Source: Ruegeria sp. TM1040 (GTDB lineage: Bacteria; Pseudomonadota; Alphaproteobacteria; Rhodobacterales; Rhodobacteraceae). Taken from it: a stretch of DNA of 64,000 nucleotides. The notes under the pieces were generated by a model. It had not been told where the DNA came from. It ran no database searches and worked only from the letters and a program-made list of their open reading frames with translations. A program made the position numbers and the translations under genes. The stretch lies in NCBI RefSeq assembly GCF_000014065.1, contig NC_008044.1:891501-955500 (forward strand). The letters run 5' to 3'. Shown here one piece after another: positions 1 to 64,000 of the stretch (its first letter is position 1; each line of letters begins with the position of its first letter).

Positions 1-3000
1 GACAGCACCGGCAGCGACAAGATCAACCTGCCGCTGAGCGACGCACGCGCCAAATCGGTTGAGCGCTATTTTGTCGAGAATGCGGGCATTGCGCCGGAGC
101 GGTTGCAAACCGTTGGATATGGTCCGCGCATCCCGCTTGCGACCAACGCGACAGAGGGCGGCAAGCAGATCAACCGTCGGGTTGAAATCCGTCCCTACGG
201 CAATATCTCGGCGCCGCAGATCTCGACCTCAGGCTGGCTTGATGCGCGGTCGCTTACGCTGAGCCCGGATGGCCGGTTTGCAGTGACCGGCAATACGCCG
301 GCACAGGTCTGGGACCTGGAACGCATGCTTCGGGTTCACCAGCTGCCTATTGGTGGCAGCTCGCGCGAAATCTCGCCCAATGGGCGCTATATCGCGGTCA
401 AATCGTCCTTTGTCGGGGTGACGGGGGTCACGGACAATCTGCTTTATATCTACGATATGCGCACCGGGCTCATGCACAGCCAATTGCCCAACGCGCTCGA
501 GATTGATGAAATCTCCTGGTCACCCTTTTCGGATGCGGTGGCCTTTAGTGATCGCAACGGCTACCTGCGGGTCTATGACATGGCCACGCGCCAGTTTCGC
601 GCGGTCACCAAGATGGGCACCATTCGGGGATCCGAGCAAATCATCTGGACCGGGGATGGCGCGCATATCGTGACCAAGTCGCCGCGCACGTCAACGGCGG
701 TGGTCCGCGATGCGCAATCGTTGCGGCCCGTCACCACCCTGCGCAACGCGGGCCGCGTGCATGGGTTCGCGAACACACCGGATGGGAAGTATCTGGTGGG
801 CATGAACAACAGTTATGAGCTGATCGTCTGGGCAACTGCAGATTGGCGCGAGGTCGCGCGCAAGCGGATGCCTGCGATGACTTTCAATCTCATTGCGCAT
901 CCCACAGAGCCCAAGGTTATGATCGCCGATACCTTCACCAACACCACCCGGCTGGCGCTCGTGGATGTGCCGAGCCTCAAGGTGACCGCCACATTTGAGG
1001 GCGACCCGGAAAAGATTCACTATGGTGGCTTCACGCCGGACGGGCAGCATTACGTCACTACGCTGGATGATCAGATTGTCTATCTCGACACCCAGAACCT
1101 GCGTGTTGATCAACGCAAGGACGGCGCGGCGCACAAGGGCCGTGGCCTCACCATGGTGCCCTCACAGGATCTGGTGCTCTCACGTGACAGCGAAGGCACA
1201 AGCGTCTGGAACATCAAGACCGGCCGCCGCGTGCACCGGATCGAAGGGGAGGTATACCAGACCTGGAAGCCGCTCAGTGCGGATGGCTCGGTTCTGTTTA
1301 CGTTCGACGAAGATGGGCGGATGCTGCGCTTTGACACCACCACCTTCCGCAGCGAGGTGGTGAAGCAGATCGACGGCACGCCCTACAGCATGCGTGAAAA
1401 CGACACCCACATTGCTGTGGGGACCGTGCCGCAAGGGGAGGGGCCGTTCCAGCGCCCGGTCTCCAACATCTATGTGATCGAGAAGGCAACGCTCAATGTG
1501 GTGATGCAGAAGCGCTTTGACATCGTGTCAGAGCCTGTGCGCTACAATGATATCTATGATCCGGCCGTCTATGTCCGCCTGTCGGACGATGGCAAGCTGG
1601 CGGTGACCTCGTCCTGGATGGCTGGGTTCAAGCAGGGCACCACCAATGGCCGCGTGGTCACCATCTATGATCCCCAGCGCAACAGCGAAGTGACCAGTTT
1701 TCAGGCGGAGGCGCGGTTCTTCCAGATGGACTGGGCCGAGGGGGGCGAGGCGCTCAAGTTCCGAGGCAAGGGCCGCTGGTATTTGCATGATCCCAACACT
1801 GGCAAGAACACGGGCCGCGAGACACCCAGTGCCAATTACGAAATCGCGCTTGCCGACGGCCGTACGCTGGAGTGGTTCTGGGATCATGTGGCGCTCGACG
1901 GCAAGGAGCTGACCTTTCCGCATAACCTGCGCCATCTGGAAACCCACGAAGATCGCAATCTGGCAATCGGTCTCACCACGGGCAACGAGCTGATCTTTAT
2001 TGATCTGAACCAAATGCAACAGGCGCTGACCATTGCACCGCGCAAGAACGGCGAATGGATCGCCTATACCCCGGACGGGCGCTACACAGCGTCGCTGGCG
2101 GGCACCGAGGATGTCTATTGGTCACTTGGTGACAACTACCTTCCGTTCTCGGCGCTTTCGGAGAACTATGAGCGCCCCGGCCTGATCCGCAACCTGTTGG
2201 AGGCCATCGCTCAGGGCGAGGCGCTGCCGGATGATGGTGTGGACGTGGATGCCGATGTGTTTGAGGCGCCCTATGCGGTCCGATTGATCTCGCCTCAGCG
2301 CAGCACGACAGAGGAAGAGACCTTTGTGGTCGAACTTGAGGTGGTCAAGGACAGTGTGGACCTCGCAGACCCCGAGATCGAATATACGCTCAACGGGCGC
2401 CGGGTTCTGAAATCTCGCGGGTTTGAGGAAGAGGCGTTCTTTGACGGGCAGGAGACCGTGGGTTTCAGTCGTCGCTTTGACCTCAATCCGGGTCGCAACG
2501 TGATCGAGGCCTCGCTGGTATGGCGCGATGCGCGCATCCAGACGCAGACGCTCGAAATCATGCGCGAAGGCGGCGAGGCCCCGGACGAGAAACCCTCTGG
2601 CCAAACGCTCTGGTTCTTTGGGGTTGGTGTCTCGGACTACGAACGCTCAAGCCAGAACCTCAACTTTGCCGACCGCGACGCAACCGAGCTGGCCAAGCTG
2701 ATGGAAGCGCAGGAGGGCAGGCTGTTTAACAGGGTCGAGACCAAGGTTCTGACCGACGCCGAGGCCACAGAACGCAACGTCCGTATCCAGATGAACGAGT
2801 TTCTCGATCAATCCTCAGATGATGATGTCGTGGTGCTGTTTCTGGCCGGGCATGGCGTGGTCGACGAGGAGCAGGAGCTCTACTTCATGACCCACGAGGG
2901 CGATTTGGCCAAACCCTATACCGGCATGAGCGTGGACCGGTTCCGCGACTACCTCGAGAACCGCCCGCTCAATCAGAATGCGCTGATGTTGCTCGACATC

Positions 3001-3345
3001 TGCCACTCTGGCGCGGGCAGCGAGCGGGTGGTGGCCGAGGATGCGGTGCAAAACCTCACAAAGGGCACAGGTGCCGTAGTGTTTGCCTCTTCCTCCGGCT
3101 CAGAGCTCAGCTTTGAAGACGAGAGCTTTGGCGGCGGACACGGCGCCTTTACGGCGGCACTTCTCGAGGGGCTGCGTGGTCTTGCAGACAACCGTGTCGG
3201 GGATCGTAACGGGTTCAATTCTCTGCAGGAACTGGTGCTGTTTACCTCCTCGCGGGTGCCGGAGCTGACCGAGGGCCAGCAACGCCCACAGATCCCGGCG
3301 CTTTCGCTCAACGTGGACTATCCGCTGAGTGTTGCGACAAATTGA
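1..3345 (+). CDS. OmpA-C / WD40-like / caspase-like fusion protein (5' end outside window)
   Basis: The frame is open from base 1, so the start lies upstream; 1114 residues are visible. Residues 1-67 are the end of an OmpA C-terminal (peptidoglycan-binding) domain: the LSDARA helix, a GIAPERL turn and the closing NRRVEI. A long WD40/TolB-type beta-propeller follows (about 80-700, repeated SPDGR/TPDGR blades), then an Ig-like stretch near 760-850. A caspase-like peptidase C14 domain ends the protein (about 868-1114), with the catalytic His in LAGHG (residue 951) and Cys in LDICHSG (residue 1001). Both dyad residues are present, so an active cysteine protease is plausible. The OmpA part implies anchoring to peptidoglycan in the periplasm (inference); propeller-caspase proteins are usually called caspase family proteins. 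Substrate and trigger are unknown. The gene stops 42 bases before the convergent LysR gene. Confidence 0.9.
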   Translation, partial: DSTGSDKINLPLSDARAKSVERYFVENAGIAPERLQTVGYGPRIPLATNATEGGKQINRRVEIRPYGNISAPQISTSGWLDARSLTLSPDGRFAVTGNTPAQVWDLERMLRVHQLPIGGSSREISPNGRYIAVKSSFVGVTGVTDNLLYIYDMRTGLMHSQLPNALEIDEISWSPFSDAVAFSDRNGYLRVYDMATRQFRAVTKMGTIRGSEQIIWTGDGAHIVTKSPRTSTAVVRDAQSLRPVTTLRNAGRVHGFANTPDGKYLVGMNNSYELIVWATADWREVARKRMPAMTFNLIAHPTEPKVMIADTFTNTTRLALVDVPSLKVTATFEGDPEKIHYGGFTPDGQHYVTTLDDQIVYLDTQNLRVDQRKDGAAHKGRGLTMVPSQDLVLSRDSEGTSVWNIKTGRRVHRIEGEVYQTWKPLSADGSVLFTFDEDGRMLRFDTTTFRSEVVKQIDGTPYSMRENDTHIAVGTVPQGEGPFQRPVSNIYVIEKATLNVVMQKRFDIVSEPVRYNDIYDPAVYVRLSDDGKLAVTSSWMAGFKQGTTNGRVVTIYDPQRNSEVTSFQAEARFFQMDWAEGGEALKFRGKGRWYLHDPNTGKNTGRETPSANYEIALADGRTLEWFWDHVALDGKELTFPHNLRHLETHEDRNLAIGLTTGNELIFIDLNQMQQALTIAPRKNGEWIAYTPDGRYTASLAGTEDVYWSLGDNYLPFSALSENYERPGLIRNLLEAIAQGEALPDDGVDVDADVFEAPYAVRLISPQRSTTEEETFVVELEVVKDSVDLADPEIEYTLNGRRVLKSRGFEEEAFFDGQETVGFSRRFDLNPGRNVIEASLVWRDARIQTQTLEIMREGGEAPDEKPSGQTLWFFGVGVSDYERSSQNLNFADRDATELAKLMEAQEGRLFNRVETKVLTDAEATERNVRIQMNEFLDQSSDDDVVVLFLAGHGVVDEEQELYFMTHEGDLAKPYTGMSVDRFRDYLENRPLNQNALMLLDICHSGAGSERVVAEDAVQNLTKGTGAVVFASSSGSELSFEDESFGGGHGAFTAALLEGLRGLADNRVGDRNGFNSLQELVLFTSSRVPELTEGQQRPQIPALSLNVDYPLSVATN

Positions 3346-3353
3346 TGAAGCCA

Positions 3354-3389
3354 GATCTCTCCCGGTGCGCCTCTGCGCCGGGGGAGATC
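3354..3389. terminator. Bidirectional terminator hairpin
   Basis: A 15-bp stem (beginning GATCTCTCCC, ending GGGGGAGATC, two G-T pairs) with a 6-base loop fills the gap between the convergent caspase-fusion and LysR genes and overlaps the LysR stop codon. There is no long T-run, so efficiency is uncertain. Confidence 0.6.
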
Positions 3390-4275
3390 AACAGCCTGTT
3401 TGCGCGGCCTCCTGCAAGAGCCAGTCTTTGAGCGCCGCGACTTCCGGGCGAAAGTGATTGCGGGCCTCCGGCTGCACGATGTAGTGCCCCTCGCGCGCGG
3501 GCAGGGCGAGGTCCGTCGCCTCCACCAAGGCACCGCTCTCCAGATAGCGCTGGGCAAAGACACGGGCGATCAGCGCAACGCCCATGCCACGCGTGGCGAG
3601 CTCAAGCGCGATCAGCGATTGGTCGACCTTCAACGCCGGCCCAGAAGAGGGAGGTGCGAGCCCATGCAGGGCAAAGAAGTGATGCCATGTGTCGGTGACG
3701 CCAATCACCTCAATCAGCGGGCAGGACGCAATCGCCTGCGGATCGGGGCCGGGATGCAGCGCAGGCGCACAGACAGCGAGCACCTCGTGATGCATCAGAC
3801 GCGTCACCTCGCCATCTGACCAACTGCCATTGCCATAGCGAATGTCGATGTCGATCTGCAGCGCCTCTGGGGTCTCACCCCAAAGCGCCGAGAGCACCCG
3901 CAGGCGGCAGTCCGGGTGCTGCGCCTGAAAACGCGAAAGCCGCGGCGCAAGCCACAGCATGTTGAGCGAACTCAGGCACCTGAGCGTGATTTCTTGCGCA
4001 GCACTCTTGCCAAAGAGGTTCGACGTGGTGGCCTCCAGATCGCCAAATGCCTTGCTCACCACGGGCAGGTAAGCCTGTCCCAGCCGTGTCAGGAATAGCG
4101 ATTTTTGCTTTCTCACAAAGAGCTTGTGGCCGAGCGTCGCCTCAAGTCCACGCACCTGGTAGCTGACTGCAGAGGGCGTCAGCCCAAGCTCCTGGGCGGC
4201 GAGGGTGAAGTTTCCAAGCCGGGCGCTGGCATCAAAAGCGCGCAGCCATGGCAGAGGGGGCAATTCCTGATACAT
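3388..4275 (-). CDS. LysR-family transcriptional regulator, GcvA-like
   Basis: 295 residues, the usual LysR length. The N-terminal winged helix-turn-helix covers about residues 8-66 (LPWLRAFDASARLGNFTLAA, then a TPSAVSYQVRGLE recognition helix), followed by a two-lobed substrate-binding effector domain. The PLPWLRAFDA opening is typical of the GcvA-like subgroup. The gene is divergent from the GMC oxidoreductase operon, with 98-116 bases between starts. That is the standard arrangement for a LysR protein controlling the neighbouring catabolic operon and itself. The effector is unknown; it is probably a substrate or intermediate of that operon (inference). Confidence 0.9.
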   Translation of the reverse strand: MYQELPPLPWLRAFDASARLGNFTLAAQELGLTPSAVSYQVRGLEATLGHKLFVRKQKSLFLTRLGQAYLPVVSKAFGDLEATTSNLFGKSAAQEITLRCLSSLNMLWLAPRLSRFQAQHPDCRLRVLSALWGETPEALQIDIDIRYGNGSWSDGEVTRLMHHEVLAVCAPALHPGPDPQAIASCPLIEVIGVTDTWHHFFALHGLAPPSSGPALKVDQSLIALELATRGMGVALIARVFAQRYLESGALVEATDLALPAREGHYIVQPEARNHFRPEVAALKDWLLQEAAQTGC

Positions 4276-4296
4276 GGTTTTGCTCTACACCAATCT

Positions 4297-4338
4297 GCGA
4301 ATATTTTTAAGGTTACGGCGAATTATTTTTCGTTATGG
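4297..4338. promoter_or_regulatory. Tandem imperfect direct repeat, candidate LysR operator
   Basis: Two adjacent 21-base units both start GCGAAT, continue with a T-rich stretch and carry GTTA near the end (4297-4317 and 4318-4338). They fill the centre of the AT-rich divergent region between the LysR gene and the GMC oxidoreductase operon, where an activator would bind. Two-turn spacing suits binding of a LysR tetramer (inference). Confidence 0.45.
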
Positions 4339-4391
4339 GGATTGGAGCCGGAGCTGTAACGCTGGCGCGATGAATGGAGACCAACATCGCG

Positions 4392-6002
4392 ATGCGTGAC
4401 TTTGACTATATCATTGTGGGAGCCGGATCCGCGGGCTGTGTGCTGGCCGAGCGCCTGAGCGCCAATGGCCGCCATAGTGTGCTTGTGCTGGAGGCCGGAG
4501 GTCGCCCGCGCACACCATGGATCGCGTTGCCGCTTGGCTACGGCAAGACCTTCTATGACCCGGCGGTGAACTGGAAATATCAGACTGAACCCGAAGAGAC
4601 ACTGGGCGGACGCGCCGGATATTGGCCGCGTGGCAAGGTCGTGGGGGGATCGGGTGCGATCAATGCGCTTGTCTACGCCCGTGGCCTGGCGCGCGATTTC
4701 GACGATTGGGAAGAGGCGGGCGCGACGGGCTGGAACTGGGACGCGGTCCAGAAAACCTATGAGCGCCTTGAGAGCCGCTTTGATGTCGATGGCACCCGCA
4801 CCGGCGAGGGGCCGATTCACGTTCAGGATGTCTCGGACCAGATCCACCGGGCCAACCGGCATTTCTTTGCCGCAGCGAAAGAGCTGGGTCTGCCACGGAC
4901 ACCCGATATGAACGGTATCACCCCCGAAGGCGCGGGCGTCTACCGGATCAACACCAGCGGTGGGCGCAGGATGCATTCGGCGCGCGCCTGTTTGGCTCCT
5001 GCGCTCCGGCGCGCAAATGTGACGCTGATGACGGGCGTTCTGGTGGAGCGGATCGGCTTTGAGGGAAAGCGGGCCACCTCCGTCGAGGTGGTCCACAAGG
5101 GGCGCGCGCAGTCCTTGCAGGCCGGGCGAGAGATCATTCTCGCGGCAGGGGCTGTAAATTCACCGCGCATCTTGCAACTCTCGGGGCTTGGCCCCGCGGA
5201 GCTGCTGCGTGAGCATGGGATCGCGCCGCTGATGGATGCGCCTCATGTAGGTGGCAACCTGCAGGATCATCTGGGCATAAACTATTATTTCCGTGCCACC
5301 GAACCCACGCTCAACAACGTGCTGAGGCCGCTCCATGGCAAGATCCGCGCAGCGCTGCAATATGCGCTCACGCGGCGCGGGCCGCTCGCGCTCTCGGTCA
5401 ACCAATGTGGTGGATTTTTTCGCTCGGATGCGGGGCAGCGGGCGGCTGATCAGCAGCTTTACTTCAACCCCGTGACCTATACCACCACACCGGACGGCAA
5501 ACGCACGGTGGTGCAGCCCGACCCCTTTGCGGGCTTTATCCTTGGGTTTCAGCCCACCCGGCCCATCAGCCGGGGGCGAATCGACATTTCCGCCGCCGAC
5601 GCGCTTGCGCCGCCCCGGATCAGGCCGGACTCGCTGGCTGCTCAGGAAGATCAGGCGCAGGTGATCGCAGGCGGGCTGCTCTGTCAGAAGATCGCCAAGA
5701 CCGAGGCGCTCAGCCGCTTGATCGCCGCGCCCATGGGCGAGGATCTGCGCGAGATGACACCGGAGCAGATCCTAGCGGACTTTCGCGAGCGCTGCGGCAC
5801 CGTGTTTCACCCGGTCGGCACCTGTCGCATGGGTGCAGACAGCACCAAGTCCGTGGTTTGCCCTCGGCTCAAGGTGCATGGGGTCGCGGGGCTGCGGGTC
5901 GTTGATGCCTCGGTCTTCCCGAATATCACCTCGGGCAACACCAACGCCCCAACCATGATGCTTGCCACCCGCGCGGCCGGTCTCATTCTGGAGGACGCAT
6001 GA
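4392..6002 (+). CDS. GMC-family FAD-dependent oxidoreductase (choline/alcohol dehydrogenase type)
   Basis: 536 residues from the chosen start. An N-terminal FAD fold carries the GAGSAGCVLAERL dinucleotide motif (about 9-21). A GMC signature (GRAGYWPRGKVVGGSGAINA) lies near residue 80. The C-terminal catalytic region holds HPVGTCRMG and SGNTNAPTMM, giving the usual His/Asn pair of GMC dehydrogenases. The family oxidises primary alcohols or polyols to aldehydes with FAD; choline dehydrogenase is the best-known relative, but the substrate cannot be read here. It is the first gene of an operon with an enolase-family dehydratase and an aldehyde dehydrogenase, which would take the aldehyde on. An upstream in-frame ATG at 4374 would add six residues; 4392 is preferred because the fold starts directly after it and GGAG lies 12 bases upstream. 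Confidence 0.9.
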   Translation: MRDFDYIIVGAGSAGCVLAERLSANGRHSVLVLEAGGRPRTPWIALPLGYGKTFYDPAVNWKYQTEPEETLGGRAGYWPRGKVVGGSGAINALVYARGLARDFDDWEEAGATGWNWDAVQKTYERLESRFDVDGTRTGEGPIHVQDVSDQIHRANRHFFAAAKELGLPRTPDMNGITPEGAGVYRINTSGGRRMHSARACLAPALRRANVTLMTGVLVERIGFEGKRATSVEVVHKGRAQSLQAGREIILAAGAVNSPRILQLSGLGPAELLREHGIAPLMDAPHVGGNLQDHLGINYYFRATEPTLNNVLRPLHGKIRAALQYALTRRGPLALSVNQCGGFFRSDAGQRAADQQLYFNPVTYTTTPDGKRTVVQPDPFAGFILGFQPTRPISRGRIDISAADALAPPRIRPDSLAAQEDQAQVIAGGLLCQKIAKTEALSRLIAAPMGEDLREMTPEQILADFRERCGTVFHPVGTCRMGADSTKSVVCPRLKVHGVAGLRVVDASVFPNITSGNTNAPTMMLATRAAGLILEDA

Positions 6003-7174
6003 GCACGCCTTATTCCACGTCCGGCGCAATGCCGGTGACACATGCGCGCGGTGCCGACGACACTGGCCCGCGCATCAGCAAGATCGAAACCTTCTGCACG
6101 CCGCTCATTGGCTTTGTGCGGGTGACTGCGGAGGATGGCAGCCAAGGCTGGGGGCAGGTCTCCACCTACAACAGCGATCTGACCTCGGAGATCCTGCATC
6201 GGCAGGTCGCGCCCTGGGCACTCGGGCGGGGTATGGATGCGCTGGAAGAGGTGATTGCCGAAATTCCCCTGCGCGAACATAAATTCCCCGGCACCTATCT
6301 GCGCCGCGCCATGGCCGGTCTCGACACCGCCGTGTGGGACTGGCGCGGCAAAGCTCAGGGCAAGCCGGTGGCAGAGCTTTTGGGTGGGTCTGCAGGGCCG
6401 GTCCGGGCGTATGCCTCCTCCATGCGCCGCGACATCACCCCAGAGGCCGAGGCCGAGCGTATGCAGAGGCTGCGCGACGCGCATGGGTTTGACGCCTTCA
6501 AAGTCCGTGTAGGGGCTGAATGCGGTCAGGACCGTGACGAATGGGAGGGTCGCACCGAGGCGATCATTCCCGCCATGTGCAAGGCGATGGGAGCGCAAGC
6601 TGCCTTGCTGGTCGACGGCAATTCTGGCTTCAGCCCCGCCCGCGCGATCGAGGTCGGCAGAATGCTGGAGGCCAACGGATACGAGCATTTTGAAGAACCC
6701 TGTCCCTATTGGGAGCAGGAGCAGACCCGCGAGGTCACCCAAGCGCTTGGGATCGATGTGGCGGGGGGCGAGCAGGACTGCGATCTGCAGCACTGGAAGC
6801 GTATGATCGAGAACCGTGTGGTCGACATCATCCAACCGGATATCCTCTATCTCGGCGGGATGGTGCGCAGCATGGAAGTGGCCCGCATGGGCCATGCGGC
6901 AGGGCTGCCCTGTACGCCCCATGCGGCGAATCTTTCGCTGGTGACGCTCTTCACCATGCACCTGATGCGTGCGCTGCCCAATCCCGGTCGCTATCTGGAG
7001 TTCTCCATCGAAGGCGACGACTACTATCCCTGGCAGCGCACCTTGTTCGCAAATGATCCCTTTCAGATCACCAATGGCCAGGCGCTTGTCACCGACGCCC
7101 CCGGTTGGGGCGTGGAGATTTGCCCCGAGTGGCTGGCCAAATCCACCTACAAATGCAGCGAGGACGACCAATGA
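5999..7174 (+). CDS. Enolase-superfamily (mandelate racemase/muconate lactonizing enzyme) sugar-acid dehydratase-like protein
   Basis: 391 residues. The TIM-barrel catalytic set is visible: K168-x-R170 (FKVRVG), metal ligands D206 (VDGN), E232 (FEEP) and E258 (GGEQ), and general base H308 (TPHAAN). A Lys/Arg dyad plus a barrel His is the pattern of the mandelate-racemase subgroup, which abstracts a proton alpha to a carboxylate; many members dehydrate sugar acids or hydroxyproline-like acids. The gene overlaps the oxidoreductase by ATGA and also overlaps the aldehyde dehydrogenase by ATGA, so the three are co-translated. The full set suggests degradation of a polyol or hydroxylated acid (inference). 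The exact substrate is not identifiable from sequence. Confidence 0.85.
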   Translation: MSTPYSTSGAMPVTHARGADDTGPRISKIETFCTPLIGFVRVTAEDGSQGWGQVSTYNSDLTSEILHRQVAPWALGRGMDALEEVIAEIPLREHKFPGTYLRRAMAGLDTAVWDWRGKAQGKPVAELLGGSAGPVRAYASSMRRDITPEAEAERMQRLRDAHGFDAFKVRVGAECGQDRDEWEGRTEAIIPAMCKAMGAQAALLVDGNSGFSPARAIEVGRMLEANGYEHFEEPCPYWEQEQTREVTQALGIDVAGGEQDCDLQHWKRMIENRVVDIIQPDILYLGGMVRSMEVARMGHAAGLPCTPHAANLSLVTLFTMHLMRALPNPGRYLEFSIEGDDYYPWQRTLFANDPFQITNGQALVTDAPGWGVEICPEWLAKSTYKCSEDDQ

Positions 7175-8655
7175 GCGTTGACGCCTTAATCTCTACCTAT
7201 TTCGCCAACGGGCGCCTGTCGGATCTGCCGCGCGATCACTTTATCGACGGTCGCCTTGTTCCGGCTGAAACCGGCAACCGGATGGAGAGCTTTGATCCCG
7301 GCAGAGCCACCGCCTTTGGGGATTTTGCCGCTGGCACCGCTGTGGATGTGGACCGAGCGGTCAGCAGCGCTGTGGCGGGGTTTGCAATCTGGCGCGACAC
7401 CGCGCCGGCGACGCGCTGTGCGGTGTTGATGGAGGCCGCACGCCTGATGCGCGCCGAAGCTGACTGGCTGGCTGTAATCGAGAGCCTTGATAGCGGCAAA
7501 ACGCTGGCCGAAGCCTACGGCGACGTGCAGGGCTCGGCGCGGCTCTTTGAGTATTATGCCGGCGCGGCAGACAAGCTCGATGGGCGCAGCGTGAACCTCG
7601 GCAATGACAACGCGGCCTTCACCCTGCGCGAACCAGTCGGTGTCACGGCGCATATCGTGCCGTGGAACTATCCCACCTCGACGCTGGTGCGCGGGATCGC
7701 GCCGGCGCTTGCAGCGGGGTGTTCGGCGGTGGTGAAACCGGCCGAAACCACGCCCTATACGGCACTGATGATCGCAGAGCTGTTGATCCGCGCCGGGCTG
7801 CCTGCGGGCGTGGTGAATGTTGTGACCGGCACCGGACCGGAAGCAGGCGCGCCCTTGGTGCGCGATCCCCGGGTGCGCCATGTGACCTTTACCGGTTCGG
7901 TGCAGACCGGCGTTGGCGTGATGCAGGCCGTCGCCCCCAATGTCACCGGACTGACGCTGGAACTCGGCGGCAAATCCCCGTTGGTGGCCTTTGCAGATGC
8001 AGATGCCGAGAAAGTGGCCGAGGGCGCGCTCTGGGCGATCTTTTCCAACGCGGGGCAGATCTGTTCGGCGGGTTCACGGCTGGTGGTTCACCGCGACCTC
8101 CATGCGCAGGTGCTCGAACGTCTGGTGAAGAAGGCCACGACCCTGCGGTTCGGTCATGGGCTGCACAACCCGGATATGGGGGCACTCAACTCCGAACGCC
8201 ATCAGGCGGCAATCAGCGGCCACGTTGAGCGCGCGCGCGCCCGAGGCGTCGAAATCCTTTGCGGCGGTCAGGCAACCACAGACCCTGCCACGGGCAAGGG
8301 TTGGTTCTTTGAACCGACAATTCTGGACGCGCTCTCTGCGGATGACCCGGCCATCCAGCAGGAAATCTTCGGTCCCGTGCTCGGCGTGCAGGTTTTCGAC
8401 GACGAAGACGAAGCACTTGCTCTGGCCAATGGTACAGAGTTTGCGCTGGCGGCGGGGGTCTACACCAAGGACACTTCAACCGCCCTGCGCATGGCGCGCC
8501 GCATTGATGCGGGGCAGGTGACGGTGAACGACTATTGGGCAGGGGGCATCGAACTGCCCTTCGGCGGCAATCGCAAGTCTGGCTTTGGTCGCGAAAAAGG
8601 GCTGGAAGGTGTTGATGCCTACACCCGCGCCAAGGCAATCACCCTCGCGGTATAA
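7171..8655 (+). CDS. Aldehyde dehydrogenase family protein (betaine-aldehyde dehydrogenase-like)
   Basis: 494 residues, the normal ALDH length. The Rossmann region includes VPWNYPTS near 165. The general base E264 lies in LELGGKSP and the catalytic C298 in NAGQICSAGS. These residues oxidise an aldehyde to its acid with NAD(P)+. The start is the ATG overlapping the preceding stop; a longer reading from 7105 would only extend into the upstream gene. As the last gene of the operon it likely takes the aldehyde made by the GMC oxidoreductase. Sequence resemblance to betaine-aldehyde dehydrogenases does not fix the substrate, because an enolase-family dehydratase has no place in choline oxidation. 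Confidence 0.92.
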   Translation: MSVDALISTYFANGRLSDLPRDHFIDGRLVPAETGNRMESFDPGRATAFGDFAAGTAVDVDRAVSSAVAGFAIWRDTAPATRCAVLMEAARLMRAEADWLAVIESLDSGKTLAEAYGDVQGSARLFEYYAGAADKLDGRSVNLGNDNAAFTLREPVGVTAHIVPWNYPTSTLVRGIAPALAAGCSAVVKPAETTPYTALMIAELLIRAGLPAGVVNVVTGTGPEAGAPLVRDPRVRHVTFTGSVQTGVGVMQAVAPNVTGLTLELGGKSPLVAFADADAEKVAEGALWAIFSNAGQICSAGSRLVVHRDLHAQVLERLVKKATTLRFGHGLHNPDMGALNSERHQAAISGHVERARARGVEILCGGQATTDPATGKGWFFEPTILDALSADDPAIQQEIFGPVLGVQVFDDEDEALALANGTEFALAAGVYTKDTSTALRMARRIDAGQVTVNDYWAGGIELPFGGNRKSGFGREKGLEGVDAYTRAKAITLAV

Positions 8656-8663
8656 CGCCCCTC

Positions 8664-8694
8664 TGCGCCCCGCTCGCCATGTGGGTGGGGCGCA
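8664..8694 (+). terminator. Hairpin after the catabolic operon
   Basis: TGCGCCCC and GGGGCGCA arms with an inner partly paired segment (three wobble pairs) and a 3-base loop, starting 8 bases after the aldehyde dehydrogenase stop. No T-run follows. The remaining 180 bases to the convergent LysR stop hold nothing recognisable. Confidence 0.45.
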
Positions 8695-8878
8695 ACGCCG
8701 CTTTGAGTTCCATTACGTCTGCGGCGCACTGGCACATGTCCCAACTTATGTTTCGGGGGAAATAGGCCCGCGTGCGACGGCATGTCCGGCGCCGAGGCCC
8801 GAGATGACAGGCCTCCCCCGGTTTCTCACACCACAATCGCGACCACTTAGACAGTCTCTAGTCGCATGCCTCCCGCGC

Positions 8879-9787
8879 CTATTTCGGTGCGGGCGAGGCC
8901 AGCACCGGGGAGAGGCTTTCGACAAAGACATCCATAAAATCACGCACCACGCGCGGCACGCTGACGGCGCTGGGGAAGAGGATCGACAACCGGTGGTGGA
9001 TCTTTGGCTCGAAAGGTTTGATCACAATCCCTCTGTCGCGAAACCCCTCAGCGTCCAGCGCACTCACCACCGAGGCCCCCACGCCCTCGCGCACCATGAG
9101 GCAGGCAGTGGTAAACTGGCGCACCTCAATGAGGCTGTTCATCTCCGTTTCATATTCCGCAAAGGCCCGGGACAGACGACGATAAAAGCCGCTGTCGCGC
9201 CGGGTATGAATGAGTTTTTCACCGGCCAGATCGCGCGGGGTGATGATGGTCTTGTGCTCGAGCGGATGCCTTGGAGGCAGGATGCAGGCCGAACGCACAA
9301 AGAGATCAATGCTCTCGGTGGCGGGGTGGCCGGCAAAGTCATCCGTTATACCACAGTCATATTGCTCTCCTATGATCCACTCCAGGATGCGCTCGGGGCG
9401 GTCGGGTTCCAGCGCCACGGTGACGCCGGGGCGTTCCTTCATAAACTGGGCAAGAACCTGAGGCAGATGAGAGGTGGCAAATCCCGGCAGGCAGGCAATC
9501 CGCATGTGCCCGCCCGTGCGTTCCTTCAGATCGCGGCGCAGATCTTCTAGGTGATCAAGCCCTGCGAGAATCCGGCGCACCTCGGTCAGAAGATGGCGAG
9601 AATCGCTTGTCGGTTCGAGGATGCCGCGGCGGCGCTGGAACAATTCCAGGTCCATGGACGCGGAAAAATCCGAAATCAGGCGACTCACTGCAGGCTGCGA
9701 GACGCCAAGCGCCTCTGCCGCCTTGGTGATGCTGCCGGTTTCCGCAACGGCCCTGAAAGCCTGAAGCTGGCGGAGTTTAAACTGCAC
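8879..9787 (-). CDS. LysR-family transcriptional regulator divergent from ugpB
   Basis: 302 residues. The N-terminal helix-turn-helix runs over about residues 1-60 (LRQLQAFRAVAETGSITKAA, then GVSQPAVSRLISD), followed by a periplasmic-binding-protein-like effector domain. It is divergently placed, 145 bases from ugpB, so it probably controls the glycerol-3-phosphate uptake operon, alone or together with a PhoB-type regulator. A 21-base inverted repeat with the usual LysR dyad shape lies between the two genes. The effector is unknown; glycerol-3-phosphate or a glycerophosphodiester is a reasonable guess. Confidence 0.88.
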   Translation of the reverse strand: MQFKLRQLQAFRAVAETGSITKAAEALGVSQPAVSRLISDFSASMDLELFQRRRGILEPTSDSRHLLTEVRRILAGLDHLEDLRRDLKERTGGHMRIACLPGFATSHLPQVLAQFMKERPGVTVALEPDRPERILEWIIGEQYDCGITDDFAGHPATESIDLFVRSACILPPRHPLEHKTIITPRDLAGEKLIHTRRDSGFYRRLSRAFAEYETEMNSLIEVRQFTTACLMVREGVGASVVSALDAEGFRDRGIVIKPFEPKIHHRLSILFPSAVSVPRVVRDFMDVFVESLSPVLASPAPK

Positions 9788-9826
9788 TGTTGCGTCCTTC
9801 CTGCGGTGAATTTTCCGAGCCTGATG

Positions 9827-9847
9827 ACAGTATTTATAATATACTGT
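9827..9847. promoter_or_regulatory. Inverted repeat, candidate LysR operator
   Basis: ACAGTAT, a 7-base AT spacer and ATACTGT form a perfect 7-7-7 dyad in the LysR/ugpB divergent region, 40 bases upstream of the LysR start. Its size and AT-rich centre fit LysR operators of the T-N11-A type. It overlaps the first unit of the PHO-box-like repeat by 4 bases. Confidence 0.5.
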
Positions 9848-9872
9848 TATGTCACTGTTGTGAAACTTTCAC
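9844..9872 (+). promoter_or_regulatory. PHO-box-like triple repeat upstream of ugpB
   Basis: Three 7-base units at exact 11-base spacing: CTGTTAT, CTGTTGT and CTTTCAC. Compared with the PhoB consensus CTGTCAT/C they match 6, 5 and 6 of 7 positions. ugp operons are known Pho-regulon members in Enterobacteria and Rhizobia, and the array lies 60 bases upstream of the ugpB start. The last 13 bases (9860-9872) also read as a palindrome, GTGAAA-C-TTTCAC. PhoB control is inference from this match. Confidence 0.5.
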
Positions 9873-9932
9873 TTGAATTATGACGCATCCTGTCAAATGC
9901 TGCCCCTCGAACGACCTTTGGAGGAGATAACA

Positions 9933-11237
9933 ATGGGTGTTTCAAAAATTGCACTGAGCTGCGCACTGGCGACCGCTCTGACCGCCGGGGCCGCCTGGGC
10001 CGAGACCGAAATCCAGTGGTGGCACGCCATGGGCGGCGCCAATGGCGAGCGCATCGACAAGATGGCGGCAGACTTCAACGCCAGCCAGTCCGAGTATAAA
10101 ATCGTGCCCACCTACAAGGGCAACTACACTGAAACCATGACCGCCGCCGTGGCCGCGTTCCGCGCGGGTGAGCAGCCGCACCTTGTACAGGTGTTCGAAG
10201 TGGGCACCGCCACCATGATGGCTGCCAAAGGGGCGATCTACCCCATCGAGCAGATGATGTCCGATGCGGGCGAAGCCTTTGACAAATCCGACTATCTGCC
10301 CGCGGTGATTTCTTATTACCAGACCCCCGAGGGGGAACTGCTGTCGATGCCGTTCAACAGCTCGACACCGGTTCTGTGGTACAATGCCGATGCCTTCAAA
10401 TCCGCAGGCGTCGATGTCCCGGAAACCTGGGATGACGTGAAATCCGCTGCTCAGGCGCTGGTCGACAACGGCATGGAGTGCGGCCTGTCCTTCGGTTGGC
10501 AGTCCTGGGTGATGGTTGAGAACTTCTCGGCTTGGCACAACATCGAGATGGGCACCAAGGAAAACGGCTTTGCCGGGTTCGACACCGAGTTCACCTTCAA
10601 CAACGAGCAGGTTGCGGCCCGCCTCGAGGACATCGCCTCCATGAGCGAGGGCAACCTCTTCAAATATGGCGGTCGTCGCGGCGACAGCCTGCCGCTGTTC
10701 ACCAACGGTGAATGCGGGATGTGGATGAATTCCTCGGCCTATTACGGCTCCATGGTCGAGCAGGCAGAGTTCGAATTCGGCCAGACCATGCTGCCGCTCG
10801 ACACCTCGGTTGCGGACGCGCCTCAGAACTCCATCATCGGCGGTGCGACCCTCTGGGCGCTGGCCGGTCACGAGGCCGAGGAATACAAGGGTCTGGCGCA
10901 GTTCATGACCTATCTTTCCTCGCCCGAAGTTCAGGCATGGTGGCACCAGGAAACCGGCTATGTGCCGATCACCACTGCCGCGTATGAGCTGAGCAAGGAG
11001 CAGGGTTTCTATGACGAAAACCCCGGCACCGACACCGCGATCAAGCAGCTGAGCCTGAACGCGCCGACGCCGAACTCCCGCGGGATCCGCTTTGGCAACT
11101 TCGTGCAGGTGCGTGACGTGATCAACGAAGAGCTCGAAGCGCTCTGGGCTGGTGACAAGACCGCCTCCGAAGCCCTCGATGCCGCCGTTGAGCGTGGTAA
11201 CGCGCTGCTGCGCAAATTCGAGCGCTCCGCGAAGTAA
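9933..11237 (+). CDS. ugpB: sn-Glycerol-3-phosphate / glycerophosphodiester ABC transporter, substrate-binding protein
   Basis: 434 residues from an ATG with a strong GGAGGAG ribosome-binding site 6 bases upstream. The longer frame from 9873 has no such site and would precede the signal peptide. Residues 1-23 are a Sec signal ending AAWA, and the mature protein starts [12 protein letters not shown], the tryptophan-rich opening typical of UgpB. It is a family 1 solute-binding protein working in the periplasm. The order B-A-E-C followed by a glycerophosphodiester phosphodiesterase supports the glycerol-3-phosphate assignment over a generic sugar. A hairpin follows the stop and probably sets the high ratio of binding protein to permease. 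Confidence 0.93.
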
Positions 11238-11250
11238 TCGCCCAAAGGCT

Positions 11251-11285
11251 CTACCCGGTCTCGCAGCATTTGCGGGGCCGGGTAG
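11251..11285 (+). terminator. Intra-operon hairpin between ugpB and ugpA
   Basis: CTACCCGG and CCGGGTAG arms enclose further pairing (CGCA with TGCG) and a small loop; GTTTTC follows shortly after. Such a hairpin after a binding-protein gene commonly gives partial termination or 3'-end protection, so that ugpB outnumbers the permease transcripts. Confidence 0.55.
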
Positions 11286-11328
11286 GGCCGTTTTCTATCC
11301 TTTTTCTAGAAAGGACCATGAGGCGCCT

Positions 11329-12210
11329 ATGCTGAAACGCGTCCATTTCCCATCTTCCCTGCTGCCCTACCTACTGGTCGCGCCTCAAATCGCGATCACT
11401 TTGGTGTTTTTCATCTGGCCCGCCGCACAGGCGGTCTATCAGTCGTTCCTCATCGAGGATGCCTTTGGTTTGTCGACCGAATTCGTTTGGTTGGAGAACT
11501 TCGAGCTGTTGTTTGAGGACGATATCTACCTGGCCACCTTTGGCCGGACGATCTTCTTTTCCGCTGCCGTAGCGATCCTGTCTATGTCGCTGGCCCTGAT
11601 TCTTGCGGGCTTCGCGGACCGGGTGGTGCGCGGCGCGACGGCCTATCGCACACTCCTGATCTGGCCCTACGCCGTGGCGCCGGTTCTGGCGGGTGCGCTT
11701 TGGGTGTTCATGTTCAACCCGACGCTGGGGATCTTCCCCTATATCCTTGATTTTGTCGGCGTGGACTGGAACCACTATCTCAACGGCAATCAGGCGATGG
11801 CTCTGGTGGTCTTTGCCTCCGCTTGGAAGCAGATCGCCTATAACTTCCTGTTCTATCTTGCGGCGATGCAGGCCATTCCGCGCTCGGTGATCGAGGCGGC
11901 GGCGATTGATGGGGCAGGCCCGATCCGCCGGTTCAAGGATTTCATCTTCCCGCTGGTGTCTCCGACCACCTTCTTCCTGTTGGTCATCAACGCGGTCTAC
12001 GCCTTCTTTGACACCTTCGGCATTATCCACGCGGTGACGCAGGGCGGTCCCGCAAATTCCACCACGATCCTTGTTTACAAGGTGTTCAACGACGGCTTTG
12101 TCGGGCTTGATCTTGGCGGCTCTGCCGCACAATCGGTGATCCTGATGGTGCTGGTCATTGCCATGACCGTGGTCCAGTTCCGCTTTGTCGAGAGAAGGGT
12201 GCAGTACTGA
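11329..12210 (+). CDS. ugpA: Glycerol-3-phosphate ABC transporter, permease subunit
   Basis: 293 residues with about six membrane segments (the first near residues 12-33, [17 protein letters not shown]). The cytoplasmic EAA loop reads [14 protein letters not shown] near residue 188, the contact point with the ATPase. The start is ATG 11329, with AAGGA about 12 bases upstream; a longer frame from 11152 runs back through ugpB and the hairpin. It is the inner-membrane partner of UgpE, and its stop overlaps the ugpE start by one base. Confidence 0.92.
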
Positions 12211-13061
12211 TGGTTGAAAATAGACCCATCCTGAACATCGTCAGCCACATTATCCTGATCCTCGGCATCGCGATCGTGGCGCTGCCCATCTGGATTACCT
12301 TTGTGGCCGCCACCCATGATGCGGTGCGCATGACACAGGCACCTATTCCGCTTTTGCCGGGCAGCTACTTCTGGGAAAACTTCAAGCAGACGCTGTTTGG
12401 CTCGGGGCTTTCGGGCACCGAGATCGCCCCGGTCTGGCGGATGTTGTTGAACTCTCTGGCGATGGCGATGCTGATCTCTCTGGGCAAGATCGCGATCTCG
12501 CTCATCTCGGCCTTTGCCATCGTCTACTTCAAGTTCCCCTTCCGCATGGGGTTCTTCTGGCTGATCTTCATCACGCTGATGCTGCCGGTCGAGGTGCGTA
12601 TCCTGCCAACATTCGAGGTGGTCGCGGATCTTGGCATGCTCAACAGCTACTGGGGTCTTTCGATCCCGCTGATTGCCTCCGCCACGGCGACCTTCATGTT
12701 CCGGCAGGTGTTCCTGACGATCCCTGATGAAATGCTCGAGAGCGCGCGCATTGATGGCGCTGGGCCGATGCGGTTCTTCTGGGACATCGTGATCCCACTC
12801 AGCCGCACCAATATCGCGGCGCTCTTCGTGATCTTGTTCATCTACGGCTGGAACCAGTATCTCTGGCCCTTGCTGATCACCACCGACACTGACATGACCA
12901 CCATCGTCATGAGCATCAAACAGATGCTGGAGGCCGCAGAGCAATCTCCGCAATGGAACATCATCATGATGACGGCTCTTTTGGCGATGATCCCGCCGGT
13001 CTTCGTCGTGATCGCAATGCAGAAGCTCTTTGTTCAGGGCCTCACCGAGACAGATAAATAG
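12210..13061 (+). CDS. ugpE: Glycerol-3-phosphate ABC transporter, permease subunit
   Basis: 283 residues, six predicted membrane segments. The EAA motif [14 protein letters not shown] lies near residue 178. The start overlaps the ugpA stop (TGATG), so the two permease halves are translationally coupled and made in equal amount. The N-terminus begins [14 protein letters not shown] and enters the first helix at about residue 10. It forms the heterodimeric channel with UgpA. Confidence 0.93.
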
Positions 13062-13069
13062 GCATCCCC

Positions 13070-14125
13070 ATGGCAAGCATTACTCTCAAGGATCTTGTGA
13101 AATCCTACGGTGACACCGAGGTCCTCCATCACATCGACGGTGAAATCAACGATGGCGAGTTCATCGTGATCGTCGGCCCGTCGGGCTGCGGTAAATCCAC
13201 CCTCCTGCGCATGATCGCAGGGCTTGAGACCGTCACCTCTGGCGACATCAAGATCTGCGACCGGGTGGTCAATGATCTGGAACCCGCCAACCGCGACATT
13301 GCGATGGTGTTTCAGAACTACGCGCTTTATCCGCATATGTCGGTGCGCGAAAACATGGGCTACGGTCTCAAGATCCGTGGCAACAGCAAGGCGGACATCA
13401 ACCGCCGCGTCGAAGAAGCCGCCGAGATCCTCGAGATCGGGCAGTATCTCGACCGCAAGCCGCGCCAGCTCTCGGGCGGGCAGCGACAGCGTGTGGCGAT
13501 GGGACGCGCCATTGTGCGCGACCCGCAGGTGTTCCTGTTTGACGAACCCTTGTCGAACCTCGACGCCAAGCTACGGGTGCAGATGCGTCTTGAGATCCGC
13601 AAACTGCAGCAGCGCCTCGGCGTGACCTCGATCTATGTGACTCACGATCAGGTCGAGGCCATGACGCTTGGCGATCGGCTGATGGTGCTCAATGGCGGCT
13701 ATGTCGAACAGTTCGGCACCCCGATTGAGCTTTATGACCGTCCCGCGACGCTCTTTGTGGCTGGGTTCATCGGCTCACCTTCTATGAACTTCCTGCCTGC
13801 TGAGATCGACGCCGGCATGGTCACGCTCGAGAATGGAGCGCGGCTTGCGGGCGGCGGGTCGGCCGCGGGCAAGGTGACATTGGGTTTGCGCCCGGAGCAT
13901 CTTGTGGCAGATGATAACGGCCCCGTTGAGGTCAACGTGCAACTCTGCGAGCAACTCGGCGCGATCACGCTTCTGCATGGCCACCTCAATGGCACCGATA
14001 CAGAATGCGTCGCCAGCATGCCCGGTCATGTAACAGCCGCCCCTGGCACCCTGATGCGGTTTTCAATCGCGCCGGAGAACCTGCATATGTTTGATCCCCA
14101 GACCGGCAAGCGGGTGGCGGAATGA
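13070..14125 (+). CDS. ugpC: Glycerol-3-phosphate ABC transporter, ATP-binding subunit
   Basis: 351 residues. Walker [10 protein letters not shown] is at 36-44, the Q-loop is in [11 protein letters not shown], the ABC signature is [14 protein letters not shown], Walker B is [12 protein letters not shown], and the switch His lies in YVTHDQVEA. The C-terminal extension (about 235-351) is the regulatory TOBE/OB domain of MalK/UgpC-type ATPases. It powers uptake by UgpA-UgpE. It overlaps the next gene by ATGA, tying transport to intracellular phosphodiester hydrolysis. Confidence 0.95.
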
Positions 14126-15069
14126 CCGCCTTTCCCCAGGTCGACGCCTATCGCGGCGGCGCGGGGCTGATCCGTGTGATCGGCCACCGCGGCGCGCGCG
14201 GTGTCATGCCCGAAAACACTCTGGAAGGGTTTCGTTTCACTTTCGACATCGGCGTCGATGTGCTGGAGTTCGACGTCGTGATGTCATCCGATGGCGTGCC
14301 GGTCATCACCCACAACCACGCCTTGTTGCCGTCAGCGGTGCGGGACGGGCAGGGGGCTTGGCTGCAACGCGAAGACATTAAGGTTGCGGATCTTACCCTG
14401 AAAGAGCTGCGCGATCTGGATGTGGGCGGGCTTGATAGCCGCTCCGACTATGGACGCCGCTTTCCGGATCAGGCCTTCTTGAGTGGCGCGGTGATGCCCA
14501 CGCTCGCAGAGCTCTGTGCCCTCGTCCAAGAGCCGCAATACGCCCATGTCTCTCTGCTTCTGGAGCTGAAAACAGACCTCAGTGATCCCGACATCGACGC
14601 CTTGCGGAGCGCACAGGTTGCTGCCGTCGTGGATGTGGTGCGCGCGCATGGTCTGACGGGACGGACGGCACTCCACAGCTTTGACTGGGCGCTCCTTGAT
14701 GAGTGTCGCCGCCAAGCGCCAGAGATGCCGACCTCCTATCTATCTGAGGCGCCGCGCGGAGAGGGGGCCAGCTGCCAGCCGGACGGTGTCACCAAGGCAG
14801 GCAACCTGCCAGAGGTGGTGGCCAAGGCCGGAGGGCAGATGTGGTGTCCCTGGTTTGAGGACGTCACCCCCGAGCTGTTGGACGAGGCGCGCGCCTTGTC
14901 GCTGCCGGTTGTTGTCTGGACGGTCAACGAGGTGGACGACATTGTGGCCATGATCGAGGCCGGTGTTGATGGCATCGTGACCGATTATCCGGGCCGTGTG
15001 CAGCGCCTGCTGCTCGAGCGCGGCCTTGGTTGGAGCGCGCGAGTGTCGACCCCGCCGGTCGCGGTCTGA
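14122..15069 (+). CDS. ugpQ: Glycerophosphodiester phosphodiesterase
   Basis: 315 residues, GDPD TIM-barrel. The N-terminal motif [16 protein letters not shown] gives the first catalytic His and metal ligands; [18 protein letters not shown] holds the second His and the Glu/Asp ligands. The barrel closes with [11 protein letters not shown] and [11 protein letters not shown]. There is no signal peptide, so it is a cytoplasmic UgpQ-type enzyme that splits imported glycerophosphodiesters into glycerol-3-phosphate and an alcohol. The ATGA overlap with ugpC and the position in the ugp operon support the role directly. Confidence 0.93.
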
Positions 15070-15072
15070 TCC

Positions 15073-15993
15073 ATGGCAGGCCAAAGTACAGATATCGGCA
15101 CTGACTGGGCGTTTCAGCGCTATGAGAGCGTGCGTGCAACCCTGCCCGAGGCCAGTTTTGCGGCGGCCTCACGGCGGGGAGGAGATCTTGGCGACACCGT
15201 CGGAGATTTTGACGCCTATATCCTCGATGCCTTTGGGGTTTTGAACCGGGGCGAGACCGCAATTGCGGGCGCGGTGGAGCGCATGGCAGCACTCAGGGCG
15301 CTTGGTAAAAGGCTGGTGGTGCTGACCAATGCGGCAAGCTACACGCGCGCAGAGGTGCTGGCGAAATATCACCGGCTTGGCTTTGACTTCGACGCGTCAG
15401 AAGTGGTCTCAAGCCGCGATGTGGCCTTTGCCGGTCTGCCCGCACTCCCGGCCGGCGCATTTTGGGCCGCCGCTGCCGCAGCAGGTGATGATTTCAGTGA
15501 TGCCCCCAGCGGCGCTGAAATCGCGCATCTGGCAGAGCGGCCGGAGCTCTTGCAAAGCGCGGGTGGCTTTCTGCTGCTGTCCTCTGCACGCTGGAGCGCG
15601 GCCGAAACAGACGCGCTCACCGAGGCATTGTTGGCGTCTCCGCGTCCTCTGGTGGTCGCAAACCCCGATCTCGTCGCCCCGCGCGAGGATGGCCTTTCGA
15701 TGGAGCCGGGCCTGATCGCGCAGGAGCTGACCGAGCGCACCGGTCAGCCTGCAGCGTTTTTTGGCAAACCCTTTGGCAACGCCTTTGACGCGGCACTCGC
15801 GCGGCTCTCTGGCATTGAGCGCACGCGTATTGCAATGGTCGGCGATACGCTGCACACGGATGTTCTGGGAGGCGCGGCTGCAGGGATCGGCTCCATCCTG
15901 ATCACCGATCACGGCCTTTTTAAGGGCCATGATGTCGCGCCATACATCGAAAAGAGCGCAATTCGACCGAGTTGGATCGTCTCGACAACATAA
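15073..15993 (+). CDS. HAD-superfamily class IIA hydrolase-like protein
   Basis: 306 residues. Motif I is LDAFGVLNRG with nucleophile D52; motif II is VVLTNAAS; a conserved lysine lies in FGKPFGN; motif III is MVGDTLHTDVLGGAAAG. This is the NagD-like class IIA layout, resembling the alphaproteobacterial TIGR01459 group. The residue two after the nucleophile, normally Asp (the acid/base), is Phe54, so phosphatase activity cannot be assumed. The gene starts 3 bases after the phosphodiesterase stop, which suggests it acts on glycerol-3-phosphate or another product of that step (inference), or serves a regulatory role. Confidence 0.82.
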   Translation: MAGQSTDIGTDWAFQRYESVRATLPEASFAAASRRGGDLGDTVGDFDAYILDAFGVLNRGETAIAGAVERMAALRALGKRLVVLTNAASYTRAEVLAKYHRLGFDFDASEVVSSRDVAFAGLPALPAGAFWAAAAAAGDDFSDAPSGAEIAHLAERPELLQSAGGFLLLSSARWSAAETDALTEALLASPRPLVVANPDLVAPREDGLSMEPGLIAQELTERTGQPAAFFGKPFGNAFDAALARLSGIERTRIAMVGDTLHTDVLGGAAAGIGSILITDHGLFKGHDVAPYIEKSAIRPSWIVSTT

Positions 15994-15994
15994 A

Positions 15995-16037
15995 CTCGTC
16001 GAAAAATACGTTGGGCTGTGACCCAACCCAGAACGAG
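15995..16037 (+). terminator. Nested hairpin after the ugp operon
   Basis: GTTGGG and CCCAAC arms with a 6-base loop sit inside an outer CTCGT/ACGAG pair. The structure lies just after the HAD stop and before the TTG start of the Na/Pi transporter. There is no T-run, so it may instead be a 5' leader structure of the transporter gene. Confidence 0.35.
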
Positions 16038-16051
16038 GACGGAAGACAGGA

Positions 16052-17698
16052 TTGACGGCATTTTTGATTCAGATCGCGGGCGCTGCGGCGCTATTGTTGT
16101 GGGCGGTGCGTCTGGTGCGCACCGGCGTGGAGCGAGCTTTTGCCACACAGCTGAGACAGGGGCTAAGGCGCGCCTCTGACAATCGCCTGCTGGCCGCTTT
16201 TTCGGGGCTGGTGTCGGCGATGATGCTGCAGAGCTCCACCGCCGTGGCCATGCTGGTATCGAACTTTGCCAGCAAGGGCGCGCTCAGTATCGCGGTTGGG
16301 ATTGCCATGTTGCTCGGGGCGGATCTTGGCTCTGCCCTTGTGGCGCAGATCCTTCTGGCCCGTCCGGGCATTCTGGTGCCTGCGCTCCTTCTGGTGGGGG
16401 TGGCGCTGTTCCTGCGCAGCGAACAGCGTAAACTGCGCCAGACCGGGCGTATCCTGATCGGGCTTGCGCTGATTTTTGTCTCGCTCGACATGCTGCGCAC
16501 CGCCACAGCACCAATCATCGAGAGCAAGGGCGCTGTCGCGGTACTGGGGTATCTCGATTCCGACCTTTTCACGGCCTTTATTCTCGGGGCGATCTTTGCC
16601 TGGGTGGTGCACTCCAGCGTTGCGGCGATCTTGTTGTTTGTCACCATGGTCGCCCAGGGCGCGCTGCCGCCGATGGCGGCGATGGCGATGGTGCTTGGCG
16701 CCAACCTTGGCGGCGCCATGATCGCCTTTGTGCTGACGCTTGCTGCCGATGTGCGCGCGCGGCGTATCGTGAGCGCCAATCTCGTCTTGCGAGGCGGCGG
16801 AGCGCTTGCGGTGCTCTTGGCGCTGAACCTGAACCTTCTGGACCCCACGTGGCTCGGGCAGGCGGCTGCCGCTCAAGTGATGGGGCTGCATCTGGTCTTC
16901 AATCTTGTGCTCTGTCTGCTGGCGCTGCCCTTTGTGGGGCTCATCGCCCGCATGAGCGAGCGGGTGATGCGCGACCCCAATGTGCAATCTCTGGGGCGCG
17001 GGATGACGGCCTTGGACCCCGCCGCGCTCGAGGACCCGCCGCGTGCGCTGAACTGTGCCGCGCGCGAGCTGTTGCGCATGGGTGAAGTCATCGAGAAAAT
17101 GCTGGTTGCGGCCATGGGGCTCTATGAAGTCTGGGATGACCGCGTCGCCGAGGCGATCCGTGACGAGGATAAGGCACTGCGGCAGATGCATCTCGACCTC
17201 AAGCTCTATCTGGCGGGGATGAACCGTCACAAGCTGGATGACAGCGCCGTCAATGGCGCGATCGAGGCATCGCTCATGGCCGCCAACCTGGAGGCGGCCG
17301 CCGATCAGGTGGCCCGCAAAATGACCGATCTGGCGCGCAAGCTCTCGCTTGAAGGGATCAGCTTTTCCAAGAGTGGCCAGCAGGAAATCAACGATTTCAT
17401 GGACCGCATTCAAGCCAATGTTCAACTCGCGCTAACGGTCATGATGACCCGCAACCCCGATGATGCGCGCGAGCTGGTGGCCGAAAAGGAAAGCATCCGA
17501 ACCGCCGAACAAAAACTGCAGAGCAAACACCTGTCGCGCCTTCGCGAAGGCGTCAGCGAAAGCATCGAGACCAGCGCAATCCATCAGGAAACCTTGCGCA
17601 TTCTCAAACAGGTCAATACCTCTTTTGCGATGGCAGGGTATCCGATCCTCGACGAATCCGGTGATCTGCTGTCCAGTCGCCTGTCCTCGCAGGGCTGA
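16052..17698 (+). CDS. Na+/phosphate cotransporter family protein with C-terminal PhoU domain
   Basis: 548 residues. The N-terminal half holds about eight membrane helices with the inverted-repeat NptA/Pi motifs: LQSSTAVAMLV near 55 and a second copy, VHSSVAAILLF near 188, where the usual QSS glutamine is His. From about residue 320 the protein is soluble and helical, matching PhoU. It begins with TTG, preceded by GGAAG at 6 bases. It is expected to move inorganic phosphate across the inner membrane coupled to Na+, possibly exporting excess phosphate freed from organic phosphates, since it directly follows the ugp operon. Direction and regulation are inference. Confidence 0.85.
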   Translation: MTAFLIQIAGAAALLLWAVRLVRTGVERAFATQLRQGLRRASDNRLLAAFSGLVSAMMLQSSTAVAMLVSNFASKGALSIAVGIAMLLGADLGSALVAQILLARPGILVPALLLVGVALFLRSEQRKLRQTGRILIGLALIFVSLDMLRTATAPIIESKGAVAVLGYLDSDLFTAFILGAIFAWVVHSSVAAILLFVTMVAQGALPPMAAMAMVLGANLGGAMIAFVLTLAADVRARRIVSANLVLRGGGALAVLLALNLNLLDPTWLGQAAAAQVMGLHLVFNLVLCLLALPFVGLIARMSERVMRDPNVQSLGRGMTALDPAALEDPPRALNCAARELLRMGEVIEKMLVAAMGLYEVWDDRVAEAIRDEDKALRQMHLDLKLYLAGMNRHKLDDSAVNGAIEASLMAANLEAAADQVARKMTDLARKLSLEGISFSKSGQQEINDFMDRIQANVQLALTVMMTRNPDDARELVAEKESIRTAEQKLQSKHLSRLREGVSESIETSAIHQETLRILKQVNTSFAMAGYPILDESGDLLSSRLSSQG

Positions 17699-17770
17699 CC
17701 TGTCTGCAGCCGCCTGCCTCCTGTTCCCTCTGATGCGGGAGCGGGCGAATTTCTATAGCAAGGTATTGAA

Positions 17771-18346
17771 ATGAAAGACTTCCCAAAGATCTGGTTCCTG
17801 CGCCATGGCCAGACCGAATGGAACGCAGAGCGTCGGGTGCAGGGGCAGTTGGAATCGGATCTGACGGAGCTCGGTATCACGCATGCTCACCGCCAGGCCG
17901 AGCTCATGACACCGATCCTGCAGGCGCATCAGCCGCCTTGCTTTGTTTCGCCGCTGCGCCGGGCACAGCACACAGCCCGTATCGCGCTTTCAGGGCGGGG
18001 TTATGAGACTGAGCCAGCCCTCGCAGAAGTGCACGCAGGCCGGTTCCAGGGCCTTACCATTGACGAGATCGCGGCGCAGTTTCCGCAGGTCGATGCCCAG
18101 GCCATGACGCATCTCGACCTCTTCTGCGCGGCCCCCGAAGGCGAGGGATATGCGTCCCTGCATGATCGGGTGCTTGCCCTGTTGCGGCGCCTCGAGCAGC
18201 CAACCGTTCTGGTGGCGCATGGGCTCTTGGGGCAGGTGGTGCGGGGCCTCATCTGCGGACTTGAGCGGGACGAGATGGCAGCTCTCCCCAATGAGCAGGG
18301 CTGCGTCTATGTGCTTGAACAGGGGCAGGAAACGGTCCTGCGTTAG
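17771..18346 (+). CDS. Histidine phosphatase family protein
   Basis: 191 residues. The phosphoglycerate-mutase-like fold opens with FLRHGQTEWNAERRVQG (catalytic His in RHG, residue 12). Acid/base Glu is in AEVHAGRFQGLT and the second His in LVAHGLLGQ. Members dephosphorylate small sugar phosphates or nucleotide-derived substrates; the specific one cannot be told. AAGG lies 7 bases before the ATG. It is the fourth phosphate-related function in a row after ugp, which may be meaningful or incidental. Confidence 0.88.
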   Translation: MKDFPKIWFLRHGQTEWNAERRVQGQLESDLTELGITHAHRQAELMTPILQAHQPPCFVSPLRRAQHTARIALSGRGYETEPALAEVHAGRFQGLTIDEIAAQFPQVDAQAMTHLDLFCAAPEGEGYASLHDRVLALLRRLEQPTVLVAHGLLGQVVRGLICGLERDEMAALPNEQGCVYVLEQGQETVLR

Positions 18347-18424
18347 GGGCGGGCACTTTTTCTCAAAAAACCTCGCGATGCCCTCTTGCACTTTCTTTCA
18401 GCATTCTCTAAATCCCCGCTCACC

Positions 18425-18500
<76 letters not shown>

Positions 18501-18853
18501 TTCCTACCTTTCATTGATGCGCTCTATACCGAAGTATCGCTTCGATGTTGTGACGTGCGAAGTGCGCACTTGCGAGCCGCTGTAGAGGTGGGTCCGCAGT
18601 TCCGTCGAGGCCGGCTCCAGCATATGTTCGATGTTTTTGCCATCACCACGCGGGTAGGGCGGCAGAGTTTCAGGTGTCCTCATCAGGTGCACGGCTTCGA
18701 GCGCGGTATTTGCAATTCTTTTCAGGCGCTTATTTCCTTTCGTCATTTTTTTCAGTGGAAAGCTCGGAAAATGGCATTTCTGCGCTTGACGCCCCCCGCG
18801 ACCTGCGAATATTACACCCCAACGTTCAGACACGGCGCTGGACGCAACAGCAA
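18501..18853. other. 353-bp stretch without a supported gene
   Basis: This lies between tRNA-Val and the first tRNA-Asp. It is less GC-rich than its surroundings and includes a T-rich run near 18748. A 109-codon reverse frame (18504-18833) has no ribosome-binding site and no recognisable domain, and I do not call it. Promoter elements for the tRNA-Asp array are expected near its right end. Confidence 0.6.
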
Positions 18854-18930
18854 GCGGTTGTAGCTCAGTTGGTTAGAGTACCGGCCTGTCACGCCGGGGG
18901 TCGCGGGTTCGAGCCCCGTCAACCGCGCCA
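18854..18930 (+). tRNA. tRNA-Asp (anticodon GTC), copy 1
   Basis: 77 bases with encoded CCA. Acceptor GCGGTTG/CAACCGC, anticodon stem CCGGC/GCCGG around CTGTCAC (anticodon GTC), and T-loop TTCGAGC. It is the first of three copies with identical tRNA sequence. Confidence 0.97.
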
Positions 18931-19012
18931 CTGTTGCCCTGCCTGAAGGGCCTCGCAAGAGGGTCAGGACCGTCCCGGAGGGAACGCGCTGGCAAAGGTC
19001 AGCATTGAAAGT

Positions 19013-19089
19013 GCGGTTGTAGCTCAGTTGGTTAGAGTACCGGCCTGTCACGCCGGGGGTCGCGGGTTCGAGCCCCGTCAACCGCGCCA
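19013..19089 (+). tRNA. tRNA-Asp (anticodon GTC), copy 2
   Basis: Identical to copy 1 over its 77 bases, and starting 159 bases downstream of it. The spacer before it resembles the spacer before copy 3. Confidence 0.97.
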
Positions 19090-19172
19090 CTTTCACCCCG
19101 CCTGGGGGCCTTGCAAGAGGAACAGGACCGTCCCGGAAGGGAGTCGCTGGCCGAGGTCAGCACTGAAAATGC

Positions 19173-19249
19173 GCGGTTGTAGCTCAGTTGGTTAGAGTAC
19201 CGGCCTGTCACGCCGGGGGTCGCGGGTTCGAGCCCCGTCAACCGCGCCA
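19173..19249 (+). tRNA. tRNA-Asp (anticodon GTC), copy 3
   Basis: Identical to copies 1 and 2, and starting 160 bases after copy 2. The constant period shows the array arose by tandem duplication of a tRNA-plus-spacer unit. Confidence 0.97.
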
Positions 19250-19288
19250 CTTTCACCCCTTTCCAATTCTCTGTTGCTAGAATTCCGG

Positions 19289-19306
19289 CGGCGCAAGAGA
19301 GCGCCG
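19289..19306 (+). terminator. Candidate terminator of the tRNA array
   Basis: CGGCGC, an AAGAGA loop and GCGCCG, followed 12 bases later by TTTTGTCTTT. It lies 40 bases after the last tRNA-Asp. Confidence 0.4.
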
Positions 19307-19396
19307 TGAACCGGTTTTGTCTTTCCCCATGTACGGTCTGGCGGCACAGTGACCTAAGCCCCCTGTGATCCTTCCCGAACAGACGAGAGTCCGCCG

Positions 19397-19807
19397 ATGT
19401 CCACATCTCAACCAGATACTGCCCCGCAAAATCCGCCCGAGACCCAACCGACAATCCGCGTCATCGCGATGCCCACGGACACCAACCCGGCGGGTGATAT
19501 CTTTGGTGGCTGGCTCATGAGCCAGATGGATCTTGCGGCAGGCACCATCGCGGCAAGGGTATCCAAGGGGCGGGCTTCAACCGTCTCGGTCGAGGAGATT
19601 CAGTTTCATCGCCCCGTTCTGGTGGGCGACGAGGTCTCGCTATATGCGGAGATGCTGAAAATCGGGCGCACCTCGATGCGCATCCGTGTGCGCGCCTGGC
19701 GTCGCGCCCGCCATCAGGAAGAAACCCAGCAGGTGACAGAAGCGATCTTCACCTTCGTGGCGCTGGACGACCATGCGCGGCCGAGGCCGGTGCTGCGCGA
19801 GGCGTAA
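19397..19807 (+). CDS. Acyl-CoA thioesterase, YciA-like hotdog protein
   Basis: 136 residues, a single hotdog domain. The NPAGDIFGGWLMSQMDLAAG block (about 31-50) contains the conserved Asn and Asp of YciA-type thioesterases, and the VSVEEIQFHRPV strand follows. The enzyme hydrolyses acyl-CoA to free acid and CoA, with broad specificity in this family. A proline/glutamine-rich N-terminal tail of about 18 residues precedes the domain. It is a single gene flanked by the tRNA array and a terminator. Confidence 0.9.
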   Translation: MSTSQPDTAPQNPPETQPTIRVIAMPTDTNPAGDIFGGWLMSQMDLAAGTIAARVSKGRASTVSVEEIQFHRPVLVGDEVSLYAEMLKIGRTSMRIRVRAWRRARHQEETQQVTEAIFTFVALDDHARPRPVLREA

Positions 19808-19814
19808 AACGACA

Positions 19815-19841
19815 CAGCCCCCGCAGAGGCTGCGAGGGCTG
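19815..19841. terminator. Hairpin between the thioesterase and M20 genes
   Basis: CAGCCC..GCAG paired with CTGC..GGGCTG around AGG, directly after the thioesterase stop and before the convergent M20 peptidase stop. Downstream T content is modest. Confidence 0.5.
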
Positions 19842-19890
19842 GTCTGATCGTTTCGGGGAGAGGGCAGGGCGCCACTGCGCCCTGAGCCCC

Positions 19891-21282
19891 TCAGGCTTTG
19901 CTCAGGGCGTCCAGCACCCGCGCCCAAGAGCGGATCCCCTTGTGGAAGCTCTCGAGGTCGTATTTCTCATTGGGGGAGTGGATCGCGTCATCCTCATTGG
20001 CAAAGCCAATCAGCATCGCGTCCATGCCGAGGATCGATTTGAAATAGCCCGCCACCGGAATCGACCCGCCCATGCCGGAGAACACCGCCTCGCGGTTCCA
20101 TTCCTCGGTCAAAGCGCCGCGCGCGGCCTCGAACTCGGGCCGGGTGGTGTCGATCACATAGGCGGGTGCGCCATCCAGATCGAGGTCCCATTTCACGGTG
20201 CAATCCGTAGGCAGGCGGTCTTCGACATGTTTGCGAATCTTCTGGCGCAGATCGGCAGGGTCCATGTCGCCCACCAGGCGGCAGGTGATCTTGCAATGCG
20301 CCTCTGAGGGAATCACCGTCTTGGTGCCTGCGCCCTGATAGCCGCCCCAAAGCCCGTTGATCTCGAGGGTCGGACGCGCCCATTGCTGCTCCAGGGTGGA
20401 GTATTTCTTTTCGCCATGCGCCTCGGTGTAGCCCGCGTTGGAGAGATAGTCCTTCTCGTCAAAGCCACAGCCTTCCCACTGTCGCAGGATATCCGCCGGC
20501 ACCTCCGGCACGCCCTCGTAAAAGCCCTCCACGGCCACAGCGCCGGTGTCGGGGTCATGGAAGGATGCAATGATGTGGGAGATCTCGCGCAGCGGGTTCA
20601 GACCAGGGCCACCATAGTGCCCCGAATGCAGGTCGATCTTGGGGCCGATCAGGGTGAATTCATCCTTCATCATGCCGCGCAGCTGCGACGCCACCGAAGG
20701 CACCCCGCGCGCCACCATAGACGTGTCGCAGATCAGCGCGATATCGGCAGAGAGCTCTTCTTTGGCGGCCTCGAGGAACGGAATGAGCGAGGGCGACCCT
20801 GATTCCTCTTCGCCCTCGAAGAAAAAGGTGATGCGGCAGGGCAGGGTGCCATGCACCGCCTGCCACGCCCGGCAGGCTTCTACAAAGGTCATCAACTGAC
20901 CCTTGTCATCCGATGCACCGCGGCCGCGGATCACCGTGCCATTGGGCGTTTCTTCAAGCTGAGGCTCAAAGGGTGGCGTGTTCCAGAGGTTCAGCGGATC
21001 GACGGGCTGCACATCATAATGGCCGTAAAACAGCAGATGCGGGCCTTTGGTGTTTTCCTCGCCCACATGGCCCACCACCATCGGATGGCCGGGTGTTTCG
21101 CGCTTCTCAGCCTTGATGCCGATGGAGTTCAGATCCTTGACCAACCAATCCGCAGCGGCGTCGCAGTCGGCCTTGTAGGCGGGATCAGTGGAAATGGAGG
21201 GAATGCGCAACAGTTCCAGCAGCCGGTCGGTGGCGGCGGAAACATCGGAATCGATTTTGTCGAGAACAGGGGTAAGGGACAT
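19891..21282 (-). CDS. M20 family metallopeptidase (cytosolic dipeptidase-like)
   Basis: 463 residues. Metal-site motifs run in order: LFYGHYDVQPVDP (first His/Asp), GRGASDDKGQ (bridging Asp), FFEGEEESGS (catalytic Glu and metal Glu). The dimerisation domain occupies about 195-350. It belongs to the ArgE/DapE/CPG2 superfamily, in the CNDP-like dipeptidase branch judged by the HYDVQPVDPLNLW stretch. It is a cytoplasmic di-zinc peptidase with no signal peptide, and is likely a dipeptide scavenger. Confidence 0.92.
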   Translation of the reverse strand: MSLTPVLDKIDSDVSAATDRLLELLRIPSISTDPAYKADCDAAADWLVKDLNSIGIKAEKRETPGHPMVVGHVGEENTKGPHLLFYGHYDVQPVDPLNLWNTPPFEPQLEETPNGTVIRGRGASDDKGQLMTFVEACRAWQAVHGTLPCRITFFFEGEEESGSPSLIPFLEAAKEELSADIALICDTSMVARGVPSVASQLRGMMKDEFTLIGPKIDLHSGHYGGPGLNPLREISHIIASFHDPDTGAVAVEGFYEGVPEVPADILRQWEGCGFDEKDYLSNAGYTEAHGEKKYSTLEQQWARPTLEINGLWGGYQGAGTKTVIPSEAHCKITCRLVGDMDPADLRQKIRKHVEDRLPTDCTVKWDLDLDGAPAYVIDTTRPEFEAARGALTEEWNREAVFSGMGGSIPVAGYFKSILGMDAMLIGFANEDDAIHSPNEKYDLESFHKGIRSWARVLDALSKA

Positions 21283-21767
21283 GGGTCTCTCCTGAAATAG
21301 TGCCGTGTTGCCCTTGGGCCGTGATGAGCTTCAACAGGGCAGGGCGGGTCCGTGGCGGAGCCTAACAGCGCTGCATGACAAGGGCCAGTCGCACGATTGT
21401 ATTAGAACATCACCCGCCCGGATGAGGCGCACGCCGGGCCTGTGTGCCTGCTGAAGCCGTTTCAGAACAAAGGTTTCCGATCCGCCACATTCCCTCTGGC
21501 CCTGCGGCGTTTTGCGCAGGGGGGGGCATGTCTGCTTTGATGCTGCCGCGCTTGCCTGAATTTCAGAATGCTTCTAAAAGCATCGAAAGGTTTATTTGAC
21601 CTGTATCAAGGATGATGGGTGGCGTGACACTCTATCACGTTGATCAGGACAAGGGTGCCGGTTAGACACCGCGAGATAGATCGCGGGTGTGGATGCTCCA
21701 CGGGGCAGGTCGGGATCAAGACGCAGCCAAGCCGGACTGGCATCGGCACAAAGCTATGGAGATGACG
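21283..21767. other. Long divergent promoter region between M20 peptidase and hemA
   Basis: About 485 bases without a supported gene. It holds the FNR-like site listed separately. The rest is presumed promoter and 5'-leader sequence of hemA and the M20 gene; I see no further clear element. Confidence 0.6.
21596..21609. promoter_or_regulatory. FNR/FnrL-type binding site upstream of hemA
   Basis: TTGAC-CTGT-ATCAA matches the FNR consensus TTGAT-N4-ATCAA at 9 of 10 positions. In Rhodobacter species hemA is known to be controlled by FnrL, so the site makes regulatory sense. It lies 158 bases upstream of the proposed GTG start. Confidence 0.65.
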
Positions 21768-22991
21768 GTGGACTATACCGCACAACTCGACGCAGCGATT
21801 GAACGCCTTCACGAAGAAGGCCGCTACCGGACGTTCATTGATATCGAGCGTCGCCGGGGGCAGTTTCCGCATGCGGTCTGGACCCGTCCCGATGGCAGCG
21901 AACAGGACATCACCGTCTGGTGCGGCAACGACTATCTCGGCATGGGGCAGCACCCGGTTGTGCTGAAGGCGATGCGCGATGCAATTGATGCCACTGGTGC
22001 GGGCTCTGGCGGGACGCGCAATATCTCCGGCACCACTGTCTATCACAAAGAACTCGAGAGCGAGCTTGCCGATCTGCACGGCAAGGAAGCGGCGCTTTTG
22101 TTCACCTCCGCCTACATTGCCAACGATGCCACGCTGTCGACCCTGCCGAAACTGCTGCCGGGTCTCATTATCTATTCCGACGCTTTGAACCACGCGTCCA
22201 TGATCGAGGGTGTGCGCCGAAATGGCGGGGCCAAGCGAGTCTTTCGCCATAATGATGTCGCCCACCTGCGCGAACTCCTCGAGGCTGACGATCCCGCCGC
22301 GCCCAAGCTCATCGCATTTGAGAGCGTCTACTCGATGGATGGCGACTTTGGCCCGATTGCGGAAATCTGCGATCTCGCCGATGAATTCAACGCGCTGACC
22401 TATATCGACGAAGTCCACGCCGTCGGCATGTATGGCCCTCGCGGCGGTGGCGTCACAGAGCGTGACAACCTCGCCCATCGTATCGACATCATCAACGGCA
22501 CGCTCGCCAAGGCCTATGGCGTCATGGGCGGCTATATCGCCGCCTCTGCCAAGATGTGCGATGCGATCCGGTCCTATGCGCCGGGCTTTATCTTCACCAC
22601 CTCGCTTGCGCCTTCGATTGCGGCCGGGGCCGCGGCCTCCGTGCGTCATCTCAAGACAGCGCAGGACCTGCGCGATAAGCATCAGGAGCAGGCGCGCTAT
22701 CTCAAAACCCGCCTCAAGATGATGGGACTGCCCGTGATCGATCACGGCAGCCACATCGTTCCGGTGATCGTTGGCGATCCGGTTCATACCAAGAAACTGT
22801 CGGATATGTTGCTCTCGGACTTTGGTATCTATGTGCAGCCGATCAACTTCCCGACCGTGCCGCGTGGTACAGAGCGCCTACGATTCACGCCATCGCCAGT
22901 GCATGGGCCCAGCGAAATGGACCATTTGATCCGCGCAATGGATAAGCTTTGGTCGCATTGTGCGCTGAATCGCGCCGAATTGGCCGGATAA
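21768..22991 (+). CDS. hemA: 5-Aminolevulinate synthase
   Basis: 407 residues from GTG 21768. This enzyme joins glycine and succinyl-CoA to form 5-aminolevulinate (C4 pathway of heme synthesis) using PLP. Visible landmarks are [48 protein letters not shown] and the PLP lysine in NGTLAKAYG. The GTG start is chosen because GGAG lies 6 bases upstream, the protein then opens [10 protein letters not shown] like Rhodobacter HemA, and the PLP lysine becomes residue 248, its number in R. capsulatus. ATG codons at 21756 and 21762 would add 2-4 residues but have poorly spaced ribosome-binding sites. Confidence 0.96.
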
Positions 22992-23119
22992 GCCCAAGCT
23001 AAGTGTTCATTAAACGGAATTGTGTTATTCTTTCATCAATGAAACCACGCTGACGAATCGGGAATCGGTTTGTACGGTGCGGATGTCGCAAAACGGCAGG
23101 ACTTGATGGGACAGCAGGC

Positions 23120-24337
23120 ATGATCGGGCGCCTTACGCAGCGCACTTTTGGACGTCGTGATGAAACCCCGGAACCGCCACGCGGTTTCGATGATTTCGAG
23201 TTGCGTCTTGGCGATATGATGCGCGGCGAACGCGCTACCATGGGCAAGTCGCTCCTGGATGTACAGCGCGAGCTACGGATCAAAGCCTCCTACATCGATG
23301 CCATTGAAAACTGTGACCCTTCGGTCTTTGACACGCCCGGTTTTATTGCCGGGTATGTGCGCTCTTATGCGCGCTACCTCAACATGGACCCCGAAAAGGC
23401 CTTTGGTGCCTTCTGCGCCGAGAGCGGTTTTTCCGTGGCCCACGGCATGTCATCTGAGGCCTCCGTACGCAAACCCCGCGATATATCCGCCTCCAGCAGC
23501 AAAGGTCTCGGGGGCGATGCATTCAGCAATTCCGCCACGCCATTTGTCCCGGTGTCTGACGGTGTCTTTAGCCAGATCGACCCGCGCGCGGTGGGCTCCG
23601 TCCTCGTGCTGGCCAGCGTCATTGGCGGGCTTGCCTTTGGCGGCTGGAAGATCCTGCACGAGGTGCAGCAGGTCACATTCGCCCCGGTCGAGCAAACACC
23701 GGAGGTGCTTGCGGAGCTGGACCCGCTCGAAACCGCATCTCTCGTCGCATCGGACCTGACCGAGGACCCCGCAAGCGAGGCTTTGGATCGCCTTTACCGC
23801 CCTCAGGCGCTGGATGTGCCGGTTCTGGTCGCCCGCGATGCGCCCATCTCGACGCTTGATCCGCGCGCGCATGGGAATTTCGCAGGCTTCGAACAGCCTG
23901 GTATTTCATTGGCAGATGCCATGGTGCCCGCAAACGAACAAACCGACCTCGCAGTGCCGCAGGTGCTCGAAGCGCGCGCCCCTTCGGTCGAGATGATCGC
24001 CGTGCGCCCCTCCTGGGTGCAAGTCAAGGCCGCCGATGGATCGGTGATCTTCGAGACGATCATGGAGCCGGGGCAAACCTTTGACGTGCCTCTCACCGAA
24101 GACGCCCCGCGTCTGCGCACCGGCGAAAGCAGCGCGATCTATTTCGCGGTGAATGGCGAACACTACGGCCCGGTGGGCGGTCGCGGTCAGGTCACCAAGG
24201 ATGTGGAACTCTCGCCAGATGCGCTCAGCGGCCGCTTTGAGATCGCCGATCTGGAGGCCGAGCAGAACCAGGCGCTTGCCACCATGGTCGCCCAGTTGCG
24301 CGCCACGCAACAGACCCCGGTAGACAGCGCCGACTGA
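23120..24337 (+). CDS. RodZ-like helix-turn-helix membrane protein (DUF4115)
   Basis: 405 residues. A cytoplasmic Xre-type helix-turn-helix spans about 28-95 (LGDMMRGERATMGKSLLDVQ through ASYIDAIENCD). A linker follows, then one membrane helix near 160-178 (VLVLASVIGGLAFGGW), and a periplasmic tail with a C-terminal DUF4115 beta-domain (about 290-385). This is the RodZ architecture, linking MreB to the cell-wall elongation machinery; the helix-turn-helix binds MreB rather than DNA in characterised members. Location upstream of ispG matches the conserved order in proteobacteria. Confidence 0.85.
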   Translation: MIGRLTQRTFGRRDETPEPPRGFDDFELRLGDMMRGERATMGKSLLDVQRELRIKASYIDAIENCDPSVFDTPGFIAGYVRSYARYLNMDPEKAFGAFCAESGFSVAHGMSSEASVRKPRDISASSSKGLGGDAFSNSATPFVPVSDGVFSQIDPRAVGSVLVLASVIGGLAFGGWKILHEVQQVTFAPVEQTPEVLAELDPLETASLVASDLTEDPASEALDRLYRPQALDVPVLVARDAPISTLDPRAHGNFAGFEQPGISLADAMVPANEQTDLAVPQVLEARAPSVEMIAVRPSWVQVKAADGSVIFETIMEPGQTFDVPLTEDAPRLRTGESSAIYFAVNGEHYGPVGGRGQVTKDVELSPDALSGRFEIADLEAEQNQALATMVAQLRATQQTPVDSAD

Positions 24338-24381
24338 CGAGACGGCAGAGGACGCGCTCAAAACACCCATGGATTCGCAGA

Positions 24382-24415
24382 ACGCCCCGGACAGCCATTG
24401 CAGGCTCCGGGGCGT
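24382..24415 (+). terminator. Hairpin between rodZ-like gene and ispG
   Basis: Perfect 10-bp arms ACGCCCCGGA and TCCGGGGCGT around a 14-base loop, 44 bases after the stop. There is no T-run, so it may attenuate or stabilise rather than end transcription. Confidence 0.45.
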
Positions 24416-24457
24416 CGGCCTATCTAAGGGGCAAGCGACACGCAGGACGAGGCAGCC

Positions 24458-25591
24458 ATGTCCATGAATCATATCCGCCCTTGGCGGAACATCGAACGCC
24501 GCAAGAGCCGCCAGATCCATGTGGGCAATGTGCCCGTAGGGGGGGATGCGCCAATTGCGGTGCAGACCATGACCAACACGTTGACCACCGACATCAAAGG
24601 CACCATCGCACAGGTGCAGGCCGCCGCCGATGCGGGCGCCGATATAGTGCGTGTCTCGGTCCCGGACGAGGCCTCTGCCCGCGCGCTCAAGGAGATCGTG
24701 CGGGAAAGCCCGGTGCCGATCGTGGCCGATATTCATTTCCACTACAAACGTGGCATCGAGGCCGCCGAGGCCGGTGCCGCCTGCCTGCGCATCAATCCCG
24801 GAAACATCGGCGACGAAAAACGCGTGGCCGAGGTGATCAAGGCCGCCCGCGACCACAATTGCTCGATCCGTATTGGCGTCAATGCTGGCAGCCTCGAAAA
24901 ACACCTCCTCGAAAAATACGGCGAGCCTTGCCCGGACGCGATGGTCGAATCCGGCCTTGATCACATCAAGATCCTTCAGGACCACGACTTTCATGAATTC
25001 AAGATCTCGGTCAAAGCCTCCGACGTCTTCATGTCTGCCGCCGCTTATCAGATGCTTGCGGATGCGACCGACGCCCCCATCCACCTCGGCATCACCGAGG
25101 CTGGTGGGCTGATGTCCGGCACGATCAAGTCTGCGATCGGCCTCGGACAGCTCTTGTGGATGGGCATTGGCGACACCCTGCGCGTAAGCCTTTCCGCCGA
25201 TCCGGTTGAAGAGGTCAAAGTAGGCTTTGAGATCCTCAAATCCCTCGGCCTGCGTCACCGGGGCGTCAATATCATCTCCTGCCCGAGCTGCGCGCGTCAG
25301 GGGTTTGACGTTATCAAAACGGTCGAAACCCTCGAAGAGCGCCTCGAACACATCAAAACCCCCATGAGCCTCTCGATCATCGGCTGCGTTGTGAATGGTC
25401 CGGGCGAGGCTTTGATGACCGATGTCGGCTTCACCGGTGGCGGCGCGGGCTCCGGCATGGTGTATCTTGCGGGCAAGGCCAGCCACAAGATGTCCAACGA
25501 CCAGATGATCGATCACATCGTCGAAGAGGTCGAGAAAAAAGCCGCCGCTCTCGACGCGCAAGCGGCTGAGGACATGAAAGCGGCGGAATAA
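24458..25591 (+). CDS. ispG: (E)-4-hydroxy-3-methylbut-2-enyl-diphosphate synthase (flavodoxin/ferredoxin)
   Basis: 377 residues. It catalyses the reductive ring opening of MEcPP to HMBPP in the MEP isoprenoid pathway with a [4Fe-4S] cluster. Cluster ligands C275 and C278 (SCPSC), C310 (GCVVNGPGE) and E317 have the same spacing as in E. coli IspG. The N-terminal TIM barrel includes VQTMTNTLT and [10 protein letters not shown] short alanine/glutamate-rich tail ends the protein. It is probably transcribed with the upstream rodZ-like gene across 120 bases. Confidence 0.97.
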
Positions 25592-25602
25592 CCCCGCCTT
25601 CA

Positions 25603-25658
25603 TCTTCTTGGAAATATCCCGGGGGAGGCCCCGAAGGGGCCGGGGGCAGCGCCCCCGG
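25603..25658 (-). repeat. Dispersed hairpin element, copy A
   Basis: Read on the minus strand: a hairpin with arms CCGGGGGC / GCCCCCGG and loop GCT (25640-25658), a second hairpin GGCCCC-TTC-GGGGCC, then the core CCGGGATATTT and AAGAAG. It lies between the convergent ispG and DsbA-like genes, starting 10 bases after the DsbA-like stop. Copies B and C are at 42635 and 49854. Confidence 0.7.
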
Positions 25659-25667
25659 TACGGGCGC

Positions 25668-26432
25668 TCAGCTGCGCCCGGCGCGTATGTCCTCCACCAT
25701 GATCTGCAACTGATCTGCGGGCAGGTAGCCGCGCAGCATCTCGTCTTCCAGAACAAAGGTGGGCGTGCCAGAAATGGACAGCGTCTGCGCCAGGCTGCGC
25801 GTGCGCTGGATCTGCTCTGTCACTTTTGCGTCGTTCATCTTGGCGAGGATTGCATCCGCGTCAAGCGACAGCCCCTCCGCCATACGACGCAACGCCACCT
25901 CATTGGGCTCGCCCTGAAACGCGATCAGCGTGTCATGCACGCTCTTGTAAGCGTCATCACCAGCCACAAGTTTGGTGGCAATCGCAAACCGGGATGAGAG
26001 CACAGACGCCTCGCCGAGGATTGGGAACTCTTTGATGACAAAACGAATATTCTTATCCGCCGCCAAAAGAGCCTCGATTTCGGGCACCGCCTTGCGGCAA
26101 TAGCCACAGCGGTAATCCATGAATTCAACCAGCGTCACATCGCCTTCGGGGTTGCCGCCCACCCAGGAATAGCCATCGTTCTGGATTTCCTGCAGGTTGG
26201 CGCCCACCAGCGCGTCATCGCGCGCGGCCTCGGCCTGTTGCTGCTGTTGTTCGAGGACGTCCACCGCCTCCAGGATCACCTGCGGGTTCTCCAGGAGATA
26301 GCTGCGCACGGCATCGCCAAAGGCGGCCTTTTCGCTGTCGGACATGTCGTTGAGGTCAAGCGCCCGCGCTGCCGGAGCAGAGAGAGAGAGCGCGCAGGCC
26401 GCGATCAGGGCCATGCGTGTCGGGGCAATCAT
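25668..26432 (-). CDS. DsbA-family thiol:disulfide oxidoreductase
   Basis: 254 residues. A signal peptide (about 1-24, ending ARA) sends it to the periplasm. A glutamine-rich coiled region lies near 60-70. The thioredoxin fold then has active site C109-G-Y-C112 and the cis-proline loop SGTPTF near 222. This is the DsbA/DsbG-like Com1 group with an N-terminal helical extension. It likely oxidises or isomerises disulfides in envelope proteins. The start overlaps the stop of the upstream M48 protease (ATGA), so the two form an operon. Confidence 0.9.
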   Translation of the reverse strand: MIAPTRMALIAACALSLSAPAARALDLNDMSDSEKAAFGDAVRSYLLENPQVILEAVDVLEQQQQQAEAARDDALVGANLQEIQNDGYSWVGGNPEGDVTLVEFMDYRCGYCRKAVPEIEALLAADKNIRFVIKEFPILGEASVLSSRFAIATKLVAGDDAYKSVHDTLIAFQGEPNEVALRRMAEGLSLDADAILAKMNDAKVTEQIQRTRSLAQTLSISGTPTFVLEDEMLRGYLPADQLQIMVEDIRAGRS

Positions 26433-27850
26433 TTTTGGTTCCTTTTCTCGTCTTGTTCAAAGGCAATTAGAACATCCTGGGCCCGGCGCCAGGCCGGGGA
26501 CCCTTTGGCCAGAAGGCCGGTTGCGCGTTTGGCATGTGGTCCTGCATCCTTGAGACGCCCCTGAAGCGCATAGCGCTCGGCGGTCACAAGCGCAGCCATG
26601 CCGGTCTGATTGGTTTGCGCATAGGCCAGCGACATATCGCGCAAGAGGGTTGCATTGCGAAAATCAAGGCCTCGGGCCTTTTCCATCGTCTTGAGGGCGG
26701 CGCGGGGATTGCCCGCTGCCAGCTGCGCGCGCCCGAGGCTTGCGAGGATCAAAGGCTCGTTTGGGGAGAGGCTGGCGGCTGTGCCAAAGGCCGAGACTGC
26801 AGCGCCCCAGCGGCGGTTTTCATAGAGGATCTGACCCCAGAGCTCGTGGTAATAGGCGTCCTTCGGGCGTGTGGCCAAAAGCGCCTGCATTTCCTTTTGC
26901 GCGCGGGAGAAACTGTTTTGCCGGTGATGCGCCACCGCAAGACGCATGCGTTTGACATCCGCATACCCTTCGGAGGCGACCCGTCGCTTGGTCCAGCTTG
27001 GCGCGCGCGTAAAGGCAGAAAGCTTGCCCTGCACCCGCGCCAGCCAATAGGCGGCGGCAGGGTCGGAGGCCGCCGCGGCGCCCGCGCTGGCCACATAGGC
27101 TTCTGCGGCGCGCATCCGGTCGCGTGTCAGCGGGTGCGAGCGCATATAAGGATCTTGCGAACCTGTGCTCAGGACCTCTTGGCCAGCAAAAATCCTGTGC
27201 AGTTCCACCATGCCCTTGGGATTGACCCCGGCGGCTGTCATGAACCCGATGGCGGAGCGGTCGGCAGAGGCTTCTTCGGCGCGGGTGTGCGACAGGAAAT
27301 TGCGCAGCGCCGAGGATTGCACCCCAAAGGCCACGCCCGCGCCTGCCTTGCCGCCCCCTGCGGCCGATGCCAGCAGCCCGAGCGCAACCCCAAGGCCTGC
27401 GGCCGTGCTCGCAGAGCGCATGTTCTGCACCCGCCGCCCGATGTGGCCATTGGCGATATGGGCCGCTTCATGGGCGATCAGCGCCTGCAGCATCTCTGGG
27501 CTCTCGGCCTTCAGGATCAGACCGTAGTTGATAAAGATCGCCCGGTGGTCGATCACGAAGGCATTGAAACTGCTGTCATTCACCACAAGGATGCGCACCC
27601 GTCGCGGGCTCAGACCGGCGGCGGTTAGAATGGGGCGCGCAAGCTCCGTCAGCCCGTGTTCGATATCGGCGTCGCGCAGAAGGCGAATGGATTGCGCCTG
27701 CGCCGCGATCGGCGCAAAGGCCAGCACGGCGGCAAGACATGCTGCCAGCACCGGCCCACGGCCGCACCCTCTGCCCACCGCTGCGGCCAGAAGACGAAAC
27801 AGACGTGCGCACGGGATTGACGCCAGAGAGAATACGCGCTCAAAACTCAT
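26429..27850 (-). CDS. M48 family periplasmic metalloprotease with TPR tail (BepA/YfgC-like)
   Basis: 473 residues from ATG 27850. A long signal region ends with VLAACLAAVLAFAPIAAQA. The zinc protease motif HEAAH lies in LIAHEAAHIANGHIG, with the third ligand expected in RAEEASADRSAIGF. The C-terminal third is TPR-like (about 310-470). This matches BepA-type proteases, which degrade stalled outer-membrane proteins. Pairing with a DsbA-like gene supports an envelope quality-control role. Longer in-frame readings to 27940 exist but would run into the divergent aminotransferase start; ribosome-binding sites are weak for all options. Confidence 0.85.
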   Translation of the reverse strand: MSFERVFSLASIPCARLFRLLAAAVGRGCGRGPVLAACLAAVLAFAPIAAQAQSIRLLRDADIEHGLTELARPILTAAGLSPRRVRILVVNDSSFNAFVIDHRAIFINYGLILKAESPEMLQALIAHEAAHIANGHIGRRVQNMRSASTAAGLGVALGLLASAAGGGKAGAGVAFGVQSSALRNFLSHTRAEEASADRSAIGFMTAAGVNPKGMVELHRIFAGQEVLSTGSQDPYMRSHPLTRDRMRAAEAYVASAGAAAASDPAAAYWLARVQGKLSAFTRAPSWTKRRVASEGYADVKRMRLAVAHHRQNSFSRAQKEMQALLATRPKDAYYHELWGQILYENRRWGAAVSAFGTAASLSPNEPLILASLGRAQLAAGNPRAALKTMEKARGLDFRNATLLRDMSLAYAQTNQTGMAALVTAERYALQGRLKDAGPHAKRATGLLAKGSPAWRRAQDVLIAFEQDEKRNQK

Positions 27851-27872
27851 GGCCGCACCATGGGAGATCAAC

Positions 27873-29018
27873 ATGCGAAACTCAAGCCGGTCCAAGGTCG
27901 ATCCCTTCATTGTGATGGATGTGATGGAGGCCGCCCGCAAGGCGGAAGAGCAGGGCCGTCATATCATCCATATGGAAGTGGGCCAGCCCTCCACGGGCGC
28001 GCCCGAGGCCGCACGGCGGGCCCTTGCCGATGCGCTCGAGAGAGATTCCATGGGATATACTGTCGCGCTGGGTTTGCCCGCGCTGCGCAAACGCATCGCC
28101 GCGCTTTACGGGGAGTGGTACAACGTCGACCTCAACCCCGAGCGCGTAGTGATCACGCCCGGCTCTTCGGGGGCGTTCATCCTGAGTTTCACCGCGCTTT
28201 TTGACAGCGGGGACCGCGTGGGCATCGGCGCGCCGGGCTATCCTTCCTATCGCCAGATCCTGAGCGCCCTGGGCATGCAGCCCGTGGATATCCAGACCGC
28301 GCCCGAGCACCGCCTGCAGCCGGTCGCCGCCGACATTCGCGACCAGAACCTTGCCGGTCTCATGGTGGCAAGCCCCGCCAACCCCACCGGGACAATGCTC
28401 GACAAACCGGCGCTCTCGGCGCTGATGGAGGCGGCGCAGGCCGAGGGCGCGAGTTTTATTTCCGACGAGATCTACCACGGCATCGAATATGAGGCCAAAG
28501 CGGTCACCGCGCTTGAGATTTCGGATGAATGCTATGTCATCAACTCCTTTTCCAAGTATTTCTCGATGACCGGCTGGCGCGTGGGCTGGATGGTGGTTCC
28601 CGAGGATCACATCCGCACGGTGGAGCGGATCGCTCAGAACATGTTTATCTGCGCACCCCATGCCAGTCAGGTGGCGGCGCTGGCCGCAATGGATTGCCGC
28701 GATGAGCTGGAAGCGAACCTCGCGGTCTATGCCCGGAACCGCGCCCTGATGCTCGAGGGGTTGCCGAAGGCAGGGTTTAGCAAGATCGCACCTCCGGATG
28801 GGGCGTTTTATGTCTATGCGGATGTGTCGGACCTCACGCAGGACAGTCGCGCCTTTGCAGCGGAAATTCTCGAAAAAGCCGGGGTGGCGGTCACACCGGG
28901 GCTCGATTTTGACCCAGTGCGCGGGGCCACCACGTTGCGATTTTCCTATGCCCGCTCCACCGCCGACATCGAGGAGGGGCTGGCGCGCCTCAGGGCCTTT
29001 ATGGAGGCGCGGGGCTGA
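27873..29018 (+). CDS. Pyridoxal-phosphate aminotransferase, class I/II
   Basis: 381 residues. The start is ATG 27873 with GGGAG 6 bases upstream; the frame is open further left only because it runs through the M48 gene. Fold-type I motifs: VASPANPTGTM, SDEIYHGIEY and the PLP lysine in NSFSKYFSMTGWRVGW. The family transfers amino groups between amino and keto acids; the substrate is not evident. The start lies 22 bases from the divergent M48 start, so its promoter must overlap that gene. It overlaps the downstream amiC-like gene by one base (TGATG). Confidence 0.9.
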   Translation: MRNSSRSKVDPFIVMDVMEAARKAEEQGRHIIHMEVGQPSTGAPEAARRALADALERDSMGYTVALGLPALRKRIAALYGEWYNVDLNPERVVITPGSSGAFILSFTALFDSGDRVGIGAPGYPSYRQILSALGMQPVDIQTAPEHRLQPVAADIRDQNLAGLMVASPANPTGTMLDKPALSALMEAAQAEGASFISDEIYHGIEYEAKAVTALEISDECYVINSFSKYFSMTGWRVGWMVVPEDHIRTVERIAQNMFICAPHASQVAALAAMDCRDELEANLAVYARNRALMLEGLPKAGFSKIAPPDGAFYVYADVSDLTQDSRAFAAEILEKAGVAVTPGLDFDPVRGATTLRFSYARSTADIEEGLARLRAFMEARG

Positions 29019-30256
29019 TGCGCGCGCTTTTTGCAAAGCTCTGGCTGTGCCTTACGCTGGTCCATCTGGCGTTGCTGCCTGCTGCCGCCGCGGCGCAGGG
29101 GTTTTCGGCGCTCGCGCGGGTTTTGCCCGAAGACAGCAGCCTTTGGGACACTGGCGCAGGCGTGGAGCTCGAGCTGGGTCTGAGCCAGGGCGTGCCCTAC
29201 CGGATCTTTGCGCTCGATGATCCCTATCGTCTGGTGCTCGACTTTCAGGAGGTGGACTGGACCGGGCTTCAGGCCGAGGATTTTGACCGCTCCGAGCTGA
29301 TCGAACGGACACGTTTTGGGGGCTATGTGCCGGGGTGGTCGCGGATGGTTCTCACCCTCACAGAGCCGATGCAATTGCGCACCGCAGCGATGGACATTGA
29401 CCCTGAGACCAGCGCGGCGAAGCTGAAACTTGCCCTTGCCCCCATTGATGCCGAGACATTTGCGGCGACTGCTGGGGCGCCCTACGATCCGCGTCTTGAT
29501 CTTCCGATGCCGGCCGAGCTCAAGCCGCGTGCCCCGCGCGATGACGATGCGCCGCTTGTTGTGATGATCGACCCCGGGCATGGCGGGCTCGACCCCGGAG
29601 CCGAGGCCGAAGGCGGGATCGCCGAAAAGGACCTGATGCTGGCCTTTGCCTACGATCTCGGCGAACGGCTGGTGCGCTCAGGGGCCTTTGAGGTGCTACT
29701 GACGCGAGAGGGAGACTACTTTGTCTCTCTCGAGCGCCGCATTGCCATGGCGCATCAGCAGGGGGCTGATGTGTTCATTTCGCTTCATGCCGACGCGGTC
29801 ACAGAAGGCATGGCCCATGGCACCGTGGTCTACACACTGTCTGAATCTGCCTCTGATGTGGCCTCGGCCAAGCTCGCCGAACGTCACGACCGGGCCGACC
29901 TGCTGTCTGGCAGTGACCTCAGCGCTGCTGATGATGTGGTTACGGATGTGATGCTGGATCTCGCCCGGCAGGAGACCCACCCGCGCAGCACTGCTTTGGC
30001 GCGCTCGGTGATCGAGGCGCTCATGGAGGCGGGAGGGCCGGTCAATCGCCGCCCGCTGCGCTCGGCGGGGTTTTCGGTGCTGAAATCCGCTGACATCCCG
30101 TCGATCCTGATCGAGCTGGGCTTCATGTCGAGCCCAAGGGATCTTGAGCTGCTCACGGATCCCGACTGGCAGGCCAAAACCGCGCAAAGCATCCTGAACG
30201 GGCTGCTGGTTTGGCGGGAAGAGGACGCCGCGCGGCGCGCATTGGTGCGCCAATAG
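29018..30256 (+). CDS. amiC: N-acetylmuramoyl-L-alanine amidase (AmiC-type)
   Basis: 412 residues. Signal peptide about 1-26 (ending AAAAAQ). An AMIN targeting domain spans about 35-140 (YRLVLDFQEVDW). The Amidase_3 catalytic domain runs about 180-400: IDPGHGGLDPGAE (zinc His), the Glu near GGIAEKDLML, SLHADA (third ligand) and a catalytic Glu in ILIELGFMSS. The enzyme cuts the amide between muramic acid and the stem peptide during septum splitting. Translational coupling to the aminotransferase is by a one-base overlap. It is followed by PBP1A, so peptidoglycan cleavage and synthesis genes sit together. Confidence 0.93.
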   Translation: MRALFAKLWLCLTLVHLALLPAAAAAQGFSALARVLPEDSSLWDTGAGVELELGLSQGVPYRIFALDDPYRLVLDFQEVDWTGLQAEDFDRSELIERTRFGGYVPGWSRMVLTLTEPMQLRTAAMDIDPETSAAKLKLALAPIDAETFAATAGAPYDPRLDLPMPAELKPRAPRDDDAPLVVMIDPGHGGLDPGAEAEGGIAEKDLMLAFAYDLGERLVRSGAFEVLLTREGDYFVSLERRIAMAHQQGADVFISLHADAVTEGMAHGTVVYTLSESASDVASAKLAERHDRADLLSGSDLSAADDVVTDVMLDLARQETHPRSTALARSVIEALMEAGGPVNRRPLRSAGFSVLKSADIPSILIELGFMSSPRDLELLTDPDWQAKTAQSILNGLLVWREEDAARRALVRQ

Positions 30257-30642
30257 CGCCCATACCGCCAATAGCGGCAGTCGAACAGCAAACGGCGGGC
30301 TAAGCTTGCGCATGAGGCCCCCTGTGAAAAGGGAAGTGCTGCGCCGCGCCAGCCCCTGCACCGCACGAGCCGGTTTGCTGCCTCCAACCCCCATGTGCGC
30401 CCTTAGTGATGTCGCGGGTGATGCAAGGGGGGGAGTTCTTCCCCCTAGACCTGCGCGTGTTTCGCTGGTTTTTGCCGGTTTCACCCCCCATATCCCAATC
30501 TGAGGATACAGGTGCGCGCGCTTCTGCTAAACTGGGCGCCACCTCCTAACCGGTGGGGCCCTCGGGCTGCCGCCATAACACGTTTTGACCCTTGTCACCT
30601 TGCCCCCTATAAGGGCCGCATCGTGCGAGAGAGGCCCACACT
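30257..30642. other. Intergenic region upstream of mrcA
   Basis: 386 bases between amiC and the PBP1A gene. It contains a G-rich/C-rich hairpin (AGGGGG ... CCCCCT, 30426-30446) that may end amiC transcription, and the sigma-70 promoter listed separately. Short reading frames here lack ribosome-binding sites and are not called. Confidence 0.6.
30585..30613 (+). promoter_or_regulatory. Sigma-70 type promoter of mrcA
   Basis: TTGACC (30585-30590), a 17-base spacer and TATAAG (30608-30613). Five of six bases match in each box at ideal spacing. Transcription would start about 20-25 bases before the GTG start codon. Confidence 0.75.
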
Positions 30643-33150
30643 GTGATCAGATTCATTCTGTCGATCTTTGGATCCATATTCAGTACCATCACCCTTGGCA
30701 TCGGGGTGGTAGCCCTGTCCATTGGGGCGATCTTCTGGGTCTACGGCCGCGATCTGCCGAGCCATGAGTCGCTGGCGCAGTATCAGCCGCCCACCATCAG
30801 CCGGATCTTTTCGGGCGAGGGACAGCTGATCGACGAATTCGCCAAGGAACGACGCCTGTTCACACCGTCCGAGGAAATCCCGGCGCTGGTCAAACAAGCC
30901 TTCATCTCGGCGGAGGACAAGAATTTCTACTCTCACGCGGGCTATGACGCACGCGGTATTCTCGCCGCCGCGGTCGAGGCGGTGAAATCGCGCGGTGAAA
31001 ACGTGCGCGGGGCCTCGACGATCACCCAGCAGGTGATGAAGAACTTCCTTTTGTCCGGCGACCGTCGCGCCGAGCGCAAGATCAAGGAAATCATCCTCGC
31101 CACCCGCCTTGAAGAAACGCTCTCCAAGGACAAGATCCTCGAGCTCTACCTCAATGAGATCTTTCTCGGTCAGAACTCCTATGGGGTGACGGCAGCCGCA
31201 CAGACCTATTTCAACAAGACCCTCGGCGAGCTGGAGCCGCATGAGGCCGCAACCCTGGCCTCGATGCCCAAAGCGCCCTCGGATTATCACCCGGTGCGGC
31301 AGCGCGAACGCCTTCTCAACCGTCGCAACTATGTGCTGCGCGAAATGAAAGAGAACGGCTACATCACCGAAGCCGTCTACGAGGTGGAACGCAACCAGCC
31401 GCTGCGCTCGGTTCAGAACGGTGATTTCGACGCCTTCCGCACCGCCTTGCCGCCGCGCGATTATTTCACCGATGAAATCCGCCGACAGTTGTCAGTCGAC
31501 TTTGGCGAGGGCGAGTTCTTTACCGGTGGTTTCACCATCCGCGCCACCATCGACGAGGAAATGCAGGACGAAGCAGCGCTTGCCATGCGCAAGGGGCTTG
31601 AGGAATTTGATCGCAGCACGGGGATCTGGCAGGGTCCGATTGCCGAGATCGACCCCGCGCGCCTTGCATCCGAGGAGAGCTGGCGCGAGGCGCTGAGCGA
31701 AGCCGAAGCTGCCCGTGATATCATCACCGAGGATGGCGCCTGGCATCCGGCTGTTGTGCTCAAGGTCGAAGACAATGCGCTCACGGTTGGGGTCGAGGGC
31801 TTTGGCGGCACCGGCACCATTCCACGCTCTGACATCAAGTGGATGAAGGGCAACTTCTTCGACAACTTCAAACCCGGCGACGTGATTCACGCCATGGCGA
31901 TCCGCGAGGGCGAGGCTGTCAAACACTGGTCGGCGCGTCAGGTGCCCGAAGTGCAGGGCGGCTTTGTGGCGATGGATGTGAACTCCGGCCGCGTTCTGGC
32001 CATGCAGGGGGGCTTTTCCTACCAGCACTCGGTGTTCAACCGGGCCACGCAGGCGCAACGTCAGCCGGGTTCGAGCTTCAAACCCTTCGTTTATGCGGCG
32101 GCGCTCGACAGTGGCTATAGCCCCGCAACCATCGTGATCGACGCCCCGATCGAGATCAACACGCCCCAGGGTGTCTGGCGGCCCAAGAACTCCACCAATA
32201 AATTCTATGGCCCCACACCTCTGCGCACCGGCATCGAGATGAGCCGGAACCTGATGACCATCCGTCTGGCGCAGGAGGTGGGCATGCCGGTTGTGGCGGG
32301 CTACGCCGAGCGCTTTGGCGTCTATGACAACATGGGCACCTTCCTTGCAAACTCGCTCGGCTCTGAGGAGACGACGCTGTACAAAATGGTGGCTGCCTAT
32401 GCGATGTTTGCCAACGGGGGCGAGCGTGTCGAACCCACGCTGGTGGACCGTATTCAGGACCGCTTTGGCCGCACCATCTACCGTCACGATGACCGCGATT
32501 GCGTTGATTGTAGCGCCACCGAGCTTGAGCAAGGGATCGCGCCCAAGATCGTGACCAACCGCGAACAGGTGATGGACCCGATCACCGCCTATCAGCTCAC
32601 TTCGATGCTAAAGGGCGTGGTCGATCGCGGCACCGCGTCAAGCGTGATCAACCTGCCGGTGCCCGCAGCGGGCAAGACCGGTACCACCAACGACGCGCGC
32701 GATGCGTGGTTTGTGGGCTTCACCTCCAACATCGTGGCGGGCTGCTACTTTGGCTATGACAACCCCCGTCCCATGAAGGGCGGTCGGGGGTACGGCGGCA
32801 CGCTCTGCGGTCCCGTGTTCCAGCAGTTCATGCAGAAGGCGACCGAGAAATACGGAGGCGGCCCGTTCGACGTGCCCCCGGGTGGTCACTTCATCAAGAT
32901 CGACCGCTACACTGGCGGACGTCTTCCCAACGAGGCAGGCGGGGCAAATGTGGTCGCCGAGTATTTCCGCGATGGTGAGGAGCCGATCTTTGGTCTCACC
33001 TTTGATGGGGGCTTTGGCATGGGGTCGAACCTGCCGCTCTTTGAAGAGGTCACCGAATCCGGCCGTCAGGTCACCACCTCCAGCGGCGGAACCGCCGTCC
33101 TCGGCCCAAAGGCGAGCTTCGGCGACGTCAGCTCTGGCGGGCTTTACTGA
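30643..33150 (+). CDS. mrcA: Penicillin-binding protein 1A
   Basis: 835 residues from GTG 30643 with GAGAGAGG upstream. One N-terminal membrane helix (about 8-32). The GT51 glycosyltransferase domain has catalytic E91 (SAEDKNFYSH) and RGASTITQQ. The transpeptidase domain has S477-x-x-K480 (GSSFKPF), SRN and K678-T-G. It polymerises and cross-links peptidoglycan in the periplasm. An OB-like insert between the domains (about 320-440) is typical of PBP1A. It has its own promoter just upstream. Confidence 0.96.
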   Translation: MIRFILSIFGSIFSTITLGIGVVALSIGAIFWVYGRDLPSHESLAQYQPPTISRIFSGEGQLIDEFAKERRLFTPSEEIPALVKQAFISAEDKNFYSHAGYDARGILAAAVEAVKSRGENVRGASTITQQVMKNFLLSGDRRAERKIKEIILATRLEETLSKDKILELYLNEIFLGQNSYGVTAAAQTYFNKTLGELEPHEAATLASMPKAPSDYHPVRQRERLLNRRNYVLREMKENGYITEAVYEVERNQPLRSVQNGDFDAFRTALPPRDYFTDEIRRQLSVDFGEGEFFTGGFTIRATIDEEMQDEAALAMRKGLEEFDRSTGIWQGPIAEIDPARLASEESWREALSEAEAARDIITEDGAWHPAVVLKVEDNALTVGVEGFGGTGTIPRSDIKWMKGNFFDNFKPGDVIHAMAIREGEAVKHWSARQVPEVQGGFVAMDVNSGRVLAMQGGFSYQHSVFNRATQAQRQPGSSFKPFVYAAALDSGYSPATIVIDAPIEINTPQGVWRPKNSTNKFYGPTPLRTGIEMSRNLMTIRLAQEVGMPVVAGYAERFGVYDNMGTFLANSLGSEETTLYKMVAAYAMFANGGERVEPTLVDRIQDRFGRTIYRHDDRDCVDCSATELEQGIAPKIVTNREQVMDPITAYQLTSMLKGVVDRGTASSVINLPVPAAGKTGTTNDARDAWFVGFTSNIVAGCYFGYDNPRPMKGGRGYGGTLCGPVFQQFMQKATEKYGGGPFDVPPGGHFIKIDRYTGGRLPNEAGGANVVAEYFRDGEEPIFGLTFDGGFGMGSNLPLFEEVTESGRQVTTSSGGTAVLGPKASFGDVSSGGLY

Positions 33151-33263
33151 CACAGTCTTACATTTGAGGCGGGCAGGCGGGTGATCCTCGCTTGCCCGCG
33201 CTCTTGTAGTGGTCCCGGACGTGCGGTATCACCCATCTTCAAACCAGACTTCAAGGAATGCCC

Positions 33264-34388
33264 ATGCGCGCCGAGATCCAGACCATCGTGGCCGATATCG
33301 AAAAATCGCTCGACCTGCTTGCCCAGCGGATGAACTGGGAGACGGCGGAATTCCGGCTTGAGGAATTCAACGCGCGGGTCGAAGATCCCAACCTCTGGGA
33401 TGACCCTGCAGCGGCGCAAAAGCTGATGCGGGACCGTCAGTCCCTCGTGGACGCAATGGACACCTACAAGAGCATCCGCCAGGACCTTCAGGACAGCGTT
33501 GAGCTGATCGAGCTTGGCGAGATGGAAGAGGATGCCGAAGTCGTCAAAGACGCCGAAGACACCCTTAAGGCACTGAAGGAAAAAGCCGCCCAGAAAGAGC
33601 TTGAAGCGCTTCTGGACGGTGAAACCGACCCCAATGACGCCTTCCTCGAGATCAAGGCGGGCGCGGGCGGCACCGAGGCCTGCGACTGGGCGTCGATGTT
33701 GGCGCGCATGTATGTGCGCTGGGCCGAGAGCCGAGGCTTCAGCGTCGAGCTGCAGGAAGAGCAGGCGGGCGCCGAGGCCGGCATTAAATCCGCCACCTAT
33801 CAGATCAAGGGTCACAACGCCTATGGCTGGCTGAAGTCCGAGAGCGGCACCCACCGTCTTGTGCGGATTTCGCCCTTTGGCAAAGGCACGCGCGAGACGT
33901 CATTTGCCGCCGTGGGCGCCTATCCGGTGATCGATGACAACATCGAAATTGAGGTCAACCCGGCCGATATCCGCATCGACACCTACCGTTCGTCAGGCGC
34001 GGGCGGTCAGCACGTCAACACCACCGACTCGGCGGTGCGGATCACTCACGAACCCACGGGCATTGTAGTGACCTCCTCGGAGAAATCGCAGCACCAGAAC
34101 CGCGACATCGCCATGAAGGCGCTGAAATCGCGGCTCTACCAGCTCGAACTTGATCGCCGCAACGCCGAAGTAAACGCGCTGCACGAGGCAAAGGGCGATG
34201 CGGGGTGGGGTAACCAGATCCGATCCTATGTGATGCAGCCCTACCAGATGGTCAAAGACCTGCGCACCAACCATGAGACCGCCGACACCAAAGGCGTGCT
34301 GGATGGCGACCTTGATGGGTTCATGGCGGCGACGCTGGCGATGAAGGTTGCCGGCAAAAGCCGCGCCGACGCGCAGGGCGAGGATTAA
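33264..34388 (+). CDS. prfB: Peptide chain release factor 2
   Basis: 374 residues from ATG 33264; AAGGA lies 6 bases upstream, whereas ATG 33258 directly abuts it. RF2 recognises UAA/UGA with the SPF tripeptide (S203-P204-F205), where RF1 would have PxT, and triggers peptide release with G247-G248-Q249. The whole protein reads in one frame: the early in-frame stop used for programmed frameshifting in E. coli prfB is absent, and MNWETAEFRLEEF runs through the corresponding position. A strong terminator follows. Confidence 0.96.
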   Translation: MRAEIQTIVADIEKSLDLLAQRMNWETAEFRLEEFNARVEDPNLWDDPAAAQKLMRDRQSLVDAMDTYKSIRQDLQDSVELIELGEMEEDAEVVKDAEDTLKALKEKAAQKELEALLDGETDPNDAFLEIKAGAGGTEACDWASMLARMYVRWAESRGFSVELQEEQAGAEAGIKSATYQIKGHNAYGWLKSESGTHRLVRISPFGKGTRETSFAAVGAYPVIDDNIEIEVNPADIRIDTYRSSGAGGQHVNTTDSAVRITHEPTGIVVTSSEKSQHQNRDIAMKALKSRLYQLELDRRNAEVNALHEAKGDAGWGNQIRSYVMQPYQMVKDLRTNHETADTKGVLDGDLDGFMAATLAMKVAGKSRADAQGED

Positions 34389-34433
34389 GCTCCGCGTCCG
34401 GCAGTCGCCACAAAGATCATTCGTTGAACAAGG

Positions 34434-34461
34434 CCCCTGACCGTTTGGTCAGGGGTTTTTT
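34434..34461 (+). terminator. Intrinsic terminator of prfB
   Basis: Perfect 9-bp stem CCCCTGACC/GGTCAGGGG with a GTTT loop, followed by six T. This is a textbook Rho-independent terminator. Confidence 0.92.
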
Positions 34462-34508
34462 GTCTGGGATTGGGGGCGGGTTTTGGACGTCACCCCGACG
34501 CGGATGCG

Positions 34509-35846
34509 CTAGCGCCCGGAACCCGCGAGGCGTTTGGCCAAGATCAGGCACAGCCCCACCGCAATCAGCAGGAACACCGCCCCAATGATCCAGGCGAGCG
34601 AGGTCGTGTAGATCTCAGCAAGGCCTCCAGCCATTAGCAGCCCAACCGCCGCCCCAAGCTGCTGGATCAAAGAGCGCAGCGACAGCATGGTGGAGCGCTG
34701 ACGGTCCGCCACACACGCGTGCAACAGGCTGCTTGCGGGTGTCTCGCTTGCGCCCAGCAGGACCGCGTAGATCAGAAACATGCAGACAAAACCAGCGACA
34801 CTGCCTTGGATCGCAAGGACGACCTGCGCAGCCGCAAGACAGGCAAAAAGCGCGGCCAGCACGACCGCAGAGCGCCGCCTGAACAGTCGACTGATCCGGG
34901 GCGATATCCCCGCGCCAATGGCGATCGCAAAGAAGTACCCCGCCGTCAGTGCCCCAATGAGGGTGTTGGCATAGTCCGCGTCCAGCATTGGTTTGGCATA
35001 GGTCGGCCAGAGCACCTCGACCGGGTTGGTCGCCATCAGGAACAGCGCCAAAGCCGTCAACAGCAGCGAGAGCACCGGATGCTTCAGCGCCAGGGCGCCG
35101 GCCTCTGCAATCACCGCAGGCACGCGTACAAAGCCCTGCTGGAGCGCCCGCGCATCTCGTGGGCGCGGTGGCTCAATGATGACGCGAAGCGTGTAGGCAA
35201 ACACGCCGACCATGACGGCAAAGCTTGCCGCGTAGGACACATCATAAATGCTGATCCCATACCTGATGCCAAGGGTGCCAACGGCGTCCGGCAACAGACC
35301 ACCCATAACCGCCCCCACGGCAAGCCCCATCGCATTGGCCCATTGCGCCTTGGCCAGTGCGGGCTGCACATCCACGTCGGGGGCATGGGCCCTGAACCCC
35401 TCAACAAACCACGCATCAAGCGTGCCAGACCGCAAGGCCCGCCCCACGCCGACAAAGGCGAAGGACATCGCCAGCACAGCAAAATCGCGCGACAGCAGAA
35501 ACAGGGCCAGCGCCATCAAACTGGCGCCCACAGCCCCGAGAAACACGGGCTTGCGCCCGATACTGTCGGCCAAGCCGCCAAACGGAAGTTCCGTCGTCAT
35601 GGTCGTCAGCGAGTAGATCCCAAAAAGCAGCGAGATCTGGAACAGGTCCATACCCCGATCCGTAAGCGCAAGCGCAACCACCGCCACCGTGAGCCCCATG
35701 GCAAAGCGGTCCAGAAACTGATGGATCTGAAACACGCGAATATGCCGGCGCGCCGCCTCGGGCAGGGTCTCAAAGGTGAATGCAATGTCGTGGGTCATCG
35801 CCACAGCATCCGCCGTTGCACCGTCGGGCGCAATGGCGCATTTCAT
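34509..35846 (-). CDS. MFS transporter
   Basis: 445 residues with about twelve membrane segments. The MFS loop motif between helices 2 and 3 reads GGLADSIGRKPVF. An N-terminal soluble stretch of about 35 residues precedes the first helix; a start at 35798 (MTHDIAF) would remove 16 of them, but neither start has a strong ribosome-binding site. The substrate is unknown; the general look is that of a drug or metabolite efflux protein. It is divergent from the amidase gene with 133 bases between. Confidence 0.85.
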   Translation of the reverse strand: MKCAIAPDGATADAVAMTHDIAFTFETLPEAARRHIRVFQIHQFLDRFAMGLTVAVVALALTDRGMDLFQISLLFGIYSLTTMTTELPFGGLADSIGRKPVFLGAVGASLMALALFLLSRDFAVLAMSFAFVGVGRALRSGTLDAWFVEGFRAHAPDVDVQPALAKAQWANAMGLAVGAVMGGLLPDAVGTLGIRYGISIYDVSYAASFAVMVGVFAYTLRVIIEPPRPRDARALQQGFVRVPAVIAEAGALALKHPVLSLLLTALALFLMATNPVEVLWPTYAKPMLDADYANTLIGALTAGYFFAIAIGAGISPRISRLFRRRSAVVLAALFACLAAAQVVLAIQGSVAGFVCMFLIYAVLLGASETPASSLLHACVADRQRSTMLSLRSLIQQLGAAVGLLMAGGLAEIYTTSLAWIIGAVFLLIAVGLCLILAKRLAGSGR

Positions 35847-35979
35847 GCGTGGGCGCTCTTGGGTGGTGTCGGGCGCTGTCCTTGATGCGCATGAAAAAGG
35901 TGCGGAATTTTAGGGTCTTTTCAGACCGTTATCCGCAGCCTAGGCTGACCGGCAATAAGACCCAGAGGAACTTCAGATC

Positions 35980-37359
35980 ATGCTTTGCGACAGAACGGCC
36001 AGCGACATTCTAAAAGACCTCGCCAGAGGCGCGCTCACGGTCGAGGCCCTGATGCAGGCAACGCTCGACCGCATTGGCGAACGCAACCCGGCGCTGAACG
36101 CGATTGTTGCCCTTCGCCCGACCGAGGATCTGATGGCAGAGGCCCGCGCCGCGGATGCGGTGCCACGGGCCGAACGCGGCCCGCTCCATGGTCTGCCAAT
36201 GGCAATCAAGGATCTCTCGAATGCCAAGGGGCTGGTGACATCCCAAGGCTCGCCGATTTTTGCAGGGCAGGTGGCACAAGAGGACGATATCTTTGTGGCG
36301 CGGTTGCGGGCGGCAGGGGTGATCGTGATTGGCAAGACAAATACGCCCGAGTTCGGGCTTGGGTCTCACACCTATAATCCTGTCTATGGCGCCACCGGCA
36401 ATGTGGTGGACCCCAGCCGCTCTGCGGGCGGATCGTCAGGAGGCGCTGCGGTGGCGCTGGCGGCGGGAATGGTGGCGCTCGCGGATGGCTCTGACATGAT
36501 GGGCTCACTGCGCAACCCGGCCGGATGGAACGAGATCTACGGCTTTCGTCCCACCTGGGGCTGGATCCCTTCCGAGCCCGTGGGCGATGTGTTCCTGCAC
36601 CCGCTCTCAACCAGTGGACCGATGGCGCGCACGCCAGAGGATCTGGCGCTTCTTCTGGATGTGATGTCCGGCAGTGATCCGCGTTTGCCGCTCGCGCGCG
36701 GTGCAGAAACGGTCTCTCCGCTGAAGGCCCCAAAGCCACTGCGGCTGGGCTGGCTTGGCGATTGGGGCGGGGCTTACCCAATGGACGACGGCCTCCTTGA
36801 GACCTGTGATGCGGCGCTTCAGACCTTTGTGGAGCAGGGCCACACGGTAGAGCGGATCGCGCCGCCATATCCTGCAGAGAAGATCTGGCAGAGCTGGATC
36901 ACCCTGCGCTCCTTTGCGGTGGCGGCGGGGCTTCGCGGGTTGAACAACCGGCGCGCGGATCTGAAAGAGGCAGCGCTCTGGGAGTTGGACCGTGGGCTAG
37001 GGTTCAGCGCGCAAGAGGTGCAGGAAGCCTCCGATCTGCGCTCGGGCTGGATGCGCGCGGCTGCACGGATGTTTCAGCGCTATGACGCGGTGGTGTTGCC
37101 CACTGCGCAATGCTGGCCGTTTCCGATCGACTGGGACTACCCAAAGGAGATCGCCGGCAAACCCCTGGACACCTACCACCGCTGGATGGAGGTGGTGGTG
37201 CCCGCAAGCCTGTTGGGACTGCCTGCCTTGGCGGTGCCTGCCGGGCGGGGCGGGGCGGACCACTTGCCCATCGGGCTGCAGATCATCGGCCCGCACGGCA
37301 GCGACGGGCAGATCCTCGGGCTTGGGCAGGGATATCACACCGCGCGCGCCGCGCTCTAG
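35980..37359 (+). CDS. Amidase (amidase-signature family)
   Basis: 459 residues. The Ser-cisSer-Lys triad is visible: K77 in MAIKDLS, cis-Ser S152 in the GGSSGG signature, and nucleophile S176 in MGSLRNPA, with the 24-residue spacing known from FAAH. It hydrolyses an amide to acid and ammonia or amine. It is not GatA, since no gatC/gatB genes are adjacent and the C-terminal part differs. No signal peptide, so cytoplasmic. It may be co-transcribed with the DUF2189 gene 54 bases downstream. Confidence 0.9.
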   Translation: MLCDRTASDILKDLARGALTVEALMQATLDRIGERNPALNAIVALRPTEDLMAEARAADAVPRAERGPLHGLPMAIKDLSNAKGLVTSQGSPIFAGQVAQEDDIFVARLRAAGVIVIGKTNTPEFGLGSHTYNPVYGATGNVVDPSRSAGGSSGGAAVALAAGMVALADGSDMMGSLRNPAGWNEIYGFRPTWGWIPSEPVGDVFLHPLSTSGPMARTPEDLALLLDVMSGSDPRLPLARGAETVSPLKAPKPLRLGWLGDWGGAYPMDDGLLETCDAALQTFVEQGHTVERIAPPYPAEKIWQSWITLRSFAVAAGLRGLNNRRADLKEAALWELDRGLGFSAQEVQEASDLRSGWMRAAARMFQRYDAVVLPTAQCWPFPIDWDYPKEIAGKPLDTYHRWMEVVVPASLLGLPALAVPAGRGGADHLPIGLQIIGPHGSDGQILGLGQGYHTARAAL

Positions 37360-37413
37360 CTCCGGCACCCGATCAGATCGCATGTGCATTGCATAGGGAG
37401 GCTCTGCAAGACG

Positions 37414-38223
37414 ATGACGCAAACCACAGAAACACCGACCGCGCCTCTTACGCGACCGCTTGGGGTGCCGGACCTCAGACCCGTGAGCGCTGGCACCCTC
37501 AGAGACGCGCTCAGGGCAGGCTGGCGGGACTTTTGCGCCAAACCCATCTATGGGCTCATCTTTGCGGGGTTTTATGTGCTCGCAGGCTGGGTCATGGCCT
37601 GGGTGACGCTGCAAACGCAGACAAGTTACTGGCTGGTTCTCGCGGCCATCGGCTTTCCGCTGATTGGTCCTTTTGCAGCGGTTGGGCTTTATGAGGTCTC
37701 GCATCGGATCGAAGCAGGGCGCAGACTGGACGCCGGGCGGATCTTTGGCGTGATCTTCGAGCAAAGCCGCCGCCAGCTGCCGTCGATCTGCGCCATCATC
37801 ATCGTTGTATTTCTGTTCTGGTTCTTCCTCGGGCATATGATTTTTGCGCTGTTTCTGGGCCACATGCCGATGGTCAATGTCTCCACCTCGACCGAAGTCT
37901 TCCTCACCCCGCAGGGGCTCATGATGCTCGGGGTCGGAACCGTTGTCGGTGCGCTCTTTGCACTCCTGATTTATATGATCACCGTACTCGGGCTGCCGCT
38001 TCTGCTGGACCGTGAGATCGACTTTGTCACCGCGATGATCACCAGTTTTACCTATGTGCAGGCGAACCTCCTATGGATGCTTGCCTGGGCCGTGCTGATC
38101 GCCACGCTCACCTTTGTCGCGCTTTTGCCGGGGTTTTTCGGGCTCTTGGTGGTGCTGCCCTGGCTGGGGCATTCGAGTTGGCACCTTTACCGGCTCCTGC
38201 GCGTAGAGGAGGACCCTACCTGA
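37414..38223 (+). CDS. DUF2189 domain-containing integral membrane protein
   Basis: 269 residues from ATG 37414; GGGAGG lies 11 bases upstream. A GTG at 37384 would add ten residues. It has about six membrane helices (for example near 45-65, 72-92, 125-155, 180-205, 225-255). The [19 protein letters not shown]-like segment between helices 2 and 3 is characteristic of DUF2189. Function unknown. Its last 8 bases overlap the convergent XRE regulator gene. Confidence 0.82.
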
Positions 38224-39016
38224 AGGGTTTGCCGAGCTGCAGAAGCCGCCGGTGAAAGGGGATGATCTCGGGTGCGGTGGTGAAACCGCAGCCTCTTGCG
38301 GCCTTGATCGCCGCGCTTACATCGGTCCCGAGGTACTCATAGATCATACGCAGGGCGCGATCCCCGCTCTCGCTCTCACGGATCGTGCGGGTCACATAGC
38401 CGGTCCAGAGACTGTTTTCAGCCGCAGACACCCGGGCGAGGTAATTGAAAGAATAGGTCAGCGTATTGCGCCGACTGAGTACAAAGGCCACGCCGTCCTC
38501 GTGACAGGTCATGTAACCACGGTATTCGCGTGAGGGGCCATCCGTGGACAGCCCCTGGTATCGCATACCCGCGCGGGGTTCATAGCCGCGCACATAGGTG
38601 ACACCGTCGATGCGTTTGACGTGAACGATCCCCAGCACATAGCTTTCATCGCTGATAAAACTGCGCCGCGTGAAGCGATAGAAGCCGCTAGGAAAGACCT
38701 TTTCGGTGACGCGCATCAGACCCGCGTCGATAAAATCCCGAAGGTAATCGCTCTGCAGGGGGCTGCCATCGGGACGGTCAAGGCTTTCGACCGGCTCCAG
38801 CAGGATACGCGCATCCACGTCAAAGAAGCCACAAATCCGGTCAAGCACGTCGGGGCGCGGGAAGCTCTCTCCCGACAGGTAGCGGTTGAACTGGGTGCGG
38901 TTGATGCCAAGGCGCCGCGACAGCTCGGAAATGGAGGGGTAGTCTTTGGCAAGTTTGCGCAGATTGTCTCCGAACACTGTTCTTAATTCAGCAGGCGATC
39001 TGGAGCGTTTCAACAT
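38216..39016 (-). CDS. XRE-family helix-turn-helix regulator with C-terminal sensor-like domain
   Basis: 266 residues. The helix-turn-helix lies at about 14-70 ([23 protein letters not shown]). The remaining 190 residues form an alpha/beta domain without recognisable catalytic motifs; this two-part layout is common in Roseobacter regulators. The target is unknown; the divergent hypothetical gene at 39211 is a candidate. Its 3' end overlaps the DUF2189 gene by 8 bases tail to tail. Confidence 0.82.
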
Positions 39017-39210
39017 GTTTGTTCCGAGAAAATGGCGTCATGCCTCATATGGGCATCAATGGCTGACGCGGAATAGGTTCAATAACGGTTGATCTGACGC
39101 TGGAGAGTATCAACGCCGACACAAATTGCAATTCCCTATTCCTAACTTTGGGATGTTTGAGAATCCGGTTTTGACGCAGAATAGAGACGGGCAAAAAAAC
39201 GGGGTCCGCA

Positions 39211-39630
39211 ATGATCGGTGTTGTCGTCTGGGCCGATACCGCAAAGTTAAAAGCGGTAATCTGGTGCGAAGATCAAAGAGATTTGGCCTATTTTATTCAG
39301 CGCGAGGAGCACGCGCAGACGGTCGCGCTCAACAAGGGCGACCTGGTAAAGTTTGAGAGCCGCTATGAAAGCGGACTGCGGATGGCAGGCCGGGTGCAGG
39401 TGGTCGAACCCTGCGCGGAGCCACATCTGTCGGATGCGTTGCTGGATCAGCCAGCCCCGACTCCAGAGACCGTCACAGAGAGCGAGATCTGCGAAAACGC
39501 TCATCAGGGCGCAGAAGTCGCCTGTCTCTCGATCCCCGACCGCATTAAATCGCGCAGCGACGGCCACCGCCCGTCAGCAGAGCGCAAAAGCGCCAAGATC
39601 CTGGCCTTCCCGGAACGTTTGCGGGCCTGA
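39211..39630 (+). CDS. Hypothetical protein, OB-like N-terminal half
   Basis: 139 residues, no family recognised. The first 70 residues alternate strand-like segments (IGVVVWADTAKLKAVIWCED, DLAYFIQRE, GDLVKFESRYESG, AGRVQVVEP) in an order resembling a cold-shock/OB barrel; this is a shape argument only. The C-terminal half is polar and likely disordered, ending in the basic SAERKSAKILAFPERLRA. The start is ATG preceded by a purine-rich stretch. It is divergent from the XRE regulator at 38216, which may control it. Confidence 0.65.
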   Translation: MIGVVVWADTAKLKAVIWCEDQRDLAYFIQREEHAQTVALNKGDLVKFESRYESGLRMAGRVQVVEPCAEPHLSDALLDQPAPTPETVTESEICENAHQGAEVACLSIPDRIKSRSDGHRPSAERKSAKILAFPERLRA

Positions 39631-39762
39631 GGCATGTAGTGGCACCCGGGTGCCCGAAACATGTTTCAGCGTGCCCTAGATCAAAGCCTCAGCAGTCAAA
39701 TACGCCCGAGCAAAAAGGGGCCGCCCAGCCCTCCTGACATGTCTCAAGACCGACCCAAAGAC

Positions 39763-39789
39763 AAAAAAGCGCACCCGCAGGTGCGCTTT
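39763..39789 (-). terminator. Terminator of the ilvBN operon
   Basis: On the minus strand GCGCACC/GGTGCGC with a 4-base loop runs into six T (A-run 39763-39768). The plus side ends only in TTT, so it acts mainly for ilvN. Confidence 0.85.
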
Positions 39790-39816
39790 GGCGTTACTGG
39801 CTGGTACTAAGGCGCG

Positions 39817-40377
39817 TCACTCGCCGCGCAACAGCGCCGCAACCCCGGTACGCGCGATCTTGGTCATGCCAAGCGGGCGCATCAGATCGGCAAAGGCGTC
39901 GATCTTGTCGGGCGTGCCGGTGATTTCAAAGATGAAGCTGTTGAGCGTCGTATCCACGACCTTTGCGCGGAAAATATCCGCAAGGCGCATCGCCTCGACG
40001 CGCTTTTCGCCTTCGCCGACCACTTTGACGATGGCCAGTTCACGCTCCACAAAGGGGCCGGCCACGGTGAGGTCGGTGACCTCATGTACGGGCACGATGC
40101 GACCAAGCTGCGCTTTGATCTGTTCGATCACCTGTGGCGTACCAGTGGTGACCACAGTGATGCGCGACAGATGCCCGGTGTGGTCTACTTCGGCCACGGT
40201 GAGGCTGTCGATGTTGTAACCGCGGCCCGAAAACAGCCCGATGACGCGCGCCAGCACGCCAGGTTCGTTTTCCACCAGAACGGTGATCGTATGGCGCTCC
40301 TGCGTGTCGGAGAAATTCGGGCGTAGGTTATAGGCGGAGTGCTTGGTAGCACCTTTTTTGATGTGTAGGGCAGACAT
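39817..40377 (-). CDS. ilvN: Acetolactate synthase small (regulatory) subunit
   Basis: 186 residues from ATG 40377, with AAAGGGA 5 bases upstream; the longer frame from 40431 is not needed. An ACT domain at about 25-100 (TVLVENEPGVLARVIGLFSGRGYNIDS in pieces) binds valine for feedback inhibition, and a second C-terminal domain follows. It partners IlvB in making acetolactate and acetohydroxybutyrate for branched-chain amino acids. It is separated from ilvB by 65 bases containing a hairpin. Confidence 0.94.
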   Translation of the reverse strand: MSALHIKKGATKHSAYNLRPNFSDTQERHTITVLVENEPGVLARVIGLFSGRGYNIDSLTVAEVDHTGHLSRITVVTTGTPQVIEQIKAQLGRIVPVHEVTDLTVAGPFVERELAIVKVVGEGEKRVEAMRLADIFRAKVVDTTLNSFIFEITGTPDKIDAFADLMRPLGMTKIARTGVAALLRGE

Positions 40378-40404
40378 GTCAGTCCCTTTCCTCGAAATAT
40401 CGGG

Positions 40405-40425
40405 GCAAGGCGCGATACGCCTTGC
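40405..40425 (-). other. Intercistronic hairpin between ilvB and ilvN
   Basis: Perfect 8-bp arms GCAAGGCG/CGCCTTGC with a 5-base loop, ending 27 bases before the ilvN start. It may balance expression of the subunits or protect the ilvB 3' end. Confidence 0.5.
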
Positions 40426-40442
40426 AATCAAACCTCAGATGA

Positions 40443-42194
40443 TCAGACCAGAACCGCGCCGCCGGACTGGATCACGCCCTGCGTTTCAGCCGCGCCCAAC
40501 AGCATCTCGTTGTGAGCCTTGCCCGAGGGGATCATCGGGAAGCAGTTCTCGTGCTTTTCCACCAGACAGTCAAAGATCACCGGCCCGTCATATTCGATCA
40601 TCTCCATGATCGCGTCATCCAGATCCTTGGGGTCCGAGCAGATGATGCCCTTGGCGCCAAAGGCTTCGGCGAGTTTGACAAAATCGGGCAGCGCTTCGGA
40701 CCAGCTGTGCGAGTAGCGCTCACCATGCAAGAGCTCCTGCCACTGGCGCACCATGCCAAGGCGTTCGTTGTTGAGGATGAACTGTTTCACTGGCAGGCGG
40801 TACTGGGTCGCAGTGCCCATTTCCTGCATGTTCATCAGCCAAGAGGCCTCGCCCGCGACGTTGATCACCAGCGCATCGGGATGCGCGATCTGCGCGCCGA
40901 TAGAGGCAGGCGTACCATAGCCCATGGTGCCAAGCCCCCCGGAGGTCATCCAGCGGTTGGGGTCTTCAAAGCCCAGGAACTGTGCTGCCCACATCTGGTG
41001 CTGGCCCACTTCGGTGGTGATATAGCGATCCCGACCCTTGGTCAGCGCCTCGAGACGCTCAAGCGCATATTGCGGCTTGATGGTGGTTTCGGACATCTCA
41101 TAGGTCAGGCATTTCACCGCGCGCCATTCGTCGATCTGGCCCTGCCATTTTGCCAGTGCTTCGGCGTTGGTCTTGCGCCCGCGGCTCTTCCAGACCTTGA
41201 GAATGTCCTCAAGCACATGGCCAACGTCCCCGACAATCGGGATGTCCGCCTTGATCACCTTGTTGATCGAGGAGGGGTCGATGTCGATATGGGCCTTGAT
41301 GGATTTCGGGCTGAAGGCGTCGATGCGACCGGTGATCCGGTCATCAAAGCGCGCGCCGATGTTGATCATCAGGTCGCAGTCATGCATCGCCATATTGGCC
41401 TCGTAGAGACCATGCATGCCAAGCATCCCAAGCCACTGCTTGCCCGACGCGGGATAGGCACCGAGACCCATCAGGGTCGAGGTGATCGGAAAGCCGGTGG
41501 CCTCCACCAGTTCGCGCAGAAGCTGGCTTGCGGCCGGGCCCGAGTTGATCACGCCGCCGCCGGTATAAAACACCGGGCGTTTGGCGGTCTCCATCGCGGC
41601 GACCAGCTCGGTGATTTCTTCCATGTCGCCCTTGACGACCGGCTGGTAATGCGAAGCCGAGGGTTTCTTGGGCTCATAGGTGCCGGTGGCAAACTGCACG
41701 TCCTTGGGAATGTCGATCAGCACCGGGCCAGGGCGGCCAGAGGTTGCGACATGGAACCCTTCGTGGATGGTGGAGGCGAGTTTATCGGTGTCCTTCACCA
41801 GCCAGTTGTGCTTGGTGCAGGGGCGGGTGATGCCGACGGTGTCGGCCTCCTGAAAGGCGTCAGAGCCGATCATGAAGGTCGGGACCTGCCCGGTGAGAAC
41901 CACCAGCGGGATCGAGTCCAGCAGCGCATCCGTGAGGCCGGTCACCGCGTTGGTGGCACCGGGGCCAGAGGTCACAAGCACCACGCCGGGTTTGCCGGTC
42001 GAGCGCGCATACCCTTCGGCGGCATGCACTGCGCCCTGCTCGTGACGGACCAGAATATGGCGAATGTCATTTTGCTGAAAGATTTCATCGTAAATGGGTA
42101 GGACAGCGCCTCCGGGATATCCGAATACCGTGTCCACGCCCTGCTCCTTGAGGGCTTGGACAACCATTTTTGCGCCGGTCATTTCACGTGTCAT
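40443..42194 (-). CDS. ilvB: Acetolactate synthase, large catalytic subunit
   Basis: 583 residues. ThDP enzyme: the first step of isoleucine/valine synthesis, condensing pyruvate with pyruvate or 2-oxobutyrate. The catalytic Glu is in VRHEQGAVHAAEGYARSTG; the FAD-binding middle domain follows; the C-terminal ThDP/Mg segment reads NVAGEASWLMNMQEM with NNE further on. The usual GDGS is GEAS here, a variant I associate with alphaproteobacterial enzymes (from memory). Transcription passes through the attenuator listed upstream, so expression should follow charged branched-chain tRNA supply. Confidence 0.96.
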   Translation of the reverse strand: MTREMTGAKMVVQALKEQGVDTVFGYPGGAVLPIYDEIFQQNDIRHILVRHEQGAVHAAEGYARSTGKPGVVLVTSGPGATNAVTGLTDALLDSIPLVVLTGQVPTFMIGSDAFQEADTVGITRPCTKHNWLVKDTDKLASTIHEGFHVATSGRPGPVLIDIPKDVQFATGTYEPKKPSASHYQPVVKGDMEEITELVAAMETAKRPVFYTGGGVINSGPAASQLLRELVEATGFPITSTLMGLGAYPASGKQWLGMLGMHGLYEANMAMHDCDLMINIGARFDDRITGRIDAFSPKSIKAHIDIDPSSINKVIKADIPIVGDVGHVLEDILKVWKSRGRKTNAEALAKWQGQIDEWRAVKCLTYEMSETTIKPQYALERLEALTKGRDRYITTEVGQHQMWAAQFLGFEDPNRWMTSGGLGTMGYGTPASIGAQIAHPDALVINVAGEASWLMNMQEMGTATQYRLPVKQFILNNERLGMVRQWQELLHGERYSHSWSEALPDFVKLAEAFGAKGIICSDPKDLDDAIMEMIEYDGPVIFDCLVEKHENCFPMIPSGKAHNEMLLGAAETQGVIQSGGAVLV

Positions 42195-42259
42195 CTGCTT
42201 TGCTCCAGTTCACGACATCGTCTTTCTTTGCGTCAGTCTAACGTCAGTGTGTATCGCAT

Positions 42260-42290
42260 AAAAAAGCCCCCGATTTTGAGGATCGGAGGC
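42260..42290 (-). terminator. ilvB attenuator terminator
   Basis: GCCTCCGAT, a CCTCAAA loop and ATCGGGGGC (one G-T pair), followed by TTTTTT on the minus strand. It stands 65 bases upstream of the ilvB start and 25 bases after the leader-peptide stop, the correct position for a ribosome-controlled attenuator. Confidence 0.88.
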
Positions 42291-42331
42291 GCATGGGTTC
42301 GATTATGGTCTACCGTTACCGGCCCATGCGC
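42289..42331 (-). promoter_or_regulatory. Candidate antiterminator stem of the ilvB leader
   Basis: GCGCATGGG (42323-42331, inside the last leader-peptide codons) is perfectly complementary to CCCATGCGC (42289-42297), which overlaps the 5' arm of the terminator by two bases. With the adjoining GGA/TCC pairs the stem would take over most of that arm. It can form only if the ribosome is stalled upstream on the branched-chain codons, giving read-through into ilvB (inference). Confidence 0.6.
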
Positions 42332-42363
42332 GTGTGTCCTACAATTACGACTAGCCGAGCCAT
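42316..42363 (-). CDS. ilvB leader peptide (15 residues)
   Basis: MARLVVIVGHTRMGR, then stop. Five consecutive codons (CTA GTC GTA ATT GTA: Leu-Val-Val-Ile-Val) encode branched-chain amino acids, the end products of the pathway. GGAGG stands 8 bases before the ATG (42372-42376). The Ile/Val/Leu run, the overlapping antiterminator sequence and the terminator after it make this a control peptide, not a functional protein: scarcity of charged Ile, Val or Leu tRNA stalls the ribosome and lets ilvBN be transcribed. It is far too short for ordinary gene finders. Confidence 0.88.
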   Translation of the reverse strand: MARLVVIVGHTRMGR

Positions 42364-42370
42364 CGTCGGG

Positions 42371-42392
42371 GCCTCCATCATGCATTGGAGGC
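42371..42392 (-). promoter_or_regulatory. Hairpin covering the leader-peptide ribosome-binding site
   Basis: Perfect 7-bp arms GCCTCCA and TGGAGGC with an 8-base loop; the second arm contains the leader's GGAGG. The first arm GCCTCC is also the start of the terminator stem downstream, so the Shine-Dalgarno could pair with either one. Confidence 0.55.
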
Positions 42393-42395
42393 GAC

Positions 42396-42422
42396 ATTAT
42401 GGGGCAGGGCCGGGAGGGTCAA
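42396..42422 (-). promoter_or_regulatory. Promoter of the ilvB leader
   Basis: On the minus strand TTGACC (42417-42422) and CATAAT (42396-42401) with a 15-base spacer, or TAATGT with 17. Transcription would begin around 42389, just ahead of the leader-peptide hairpin. Confidence 0.55.
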
Positions 42423-42793
42423 CCGCAAAAAGGCGGTTTTTGCGCCTGGTTTTGAATTTATCTTACGCATGGAGGTGGTATTTGGAAATTAATGACAACA
42501 TCGGGCGTTGAATTTGTAACGGGGCTATGTAACCCCGGGATGCGGAGTGCCCTGAGGGGGTAGCTTTCTAGGGCGAGACTGTGCGGGGCGCCTCCGGCGC
42601 GCAGGTTTACCCCGCGCTGCCACGCGGGGCCGGGGCGAGGCGCTGCCTCGCGCTCCGGGATATTTCAGTTAGAAGAAGGGGCGGCGGTCACTGGAGCCCT
42701 ATCGGGCGGGGCGGGCATGCAGCGCAATGGGGGGGCGGAGAGGCGTGGCTAATGCGAAGGTTTCAGAGCCTCTGGTGCGCTGGGCCCTACGGA
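42423..42793. other. Intergenic region between the ilvB promoter and the response regulator gene
   Basis: 371 bases without a supported gene. AACCGC-AAAAAG-GCGGTT (42421-42438) forms a small hairpin followed by TTTGC on the plus strand and touches the ilvB -35 box. The dispersed hairpin element, copy B, occupies 42610-42679. Confidence 0.6.
42610..42679 (+). repeat. Dispersed hairpin element, copy B
   Basis: Hairpin CCCCGCG/CGCGGGG (42610-42629), then GCGAGGC-GCT-GCCTCGC (42635-42651), then the core CCGGGATATTT (42655-42665) and TTAGAAGAAGG. The GCT loop and the core are shared with copies A and C although the stem sequence differs. Confidence 0.7.
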
Positions 42794-43438
42794 TCAGATA
42801 CCGCGGCCGGTGCCTTGCAGGACACCGTGTTCCAGCGCATAGCGGGTGAGCCCCGCGGTCGAAGAGATCCCAAGTTTGCGCTTGATGTTCTTGCGGTGGG
42901 TTTCCACCGTGCGCACGGAAATATCGAGCGCTTGCGCCACTTCCTTGTTGGATTTGCCCTGCGCCAGTTCCAAGAGGATCGTCTGCTCGCGCCCTGTGAG
43001 CGCTTCACGGCTGGTCTGGGATTGCGGCGAGAGCGACCCGGCGGCGCCGGTGCACAGGTATTGTTCGCCGCGCATCACCGCGTCGATTGCGGTCTTGATT
43101 TCTTCGGGCTGGACATCCTTCAGAACATAGCCAACCGCACCGTGGCTGAGGGCGGTGGTGATATATTCCGGGCTGTCGTGCATCGACAGGATCAGCACCC
43201 GGATTTCAGGGCAGCGTTCCTGAATGATCTCGGTCGCGCTAAGGCCGCCCACATCAGGCATGTTGAGATCCATCAGGATGACATCCGGCACGAGAGCCTC
43301 GGCGCGGGCAATGGCCTCACGCCCGCTTGAAACGGCCCCGACCACTTCGATGTCGCCGTAGCTTTCGAGGATCGACTGGATCCCTTCGGCGACCATCGGG
43401 TGGTCATCGACGATCAGAACGCGGATTGGGCCATTCAT
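42794..43438 (-). CDS. Response regulator, NarL/FixJ (LuxR) family
   Basis: 214 residues from ATG 43438, with GGGAGA 8 bases upstream. The receiver domain (about 3-120) has VDDHP and the phosphoacceptor Asp in ILMDLNMPD; switch residues are in LSMHD and LKD. The LuxR helix-turn-helix at about 145-205 reads LTGREQTILLELAQGKSNKEVA ... SVRTVETHRKNI. It is paired with the histidine kinase 77 bases upstream in the same direction. Probable target: the divergent TRAP operon. Confidence 0.93.
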   Translation of the reverse strand: MNGPIRVLIVDDHPMVAEGIQSILESYGDIEVVGAVSSGREAIARAEALVPDVILMDLNMPDVGGLSATEIIQERCPEIRVLILSMHDSPEYITTALSHGAVGYVLKDVQPEEIKTAIDAVMRGEQYLCTGAAGSLSPQSQTSREALTGREQTILLELAQGKSNKEVAQALDISVRTVETHRKNIKRKLGISSTAGLTRYALEHGVLQGTGRGI

Positions 43439-43515
43439 CTCTTGTCTCCCGATGTTGTCGGTCTGGCGTTCTTCATCAGAGGCCCTCCCTGGCATCTGCT
43501 GTGTCCTGCTGGCTG

Positions 43516-44940
43516 TCAGGGCAGGCGATGCGCTGCAAGCTCGTCGCCCGGCGGGAGCAGGTGGCTCAGGGGCAGGCTGGCGATGATGACTGTGCCACGG
43601 TCGCGGCCTGCGCGAAATGACAGAATGCGCAGGGTGCCGTCAAGCTGTTCCATACGCTCTTGCATGTTGCGCAGTCCAATCCCGGAGCGGCTGCGCTCCT
43701 CTTCGGTGGGCAGGCCAGAGCCATTGTCTGAGATGCGCATGGTGGCGCCGTTTTCATGGCCGCGCAGATCCATCGTCACCCGCGTGGCACCCGAATGGCG
43801 TTCGATATTGGTGAGCGCCTCCTGGGCAATCCGGTAAAGCGCAATCTTGGCCTCCTGATCGAGGCGGTTGCGAAAGACCACAGTAGTGAAATCCGTTTCG
43901 ATCCCGGTGCGGGCTGCAAAGTCATCCGTCAGCGCCTTGAGCGCGGGGCCAAGCCCGAGATCATCCAGCACGCCGGGGCGCAGATCACGGCTGATGCGGC
44001 GTACTTCGGTGATGGCGGTCGCCAGACCTTCGACGCCCTTGTCGAGCGGCGCGGCGGTGGTCTCGAACTCGCCCCGCCCGATGCGCCGCCTGACGGTTTC
44101 CAGCGCATAGCGTACCCCGACCAGCAACTGGCTGATCGAATCATGGAGCTCGCGCGCCACCCGCCCGCGCTCTTCTTCCTGGGCATCAAAGACCCGCTGC
44201 GTGAGCTCCTTGAGCTTGGCGTCGGCCAGACGCCGCTCGCGGATGTTGAGGAGCATCCCAGAGCCAAACACCGCGATCAACGCCACAAGGGTAATCGCAC
44301 CTATATAGAGGAATGTGCGACGCACCCGGTTTTCGACCTCCTGACGCGAGCTGGCAATCGAGGCGATCACATCGTCGATAAAAACCCCGGTGCCCACTGC
44401 CCATTGCCAGTCTTGAAGCCCGACCACATAGGCGATCATCTGCGCCTCTTCACCGGTGGAGGGCTTTTCCCACATGAAACTGTGCCAGCCGGCACCCTGA
44501 CGCGCGATGTCGATGAAAGTGTTGACCACCGGCACGCCATTGGCATCCGTCAGTCCCGCCCAGTTGCGGTTGATAAACTCGGTCTGACGCGGGCTGACCA
44601 GGTTGGTGCCATCGTAATCATAGACAAAAAAGAACCCGTCCTGGCCGTAGATCATGGCGCTCAGGATCTGGGTGACCTTGCGCTTGGCCTCGGTGTCGTC
44701 CGGGGCGGCGGGGCCATAAATATGCATAAAGCCGTTGCGGGCCTGGGTGACGTAGTTGCGCAGTTCGGCCTTCTTGGCCTCGATCAACTGACGCTCCAGC
44801 ACCTGAATTTCGCGTTCAGCCATGGCGCGGGATTGATAGGCCACCAGGGTCGCGATGCACAGGCAGGCCACGATTAAGGGCAAAGTGGCCAGCAGGGACA
44901 GTTTTTGGGCGTAATTCGGGCGGAACATGCGCCGGATCAT
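43516..44940 (-). CDS. Sensor histidine kinase with Cache domain
   Basis: 474 residues from ATG 44940 (AGGA 10 bases upstream); the frame to 45099 has no better start. Membrane helix at about 12-35; a periplasmic single-Cache domain at about 40-200 (DGFFFVYDYDGTNLVSPRQTEF in part, GWHSFMWEKPS); second helix near 215-235. The HisKA_3 box has the phosphorylated His in ARELHDSISQ, and the HATPase ends with DNGSGL and GIGLRNMQERM. Such Cache domains sense small carboxylates in several bacteria. Divergence from a TRAP transporter gene suggests it senses the transported acid (inference). Confidence 0.93.
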   Translation of the reverse strand: MIRRMFRPNYAQKLSLLATLPLIVACLCIATLVAYQSRAMAEREIQVLERQLIEAKKAELRNYVTQARNGFMHIYGPAAPDDTEAKRKVTQILSAMIYGQDGFFFVYDYDGTNLVSPRQTEFINRNWAGLTDANGVPVVNTFIDIARQGAGWHSFMWEKPSTGEEAQMIAYVVGLQDWQWAVGTGVFIDDVIASIASSRQEVENRVRRTFLYIGAITLVALIAVFGSGMLLNIRERRLADAKLKELTQRVFDAQEEERGRVARELHDSISQLLVGVRYALETVRRRIGRGEFETTAAPLDKGVEGLATAITEVRRISRDLRPGVLDDLGLGPALKALTDDFAARTGIETDFTTVVFRNRLDQEAKIALYRIAQEALTNIERHSGATRVTMDLRGHENGATMRISDNGSGLPTEEERSRSGIGLRNMQERMEQLDGTLRILSFRAGRDRGTVIIASLPLSHLLPPGDELAAHRLP

Positions 44941-45236
44941 CGTTTCTGGTTCCTGAAAAGGCCATCGGGAGCGGCGACGGGGCCGTTTCGAATCGTTACG
45001 GCACTGAGGTCGAGAATCAAAGCCCTGAAACGGCCGGGCGCAGGCCAAAGGCAAGTGAAGAGTGCCCTGATCCCCCCGTTTGCGGCCCGGATGGCTCAAA
45101 AAATCGGCGTTTCTACGTAGTACTTGGTATTCACATGTTTGGTGGTCCGGTTAGGGTGTTGGGACTTTAAGGCGGCCACGGGGACGGGGGATCCCCTAAC
45201 CCACGGTGGCCACACGTTTTGGGAGGAACCAAAAAC
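44941..45236. promoter_or_regulatory. Divergent control region of kinase and TRAP genes, with CTACGTAG palindrome
   Basis: 296 bases between the histidine kinase and TRAP binding-protein starts. The 8-base palindrome CTACGTAG (45113-45120, continuing TACTTGG) is the clearest short dyad and has the size of a NarL-family half-site arrangement. No definite -35/-10 pair stands out. Confidence 0.35.
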
Positions 45237-46322
45237 ATGGATCGCAGATCCTTTCTGAAAACATCCGCAATCGGTGGCTCCGCAGCCGCCGCATCCGCAG
45301 CTCTCGCCGCACCGGCCTACGCACAGGGCAATCGCACCCTGACCATGGTCACCACCTGGGGCCGTGGCCTTGCTGGTGTGCATGACTCCGCGCAGCGCGT
45401 GGCAGACAGCATCACCGCCATGACCGACGGCGCTCTGACCGTTGACCTCAAAGCCGCTGGCGAACTCGTTGGCGCGTTCGAGGTGTTTGACGCCGTGACC
45501 GCGGGTCAGGCCGACATGTACCACGGTGCCGACTATTACTTCGTGGGTCAGCACCCGGGCTATGCGTTCTTCACCGCCGTGCCTTTCGGCATGACCGCGC
45601 AGGAACTGGCCAACTGGTACTACCAGGACGGCGGCATGGAGCTCCACGACGAGCTGGGTCAGATCTTTGGTCTGAAGTCCTTCCTCGGCGGCAACACCGG
45701 CGCGCAGGCCGGTGGCTGGTTCTCCAAGGAGATCAACAGCCCCGACGACTTCAACGGTCTGAAGTTCCGTATGCCGGGTCTCGGCGGTAAAGCTCTGGGT
45801 AAACTGGGCGCATCCGTTCAGAACATCCCCGGCTCCGAAGTGTATCAGGCGCTCTCCTCCGGTGCGATCGACGGCACCGAGTGGATCGGCCCCTGGGCAG
45901 ACGAGAAAGCGGGCTTCCAGGAAATCACCAAGACCTACTACACCGCTGGCTTCCACGAGCCGGGTGCGGGTCTCTCCGTTGCGACCAACCGCGACGTGTT
46001 CGAGAGCCTCACACCGGGTCAGCAGAAGGTGATCGAGATCGCCTCTGCCGAAGCACACCAGTGGAACCTGAGCCAGTTCCTCGCCAACAACGGTGCAGCG
46101 CTGCAGCGTCTGCAGGCCGGTGGCGTGAAGGTCATGGAATTCCCCGACTCCGTCTGGGATGCCTTCGGCAAGGCCTCCATGGAAGTGCACCAGGAAAACA
46201 TGGGCGACGATCTCTACAAGAAGATCTACGACAGCGCCATGGCCTCCATGAAAGCCTCCTCCGGCTGGATCAACCAGTCCTCCGGCACCTATGTGGCACA
46301 GCGCGACCGCGTTCTGGGCTAA
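45237..46322 (+). CDS. TRAP transporter substrate-binding protein, DctP family
   Basis: 361 residues from ATG 45237, with GGGAGGAA about 8-10 bases upstream. A twin-arginine signal, RRSFLKT, starts the protein, with cleavage near APAYA-Q (about residue 30), so it is probably exported folded by Tat. It resembles the keto-acid/carboxylate binding proteins of the TakP type (FFTAVPFGM, GAIDGTEWIGPW); the arginine expected to bind the carboxylate lies in LKFRMPG. It delivers a mono- or dicarboxylate to the DctQ/DctM membrane pair downstream. A hairpin after the stop may raise its level over the permease. Confidence 0.92.
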   Translation: MDRRSFLKTSAIGGSAAAASAALAAPAYAQGNRTLTMVTTWGRGLAGVHDSAQRVADSITAMTDGALTVDLKAAGELVGAFEVFDAVTAGQADMYHGADYYFVGQHPGYAFFTAVPFGMTAQELANWYYQDGGMELHDELGQIFGLKSFLGGNTGAQAGGWFSKEINSPDDFNGLKFRMPGLGGKALGKLGASVQNIPGSEVYQALSSGAIDGTEWIGPWADEKAGFQEITKTYYTAGFHEPGAGLSVATNRDVFESLTPGQQKVIEIASAEAHQWNLSQFLANNGAALQRLQAGGVKVMEFPDSVWDAFGKASMEVHQENMGDDLYKKIYDSAMASMKASSGWINQSSGTYVAQRDRVLG

Positions 46323-46345
46323 TCCCGGACCTCTCGCTTGAATTG

Positions 46346-46376
46346 GATCCCCCGCGCCAGATGCGGGGGATCTCTT
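46346..46376 (+). terminator. Intra-operon terminator after the TRAP binding protein
   Basis: 10-bp stem GATCCCCCGC/GCGGGGGATC with a 7-base loop, followed by TCTTTT. As in the ugp operon, it stands between the binding-protein gene and the membrane genes. Confidence 0.7.
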
Positions 46377-46459
46377 TTGCACTCGCGGTCCAACGAGCGT
46401 CGCCGGAGCCTTCCGCGCAAAGACGTGCCCGACCGCCTGCTTGAACTTCCGGGGGAGCC

Positions 46460-47407
46460 ATGCAGGACGACATGAGTATTTCCTTTTTTGGCGCGATTGG
46501 TGGCTTCCTTTGGTGGCTCGCCTCAAACGTATTTGGCGCCTTTTATAACATCGGCTATGCCGTCACCCATCCCGAGCTGTGGCTCGACTGGCTGACATGG
46601 GCCGGCACACCAGAGGACAAGGCATCGGTGATGCGCTTTGTCTACTATGGTGGTTCGGTCGAGTTCTTCTTTGTGGTCTTCACCACACTCCTCGTCCTCA
46701 CGGGGCTCGGCATCTATTACCGTGGCTTCATGTGGGGGATGGTGCGCGGGCTTGAGGGCTTTGCCAACACCTTGGGGCGCTTCTTTGCCTGGGCCGGTCT
46801 CTTGATGGTCCTGCAGCAGATCATCATCGTGTTCATGCAGCGCGTCTTTGCCCGCCCCGATATGAGTTTCGGGCTCGGCATCGCGCTGGAAAAGGACATC
46901 TCGTGGTTCGCAGAAGAGCTGAAGCTCTATAACGCGCTCGTGGTGTGTTTCTGTGTCACCTACACCTTTGTGCAGGGCGGCCATGTGCGCGTTGACCTGA
47001 TCTATGCGGGCATCTCGCATCGCGCCAAACGCGTGGTCGACATGGTTGGGTCGCTGATCTTCATGATGCCCATGGCGGTGATCACCTGGATGTACGGATG
47101 GTACTTCCTGTGGCGTCACCTGATCGTGCCAAAACCCTCCGCCTCCGACCAACTGGATCGTCTGGTCATGAAAGCGCGCGCCTTGCGCTGGAACGTGGAG
47201 ACCATCGGCTTCTCGCCCAACGGCTTTAACGGCTATTTCCTCTTCAAGATCCTGCTGGTCGCATTTGCGGGCCTCGTGTTCCTGCATGCGGTGGCGTTCT
47301 TCTACCGCTCTCTCCTCGAATATATCGAAGGCGAAGAGTCGGAAGGGAAATACCTCGACAAAGATACGCTTGGCGAAGGCGAAGAAGCCTATGAAGGCGC
47401 TCATTAA
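46460..47407 (+). CDS. TRAP transporter small permease subunit, DctQ family
   Basis: 315 residues, longer than the usual 160-220 for DctQ. Membrane segments lie near 10-32, 70-92, 112-135, 165-185, 198-222 and 275-300; DctQ proteins normally have four. The HVRVDLIYAG stretch is the DctQ signature region. The C-terminus is acidic. ATG 46460 is only 2 bases from GGGGGAG; ATG 46472, with AGGA at 4 bases, is an alternative start. It is followed 16 bases on by the large subunit. Confidence 0.88.
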   Translation: MQDDMSISFFGAIGGFLWWLASNVFGAFYNIGYAVTHPELWLDWLTWAGTPEDKASVMRFVYYGGSVEFFFVVFTTLLVLTGLGIYYRGFMWGMVRGLEGFANTLGRFFAWAGLLMVLQQIIIVFMQRVFARPDMSFGLGIALEKDISWFAEELKLYNALVVCFCVTYTFVQGGHVRVDLIYAGISHRAKRVVDMVGSLIFMMPMAVITWMYGWYFLWRHLIVPKPSASDQLDRLVMKARALRWNVETIGFSPNGFNGYFLFKILLVAFAGLVFLHAVAFFYRSLLEYIEGEESEGKYLDKDTLGEGEEAYEGAH

Positions 47408-47423
47408 CTAAGGGACAGCACCC

Positions 47424-49778
47424 ATGCTATTCGGACTTGATGGCGTCGAAATCGGCCTAATCATCGTCTTTCTCTGCCTCTTCGGGGGCATTCTCTCGGG
47501 CTTTCCGGTGGCCTTTGCCATCGGGGGCGCCGGGGTCATCTCCTTCGGGATCATTGCCGCGCTCGACAGTGCGGGGCTTCTGATTCACCAGGCCATTGAC
47601 ACCTCCAGTCAGGCCTATCGAGATATCGTCAGCTCCGGCGTGAAGCCGGATGTGATTTCCGTATTCCGATACCCGGACTTGCCAAGGATCGCAGAGCCTG
47701 TGTTCCCGCAGGGCTGGGAAGTTGCGATGGACCGCAACGTCTCCTTCATCGTGAACCGGATCAACGAGCGGGTTCTGGCCGGCGCCTCCATCGAGACGCT
47801 GCTGGCAGTGCTGATGTTCGTTCTGATGGGCATCACGCTTGAACGCTCCAAGATCGCAAACGATCTTCTGACCACCATGGCGCGTGTCTTTGGCCCGCTG
47901 CCGGGCGGTCTGGCTGTGTCCATCGTGGTTGTGGGCGCGTTTCTTGCGGCGTCCACCGGGATCGTGGGCGCAACGGTTGTGACCATGGGGCTTCTGGCCC
48001 TGCCGACCATGCTGCGCAACAACTACTCGCCGGAACTGGCGACAGGTGTGATTGCAGCCTCGGGGACGCTTGGTCAGATCATTCCGCCCTCGATCGTGAT
48101 CGTTCTTCTGGGCACGCTCGCAGGGGATCTCTACTCCACCGCGCAGGAAAACCGGGCGCAGGAAGCGGGCTGTACGGATGCGCTGACGTATCTTGGCGAG
48201 CCTGCGGTTGTGTCCGTGGGCACATTGTTCCAGGCGGCCTTGTTGCCGGGCATCATGCTTGCGCTTCTCTATGCGCTCTATGCCTTTGGCTACGCGCTCC
48301 TTAATCCGCACAAGGCTCCTGCCGTGCAGATGGGTGCTGCCAATGAAGAGCCGATCACCCGCGCAGAAAGCCTCACATGGTTCCTCGGCGTTCCGGCGGC
48401 TCTGATCGTTGGCACGGTGCTCTTGAACAGCGTGAACCTCGTGGGCAGCCAGAACATCACCGTTTCGGCCTTCTCTGATGCGGGGCAAACCGCAAGCCTG
48501 CGCACCAACGTGGGCCCGGAGTGTCAGGCGGCGATGATTGACCTGCATGGTCAAGAAGCCTGGGATGCCGCCGTGGCTGAGCAGGTCGAGATCGATGCGG
48601 CGGGCGGCGTGGCTGAAGCCACCAAGCTTTCTGAAGAAGAGCTGGCCCAGGCGCTGGAGCAGAAGATCGCCAATGCGGCGCCCATCGGCACCGGTATTGC
48701 GACCATCATCGTGCTTCTGGGGCTGACGCTGGCCGTGGGCCGGGGCGTGGCGCCGTCGCGTGATGCCAAGCCGTTGATCGTTGGTGCCATTGGTCTGTTG
48801 CTGCTGGCGCTGATTGATGTGATCGCGATTGGACCCACCACCTCGGCCTCGGCCACGGTGGCGTGGATGCTGCTGCCTGTCCTGCTTGCGCTTTATGGCT
48901 GCAAGGAAGCGGCGGCGCGCTGTGCCCGCAACGATCTGATCCGGGTGGTCTTCCCGCCGCTGGTTCTGATCGTGGCGGTGCTGGGCTCGATCCTGGGTGG
49001 GATCACCAACCCGACGCCCGCTGCGGCGCTTGGGGCCGGTGGCGCCATCATGCTCGCGGCCTACCGTCGCCTGAAGGATGAGGGTCAATCCGGCAATATC
49101 ATCATCTGGGCCACCTTCGCGGTGATCCTGGCGATCCTCACCGGTATGAACTTTGACCTTCGGATCAATCAGGACGTGGTTCCCGCAGAAAGCTACGCGG
49201 CATTCTTCTTTGCCTATTCGTGCTATCTGTTTGCGCTCTTTGGCCTGCTCTACGGGATCTGGGTGCTCTTCAAAGGCGGGGTGATGACACCGATCGTGCG
49301 GGAAACCGCCAAGGTGACGTCGATGGTCTTTACCATCCTCATCGGCTCGCAGCTGCTGAACCTGGTGGTGATCTCCTTTGGGGGCGAGCACTATATCCAG
49401 CAGTTCCTGAAGAGCTTTGACAATGAGCTCACCGTGTTCCTCATCGTGATGCTGGTGCTGTTCATCCTCGGGTTTGTGCTCGACTTCCTGGAGATCATCT
49501 ACATCGTGATCCCCATTGTCGGCCCGGTGATCTATGGCGGATCTTTTGATCCCAAATGGGTGACGATCATGGTGGCTGTGAACCTGCAGACGTCCTTCCT
49601 CACGCCGCCCTTTGGCTTTGCGCTATTCTATCTGCGCGGCGTGGCGCCGAGGGAGGTCACGACTGGCCATATCTACCGTGGTGTGTTGCCCTTCGTGTTG
49701 ATCCAGGTGCTTGGGCTGGCGATCCTGTGGTTCTTCCCCTCGATCGTGACCATTGTACCGTCGCTGATCCCGAACTGA
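47424..49778 (+). CDS. TRAP transporter large permease subunit, DctM family (extended)
   Basis: 784 residues; ordinary DctM proteins have about 425-450. The DctM motifs are present but split: SGFPVAFAIGGAG at the N-terminus, GAFLAASTGIVGATVVTMGLLALP, the IPPSIVIVLLGTLAGDLY region near 215, and the closing TSFLTPPFGFALFYLRG near 715. Two hydrophilic stretches (about 60-110 and 345-420) and an extra hydrophobic block (about 430-570) account for the added length. Long forms are known with TakP-like binding proteins, so it is likely intact and not a fusion artefact. It forms the Na+-driven channel with the DctQ subunit. Confidence 0.88.
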   Translation: MLFGLDGVEIGLIIVFLCLFGGILSGFPVAFAIGGAGVISFGIIAALDSAGLLIHQAIDTSSQAYRDIVSSGVKPDVISVFRYPDLPRIAEPVFPQGWEVAMDRNVSFIVNRINERVLAGASIETLLAVLMFVLMGITLERSKIANDLLTTMARVFGPLPGGLAVSIVVVGAFLAASTGIVGATVVTMGLLALPTMLRNNYSPELATGVIAASGTLGQIIPPSIVIVLLGTLAGDLYSTAQENRAQEAGCTDALTYLGEPAVVSVGTLFQAALLPGIMLALLYALYAFGYALLNPHKAPAVQMGAANEEPITRAESLTWFLGVPAALIVGTVLLNSVNLVGSQNITVSAFSDAGQTASLRTNVGPECQAAMIDLHGQEAWDAAVAEQVEIDAAGGVAEATKLSEEELAQALEQKIANAAPIGTGIATIIVLLGLTLAVGRGVAPSRDAKPLIVGAIGLLLLALIDVIAIGPTTSASATVAWMLLPVLLALYGCKEAAARCARNDLIRVVFPPLVLIVAVLGSILGGITNPTPAAALGAGGAIMLAAYRRLKDEGQSGNIIIWATFAVILAILTGMNFDLRINQDVVPAESYAAFFFAYSCYLFALFGLLYGIWVLFKGGVMTPIVRETAKVTSMVFTILIGSQLLNLVVISFGGEHYIQQFLKSFDNELTVFLIVMLVLFILGFVLDFLEIIYIVIPIVGPVIYGGSFDPKWVTIMVAVNLQTSFLTPPFGFALFYLRGVAPREVTTGHIYRGVLPFVLIQVLGLAILWFFPSIVTIVPSLIPN

Positions 49779-49803
49779 TCGCGCAGAAGGTTCCAAAAGA
49801 GAA

Positions 49804-49835
49804 AAGGCCCCGCCATTGTGTGCGGGGCCTTTTTT
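49804..49835 (+). terminator. Intrinsic terminator of the TRAP operon
   Basis: AAGGCCCCGC/GCGGGGCCTT, 10-bp perfect stem with an 8-base loop and a T-run to 49835. Confidence 0.92.
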
Positions 49836-49853
49836 AATTGTGCCGAGAGAGAA

Positions 49854-49916
49854 AGGGGCGCTGCCCCTCTTGGCCTGCAGCCAATTCACCCCGGGATATT
49901 TTGAGTTAGAAGAAGG
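49854..49916 (+). repeat. Dispersed hairpin element, copy C
   Basis: AGGGGC-GCT-GCCCCT (49854-49868), a 22-base variable part, then the core CCGGGATATTT (49891-49901) and TTAGAAGAAGG. It lies between the TRAP operon terminator and the convergent VOC gene. Confidence 0.7.
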
Positions 49917-49991
49917 TAGAGAGCGCCCTTGAAGGGCGGTTTGGCCCCGCACACAGGTTGTGCAGATCCGGGACGGCAGGCGTGGTGGCAC

Positions 49992-50375
49992 CTAGGCGAA
50001 CTGGATCAGGTCCCAGCGATTGCCAAAAGGGTCGCGCCAGACTGCAACGGTACCATATGGCTCAACTCGCGGGGCCTCCTCAAAGAGGACACCGGCGGCG
50101 GTCATGGCGCGGTGATCGCGGGCAAAATCATCCGTTGCCAGGAAGAGCCCGACCCGTCCGCCAAACTGGTTGCCGATGGCGGCCTCCTGGGCAGGGCCCT
50201 CGGCGCGTGCGAGGATCAGACTGCCCGCAGTGGCGCCCGGCGGCAGAATGCGCACCCAGCGCTTGCGGCCCTGATCCACATCTTCGGCCAGGGTCCAGCC
50301 AAGTGTCTGGCAGTAAAACGCAATGGCCGCGTCGTAATCGGGCACCACAAGGGAGACGGCGTGGAGAAATTGCAC
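49992..50375 (-). CDS. VOC family protein (glyoxalase/bleomycin-resistance fold)
   Basis: 127 residues from GTG 50375, with AAGG 8 bases upstream. The frame is open to 50504, but that part overlaps the upstream transferase gene. One vicinal-oxygen-chelate domain: HAVSLVVPDYDAAIAFYCQTLGW opens the first beta-alpha-beta-beta-beta unit (shown in pieces), and AVWRDPFGNRWDLIQF closes the second. Metal-binding His and Glu are not obvious at all four positions. Function unknown. It starts 5 bases after the transferase stop, so it is co-transcribed with it. Confidence 0.88.
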   Translation of the reverse strand: MQFLHAVSLVVPDYDAAIAFYCQTLGWTLAEDVDQGRKRWVRILPPGATAGSLILARAEGPAQEAAIGNQFGGRVGLFLATDDFARDHRAMTAAGVLFEEAPRVEPYGTVAVWRDPFGNRWDLIQFA

Positions 50376-50380
50376 GCGGT

Positions 50381-51205
50381 TTACCTTTTTTTGGGGGAGG
50401 TACCCTGCGGCAGCTGGATATTGGCCACCTGCTCGGCCACCGGCGCGGTAGAGAGAGGGTGATCCTCGGCGGTAAAGCTTTCGGGGTCCTTCAAGGGAGT
50501 CCATTCGCCGCCGAAATAGACTTCAAGGCCGGAGAACTTGGCCTTGTACCCCATCTTCTGACTGCCAGGGACCCAGTAGCCCAGGTAAACATAGGGCAGC
50601 CCGGCCTCGCGCGCGATCTCGATGTGATCAAGCACCATGAAGGTGCCGAGCGAGTTCTGCGGCAGGTTGGGCGCATAGAAGGAATAGACCATGCTCAGCC
50701 CGTCTTCGAGCACATCGGTGAGTGAAACAGCGGTGAGCGCATTGGTGTCCAAGTCGGTGTATTCCACCACCCGCGTCCGGATCGGGGTTTCCTCGACCAT
50801 GGCGGCATATTCAAAGACATCCATGTCCGCCATGCCACCGTCGGCGTGGCGCTGGTCGAGATAGTCTCGAAACAGCGCGTATTGATCCTCGGTCGCCCAG
50901 GGCGAGGTGGCGCGCCGGTCCAGGTGGCGGTTGCGATTGAGCGTCTTGCGCTGGCTGCGGGTCGGTTTGAAGTCGGCAACGCTGATGCGTGCGGACATGC
51001 AGGCCGAGCAGTCGGAACAGGAAGGACGGTAGAGCACATTCTGCGAGCGCCGAAAGCCCTGCTGGCTGAGCGAGTTGTTCAGCTGCTCCACACCGTCGCC
51101 CTGCAGCGAGGTGAACAGTTTGCGCTCCATCCGGCCCTCAAGGTAGGGGCAGGGCTGCGGCGCAGTCACATAGAACTGAGGAGCGATCGGTAGAGTGTGG
51201 CGCAT
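50381..51205 (-). CDS. bpt: Aspartate/glutamate leucyltransferase (ATE/Bpt family)
   Basis: 274 residues. The N-terminal ATE domain has [14 protein letters not shown] and the cysteine-rich [14 protein letters not shown] (about 61-74). The C-terminal domain has the GCN5-like part, with [15 protein letters not shown] and [14 protein letters not shown]. It moves an aminoacyl group from tRNA to N-terminal Asp/Glu of proteins, marking them for ClpS/ClpAP degradation. Database names vary between arginyltransferase and leucyltransferase; the bacterial group is Bpt. Confidence 0.93.
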
Positions 51206-51238
51206 ATGTGAGGTCAGCGGCTCTCGTAAACGTAGGAA

Positions 51239-51261
51239 GGACCGTCCCTCTTGGACGGCCC
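51239..51261 (-). terminator. Candidate terminator between the RDD gene and bpt
   Basis: On the minus strand GGGCCGTCC and GGACGGTCC (one mismatch) around a 5-base loop, followed by TTCCT. Confidence 0.45.
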
Positions 51262-51378
51262 GGCATCAGTGTCGTTGAATATGTGATGATAGCGACCGAC
51301 CCGGTGCTGGCAAGCCTCCTTGTGCAAATTGGATTAACGCGCAAGGGGGGCGGGTGCGGGGCCGCATCAGAGGCTGCG

Positions 51379-51810
51379 TCAGGCGCGGCGGCGCAGCATT
51401 GCGGTGCCCAGCAGATGGTCGCTCAGGCCCTGACCGCGCGCGGTGGTCAGCATCAGCAGGATCGAGATGATCTGCAGAACCGGGACCGCCATAGAGACGG
51501 TATAGCCCACGGTATGCAAAAGCGCGCTGCCGCCGTCGAGCCGGGCGCCGGAGTGTTCGCGCAATTCGATCCCACAAAACCGCATGCCCAAGGTGGCCGA
51601 CCCGTTTGCCAGCGTTGCAACACGATAGACAAACCCCACGGTCAGATAGAGCATCGGCCAGACCAGAAGGCCCAGAAACGCCGTAAAGGGGACGATCACC
51701 GCCGCGATGGCAAAGATCAACGCGGTGTCGATCAAAAAGGCAAACAGACGCTTGGCGGTGACGCCGGAGTAAAACTCGGCCTGCAAGTCTGGATCGGGGA
51801 GGGCGGTCAT
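51379..51810 (-). CDS. RDD family membrane protein
   Basis: 143 residues. The RDD signature opens RLFAFLIDTALIFAIA (Arg near 20, Asp of the first helix), and further helices lie near 45-70 and 100-125. The segment SATLGMRFCGIELR matches the conserved RDD loop. These small inner-membrane proteins are of unclear function; some are linked to ion exchange. It lies downstream of the DUF2852 gene, from which a hairpin (51845-51866) separates it. Confidence 0.88.
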   Translation of the reverse strand: MTALPDPDLQAEFYSGVTAKRLFAFLIDTALIFAIAAVIVPFTAFLGLLVWPMLYLTVGFVYRVATLANGSATLGMRFCGIELREHSGARLDGGSALLHTVGYTVSMAVPVLQIISILLMLTTARGQGLSDHLLGTAMLRRRA

Positions 51811-51844
51811 TCGGGGCTCCTGAGAGTGGCAGGGTGGGGGGATG

Positions 51845-51866
51845 CTGCCCGGGGGGAGCCGGGCAG
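51845..51866 (-). terminator. Hairpin between DUF2852 and RDD genes
   Basis: CTGCCCGG/CCGGGCAG perfect 8-bp arms with a 6-base loop and no T-run. Confidence 0.4.
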
Positions 51867-51878
51867 GGAGTGATGGTG

Positions 51879-52334
51879 TCAGGCTTTGGACGGGCGAGCG
51901 CCATCCTGGGGTGCGTCGTCTGCGTCATTGGCCTCGTCGGGGCGCGCGGCGCGCTCATCCATGAACTGATCGAATTCAGCTTTGTCCTTGGCGGCGCGCA
52001 GCCGGCCGAGGAAGGCTTCGAAATCGGTCTGCTCTTGTTCAAGCCGCGCCAGAGTGTCGGCTTTGTAGGCGTCGAACGCACCGTTACCACTGCTTTTCAT
52101 CGCATGAAAGCCACGGTGCATATGGGTCGAACGGCGGCGGCAGGAAGAATTGAACATGCGTTTGCTCCAGATCATGTAGGCGAGGATTGCAAGGCCGACG
52201 GGCCAGACGAAGACAAAGCCAAGGACCATTGCGGCGATCCACGCGCCTTTGCCTTTAGAATCGAGCCAGGATTCGCTTCGGGCGAGCCAGCCCTGTTGCG
52301 GGGTCGGCGGCAGATTGGTCGAGTAACTGGTCAT
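51879..52334 (-). CDS. DUF2852 domain-containing protein
   Basis: 151 residues. One membrane helix at about 30-53 (GAWIAAMVLGFVFVWPVGLAI), then the basic SKRMF and CRRRS segment, then a charged helical region ending FGRL/FDQFMDERAAR-type sequence that is characteristic of DUF2852. The C-terminus is acidic. Function unknown; widespread in Rhizobiales and Rhodobacterales. Three ATGTAAA-type sequences lie upstream. Confidence 0.85.
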   Translation of the reverse strand: MTSYSTNLPPTPQQGWLARSESWLDSKGKGAWIAAMVLGFVFVWPVGLAILAYMIWSKRMFNSSCRRRSTHMHRGFHAMKSSGNGAFDAYKADTLARLEQEQTDFEAFLGRLRAAKDKAEFDQFMDERAARPDEANDADDAPQDGARPSKA

Positions 52335-52371
52335 TCTGGGTCTCCACGGTGCTGGTTGAATGTGAATTCAA

Positions 52372-52440
52372 TTTACATCACCGATATGTGCAACGCTGCC
52401 AGTGCCTTCAAGGGCGCATGTAAATGTTTTTCACATTTAC
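52372..52440. promoter_or_regulatory. Cluster of ATGTAAA/TTTACAT sequences upstream of the DUF2852 gene
   Basis: TTTACAT at 52372-52378, ATGTAAAT at 52418-52425 and CATTTAC at 52434-52440. The last two form a 7-bp inverted repeat, GTAAATG/CATTTAC, around TTTTTCA. They lie 38-106 bases upstream of the DUF2852 start and may be an operator of an unknown regulator. Confidence 0.35.
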
Positions 52441-52757
52441 TTTGAGGGGCATTGATTTTGAAGGGAAAAACATGTGTGGATGGATGGGGGAGATGGCCGG
52501 GAATGTGATAGCGGAAAGAAAACGCCAAAGGCGTCAACCGATTTTGACGAGTGGAGTAGGGTGCGGCCACGCGCCCCAAACCTTGTGTCATCACTACCAA
52601 CCCTATCTCCGGTAACATACCGCAGCACCGCCAGATCAGATCTGGGCAGACGGGCAACTCTTAATCGCATCACTCGGTCCCCGAAAAGGGAACGTGACCA
52701 CCCTACAATTCTACCCCAAAACCAGAAGTTGCGAAAGCGCAGAACGAAAATCGCCGT

Positions 52758-52798
52758 AAACAATTGTTTCACGGACGCTCACGAATTCGTGAGCGTCC
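52758..52798. promoter_or_regulatory. Two adjacent perfect palindromes upstream of glnE
   Basis: AAACAATTGTTT (52758-52769, 12 bp) and, 3 bases on, a 26-bp perfect palindrome (52773-52798) with arms GGACGCTCACGAA and TTCGTGAGCGTCC. They lie 160-200 bases upstream of the glnE start. They could be operators or a cruciform/RNA hairpin in the leader. Confidence 0.55.
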
Positions 52799-52958
52799 AG
52801 AGCGACAGTCTGATTAAGGCCCCCGGGCGGGGCGGTCTTATACCGGCGCCGCGCATGCTGAGGTCTGGCCCTGCAGATGCGCTTTTGGCACACGGGCACA
52901 AGCGCGCAGGCGGCGTTTTGGGATTGACGCACCGGAGCAGGACACACAGTCTCGCGCC

Positions 52959-55817
52959 ATGTCTCAATCGCTGTCTCATTCGCTCAAACTGCACCGTTGC
53001 CCCAGACCCTTTGATCCCGCCATTAGCGCCGAGGTGGTTGCGGAATTTGCGCATCTCTCTCCTGAGTTTCAGGCGCTCCTTGGGGGGACTGCGGGCAGCA
53101 GCCCCTATCTCAATACTCTGATCCGCTCCGAGCAGGCGTGGCTCGAGGGGGCGCTTCTGAACCCCGAAGCCGCTCGGGACGCTGAATTCCAAACCTGTCG
53201 CGCGGCGCCACCCGATCAGGTGAAATCCATCTTGCGCGCGGGCAAACGCCGGATCGCCCTCTTGTGTGCGCTGTGCGATCTCTCCGGGCATTGGCCGCTC
53301 GAAGAGGTCACAGGCACGCTCACCCGGTTTGGTGAACTGGCGGTGGATGTGGCGCTCAAGGCCGAGATTGCGCTCCTGATCAAGCGCAACAAACTGCCCG
53401 GCATGGGCGAAGAAGACATCGCCACCGCCGCCGGCATGAGTGTTTTTGCGATGGGCAAGATGGGCGCCTACGAGCTGAATTACAGCTCTGACATTGATCT
53501 CATCTGTCTCTTTGACGAGACCCGTTTCGCGCGGGATGATTTTCTGGATGCGCGGCAGGCCATGGTGCGCGCCACCCGCAACATGAGCGCCGCCCTCAAT
53601 GACCGCACCGCCGAGGGCTATGTCTTTCGCACCGACCTTCGGCTCCGCCCGGACCCTTCGGTAACGCCGGTTGCCTTGGCGATGGCGGCGGCCGAGCACT
53701 ACTACGAGAGCCTTGGCCGAACCTGGGAGCGCGCCGCCTATATCAAAGCCCGCGCCTGTGCTGGCGACATCGCGGCGGGCGAGGCGTTCCTCAAGACCCT
53801 CACTCCGTTTGTATGGCGGCGGCATCTTGATTTTGCTGCCATTGAGGACGCGCATAACATGCGCCTGCGCATTCGTGAAAACAAAGGCACCGGCGGCCCG
53901 ATCACCGTGCTGGGACACGATATGAAACTCGGGCGCGGGGGCATCCGCGAGATCGAGTTTTTCACCCAGACCCGCCAGCTCATTGCCGGGGGGCGCGACC
54001 CGTCGCTCAGGGTGCGGGGCACCGTCGAGGGGTTGGAGGCGCTTGCGGCAGCGGGGTGGATCACCTCCGAGGTGGCCGCAACCCTGGCCGGTCACTACCG
54101 CGCCCATCGTGAAATCGAACACCGCATCCAGATGGTGCATGACGCGCAAACTCATCGCATGCCCACCTCGCAAGAGGGGCTGTCGCGGGTGGCCTGCCTC
54201 ATGGATGTCGAGGCTGAATCCTTTGTGAGCGGGTTGCGCGACCGGCTGTCGGAGGTGCATCGCCTCACCGAGGATTTCTTTGCCCCGGGCAGCAGCGCGA
54301 AACCCGCAGAGCCCTTGCCCGAGGCACTCGACCAATCGGTGATCGCGCGTTGGCCCAGCTACCCGGCGCTACGCTCGGATCGTGGTGCGCGGGTGTTTGA
54401 ACGTCTCAAACCCGAACTCCTGAGCCGTCTCGCCCGCACCGCCAACCCCAAAGAGGCGCTCTTAGCGCTGGATGGGTTTCTGGCCGGGATGCCCGCTGGG
54501 GTACAGCTGTTTTCGCTCTTTGAGGCCAATCCGCAGTTGATTGATCTTCTGGTCGACATCGTTGGCACGTCACCAGCGCTGGCCAACCACCTGTCACGCA
54601 ACGCATCGGTGTTTGACGCGGTGCTGGATGGCGGGTTCTTTGCAGAATGGCCCGGACGCGACTGGCTGATTGCAGACCTGGAACAGGCCCTGGATGGCGA
54701 GGGGGATTATGAACGGCAACTGGATCTGACACGGCGCTGGCACCGCGAATGGCATTTTCGCACCGGCGTGCATCACCTGCGCGGGCTGATCGGGGCCGAG
54801 ACCGCCGGGCAGCAATATGCGGATCTCGCGGATGCGGTGATTACCGCGCTGCTGCCCAAGGTGGCCGCGCAATTTGCCAGCAAACATGGCCCCATGCCTG
54901 GACGGGGCTGTGTCATTCTCGGCATGGGCTCCTTGGGCGCGGGGCAGCTCTCGGCCACCTCTGATCTTGATCTCATCATGATCTACGACCCACTCGAGGA
55001 AGACAGCTCCGATGGCAAACGCCCGCTGGCGGTGCGCCCTTATTATGCGCGCCTCACGCAGGCCATGGTCACAGCGCTGAGTGCGCCGATGTCCCAAGGT
55101 CGGCTCTACGAGGTCGATATGCGCCTGCGCCCGTCGGGCAATCAGGGGCCAGTGGCAACCAGTTGGCAGAGCTTTACCCAGTATCAGGAACATGACGCCT
55201 GGGTCTGGGAGCATCTGGCCCTGACCCGCGCCCGGGTGGTGGCAGGCGAAGAGACGCTGGCCCGCGATCTTGAGACCTTCCGCTGCGCCTTCCTCGCAAA
55301 ACCCCGCAGCCGTCAGGAGGTGCTCTCGGAGGTGATCGAGATGCGCCGAAGGCTGGCCGCGGCCAAAGCCCCCGAGGGGGTGTGGGACGCCAAGACCGGC
55401 CCCGGACGCATGCTCGACATCGAACTTATTGCGCAGGCCGGGACGCTTCTGGCCGGGCGGTCCACGCGCGCGGTTGCCGAAGGGCTCAGCGCCGGTGTCG
55501 CCAGTGGCTGGTTAAGTGACGCGCAGGCTCAAGGGTTGCGTCGCTCGTATGCGTTATACTGGTCGGTGCAAGGCGCCACGCGGCTGATTGCCGGGAAAGG
55601 GTCAGATGGGGCGGTGCGCGGCGAAGGGGGGGCGGCCTTCCTGCTGCGCAGCACCGGGTTTGACGATCTTTCCCTGCTGCAACAGGCGCTGGAAGATGCC
55701 TATGCCGAGGCGGCCGCGATCATCGAGGCCGCGCTTGGCCCTGTATCGCAGAACCCTGACGCACAAGAGCCGGAGTCCCAGAGCAACGATGACCAAGATG
55801 ACACCCCCCTCAGCTGA
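52959..55817 (+). CDS. glnE: Bifunctional glutamine synthetase adenylyltransferase/adenylyl-removing enzyme
   Basis: 952 residues. Two nucleotidyltransferase halves: the N-terminal de-adenylylating domain with MGKMGAYELNYSSDIDL near 163-180, and the C-terminal adenylylating domain with GMGSLGAGQLSATSDLDL near 650-667. The acidic pair of each active site (SDIDL, SDLDL) is intact. It adds or removes AMP on glutamine synthetase according to PII status and glutamine. The ATG at 52959 has no clear ribosome-binding site. Confidence 0.95.
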   Translation: MSQSLSHSLKLHRCPRPFDPAISAEVVAEFAHLSPEFQALLGGTAGSSPYLNTLIRSEQAWLEGALLNPEAARDAEFQTCRAAPPDQVKSILRAGKRRIALLCALCDLSGHWPLEEVTGTLTRFGELAVDVALKAEIALLIKRNKLPGMGEEDIATAAGMSVFAMGKMGAYELNYSSDIDLICLFDETRFARDDFLDARQAMVRATRNMSAALNDRTAEGYVFRTDLRLRPDPSVTPVALAMAAAEHYYESLGRTWERAAYIKARACAGDIAAGEAFLKTLTPFVWRRHLDFAAIEDAHNMRLRIRENKGTGGPITVLGHDMKLGRGGIREIEFFTQTRQLIAGGRDPSLRVRGTVEGLEALAAAGWITSEVAATLAGHYRAHREIEHRIQMVHDAQTHRMPTSQEGLSRVACLMDVEAESFVSGLRDRLSEVHRLTEDFFAPGSSAKPAEPLPEALDQSVIARWPSYPALRSDRGARVFERLKPELLSRLARTANPKEALLALDGFLAGMPAGVQLFSLFEANPQLIDLLVDIVGTSPALANHLSRNASVFDAVLDGGFFAEWPGRDWLIADLEQALDGEGDYERQLDLTRRWHREWHFRTGVHHLRGLIGAETAGQQYADLADAVITALLPKVAAQFASKHGPMPGRGCVILGMGSLGAGQLSATSDLDLIMIYDPLEEDSSDGKRPLAVRPYYARLTQAMVTALSAPMSQGRLYEVDMRLRPSGNQGPVATSWQSFTQYQEHDAWVWEHLALTRARVVAGEETLARDLETFRCAFLAKPRSRQEVLSEVIEMRRRLAAAKAPEGVWDAKTGPGRMLDIELIAQAGTLLAGRSTRAVAEGLSAGVASGWLSDAQAQGLRRSYALYWSVQGATRLIAGKGSDGAVRGEGGAAFLLRSTGFDDLSLLQQALEDAYAEAAAIIEAALGPVSQNPDAQEPESQSNDDQDDTPLS

Positions 55818-56094
55818 CCGCGCGTCTTTGGATCCCAAGGGCCTGTTTCGCGAAGCCTATCGCATGGACGGGCTGGATGGCGCGCAATGCCGCAGCATCT
55901 TTCTGGATTGGGCCCTGTCGACCCCCGTCGATCTGGACACGGAGGCCGCGCTCTCGGAGCTTCTGGCGCACTACGGCGAGGCGTTCCCCGATCACCCGAT
56001 GACGCAGGTCTTGCGCGATGGTCTGCAAGGGGGAGCGCGCCCCAAGCGACGCGGCGGCTGGCGCTCGCGCGAGCGGGCTCCGTTTGAGGATTAA
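55789..56094 (+). CDS. Small hypothetical protein coupled to glnE
   Basis: 101 residues, starting inside the last codons of glnE (ATG 55789 or 55798), so translation is probably coupled. The sequence is mixed-charge helical (DLDTEAALSELLAHYGEAFPDHP) with an Arg-rich C-terminal stretch RPKRRGGWRSRERAP. No family recognised with certainty. Codon use is like its neighbours, and it fills the gap cleanly, which favours a real gene. Confidence 0.75.
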   Translation: MTKMTPPSADRASLDPKGLFREAYRMDGLDGAQCRSIFLDWALSTPVDLDTEAALSELLAHYGEAFPDHPMTQVLRDGLQGGARPKRRGGWRSRERAPFED

Positions 56095-56290
56095 CTCGAA
56101 CGCGCCGCAGCACCACCCCTGAGCGCCAGACTTGGTTTGGGGGCGCGTGCTGCCCCTCGAGGGCGAGCCGTTCAGGGCCGAAAGGTTAACAACTCCTTAA
56201 AAGGTACGGATTGCGCCAGATTTCCGCCCCTTTTACTCGCCACAACGCAGATGTGGACAGCGAGCGCTGCCGGGTATTAGGGAGATCATC

Positions 56291-56431
56291 GTGCGCCTTA
56301 CATCTATTGTTTCCGCAGGCCTTCTGGCCCTGACACTGGCCGCCTGTAGCACGCAGGAGCAGCCAAGCCGCAATGCCTTTTCCGAGCCTCTGACCCTGAT
56401 CGCCCCTGCGATTGCGCCGTTTCCCGAGTGA
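56291..56431 (+). CDS. Small lipoprotein, 46 residues
   Basis: GTG start with GGAG 6 bases upstream. The N-terminus is a lipoprotein signal: MRLTSIVSAGLLALTLAAC, with lipobox L-A-A-C and the lipidated Cys at 19. The mature part is only 27 residues, proline-rich, ending APFPE. Function unknown; it resembles entericidin-sized lipoproteins in size only. It has good ribosome-binding-site spacing and a perfect lipobox. Confidence 0.75.
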   Translation: MRLTSIVSAGLLALTLAACSTQEQPSRNAFSEPLTLIAPAIAPFPE

Positions 56432-56536
56432 TCTCGGCATCGGTCGCTCCGCCTGCTGTGACCGGAACTTGACCTCGACCTCAGGGAACGGCGTTTTCGC
56501 ACTTGGGGCAGCGACGGAGACGCGCTATGTGGGGCC

Positions 56537-57754
56537 ATGACAGACGCTTCCCTGACCCCGCCCGCGCGCCCGCGCGTCAAAATGAAACCCAAGTCAAATG
56601 CCCGTGCGATCCGCCACGGCTTTCCTTGGGTCTATGCCAACGAACTGGTCACTGACCGGCGCACCAAGAAGCTCGCGCCCGGCAGCCTCGCGGTGCTCGA
56701 GGATGAAGCAGGCCGCAGCCTCGGCCTCGTGGCCGTCAATCCCGAGAGCAAGATCATTGCCCGGATGCTCGATCGCAACCCGGAAGCCTTGATTGATGCA
56801 GAGTGGTTTGCCGCGCGCCTGTCGCGCGCCGCAGCTCTGCGTGGCCAGCTTTATGACGCGCCTTTCTACCGACTGGTCCATGCCGAGGCCGACGGGCTGC
56901 CGGGCGTGGTGATTGACCGCTTTGGCGAGGCCTGCGTTGTGCAGCCCAATGCCGCCTGGGCAGAGGCCCATCTTGAGGCGCTGACACAGGCGCTGGGCGA
57001 GGTGACGGGCTGCACGGTGATCCTGAAGAACGCATCGGGCCGCACCCGTGGGCTTGAGGGGCTTGATGATGAAAACGCGGTGCTCAAAGGTGCCGCACCC
57101 GAGGAGCCGGTCCCGGTGGTGATGAATGGTGCCACCTATATGGCGGATCTCACCGGCGGGCAGAAGACCGGCCTGTTTTACGATCAGCGTGACAACCATG
57201 CCTTTGCCGCACGTCTGGTAGCGCCGGGGGCCGAAGTCCTCGATGTGTTCTCGCATGTGGGCGGCTTTGGCCTCGCGATGCTGGCGGCGGGCGCGGGGCA
57301 GGCGACTTGTGTCGATGGCTCTGCGGCAGCCCTTGATCTTGCGGCAGCGGGCGCTGCGGCCTCCGGCCACGGCGACAGGTTTACCGCCCGTCAAGGCGAT
57401 GCCTTTGACGTGCTGGCAGCGCTTGGTGCAGAAGGCGCAAAGTTTGACGTGGTGATCTGTGACCCGCCCGCATTTGCGCCCTCAAAACAAGCGCTTGAGG
57501 CTGGTTTGCGCGCCTATGAGAGGGTCGCGAAACTGGCCGCGCCCCTGGTAAAGCCCGGCGGCTACCTAGGCTTGTGTTCTTGTTCGCATGCTGCGGATCT
57601 GACGCGCTTTCGCAATGCGTCTGCACGCGGGATCGGCAAGGGCGGACGTCGCGGACAGCTCTTGCACACCGGCTATGCGGGGGCGGACCATCCGCAGATG
57701 CCGCAGCTGGCCGAGAGCGGCTATCTCAAGGCCGTGTTCTTCCGGCTCGACTGA
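56537..57754 (+). CDS. Class I SAM-dependent rRNA large-subunit methyltransferase, RlmI-like
   Basis: 405 residues. An N-terminal PUA domain (about 12-85, AIRHGFPWVYANEL), an EEHEE-like middle, then a Rossmann methyltransferase domain: VLDVFSHVGGFGLAMLAAG (SAM-binding loop), CDPPAFAPSK and the catalytic Cys in GLCSCSH. This is the layout of RlmI, which makes m5C in 23S rRNA; the exact target base is not proved. ATG start; the gene is followed 11 bases on by a PIN-domain gene. Confidence 0.88.
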   Translation: MTDASLTPPARPRVKMKPKSNARAIRHGFPWVYANELVTDRRTKKLAPGSLAVLEDEAGRSLGLVAVNPESKIIARMLDRNPEALIDAEWFAARLSRAAALRGQLYDAPFYRLVHAEADGLPGVVIDRFGEACVVQPNAAWAEAHLEALTQALGEVTGCTVILKNASGRTRGLEGLDDENAVLKGAAPEEPVPVVMNGATYMADLTGGQKTGLFYDQRDNHAFAARLVAPGAEVLDVFSHVGGFGLAMLAAGAGQATCVDGSAAALDLAAAGAAASGHGDRFTARQGDAFDVLAALGAEGAKFDVVICDPPAFAPSKQALEAGLRAYERVAKLAAPLVKPGGYLGLCSCSHAADLTRFRNASARGIGKGGRRGQLLHTGYAGADHPQMPQLAESGYLKAVFFRLD

Positions 57755-57765
57755 GGTCTCTGACC

Positions 57766-58305
57766 GTGAAGCTGCTGCTTGATACCTGCGTGCTCTACCC
57801 GACCGTGATGCGCGAGATGCTGCTGGGCGCGGCGCGCGCGGGGCATTTTGTGCCGCTCTGGTCGGCGCGGATTTTGGGCGAGTGGGAGCGCGCGGCAGTG
57901 AAGCTCGGCCCCGCCGGCGCGGCGCAGGCCACAGCTGAAATTGCGCTCCTGAAGGCGGCGTGGCCCAAGGCGGAGGTCGCGCCAGCCCCCGGTCTCGAGG
58001 CCCGATTGTGGTTGCCGGATCAGCATGACATTCATGTGCTTGCTGCAGCGATTGCAGGCCATGCGGATGGGATCGTCACCGTCAACGCAAAGGATTTCCC
58101 CCGCCAGACGCTGGCGGAGGAAGGGCTGACGCGCAGCGCGCCCGATGAGCTCTTGTATGACTTCTGGCTCAAACATCCCGAGGGGATCGAGGCCGTTGGG
58201 CAGGCTGTACTTGCGGAGGCCAGAAGGCTCTCGGGTGAGGACTGGCAGATGCGGGCGCTGTTGAAAAAGGCGCGTCTGCCACGGCTTGCCAAGGCTTTGG
58301 CCTGA
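57766..58305 (+). CDS. PIN domain-containing protein without nearby antitoxin
   Basis: 179 residues from GTG 57766, with GAGG 9 bases upstream. The PIN fold starts KLLLDTCVLYPTV (first acidic residue D6), has the middle acidic DQHDIHVLAAA, and the last near GIVTVNAKDF. A putative RNase. VapC toxins are normally preceded by a short antitoxin gene; here the upstream neighbour is the methyltransferase, only 11 bases away. It resembles the Rhodobacterales RSP_2648 PIN group (from memory). It may be a housekeeping nuclease associated with rRNA modification (inference). Confidence 0.82.
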   Translation: MKLLLDTCVLYPTVMREMLLGAARAGHFVPLWSARILGEWERAAVKLGPAGAAQATAEIALLKAAWPKAEVAPAPGLEARLWLPDQHDIHVLAAAIAGHADGIVTVNAKDFPRQTLAEEGLTRSAPDELLYDFWLKHPEGIEAVGQAVLAEARRLSGEDWQMRALLKKARLPRLAKALA

Positions 58306-58350
58306 CTTGAAAAAAACTGAGGGCAGAGTTCGACCGCGGGCGGAAGCAAA

Positions 58351-58378
58351 GCGCCCGCCCATGGGGGCGGTCGGGCGC
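58351..58378. terminator. Hairpin between the convergent PIN and luciferase-like genes
   Basis: GCGCCCG and CGGGCGC arms with inner GC pairing. On the minus side it is followed by TTTGCTT. Confidence 0.5.
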
Positions 58379-58410
58379 TGCCCGGCCTGTCGTCCGGGCA
58401 AAACTGAACT

Positions 58411-59397
58411 CTAGCTGTTCCCCAGGATCTCTGCCGCGATCTCAAACGAGCGCAGCCGCGCGTCATGGTCATGGATCTGCCCGGTCAGGATCACCTCGTC
58501 GGGCTGGTAGGTCTCAATGAGCCGTGCCAGATCTTCGCGCACACTGTCCTTTGCGCCAACCGCCGAAATCGTCAGCGCCTGATTGACCCCGGCAAGAATG
58601 TCCGGCGTCAGCACATCTGCGATATTCTCTACCGGGGCAGGCAGCTTGCCCGGGGTGCCAAGGCGCAACCGGGCAAAGGCTTGCTGCATGGTGGTGCGCA
58701 GCCGGATGCCCTCTGCATCCGTGGCGGCGGCAAAGACGTTGACCGCCAGCATCGCATGCGGCTTTTGTAGCGTCTTTGAGGGGCGAAACTGGCGGCGATA
58801 GACCTCAAAGGCCTGCGAGAGCGCTTGGGGCGCAAAATGCGAGGCAAAGGCATAAGGCAGCCCCAGCATGGCGGCGAGCTGTGCCCCGTAAAGGCTCGAC
58901 CCCAGCATCCAGACTGGAACCTCGGTGCCCTCACCGGGGATGGCGCGCAGATTGCTCTCTGTGCGGCGGGGGCCGAGATGGGAGATGAGCTCCTGCACGT
59001 CCTCGGGGAAGCGATCGCCGGAGTCCTGCAACCCGCGCCGCATCGCCCGCATCGCCGCCATATCCGTGCCCGGTGCGCGCCCAACGCCGAGGTCGATCCG
59101 GTCGCCGTGAATTTCTACAAGGGTACCAAAGGCTTCGGCCACCATGTAGGGCGCGTGATTGGGCAGCATGATGCCGCCCGCGCCAACCCGGATGGTCGAG
59201 GTTGCCTGTGCAATATGGCCGATCATCACCGCCGTTGCCGCGCTCGCAATGCCGGGCATGTTGTGATGCTCCGCCAGCCAGTAGCGGTGATAGCCCCAGC
59301 GTTCGGCGTGTCGGGCGAGGTCGGCGCTATTGGCGAGCGCCTCTGCAGTGGTGGCGCCTTCTGGCACCGGGGCGAGATCGAGGACGGAATAGCGCAT
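58411..59397 (-). CDS. LLM-class flavin-dependent oxidoreductase
   Basis: 328 residues, luciferase-like TIM barrel. The opening is [28 protein letters not shown] is the typical AEHH signature, and [13 protein letters not shown] closes the N-terminal half. This subgroup is related to MsnO8/YhbW, FMN-dependent monooxygenases of unclear substrate. No flavin reductase gene is adjacent. It stands alone on the minus strand. Confidence 0.9.
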
Positions 59398-59485
59398 AAA
59401 ACCTTCTCCTTGCGGGAAGGTTTAGGTAAGGGCTCGCGTCAGGCTGCACAAGAGGGGCGTGGAAAAACATCCAAGCTCAGGGCGC

Positions 59486-60172
59486 TCAGGCCTCGCGCCA
59501 CTTGTCCTCGAGCCGCTCCAGCGCGGCGATGCGTTCCTCGGTCTTGGGGTGACTCATGAGCCATGCGGGGGCCATCCCGGCCCGAGAATTCGTGAGCTCT
59601 TCGAGTTTGCGAAACAGGTCTTTCTGCGGCTCGACACCGATACCGGCCTTGGTCAGCAGGGCGGCCGCATATTCGTCGGCCTCATATTCATCCCCCCGCG
59701 ACAGGCGCGCGGCCAGAAGGTTGGTGAGAACCCCCGCGATCCATGGTCCGACAAAGGGAATATAGCGCCCGATGACCATCATCAGCACCGTGCGCAGCGC
59801 GTTCTGGCCGGAGAAATCGATCATCCGTTTCTTGGCATGTCCAAGCGCCACGTGACCAAGCTCATGGGCGATCACGCTCGCCAATTCGGCATCGGTGACC
59901 TCGCCGGACTGGAATTTGCGATAAAAGCCACGGGTGATGAAAATCCGCCCGTCGGGCGCGGCAAGGCCATTCACCGGGTCGATCTCATAGATGTAGACCG
60001 GGATGCGCGGCAGCTCGAGCGCGGCCGCAAGCCGGTCGGTCATGCGTTTCAGATGCGGGTCCGCAAGCTCTGTAGAGCGGGCGCTCAATTCGCGGTGGGT
60101 GCGCCAGACGGAGAGGCGATACATCACCAGCCCGTAAATCACCGCAAGAAGGATCGGAGTCAGTCTCAGCAT
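59486..60172 (-). CDS. M48 family metalloprotease, HtpX-like
   Basis: 228 residues. The N-terminal membrane segment MLRLTPILLAVIYGLVMYRLS is followed by the catalytic domain with HELGH (VIAHELGHVALGH) and a further acidic ligand in GDEYEADEYAA. A membrane-associated zinc protease. Shorter than HtpX and lacking its four helices. Substrate unknown. The 340-base region upstream holds an 18-bp palindrome. Confidence 0.88.
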   Translation of the reverse strand: MLRLTPILLAVIYGLVMYRLSVWRTHRELSARSTELADPHLKRMTDRLAAALELPRIPVYIYEIDPVNGLAAPDGRIFITRGFYRKFQSGEVTDAELASVIAHELGHVALGHAKKRMIDFSGQNALRTVLMMVIGRYIPFVGPWIAGVLTNLLAARLSRGDEYEADEYAAALLTKAGIGVEPQKDLFRKLEELTNSRAGMAPAWLMSHPKTEERIAALERLEDKWREA

Positions 60173-60512
60173 CTCTTTGATATGGGCGGGTTGACGGCGC
60201 AGGACAAGCGGATTGCGTAAATTCCTGAGGCGGGAGAGCTGTAAACAGACGCACGGTGGGAATGCGTTTCAGGGGGGGGAGACTTCAATGGACTTTGGGG
60301 CTGGCCGGTGGCGGCTGGTGTCGGGGAGCCTTGTGACACGGGTGGCAGAACGCGCGCCGCGGCTTTAGGTCCGTAAGGCTGACCTAATGTTTCGCATGCG
60401 AAACACTGGGGCAGGAGGGCTGATACTTTTTGTTGGGGCAGGCCGCAGGTCGCCCCCCAGATCCGGGTTGCCTACGCGGAGAACGGTTACATTACAGCAT
60501 GTTAACCGAAGA
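60173..60512. other. Intergenic region upstream of the M48 gene
   Basis: 340 bases without a supported gene. It contains the 18-bp palindrome at 60388-60405; the rest is G-rich and unremarkable. Confidence 0.6.
60388..60405. promoter_or_regulatory. 18-bp perfect palindrome
   Basis: TGTTTCGCATGCGAAACA, fully self-complementary. It lies 216 bases upstream of the M48 start and 108 bases beyond the stop of the VWA gene, both on the minus strand. The length and AT-GC-AT shape fit a dimeric regulator's operator. Confidence 0.55.
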
Positions 60513-61697
60513 CTAGCGGGTGAGCTCCCGCATGCCGCGCTCCAGCCCGTCGAGCGTCATCGGCACCATGCGATCCTCAAAGATCTCGCGGATCATCTGG
60601 ATCGAATGGGTATAGCCCCAGTATTTCTCGGGCACCGGGTTGATCCAGAGATGTGAATTCCATTGGTCGCGCGCGCGCTCCAGCCAGACCTGACCGGCCT
60701 CTTTGTTCCAATGTTCATTGGCACCGCCCGGATAGGAGATCTCGTAGGGCGACATCGACGCATCGCCCACAAAGATGCACTTGTAATCCGGTCCATAGGT
60801 GCGCAGCACCTCATGGGTCGGGGTCTGCGCGTCCCAGCGGCGGCGATTGTCACGCCAGACGCCTTCATAGAGGCAGTTGTGGAAGTAGTAGTACTCCAGA
60901 TGTTTGAACTCGCTGCGGGCGGCGGAGAACAGCTCTTCGACGAGCTTGATATGCGGGTCCATCGACCCGCCCACATCGAGAAACAGCAACACCTTGGCGG
61001 CGTTGTGGCGCTCGGGGCGGGTTTTCACGTCGAGATAGCCGTTTTCGGCGGTTGCGCGAATGGTGCCGTCCAGGTCGAGCTCTTCTTGTGCGCCCTCGCG
61101 CACCCAGCGGCGCAGGCGCTTCAGCGCAACCTTGATATTGCGGGTGCCCAATTCAACATCGCCATCGAGGTTCTTGAACTCGCGCTTGTCCCAGACCTTG
61201 ACCGCGCGCTGATGGCGGCTCTCTTTCTGGCCGATGCGCACGCCTTCGGGGTTGTAGCCATAGGCGCCAAAGGGAGAGGTGCCGGCGGTGCCGATCCATT
61301 TGTTCCCCCCCTGATGGCGGCCTTCTTGCTCCTTCAGGCGCTCCTTGAGTGTCTCCATCAGCTTGTCAAAACCGCCCAGAGCCTCAATCTCGGCGCGTTC
61401 TTCAGGCGAGAGATGTTTCTCCGCCATCTTGCGCAGCCACTCTTCGGGAATGTCCACGGCGTCCATCACAGCAGAGGCGGGGATCTGGTCGAGGCCTTCA
61501 AAGGTGGCGGCAAAGGCGCGGTCGAATTTGTCGAGGTTGCGCTCGTCTTTGACCATGACGGCGCGCGCGAGGTAGTAGAACGCCTCCACGTCATAGGTGA
61601 CGAGACCCGCCTTCAGCCCTTCGAGAAAGGCGAGATATTCGCGCAAGGAGACCGGCACGGCGGCGTTGCGCAGGTTCTCGAAGAAGGGTTGAAACAT
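60513..61697 (-). CDS. VWA domain-containing protein, CoxE-like
   Basis: 394 residues. An N-terminal helical region precedes a C-terminal von Willebrand A domain with the MIDAS motif DVGGSMDPH (about 240) and later FVGDASMSPYE. The glycine between D and S is in place of the usual D-x-S-x-S third residue, but the metal-binding serines are present. CoxE-like proteins work with MoxR AAA+ ATPases as metal-insertion or complex-remodelling chaperones. The partner MoxR gene lies 2 kb upstream in the same direction. Confidence 0.87.
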   Translation of the reverse strand: MFQPFFENLRNAAVPVSLREYLAFLEGLKAGLVTYDVEAFYYLARAVMVKDERNLDKFDRAFAATFEGLDQIPASAVMDAVDIPEEWLRKMAEKHLSPEERAEIEALGGFDKLMETLKERLKEQEGRHQGGNKWIGTAGTSPFGAYGYNPEGVRIGQKESRHQRAVKVWDKREFKNLDGDVELGTRNIKVALKRLRRWVREGAQEELDLDGTIRATAENGYLDVKTRPERHNAAKVLLFLDVGGSMDPHIKLVEELFSAARSEFKHLEYYYFHNCLYEGVWRDNRRRWDAQTPTHEVLRTYGPDYKCIFVGDASMSPYEISYPGGANEHWNKEAGQVWLERARDQWNSHLWINPVPEKYWGYTHSIQMIREIFEDRMVPMTLDGLERGMRELTR

Positions 61698-61728
61698 GGG
61701 GGCTCCGTCGGTTTGGGGCAGGTCAGCG

Positions 61729-61896
61729 TCAGATCATCATGCGGTGGGTGACGATGGTGGCGAACAGGCCGAGAATACCAAAGATCATGCCGTAGACAGC
61801 CCCGTATTGCAGCATATCGGCAAGATTGCCGCCACGTTTACGGGCCTTATAGGCGCCAAGGGCAGCACCAACGAGCAGGGCGAGGATGACGATCAT
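61729..61896 (-). CDS. Small membrane protein, 55 residues
   Basis: From ATG 61896. Two hydrophobic segments (about 2-15 and 33-51) separated by the basic KARKRGGN loop, ending HRMMI. The frame is open further up to 62040, but without a good start. Function unknown. It starts 31 bases before the VWA gene and is likely co-transcribed. Confidence 0.65.
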   Translation of the reverse strand: MIVILALLVGAALGAYKARKRGGNLADMLQYGAVYGMIFGILGLFATIVTHRMMI

Positions 61897-62002
61897 GTAA
61901 CACAGGTCCAAAATTCGGGGTGTCCGGGTCTGCGATAGGCGACACGAACGACCGGTGGGGCTTTGGCGTGGATATAGCCCGGCTTTGGCGCAGGTGCAAA
62001 GG

Positions 62003-63424
62003 TCAGCGACGCCGGGAAGGACCGGCTGCGGCAACCTCACGCGGCGTCATCGCGATGACCGCGCCCGGACCATTGCCATAGAGTGCCCATCCGGCACTCT
62101 CTGCGCGCAGGGCGGTCGCGCGGCGACGGTCGCCGCGGCTCTCGGCGATATGCGCCTTCAGGGTCAAAAGCGTGGCCATCAGGGCGGCGTTCTGGCTGGT
62201 TTGCGCAGCGCCATAGGCGGTATCGATCAACTGTTCGGCGCGCGCGATATTGCCCGCGCGCAGCGCATAGGCAGCAAGGCGGGACTGGTTGAGGGCGCGA
62301 TGCGGCGCGGTGTCCGGCCCGGTGCCGAGGTAATTGAGCGCGGTGCGAAAATGCGCTTCGGCCTGCTCGGGGGCAGATGTTTCCAGCGTCCGCCCGATCA
62401 GGAAATGCCCAAAGGCGCGGCGGTGATCCTGCCAGCCCTGCGCCTCGGCGATATGGGCAGCCGTATGGGCGGCGCGCACGCGCTGGGCGCGTGTTGCGGA
62501 GCCACCGAGCGCAGTCTCGACCGCCGAAGTCCAGGCGCTGGGGGTCTGGGGCAGCGGGGCTGGGGCGCGGCGGGCGCCGGCAGGGTTGAGCCGCGAAAGG
62601 ATCGCGGGCAGGCGCGCGGCGACCTCTTCGCGAGTCATGCCGGTTTTGAGGGAGGGGTCGTAGGTTGCGCGCAGCATCAGCATGTCAAAGCCGGTCAGCA
62701 CCGCATGTACATTGTCGTCGTTAAAGACCGAATCTCGCAGGCGATAGAGGTCATTGAGCGGCCCCAGCGCCTGCGCCAGTTCCTCGTGCAGGCAGTCGCG
62801 CAGCTCTTGCGGGTTCACATCATTGGGCACAAAGATCGCCAGCCGCTCGCGGTTGCGCAGGTTTTTCCAGTCGGTTTGCGGCAGGCGGCGCGCGCGGCGG
62901 TATTCCTCGATCGAGCTGACATTTGGTACCACGAAACAGGCGGCATGCGGCAAAAGACGTTGAATGCGCGCGCGGCTCACGGCCTCGATGGTCACGGAGG
63001 CGGGCACCTCGCCTTGCGTGCGCAGGCGGACGTTGATCCCGGCCTCGCGGCGCAGGCGCGTCAGCAGTGCCTCAAGATCCATGCGCAGCGTGGCGGGGGC
63101 GGTGCCGGTGACCGCGACGCTCACCGGGCCTTCGAAACGGGTGAAGACCGGCATGGTGGTGCCGCCCTCAAGACGAAAATGCAGATCGAGAAAATCCCGC
63201 GCCATATCCGCATTGGAGCGCAGCGGCGGCGAAGCCGCGCGGGTGGCAAAGGTGCGGATGGGGGGCAGGTCCATCGCCAGTGAGGCCGACGCGCGCGAGG
63301 GCGGCGTCTCGGCGGGGGTGCAGGCCAGCAGGAGCGCGCAGCCCAGAAAAACCGTCTTGAGGCGCAGCGCCCGGAGCGAAGGCAAGACGCGTTCGAGCGC
63401 GCCCCAGGGGGAAGAAAAGGTCAC
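62003..63424 (-). CDS. DUF2927 domain-containing lipoprotein
   Basis: 473 residues from GTG 63424 (GTG 63430 and TTG 63451 are alternatives with equally modest ribosome-binding sites). The signal region TVFLGCALLLAC has a lipobox LLAC. The DUF2927 domain covers about 55-275, with a CLHEELAQALGPLND metal-protease-like segment (HEE). The C-terminal part is TPR-like (about 300-460). Possibly a zinc-dependent envelope protein (inference from HEELAQ). It sits between the MoxR gene and the small membrane protein. Confidence 0.8.
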   Translation of the reverse strand: MTFSSPWGALERVLPSLRALRLKTVFLGCALLLACTPAETPPSRASASLAMDLPPIRTFATRAASPPLRSNADMARDFLDLHFRLEGGTTMPVFTRFEGPVSVAVTGTAPATLRMDLEALLTRLRREAGINVRLRTQGEVPASVTIEAVSRARIQRLLPHAACFVVPNVSSIEEYRRARRLPQTDWKNLRNRERLAIFVPNDVNPQELRDCLHEELAQALGPLNDLYRLRDSVFNDDNVHAVLTGFDMLMLRATYDPSLKTGMTREEVAARLPAILSRLNPAGARRAPAPLPQTPSAWTSAVETALGGSATRAQRVRAAHTAAHIAEAQGWQDHRRAFGHFLIGRTLETSAPEQAEAHFRTALNYLGTGPDTAPHRALNQSRLAAYALRAGNIARAEQLIDTAYGAAQTSQNAALMATLLTLKAHIAESRGDRRRATALRAESAGWALYGNGPGAVIAMTPREVAAAGPSRRR

Positions 63425-63574
63425 ATGCACGTCTCTGGTCCGCCTTGGCAAGATCCGGGATCATCTCCCGGCCAAGACACCCAGTATGAACATGATTTGG
63501 GCAAAAATTTGAAGTCGGGTCCGATTTTGATGGCAGATAGGGCCGGTGTGCAGCCGGCCCGCATCAGATCATCA

Positions 63575-64000
63575 TCAGCGCCCACGTCGCGCCATAAAGG
63601 CGAGGCGTTCAAACAAATGCACATCCTGTTCGTTCTTGAGCAAGGCACCGTGCAGTTTTGGCAGCGCATTTGCTCCGTCGCGTTTCAGATCCTCGGGGCT
63701 CAGGTCTTCGGCCAACAGGAGTTTCAGCCAGTCGATCACCTCCGAGGTGGAGGGTTTTTTCTTGAGCCCCTGTGTGTCGCGGATTTCGTAGAATTGCGTG
63801 AGCGCCGCCGACAAGAGGTCGGGTTTGATGTCGGGGTGATGCACTTCGACGATTTTCTTCATCGTCTCGGCATCGGGGAAGCGGATGTAATGGAAGAAAC
63901 AGCGCCGCAAAAACGCGTCGGGCAGCTCTTTTTCGTTATTGGAGGTGATGATCATCACGGGGCGATGTTTGGCGCGGATGGTTTCGCCGGTCTCGTAGAC
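63575..64000 (-). CDS. MoxR-family AAA+ ATPase (5' end outside window)
   Basis: The C-terminal 141 residues are visible, and the frame is open to the window edge. Sensor 1 reads VMIITSNNEKELPDAF, followed by the Arg-finger region FLRRCFFHYIRFP. The lid helices follow. Walker motifs lie outside the window. MoxR ATPases act with VWA proteins (here 60513-61697) to mature or disassemble protein complexes. Confidence 0.92.
   Translation of the reverse strand, partial: VYETGETIRAKHRPVMIITSNNEKELPDAFLRRCFFHYIRFPDAETMKKIVEVHHPDIKPDLLSAALTQFYEIRDTQGLKKKPSTSEVIDWLKLLLAEDLSPEDLKRDGANALPKLHGALLKNEQDVHLFERLAFMARRGR

Follow-up and report, generated by a model that had tools for sequence, protein, structure and literature searches.

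The ilvB gene of Ruegeria sp. TM1040 and the small-subunit gene that follows it are very probably controlled by ribosome-mediated transcription attenuation, which is the best explanation for a short leader region on the minus strand of the window, i.e. the whole stretch of 64 000 nucleotides that was analysed. An ilvB attenuator with a branched-chain leader peptide had been proposed in an earlier reading of this DNA (the original prediction), and the proposal is backed by conservation among relatives, the codon bias of the leader, the promoter, the stems and the terminator. From this comparative evidence we infer translation of the leader, sensing, termination and readthrough. The GGAGG site, the 15-codon ORF with L-V-V-I-V at codons 4-8, the 9-bp pairing and the T-tailed terminator are all present as described and lie on the minus strand; the parts of the locus are as follows.

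42417..42422, minus strand: -35 box TTGACC; TTGAC[C/G] with a fixed 17-nt spacer in 67/78 loci
42394..42399, minus strand: -10 box TAATGT, at 17-nt spacing; the same column reads TATGGT, TAGTGT, TATTGT or TAAGGT in relatives
42387..42392, minus strand: GCCTCC in the discriminator, the upstream arm of a proposed extra hairpin
42386, minus strand: predicted transcription start, an A, the eighth base past the -10 box, from promoter geometry and an A at or near this place in many relatives
42372..42376, minus strand: leader Shine-Dalgarno GGAGG, from sequence and AAGGAG-like sites in relatives
42316..42363, minus strand: leader peptide ORF MARLVVIVGHTRMGR, 15 codons plus TAA
42340..42354, minus strand: regulatory codons L4 V5 V6 I7 V8, i.e. 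CTA GTC GTA ATT GTA
42323..42331, minus strand: 5' arm of stem P1, GCGCATGGG, within the leader ORF; 98.9 % of cells paired over 78 sequences
42313..42322, minus strand: nested hairpin P1a, CCG-GUAA-CGG, with the stop codon in the tetraloop
42289..42297, minus strand: 3' arm of stem P1, CCCATGCGC, non-coding and nearly invariant
42266..42290, minus strand: intrinsic terminator hairpin GCCTCCGAT-N7-ATCGGGGGC, with 2 nt (42290-42289) in common with P1
42260..42265, minus strand: terminator T-run
40443..42194, minus strand: ilvB, acetolactate synthase large subunit (NF006581, 1140.1 bits against a cut-off of 974)
39817..40431, minus strand: acetolactate synthase small subunit, the next gene of the operon (NF008864, 223.6 bits against a cut-off of 119)

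The predicted distance of 65 bases between the terminator T-run and the ilvB ATG (42194) was verified from the coordinates. The small-subunit ORF as listed has a TTG start, and its match to the NF008864 family runs from residue 45 onward.

A promoter is present in front of the leader as originally predicted, and its boxes were refined to TTGACC and TAATGT on the basis of conservation in relatives, where TTGAC-N18-TANNNT was matched in 67/78 ilvB loci. This promoter is absent from the output of a generic sigma-70 consensus scan, and the call therefore rests on conservation. CATAAT, which was considered as the -10 box, was rejected, since the register kept by the relatives is TANNNT, 17 nt from TTGAC. 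From this promoter, the ilvB leader would start near 42386. The two copies of GCCTCC named in the original prediction are real, i.e. at 42392..42387 and 42290..42285, but the first of them falls in the gap from the -10 box to the predicted start site and would therefore probably be missing from the RNA. Just 5' of the -35 box of the window, an inverted repeat, CGCAAAAA-N5-TTTTTGCG, occupies 42424..42444; an exact inverted repeat of at least 6 upstream of the -35 box occurs in 1/67 loci only.

Conservation was assessed in 80 ilvB loci, which are near relatives because they are the best 80 of 594 matches, from Ruegeria, Leisingera, Phaeobacter, Roseovarius, Sulfitobacter, Gemmobacter and other genera. 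The element (stem and terminator) stands before ilvB in 77/80 and a short ORF with at least three consecutive branched-chain codons in 76/80 of these loci (best 80 of 594). The alignment has 78 rows, i.e. the window and 77 loci; left out were L020, whose contig ends inside the element, L033, where ilvB was found without the element, and L057, where it was found without a recognisable one. Three loci (L006, L062 and L072) were aligned with patterns of their own, two that the T-run finder had cut short (L029 and L052) were lengthened by hand, and L072 was excluded from folding, which therefore has n=77. Over the 78 loci the leader stop codon is TAA in 60, TGA in 18 and TAG in 0, and the leader C-terminus is RMGR, followed directly by the stop, in 72.

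Several of these loci deserve separate mention. In L033, from a Nereida genome, a TTGACG promoter is kept about 70 bases upstream of ilvB while leader and terminator are gone, i.e. a natural deletion; in Nereida ignava (L078), leader and terminator are kept. The leader of L059, MDCFVDDVGKKRMGR, has lost the branched-chain codon run and kept both stems and the terminator, and is perhaps a decayed sensor. One genome (G440) has two ilvB-like copies, each with an attenuator of its own (L143 and L157).

A covariance model trained on ilvB loci, with the window in its training set (R1), matched 165/198 whole genomes of the family, most of the match sites not having been opened. It gave the window 99.2 bits, a score that is inflated, as for other ilvB loci, because the model was trained on such loci, while the next match in the same genome had 18.3 bits; the other six matches in that genome reach at most 18.3 bits, the first of them being the opposite strand of the same place. 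A second model (R2), trained without the window or any ilvB locus, is the fairer one and matches the window leader with 68.9 bits (E=1.2e-14), in a test that is not wholly independent, since the training loci of R2 had been found with R1.

A charge sensor needs slow, easily starved codons. In codons 2-11 of the 78 leaders, compared with ilvB of the same loci (first 1700 bases; for the window, the whole gene), CTA makes up 45/110 Leu codons versus 59/3538 in ilvB, i.e. an about 25-fold enrichment, GTA makes up 113/203 Val codons versus 142/3328 (13-fold), and ATT makes up 38/84 Ile codons versus 382/2768. In the 41 ORFs of the window, CTA accounts for 0.17 % of codons.

Alignment of relatives had been put forward in the original prediction as the check to make, and it found leader codons and paired stems conserved: over the three helices P1, P1a and terminator, 96.7 % of cells in the 78-row alignment are paired, and 9/18 pairs show two-sided changes. 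Among the shuffles, 0/500 scored as high, and slid controls gave at most four pairs with two-sided changes; as the scored structure was drawn from the window, it is by itself favoured over slid versions on cells paired. The 9 bp of P1 are almost invariant on the non-coding side too, so that P1 speaks for conservation rather than covariation. P1a is paired in 94.0 % of cells, and its three pairs are changed on both sides in six, one and one sequences, the two single-sequence changes both coming from L078 alone; compensatory examples are UCG/CGA in L028, GCG/CGC in L044 and GAUC/GAUC in L078. Its tetraloop, which holds the stop codon, is mostly GUAA or GUGA, i.e. of the GNRA type. RNAalifold on the same alignment predicted P1 and the terminator but not P1a, and the case for P1a therefore rests on the count of two-sided changes. 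The terminator has two-sided changes at 4/6 core pairs. P1 and terminator overlap by exactly 2 nt in 77/78 loci, i.e. by the two base pairs adjoining the T-run, and the outermost shared terminator pair is only G-U in 10/78 loci. The predicted placing of the stop codon in the tetraloop of a hairpin nested in a 9-bp stem is newly noted here for the ilvB element.

These parts suggest how the leader would work. With charged branched-chain tRNAs, the ribosome would reach the stop codon and cover the 5' arm of P1, whereupon the terminator would close and a short RNA would be released. With uncharged Leu, Val or Ile tRNAs, the ribosome would stall at codons 4-7 and P1/P1a would form; P1 would then abut and compete for the terminator base near the T-run, so that RNA polymerase would more often enter ilvB. 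Judging from its geometry, P1 lying flush with the terminator base may also make it harder for that base to close within RNA polymerase.

Of all the steps in this model, exclusion is the least secure. When ribosome footprints were masked and the T-run was left out (n=77), the basal terminator pairs formed with a probability of 0.95 with the ribosome at the stop codon versus 0.62-0.65 with the A-site at codons 4-7, and the P1 core with 0.00 versus 0.87-0.91; for the window alone, the basal terminator pairs had 1.00 at the stop versus 0.14-0.78 in the stalled states. In these stalled states (A-site at codons 4-7) the probability of the terminator base stays above 0.5 in 52-58/77 loci. The shift thus goes in the direction that the model requires but is modest at equilibrium, and since the terminator base is mostly kept, P1 would be a partial antiterminator at best. 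The terminator base has a probability of 0.92 when the A-site is at codon 8, i.e. termination is predicted. The attenuator had originally been called complete; all its parts are there, but with an overlap of P1 and terminator of only 2 nt the exclusion at equilibrium is partial. Folding with the T-run included gave a larger contrast, in which P1 looks like a stronger antiterminator, and was not relied on, since at the moment of decision the T-run is still within RNA polymerase.

No protector (1:2) stem was found in the folding: in naked RNA the 5' arm of P1 is paired upstream with a mean probability of 0.12, and of 0.00 in the window. Naked RNA has a basal terminator probability of 0.62 (n=77), like the stalled state. 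Taken together, these two results suggest that an untranslated leader would act as a stalled one, unlike in the trp model.

The original prediction had also held that a hairpin hides the Shine-Dalgarno of the leader and that the Shine-Dalgarno could swap to the GCCTCC arm of the terminator. Switching between the upstream and the terminator GCCTCC arms would add translational gating, and both helices can indeed be drawn in the window, with 7 bp and 6 bp; for the window, pairing of the 5' region with the terminator arm is also slightly stronger than in shuffles (z -1.5). Relatives, however, mostly do not share this layer. The 7-bp helix is present in 1/78 loci, i.e. in the window only, while the other 77 have 2-5 bp, and Shine-Dalgarno:terminator pairing of at least 6 bp occurs in 5/78. 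Pairing of the 5' region with the terminator arm, examined as an alternative antiterminator, is not enriched over shuffles (mean z +0.34, n=78), z being below -2 in 2/78, and the upstream arm lies 5' of the predicted start site. We consider this switch extremely unlikely.

The conserved leader end could be read in another way, i.e. RMGR plus stop codon as an arrest peptide whose nascent-chain contact halts the ribosome when it reaches the stop codon, so that hungry codons would not be the stalling sites. The frequency of this end in the leaders and its retention in L059 despite the loss of the branched-chain run fit such a peptide. The same conservation is explained at the RNA level, however, since the RMGR codons make up P1 and P1a, and the non-coding 3' arm of P1 is nearly invariant too. 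In L072, where the stem is altered, the peptide ends in ARKR, and transporter-type leaders (see below) end otherwise, e.g. in RLDR, RMDR or RRAR. Together with the enrichment of rare codons among Leu and Val codons, in a codon count that covered the branched-chain residues, this makes an arrest peptide highly improbable. Much the same low probability applies to a constitutive terminator that yields an independent small RNA, with a leader ORF that has no sensing role. Terminator and P1 core can largely coexist in equilibrium folding, and Atu_C8 (see below) is filed in Rfam as an sRNA; a block of rare branched-chain codons that stands directly before the branched-chain biosynthesis operon and is kept in 76 of the best 80 of 594 loci nonetheless argues against it.

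The design may not be restricted to ilvB. When R1 was run on 385 genomes of the class, 25 matched. In the five that belong to the family of the window, every match is at ilvB. In 11 genomes of other families the match stands in front of the gene for an MFS protein of roughly 400 aa, and in G107 it coincides with an Atu_C8 locus, again before that transporter gene. The last eight matched weakly (at most 27.1 bits), at places where neither ilvB nor the transporter was found. A Pfam scan of seven of the 11 transporter proteins assigned all to MFS_1, and in an NCBIfam scan of six of the 11, five exceeded the Bcr/CflA cut-off (TIGR00710) and one fell slightly below it; the remaining ones were placed by tblastn similarity. 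The transporter leaders are mostly Val-rich (L111 is not), with the stop codon mostly at the hairpin tip. Such an attenuator-like element was seen before a Bcr/CflA-type MFS gene at L102-L112, L139-L142, L148, L149, L156 and L158, in several alphaproteobacterial families.

The neighbouring genes of R1 loci were identified by tblastn comparison with ilvB and with two transporter proteins. Above 32 bits, 17/34 checked loci are at ilvB (window included), 17/34 at the transporter and 0 elsewhere, shares that are not representative because low scores or double matches had guided the choice of 14/165 genomes of the family and most matches in the family were never opened. Below 32 bits, two checked loci are at the transporter (three with L120, which is Atu_C8 locus L082 again) and 11 have neither gene, several of these resembling bare terminators; matches below 19 bits in the genome of the window lie outside this count. 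The search was blind to the gene, and yet every strong non-ilvB match that was opened falls at a single gene family; this is the strongest indication that these matches are real. Four transporter-type loci belong to the window's own family (L148, L149, L156 and L158), and one genome (G500) has one element of each kind (L144 and L158). Conversely, R2, built from 19 transporter loci that had themselves been found with R1, matches the ilvB leaders of G000, G022, G189, G286 and G364 with 68.9-91.8 bits. The genome of the window has two transporter homologues, both without the element.

On its own, the transporter group (19 sequences) shows weak covariation: its cells paired were reached by 57/500 shuffles, its pairs with two-sided changes by 136/500 and its covariation score by 19/500. 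In the middle of P1, two pairs are lost in 7/19 and 9/19 of these sequences, respectively, and since the 3' arm CATGCGC is often unchanged where the mid-pairing of the 5' arm is lost, this arm may have a second constraint. A further match, L159 (1501-1598), looks decayed, with Val codons kept and CAG at the place of the stop codon, and neither ilvB nor the transporter was detected there. Upstream of attenuator-less transporter homologues (L187, L190, L191, L193 and L194), TTTGCAAA-like motifs were noticed by eye, which are possibly sites of a protein regulator.

At ilvB of other Alphaproteobacteria (L123-L138), no nearby branched-chain leader ORF was found. Within 300 bases of ilvB (278 bases available in L135), an ORF with at least four consecutive branched-chain codons occurs in 0/16 genomes, 14 of which had been chosen for their transporter-side or Atu_C8 matches; the two such ORFs in the 16 genomes lie more than 370 bases from ilvB. 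In these loci, ilvB often follows the apparent 3' end of miaA and has a TTGAC promoter, joined in some loci by a terminator-like hairpin.

Atu_C8 (Rfam RF02502) bears on the same question. At 19.5 bits, the window stays below the gathering score of 50 and is therefore not a member of that family; in an RF02502 scan of four relatives, only L054 matched at E up to 0.1, with 29.8 bits. The six Atu_C8 loci above the cut-off that were fetched (L082 and L085-L089; match at 1501-1622), from two genera of one order, all stand directly before a Bcr/CflA-type MFS gene (6/6). At least L082 and L087 contain a Val-rich leader ORF whose stop codon lies at the tip of a hairpin, the ORF of L082 reading MMQVSVVVGRRMGKAA up to the stop, with an uncertain exact start. 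Like the window element, Atu_C8 has P1 arms (GCGCAUGGG / CCCAUGCGC), a Val-rich ORF running through RMG(R/K), a nested stop-codon hairpin and a terminator; unlike it, it lacks the overlap of P1 and terminator, and the gene downstream is a transporter gene, not ilv. Filed as a Rhizobiales sRNA, Atu_C8 looks, from these features, like the attenuated leader RNA of a transporter. A passage on Agrobacterium reports that 32 sRNAs of an earlier study are apparently parts of long 5' UTRs, and does not name Atu_C8 (PMC3738593).

We would put at about an even chance the broader proposal that one attenuator family, in which a hairpin with the stop codon in its loop is nested in a terminator-abutting stem, serves two unrelated targets, which in Rhodobacteraceae would be acetolactate synthase and in many other Alphaproteobacteria an efflux-type transporter of the Bcr/CflA kind, with Atu_C8 as an attenuated transporter leader. 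If this is true, the ribosome would be the sensor in both, tying an export pump to valyl-tRNA charging or to stalled translation generally, and the element would work by a base-stealing or abutting stem with no protector hairpin.

The main text of a paper on sRNAs of Ruegeria pomeroyi contains no mention of ilv, acetolactate or attenuat (PMC4809877), and a paper on the small proteome of S. meliloti none of ilvI, ilvB or leuA (PMC10117765). Among the open-access papers listed, titles and abstract openings describe neither the ilvB element of Rhodobacteraceae nor the leader of the transporter, which is not proof that they are unpublished.

The analysis yields an account, testable and covering the whole family, of the way in which branched-chain amino-acid synthesis may be tuned in marine and soil Rhodobacteraceae. 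It also offers a possible function for an Rfam sRNA and links what may be the same sensor to an efflux-type transporter, which raises the question of what starvation or stalling signal such a pump would answer. The stop codon in a tetraloop and the 2-nt overlap would together make a compact attenuator design.

The attenuators of E. coli ilvB, ilvGMEDA and leu likewise have a branched-chain leader peptide, the rare Leu codon CUA and a terminator before the operon, and their models involve 1:2, 2:3 and 3:4 pairings with broad overlap. In contrast, no protector stem was found in the window element, and its overlap is 2 nt. Within the same order, uORFC-8-2, the cysS leader of Rhodobacterales, has likewise been proposed as a ribosome-mediated attenuator, but in the passages describing it, it has Cys codons, cysS as its target and a different fold (PMC8632094); the ilvB and ilvD motifs mentioned in that paper come from Leptospira and Veillonella. 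Attenuation of ilvBN in Caulobacter is described in a passage citing Tarleton et al. 1994 (PMC4117421). By that description, the Caulobacter crescentus locus, of the same class, is alike in having a leader CDS with tandem Ile and Val codons, a Rho-independent terminator and an ilvBN/ilvIH operon (PMC4117421). The predicted Rhodobacteraceae element is a known kind of switch, as in Caulobacter ilvBN, but its conserved design is its own and its putative second target was not expected.
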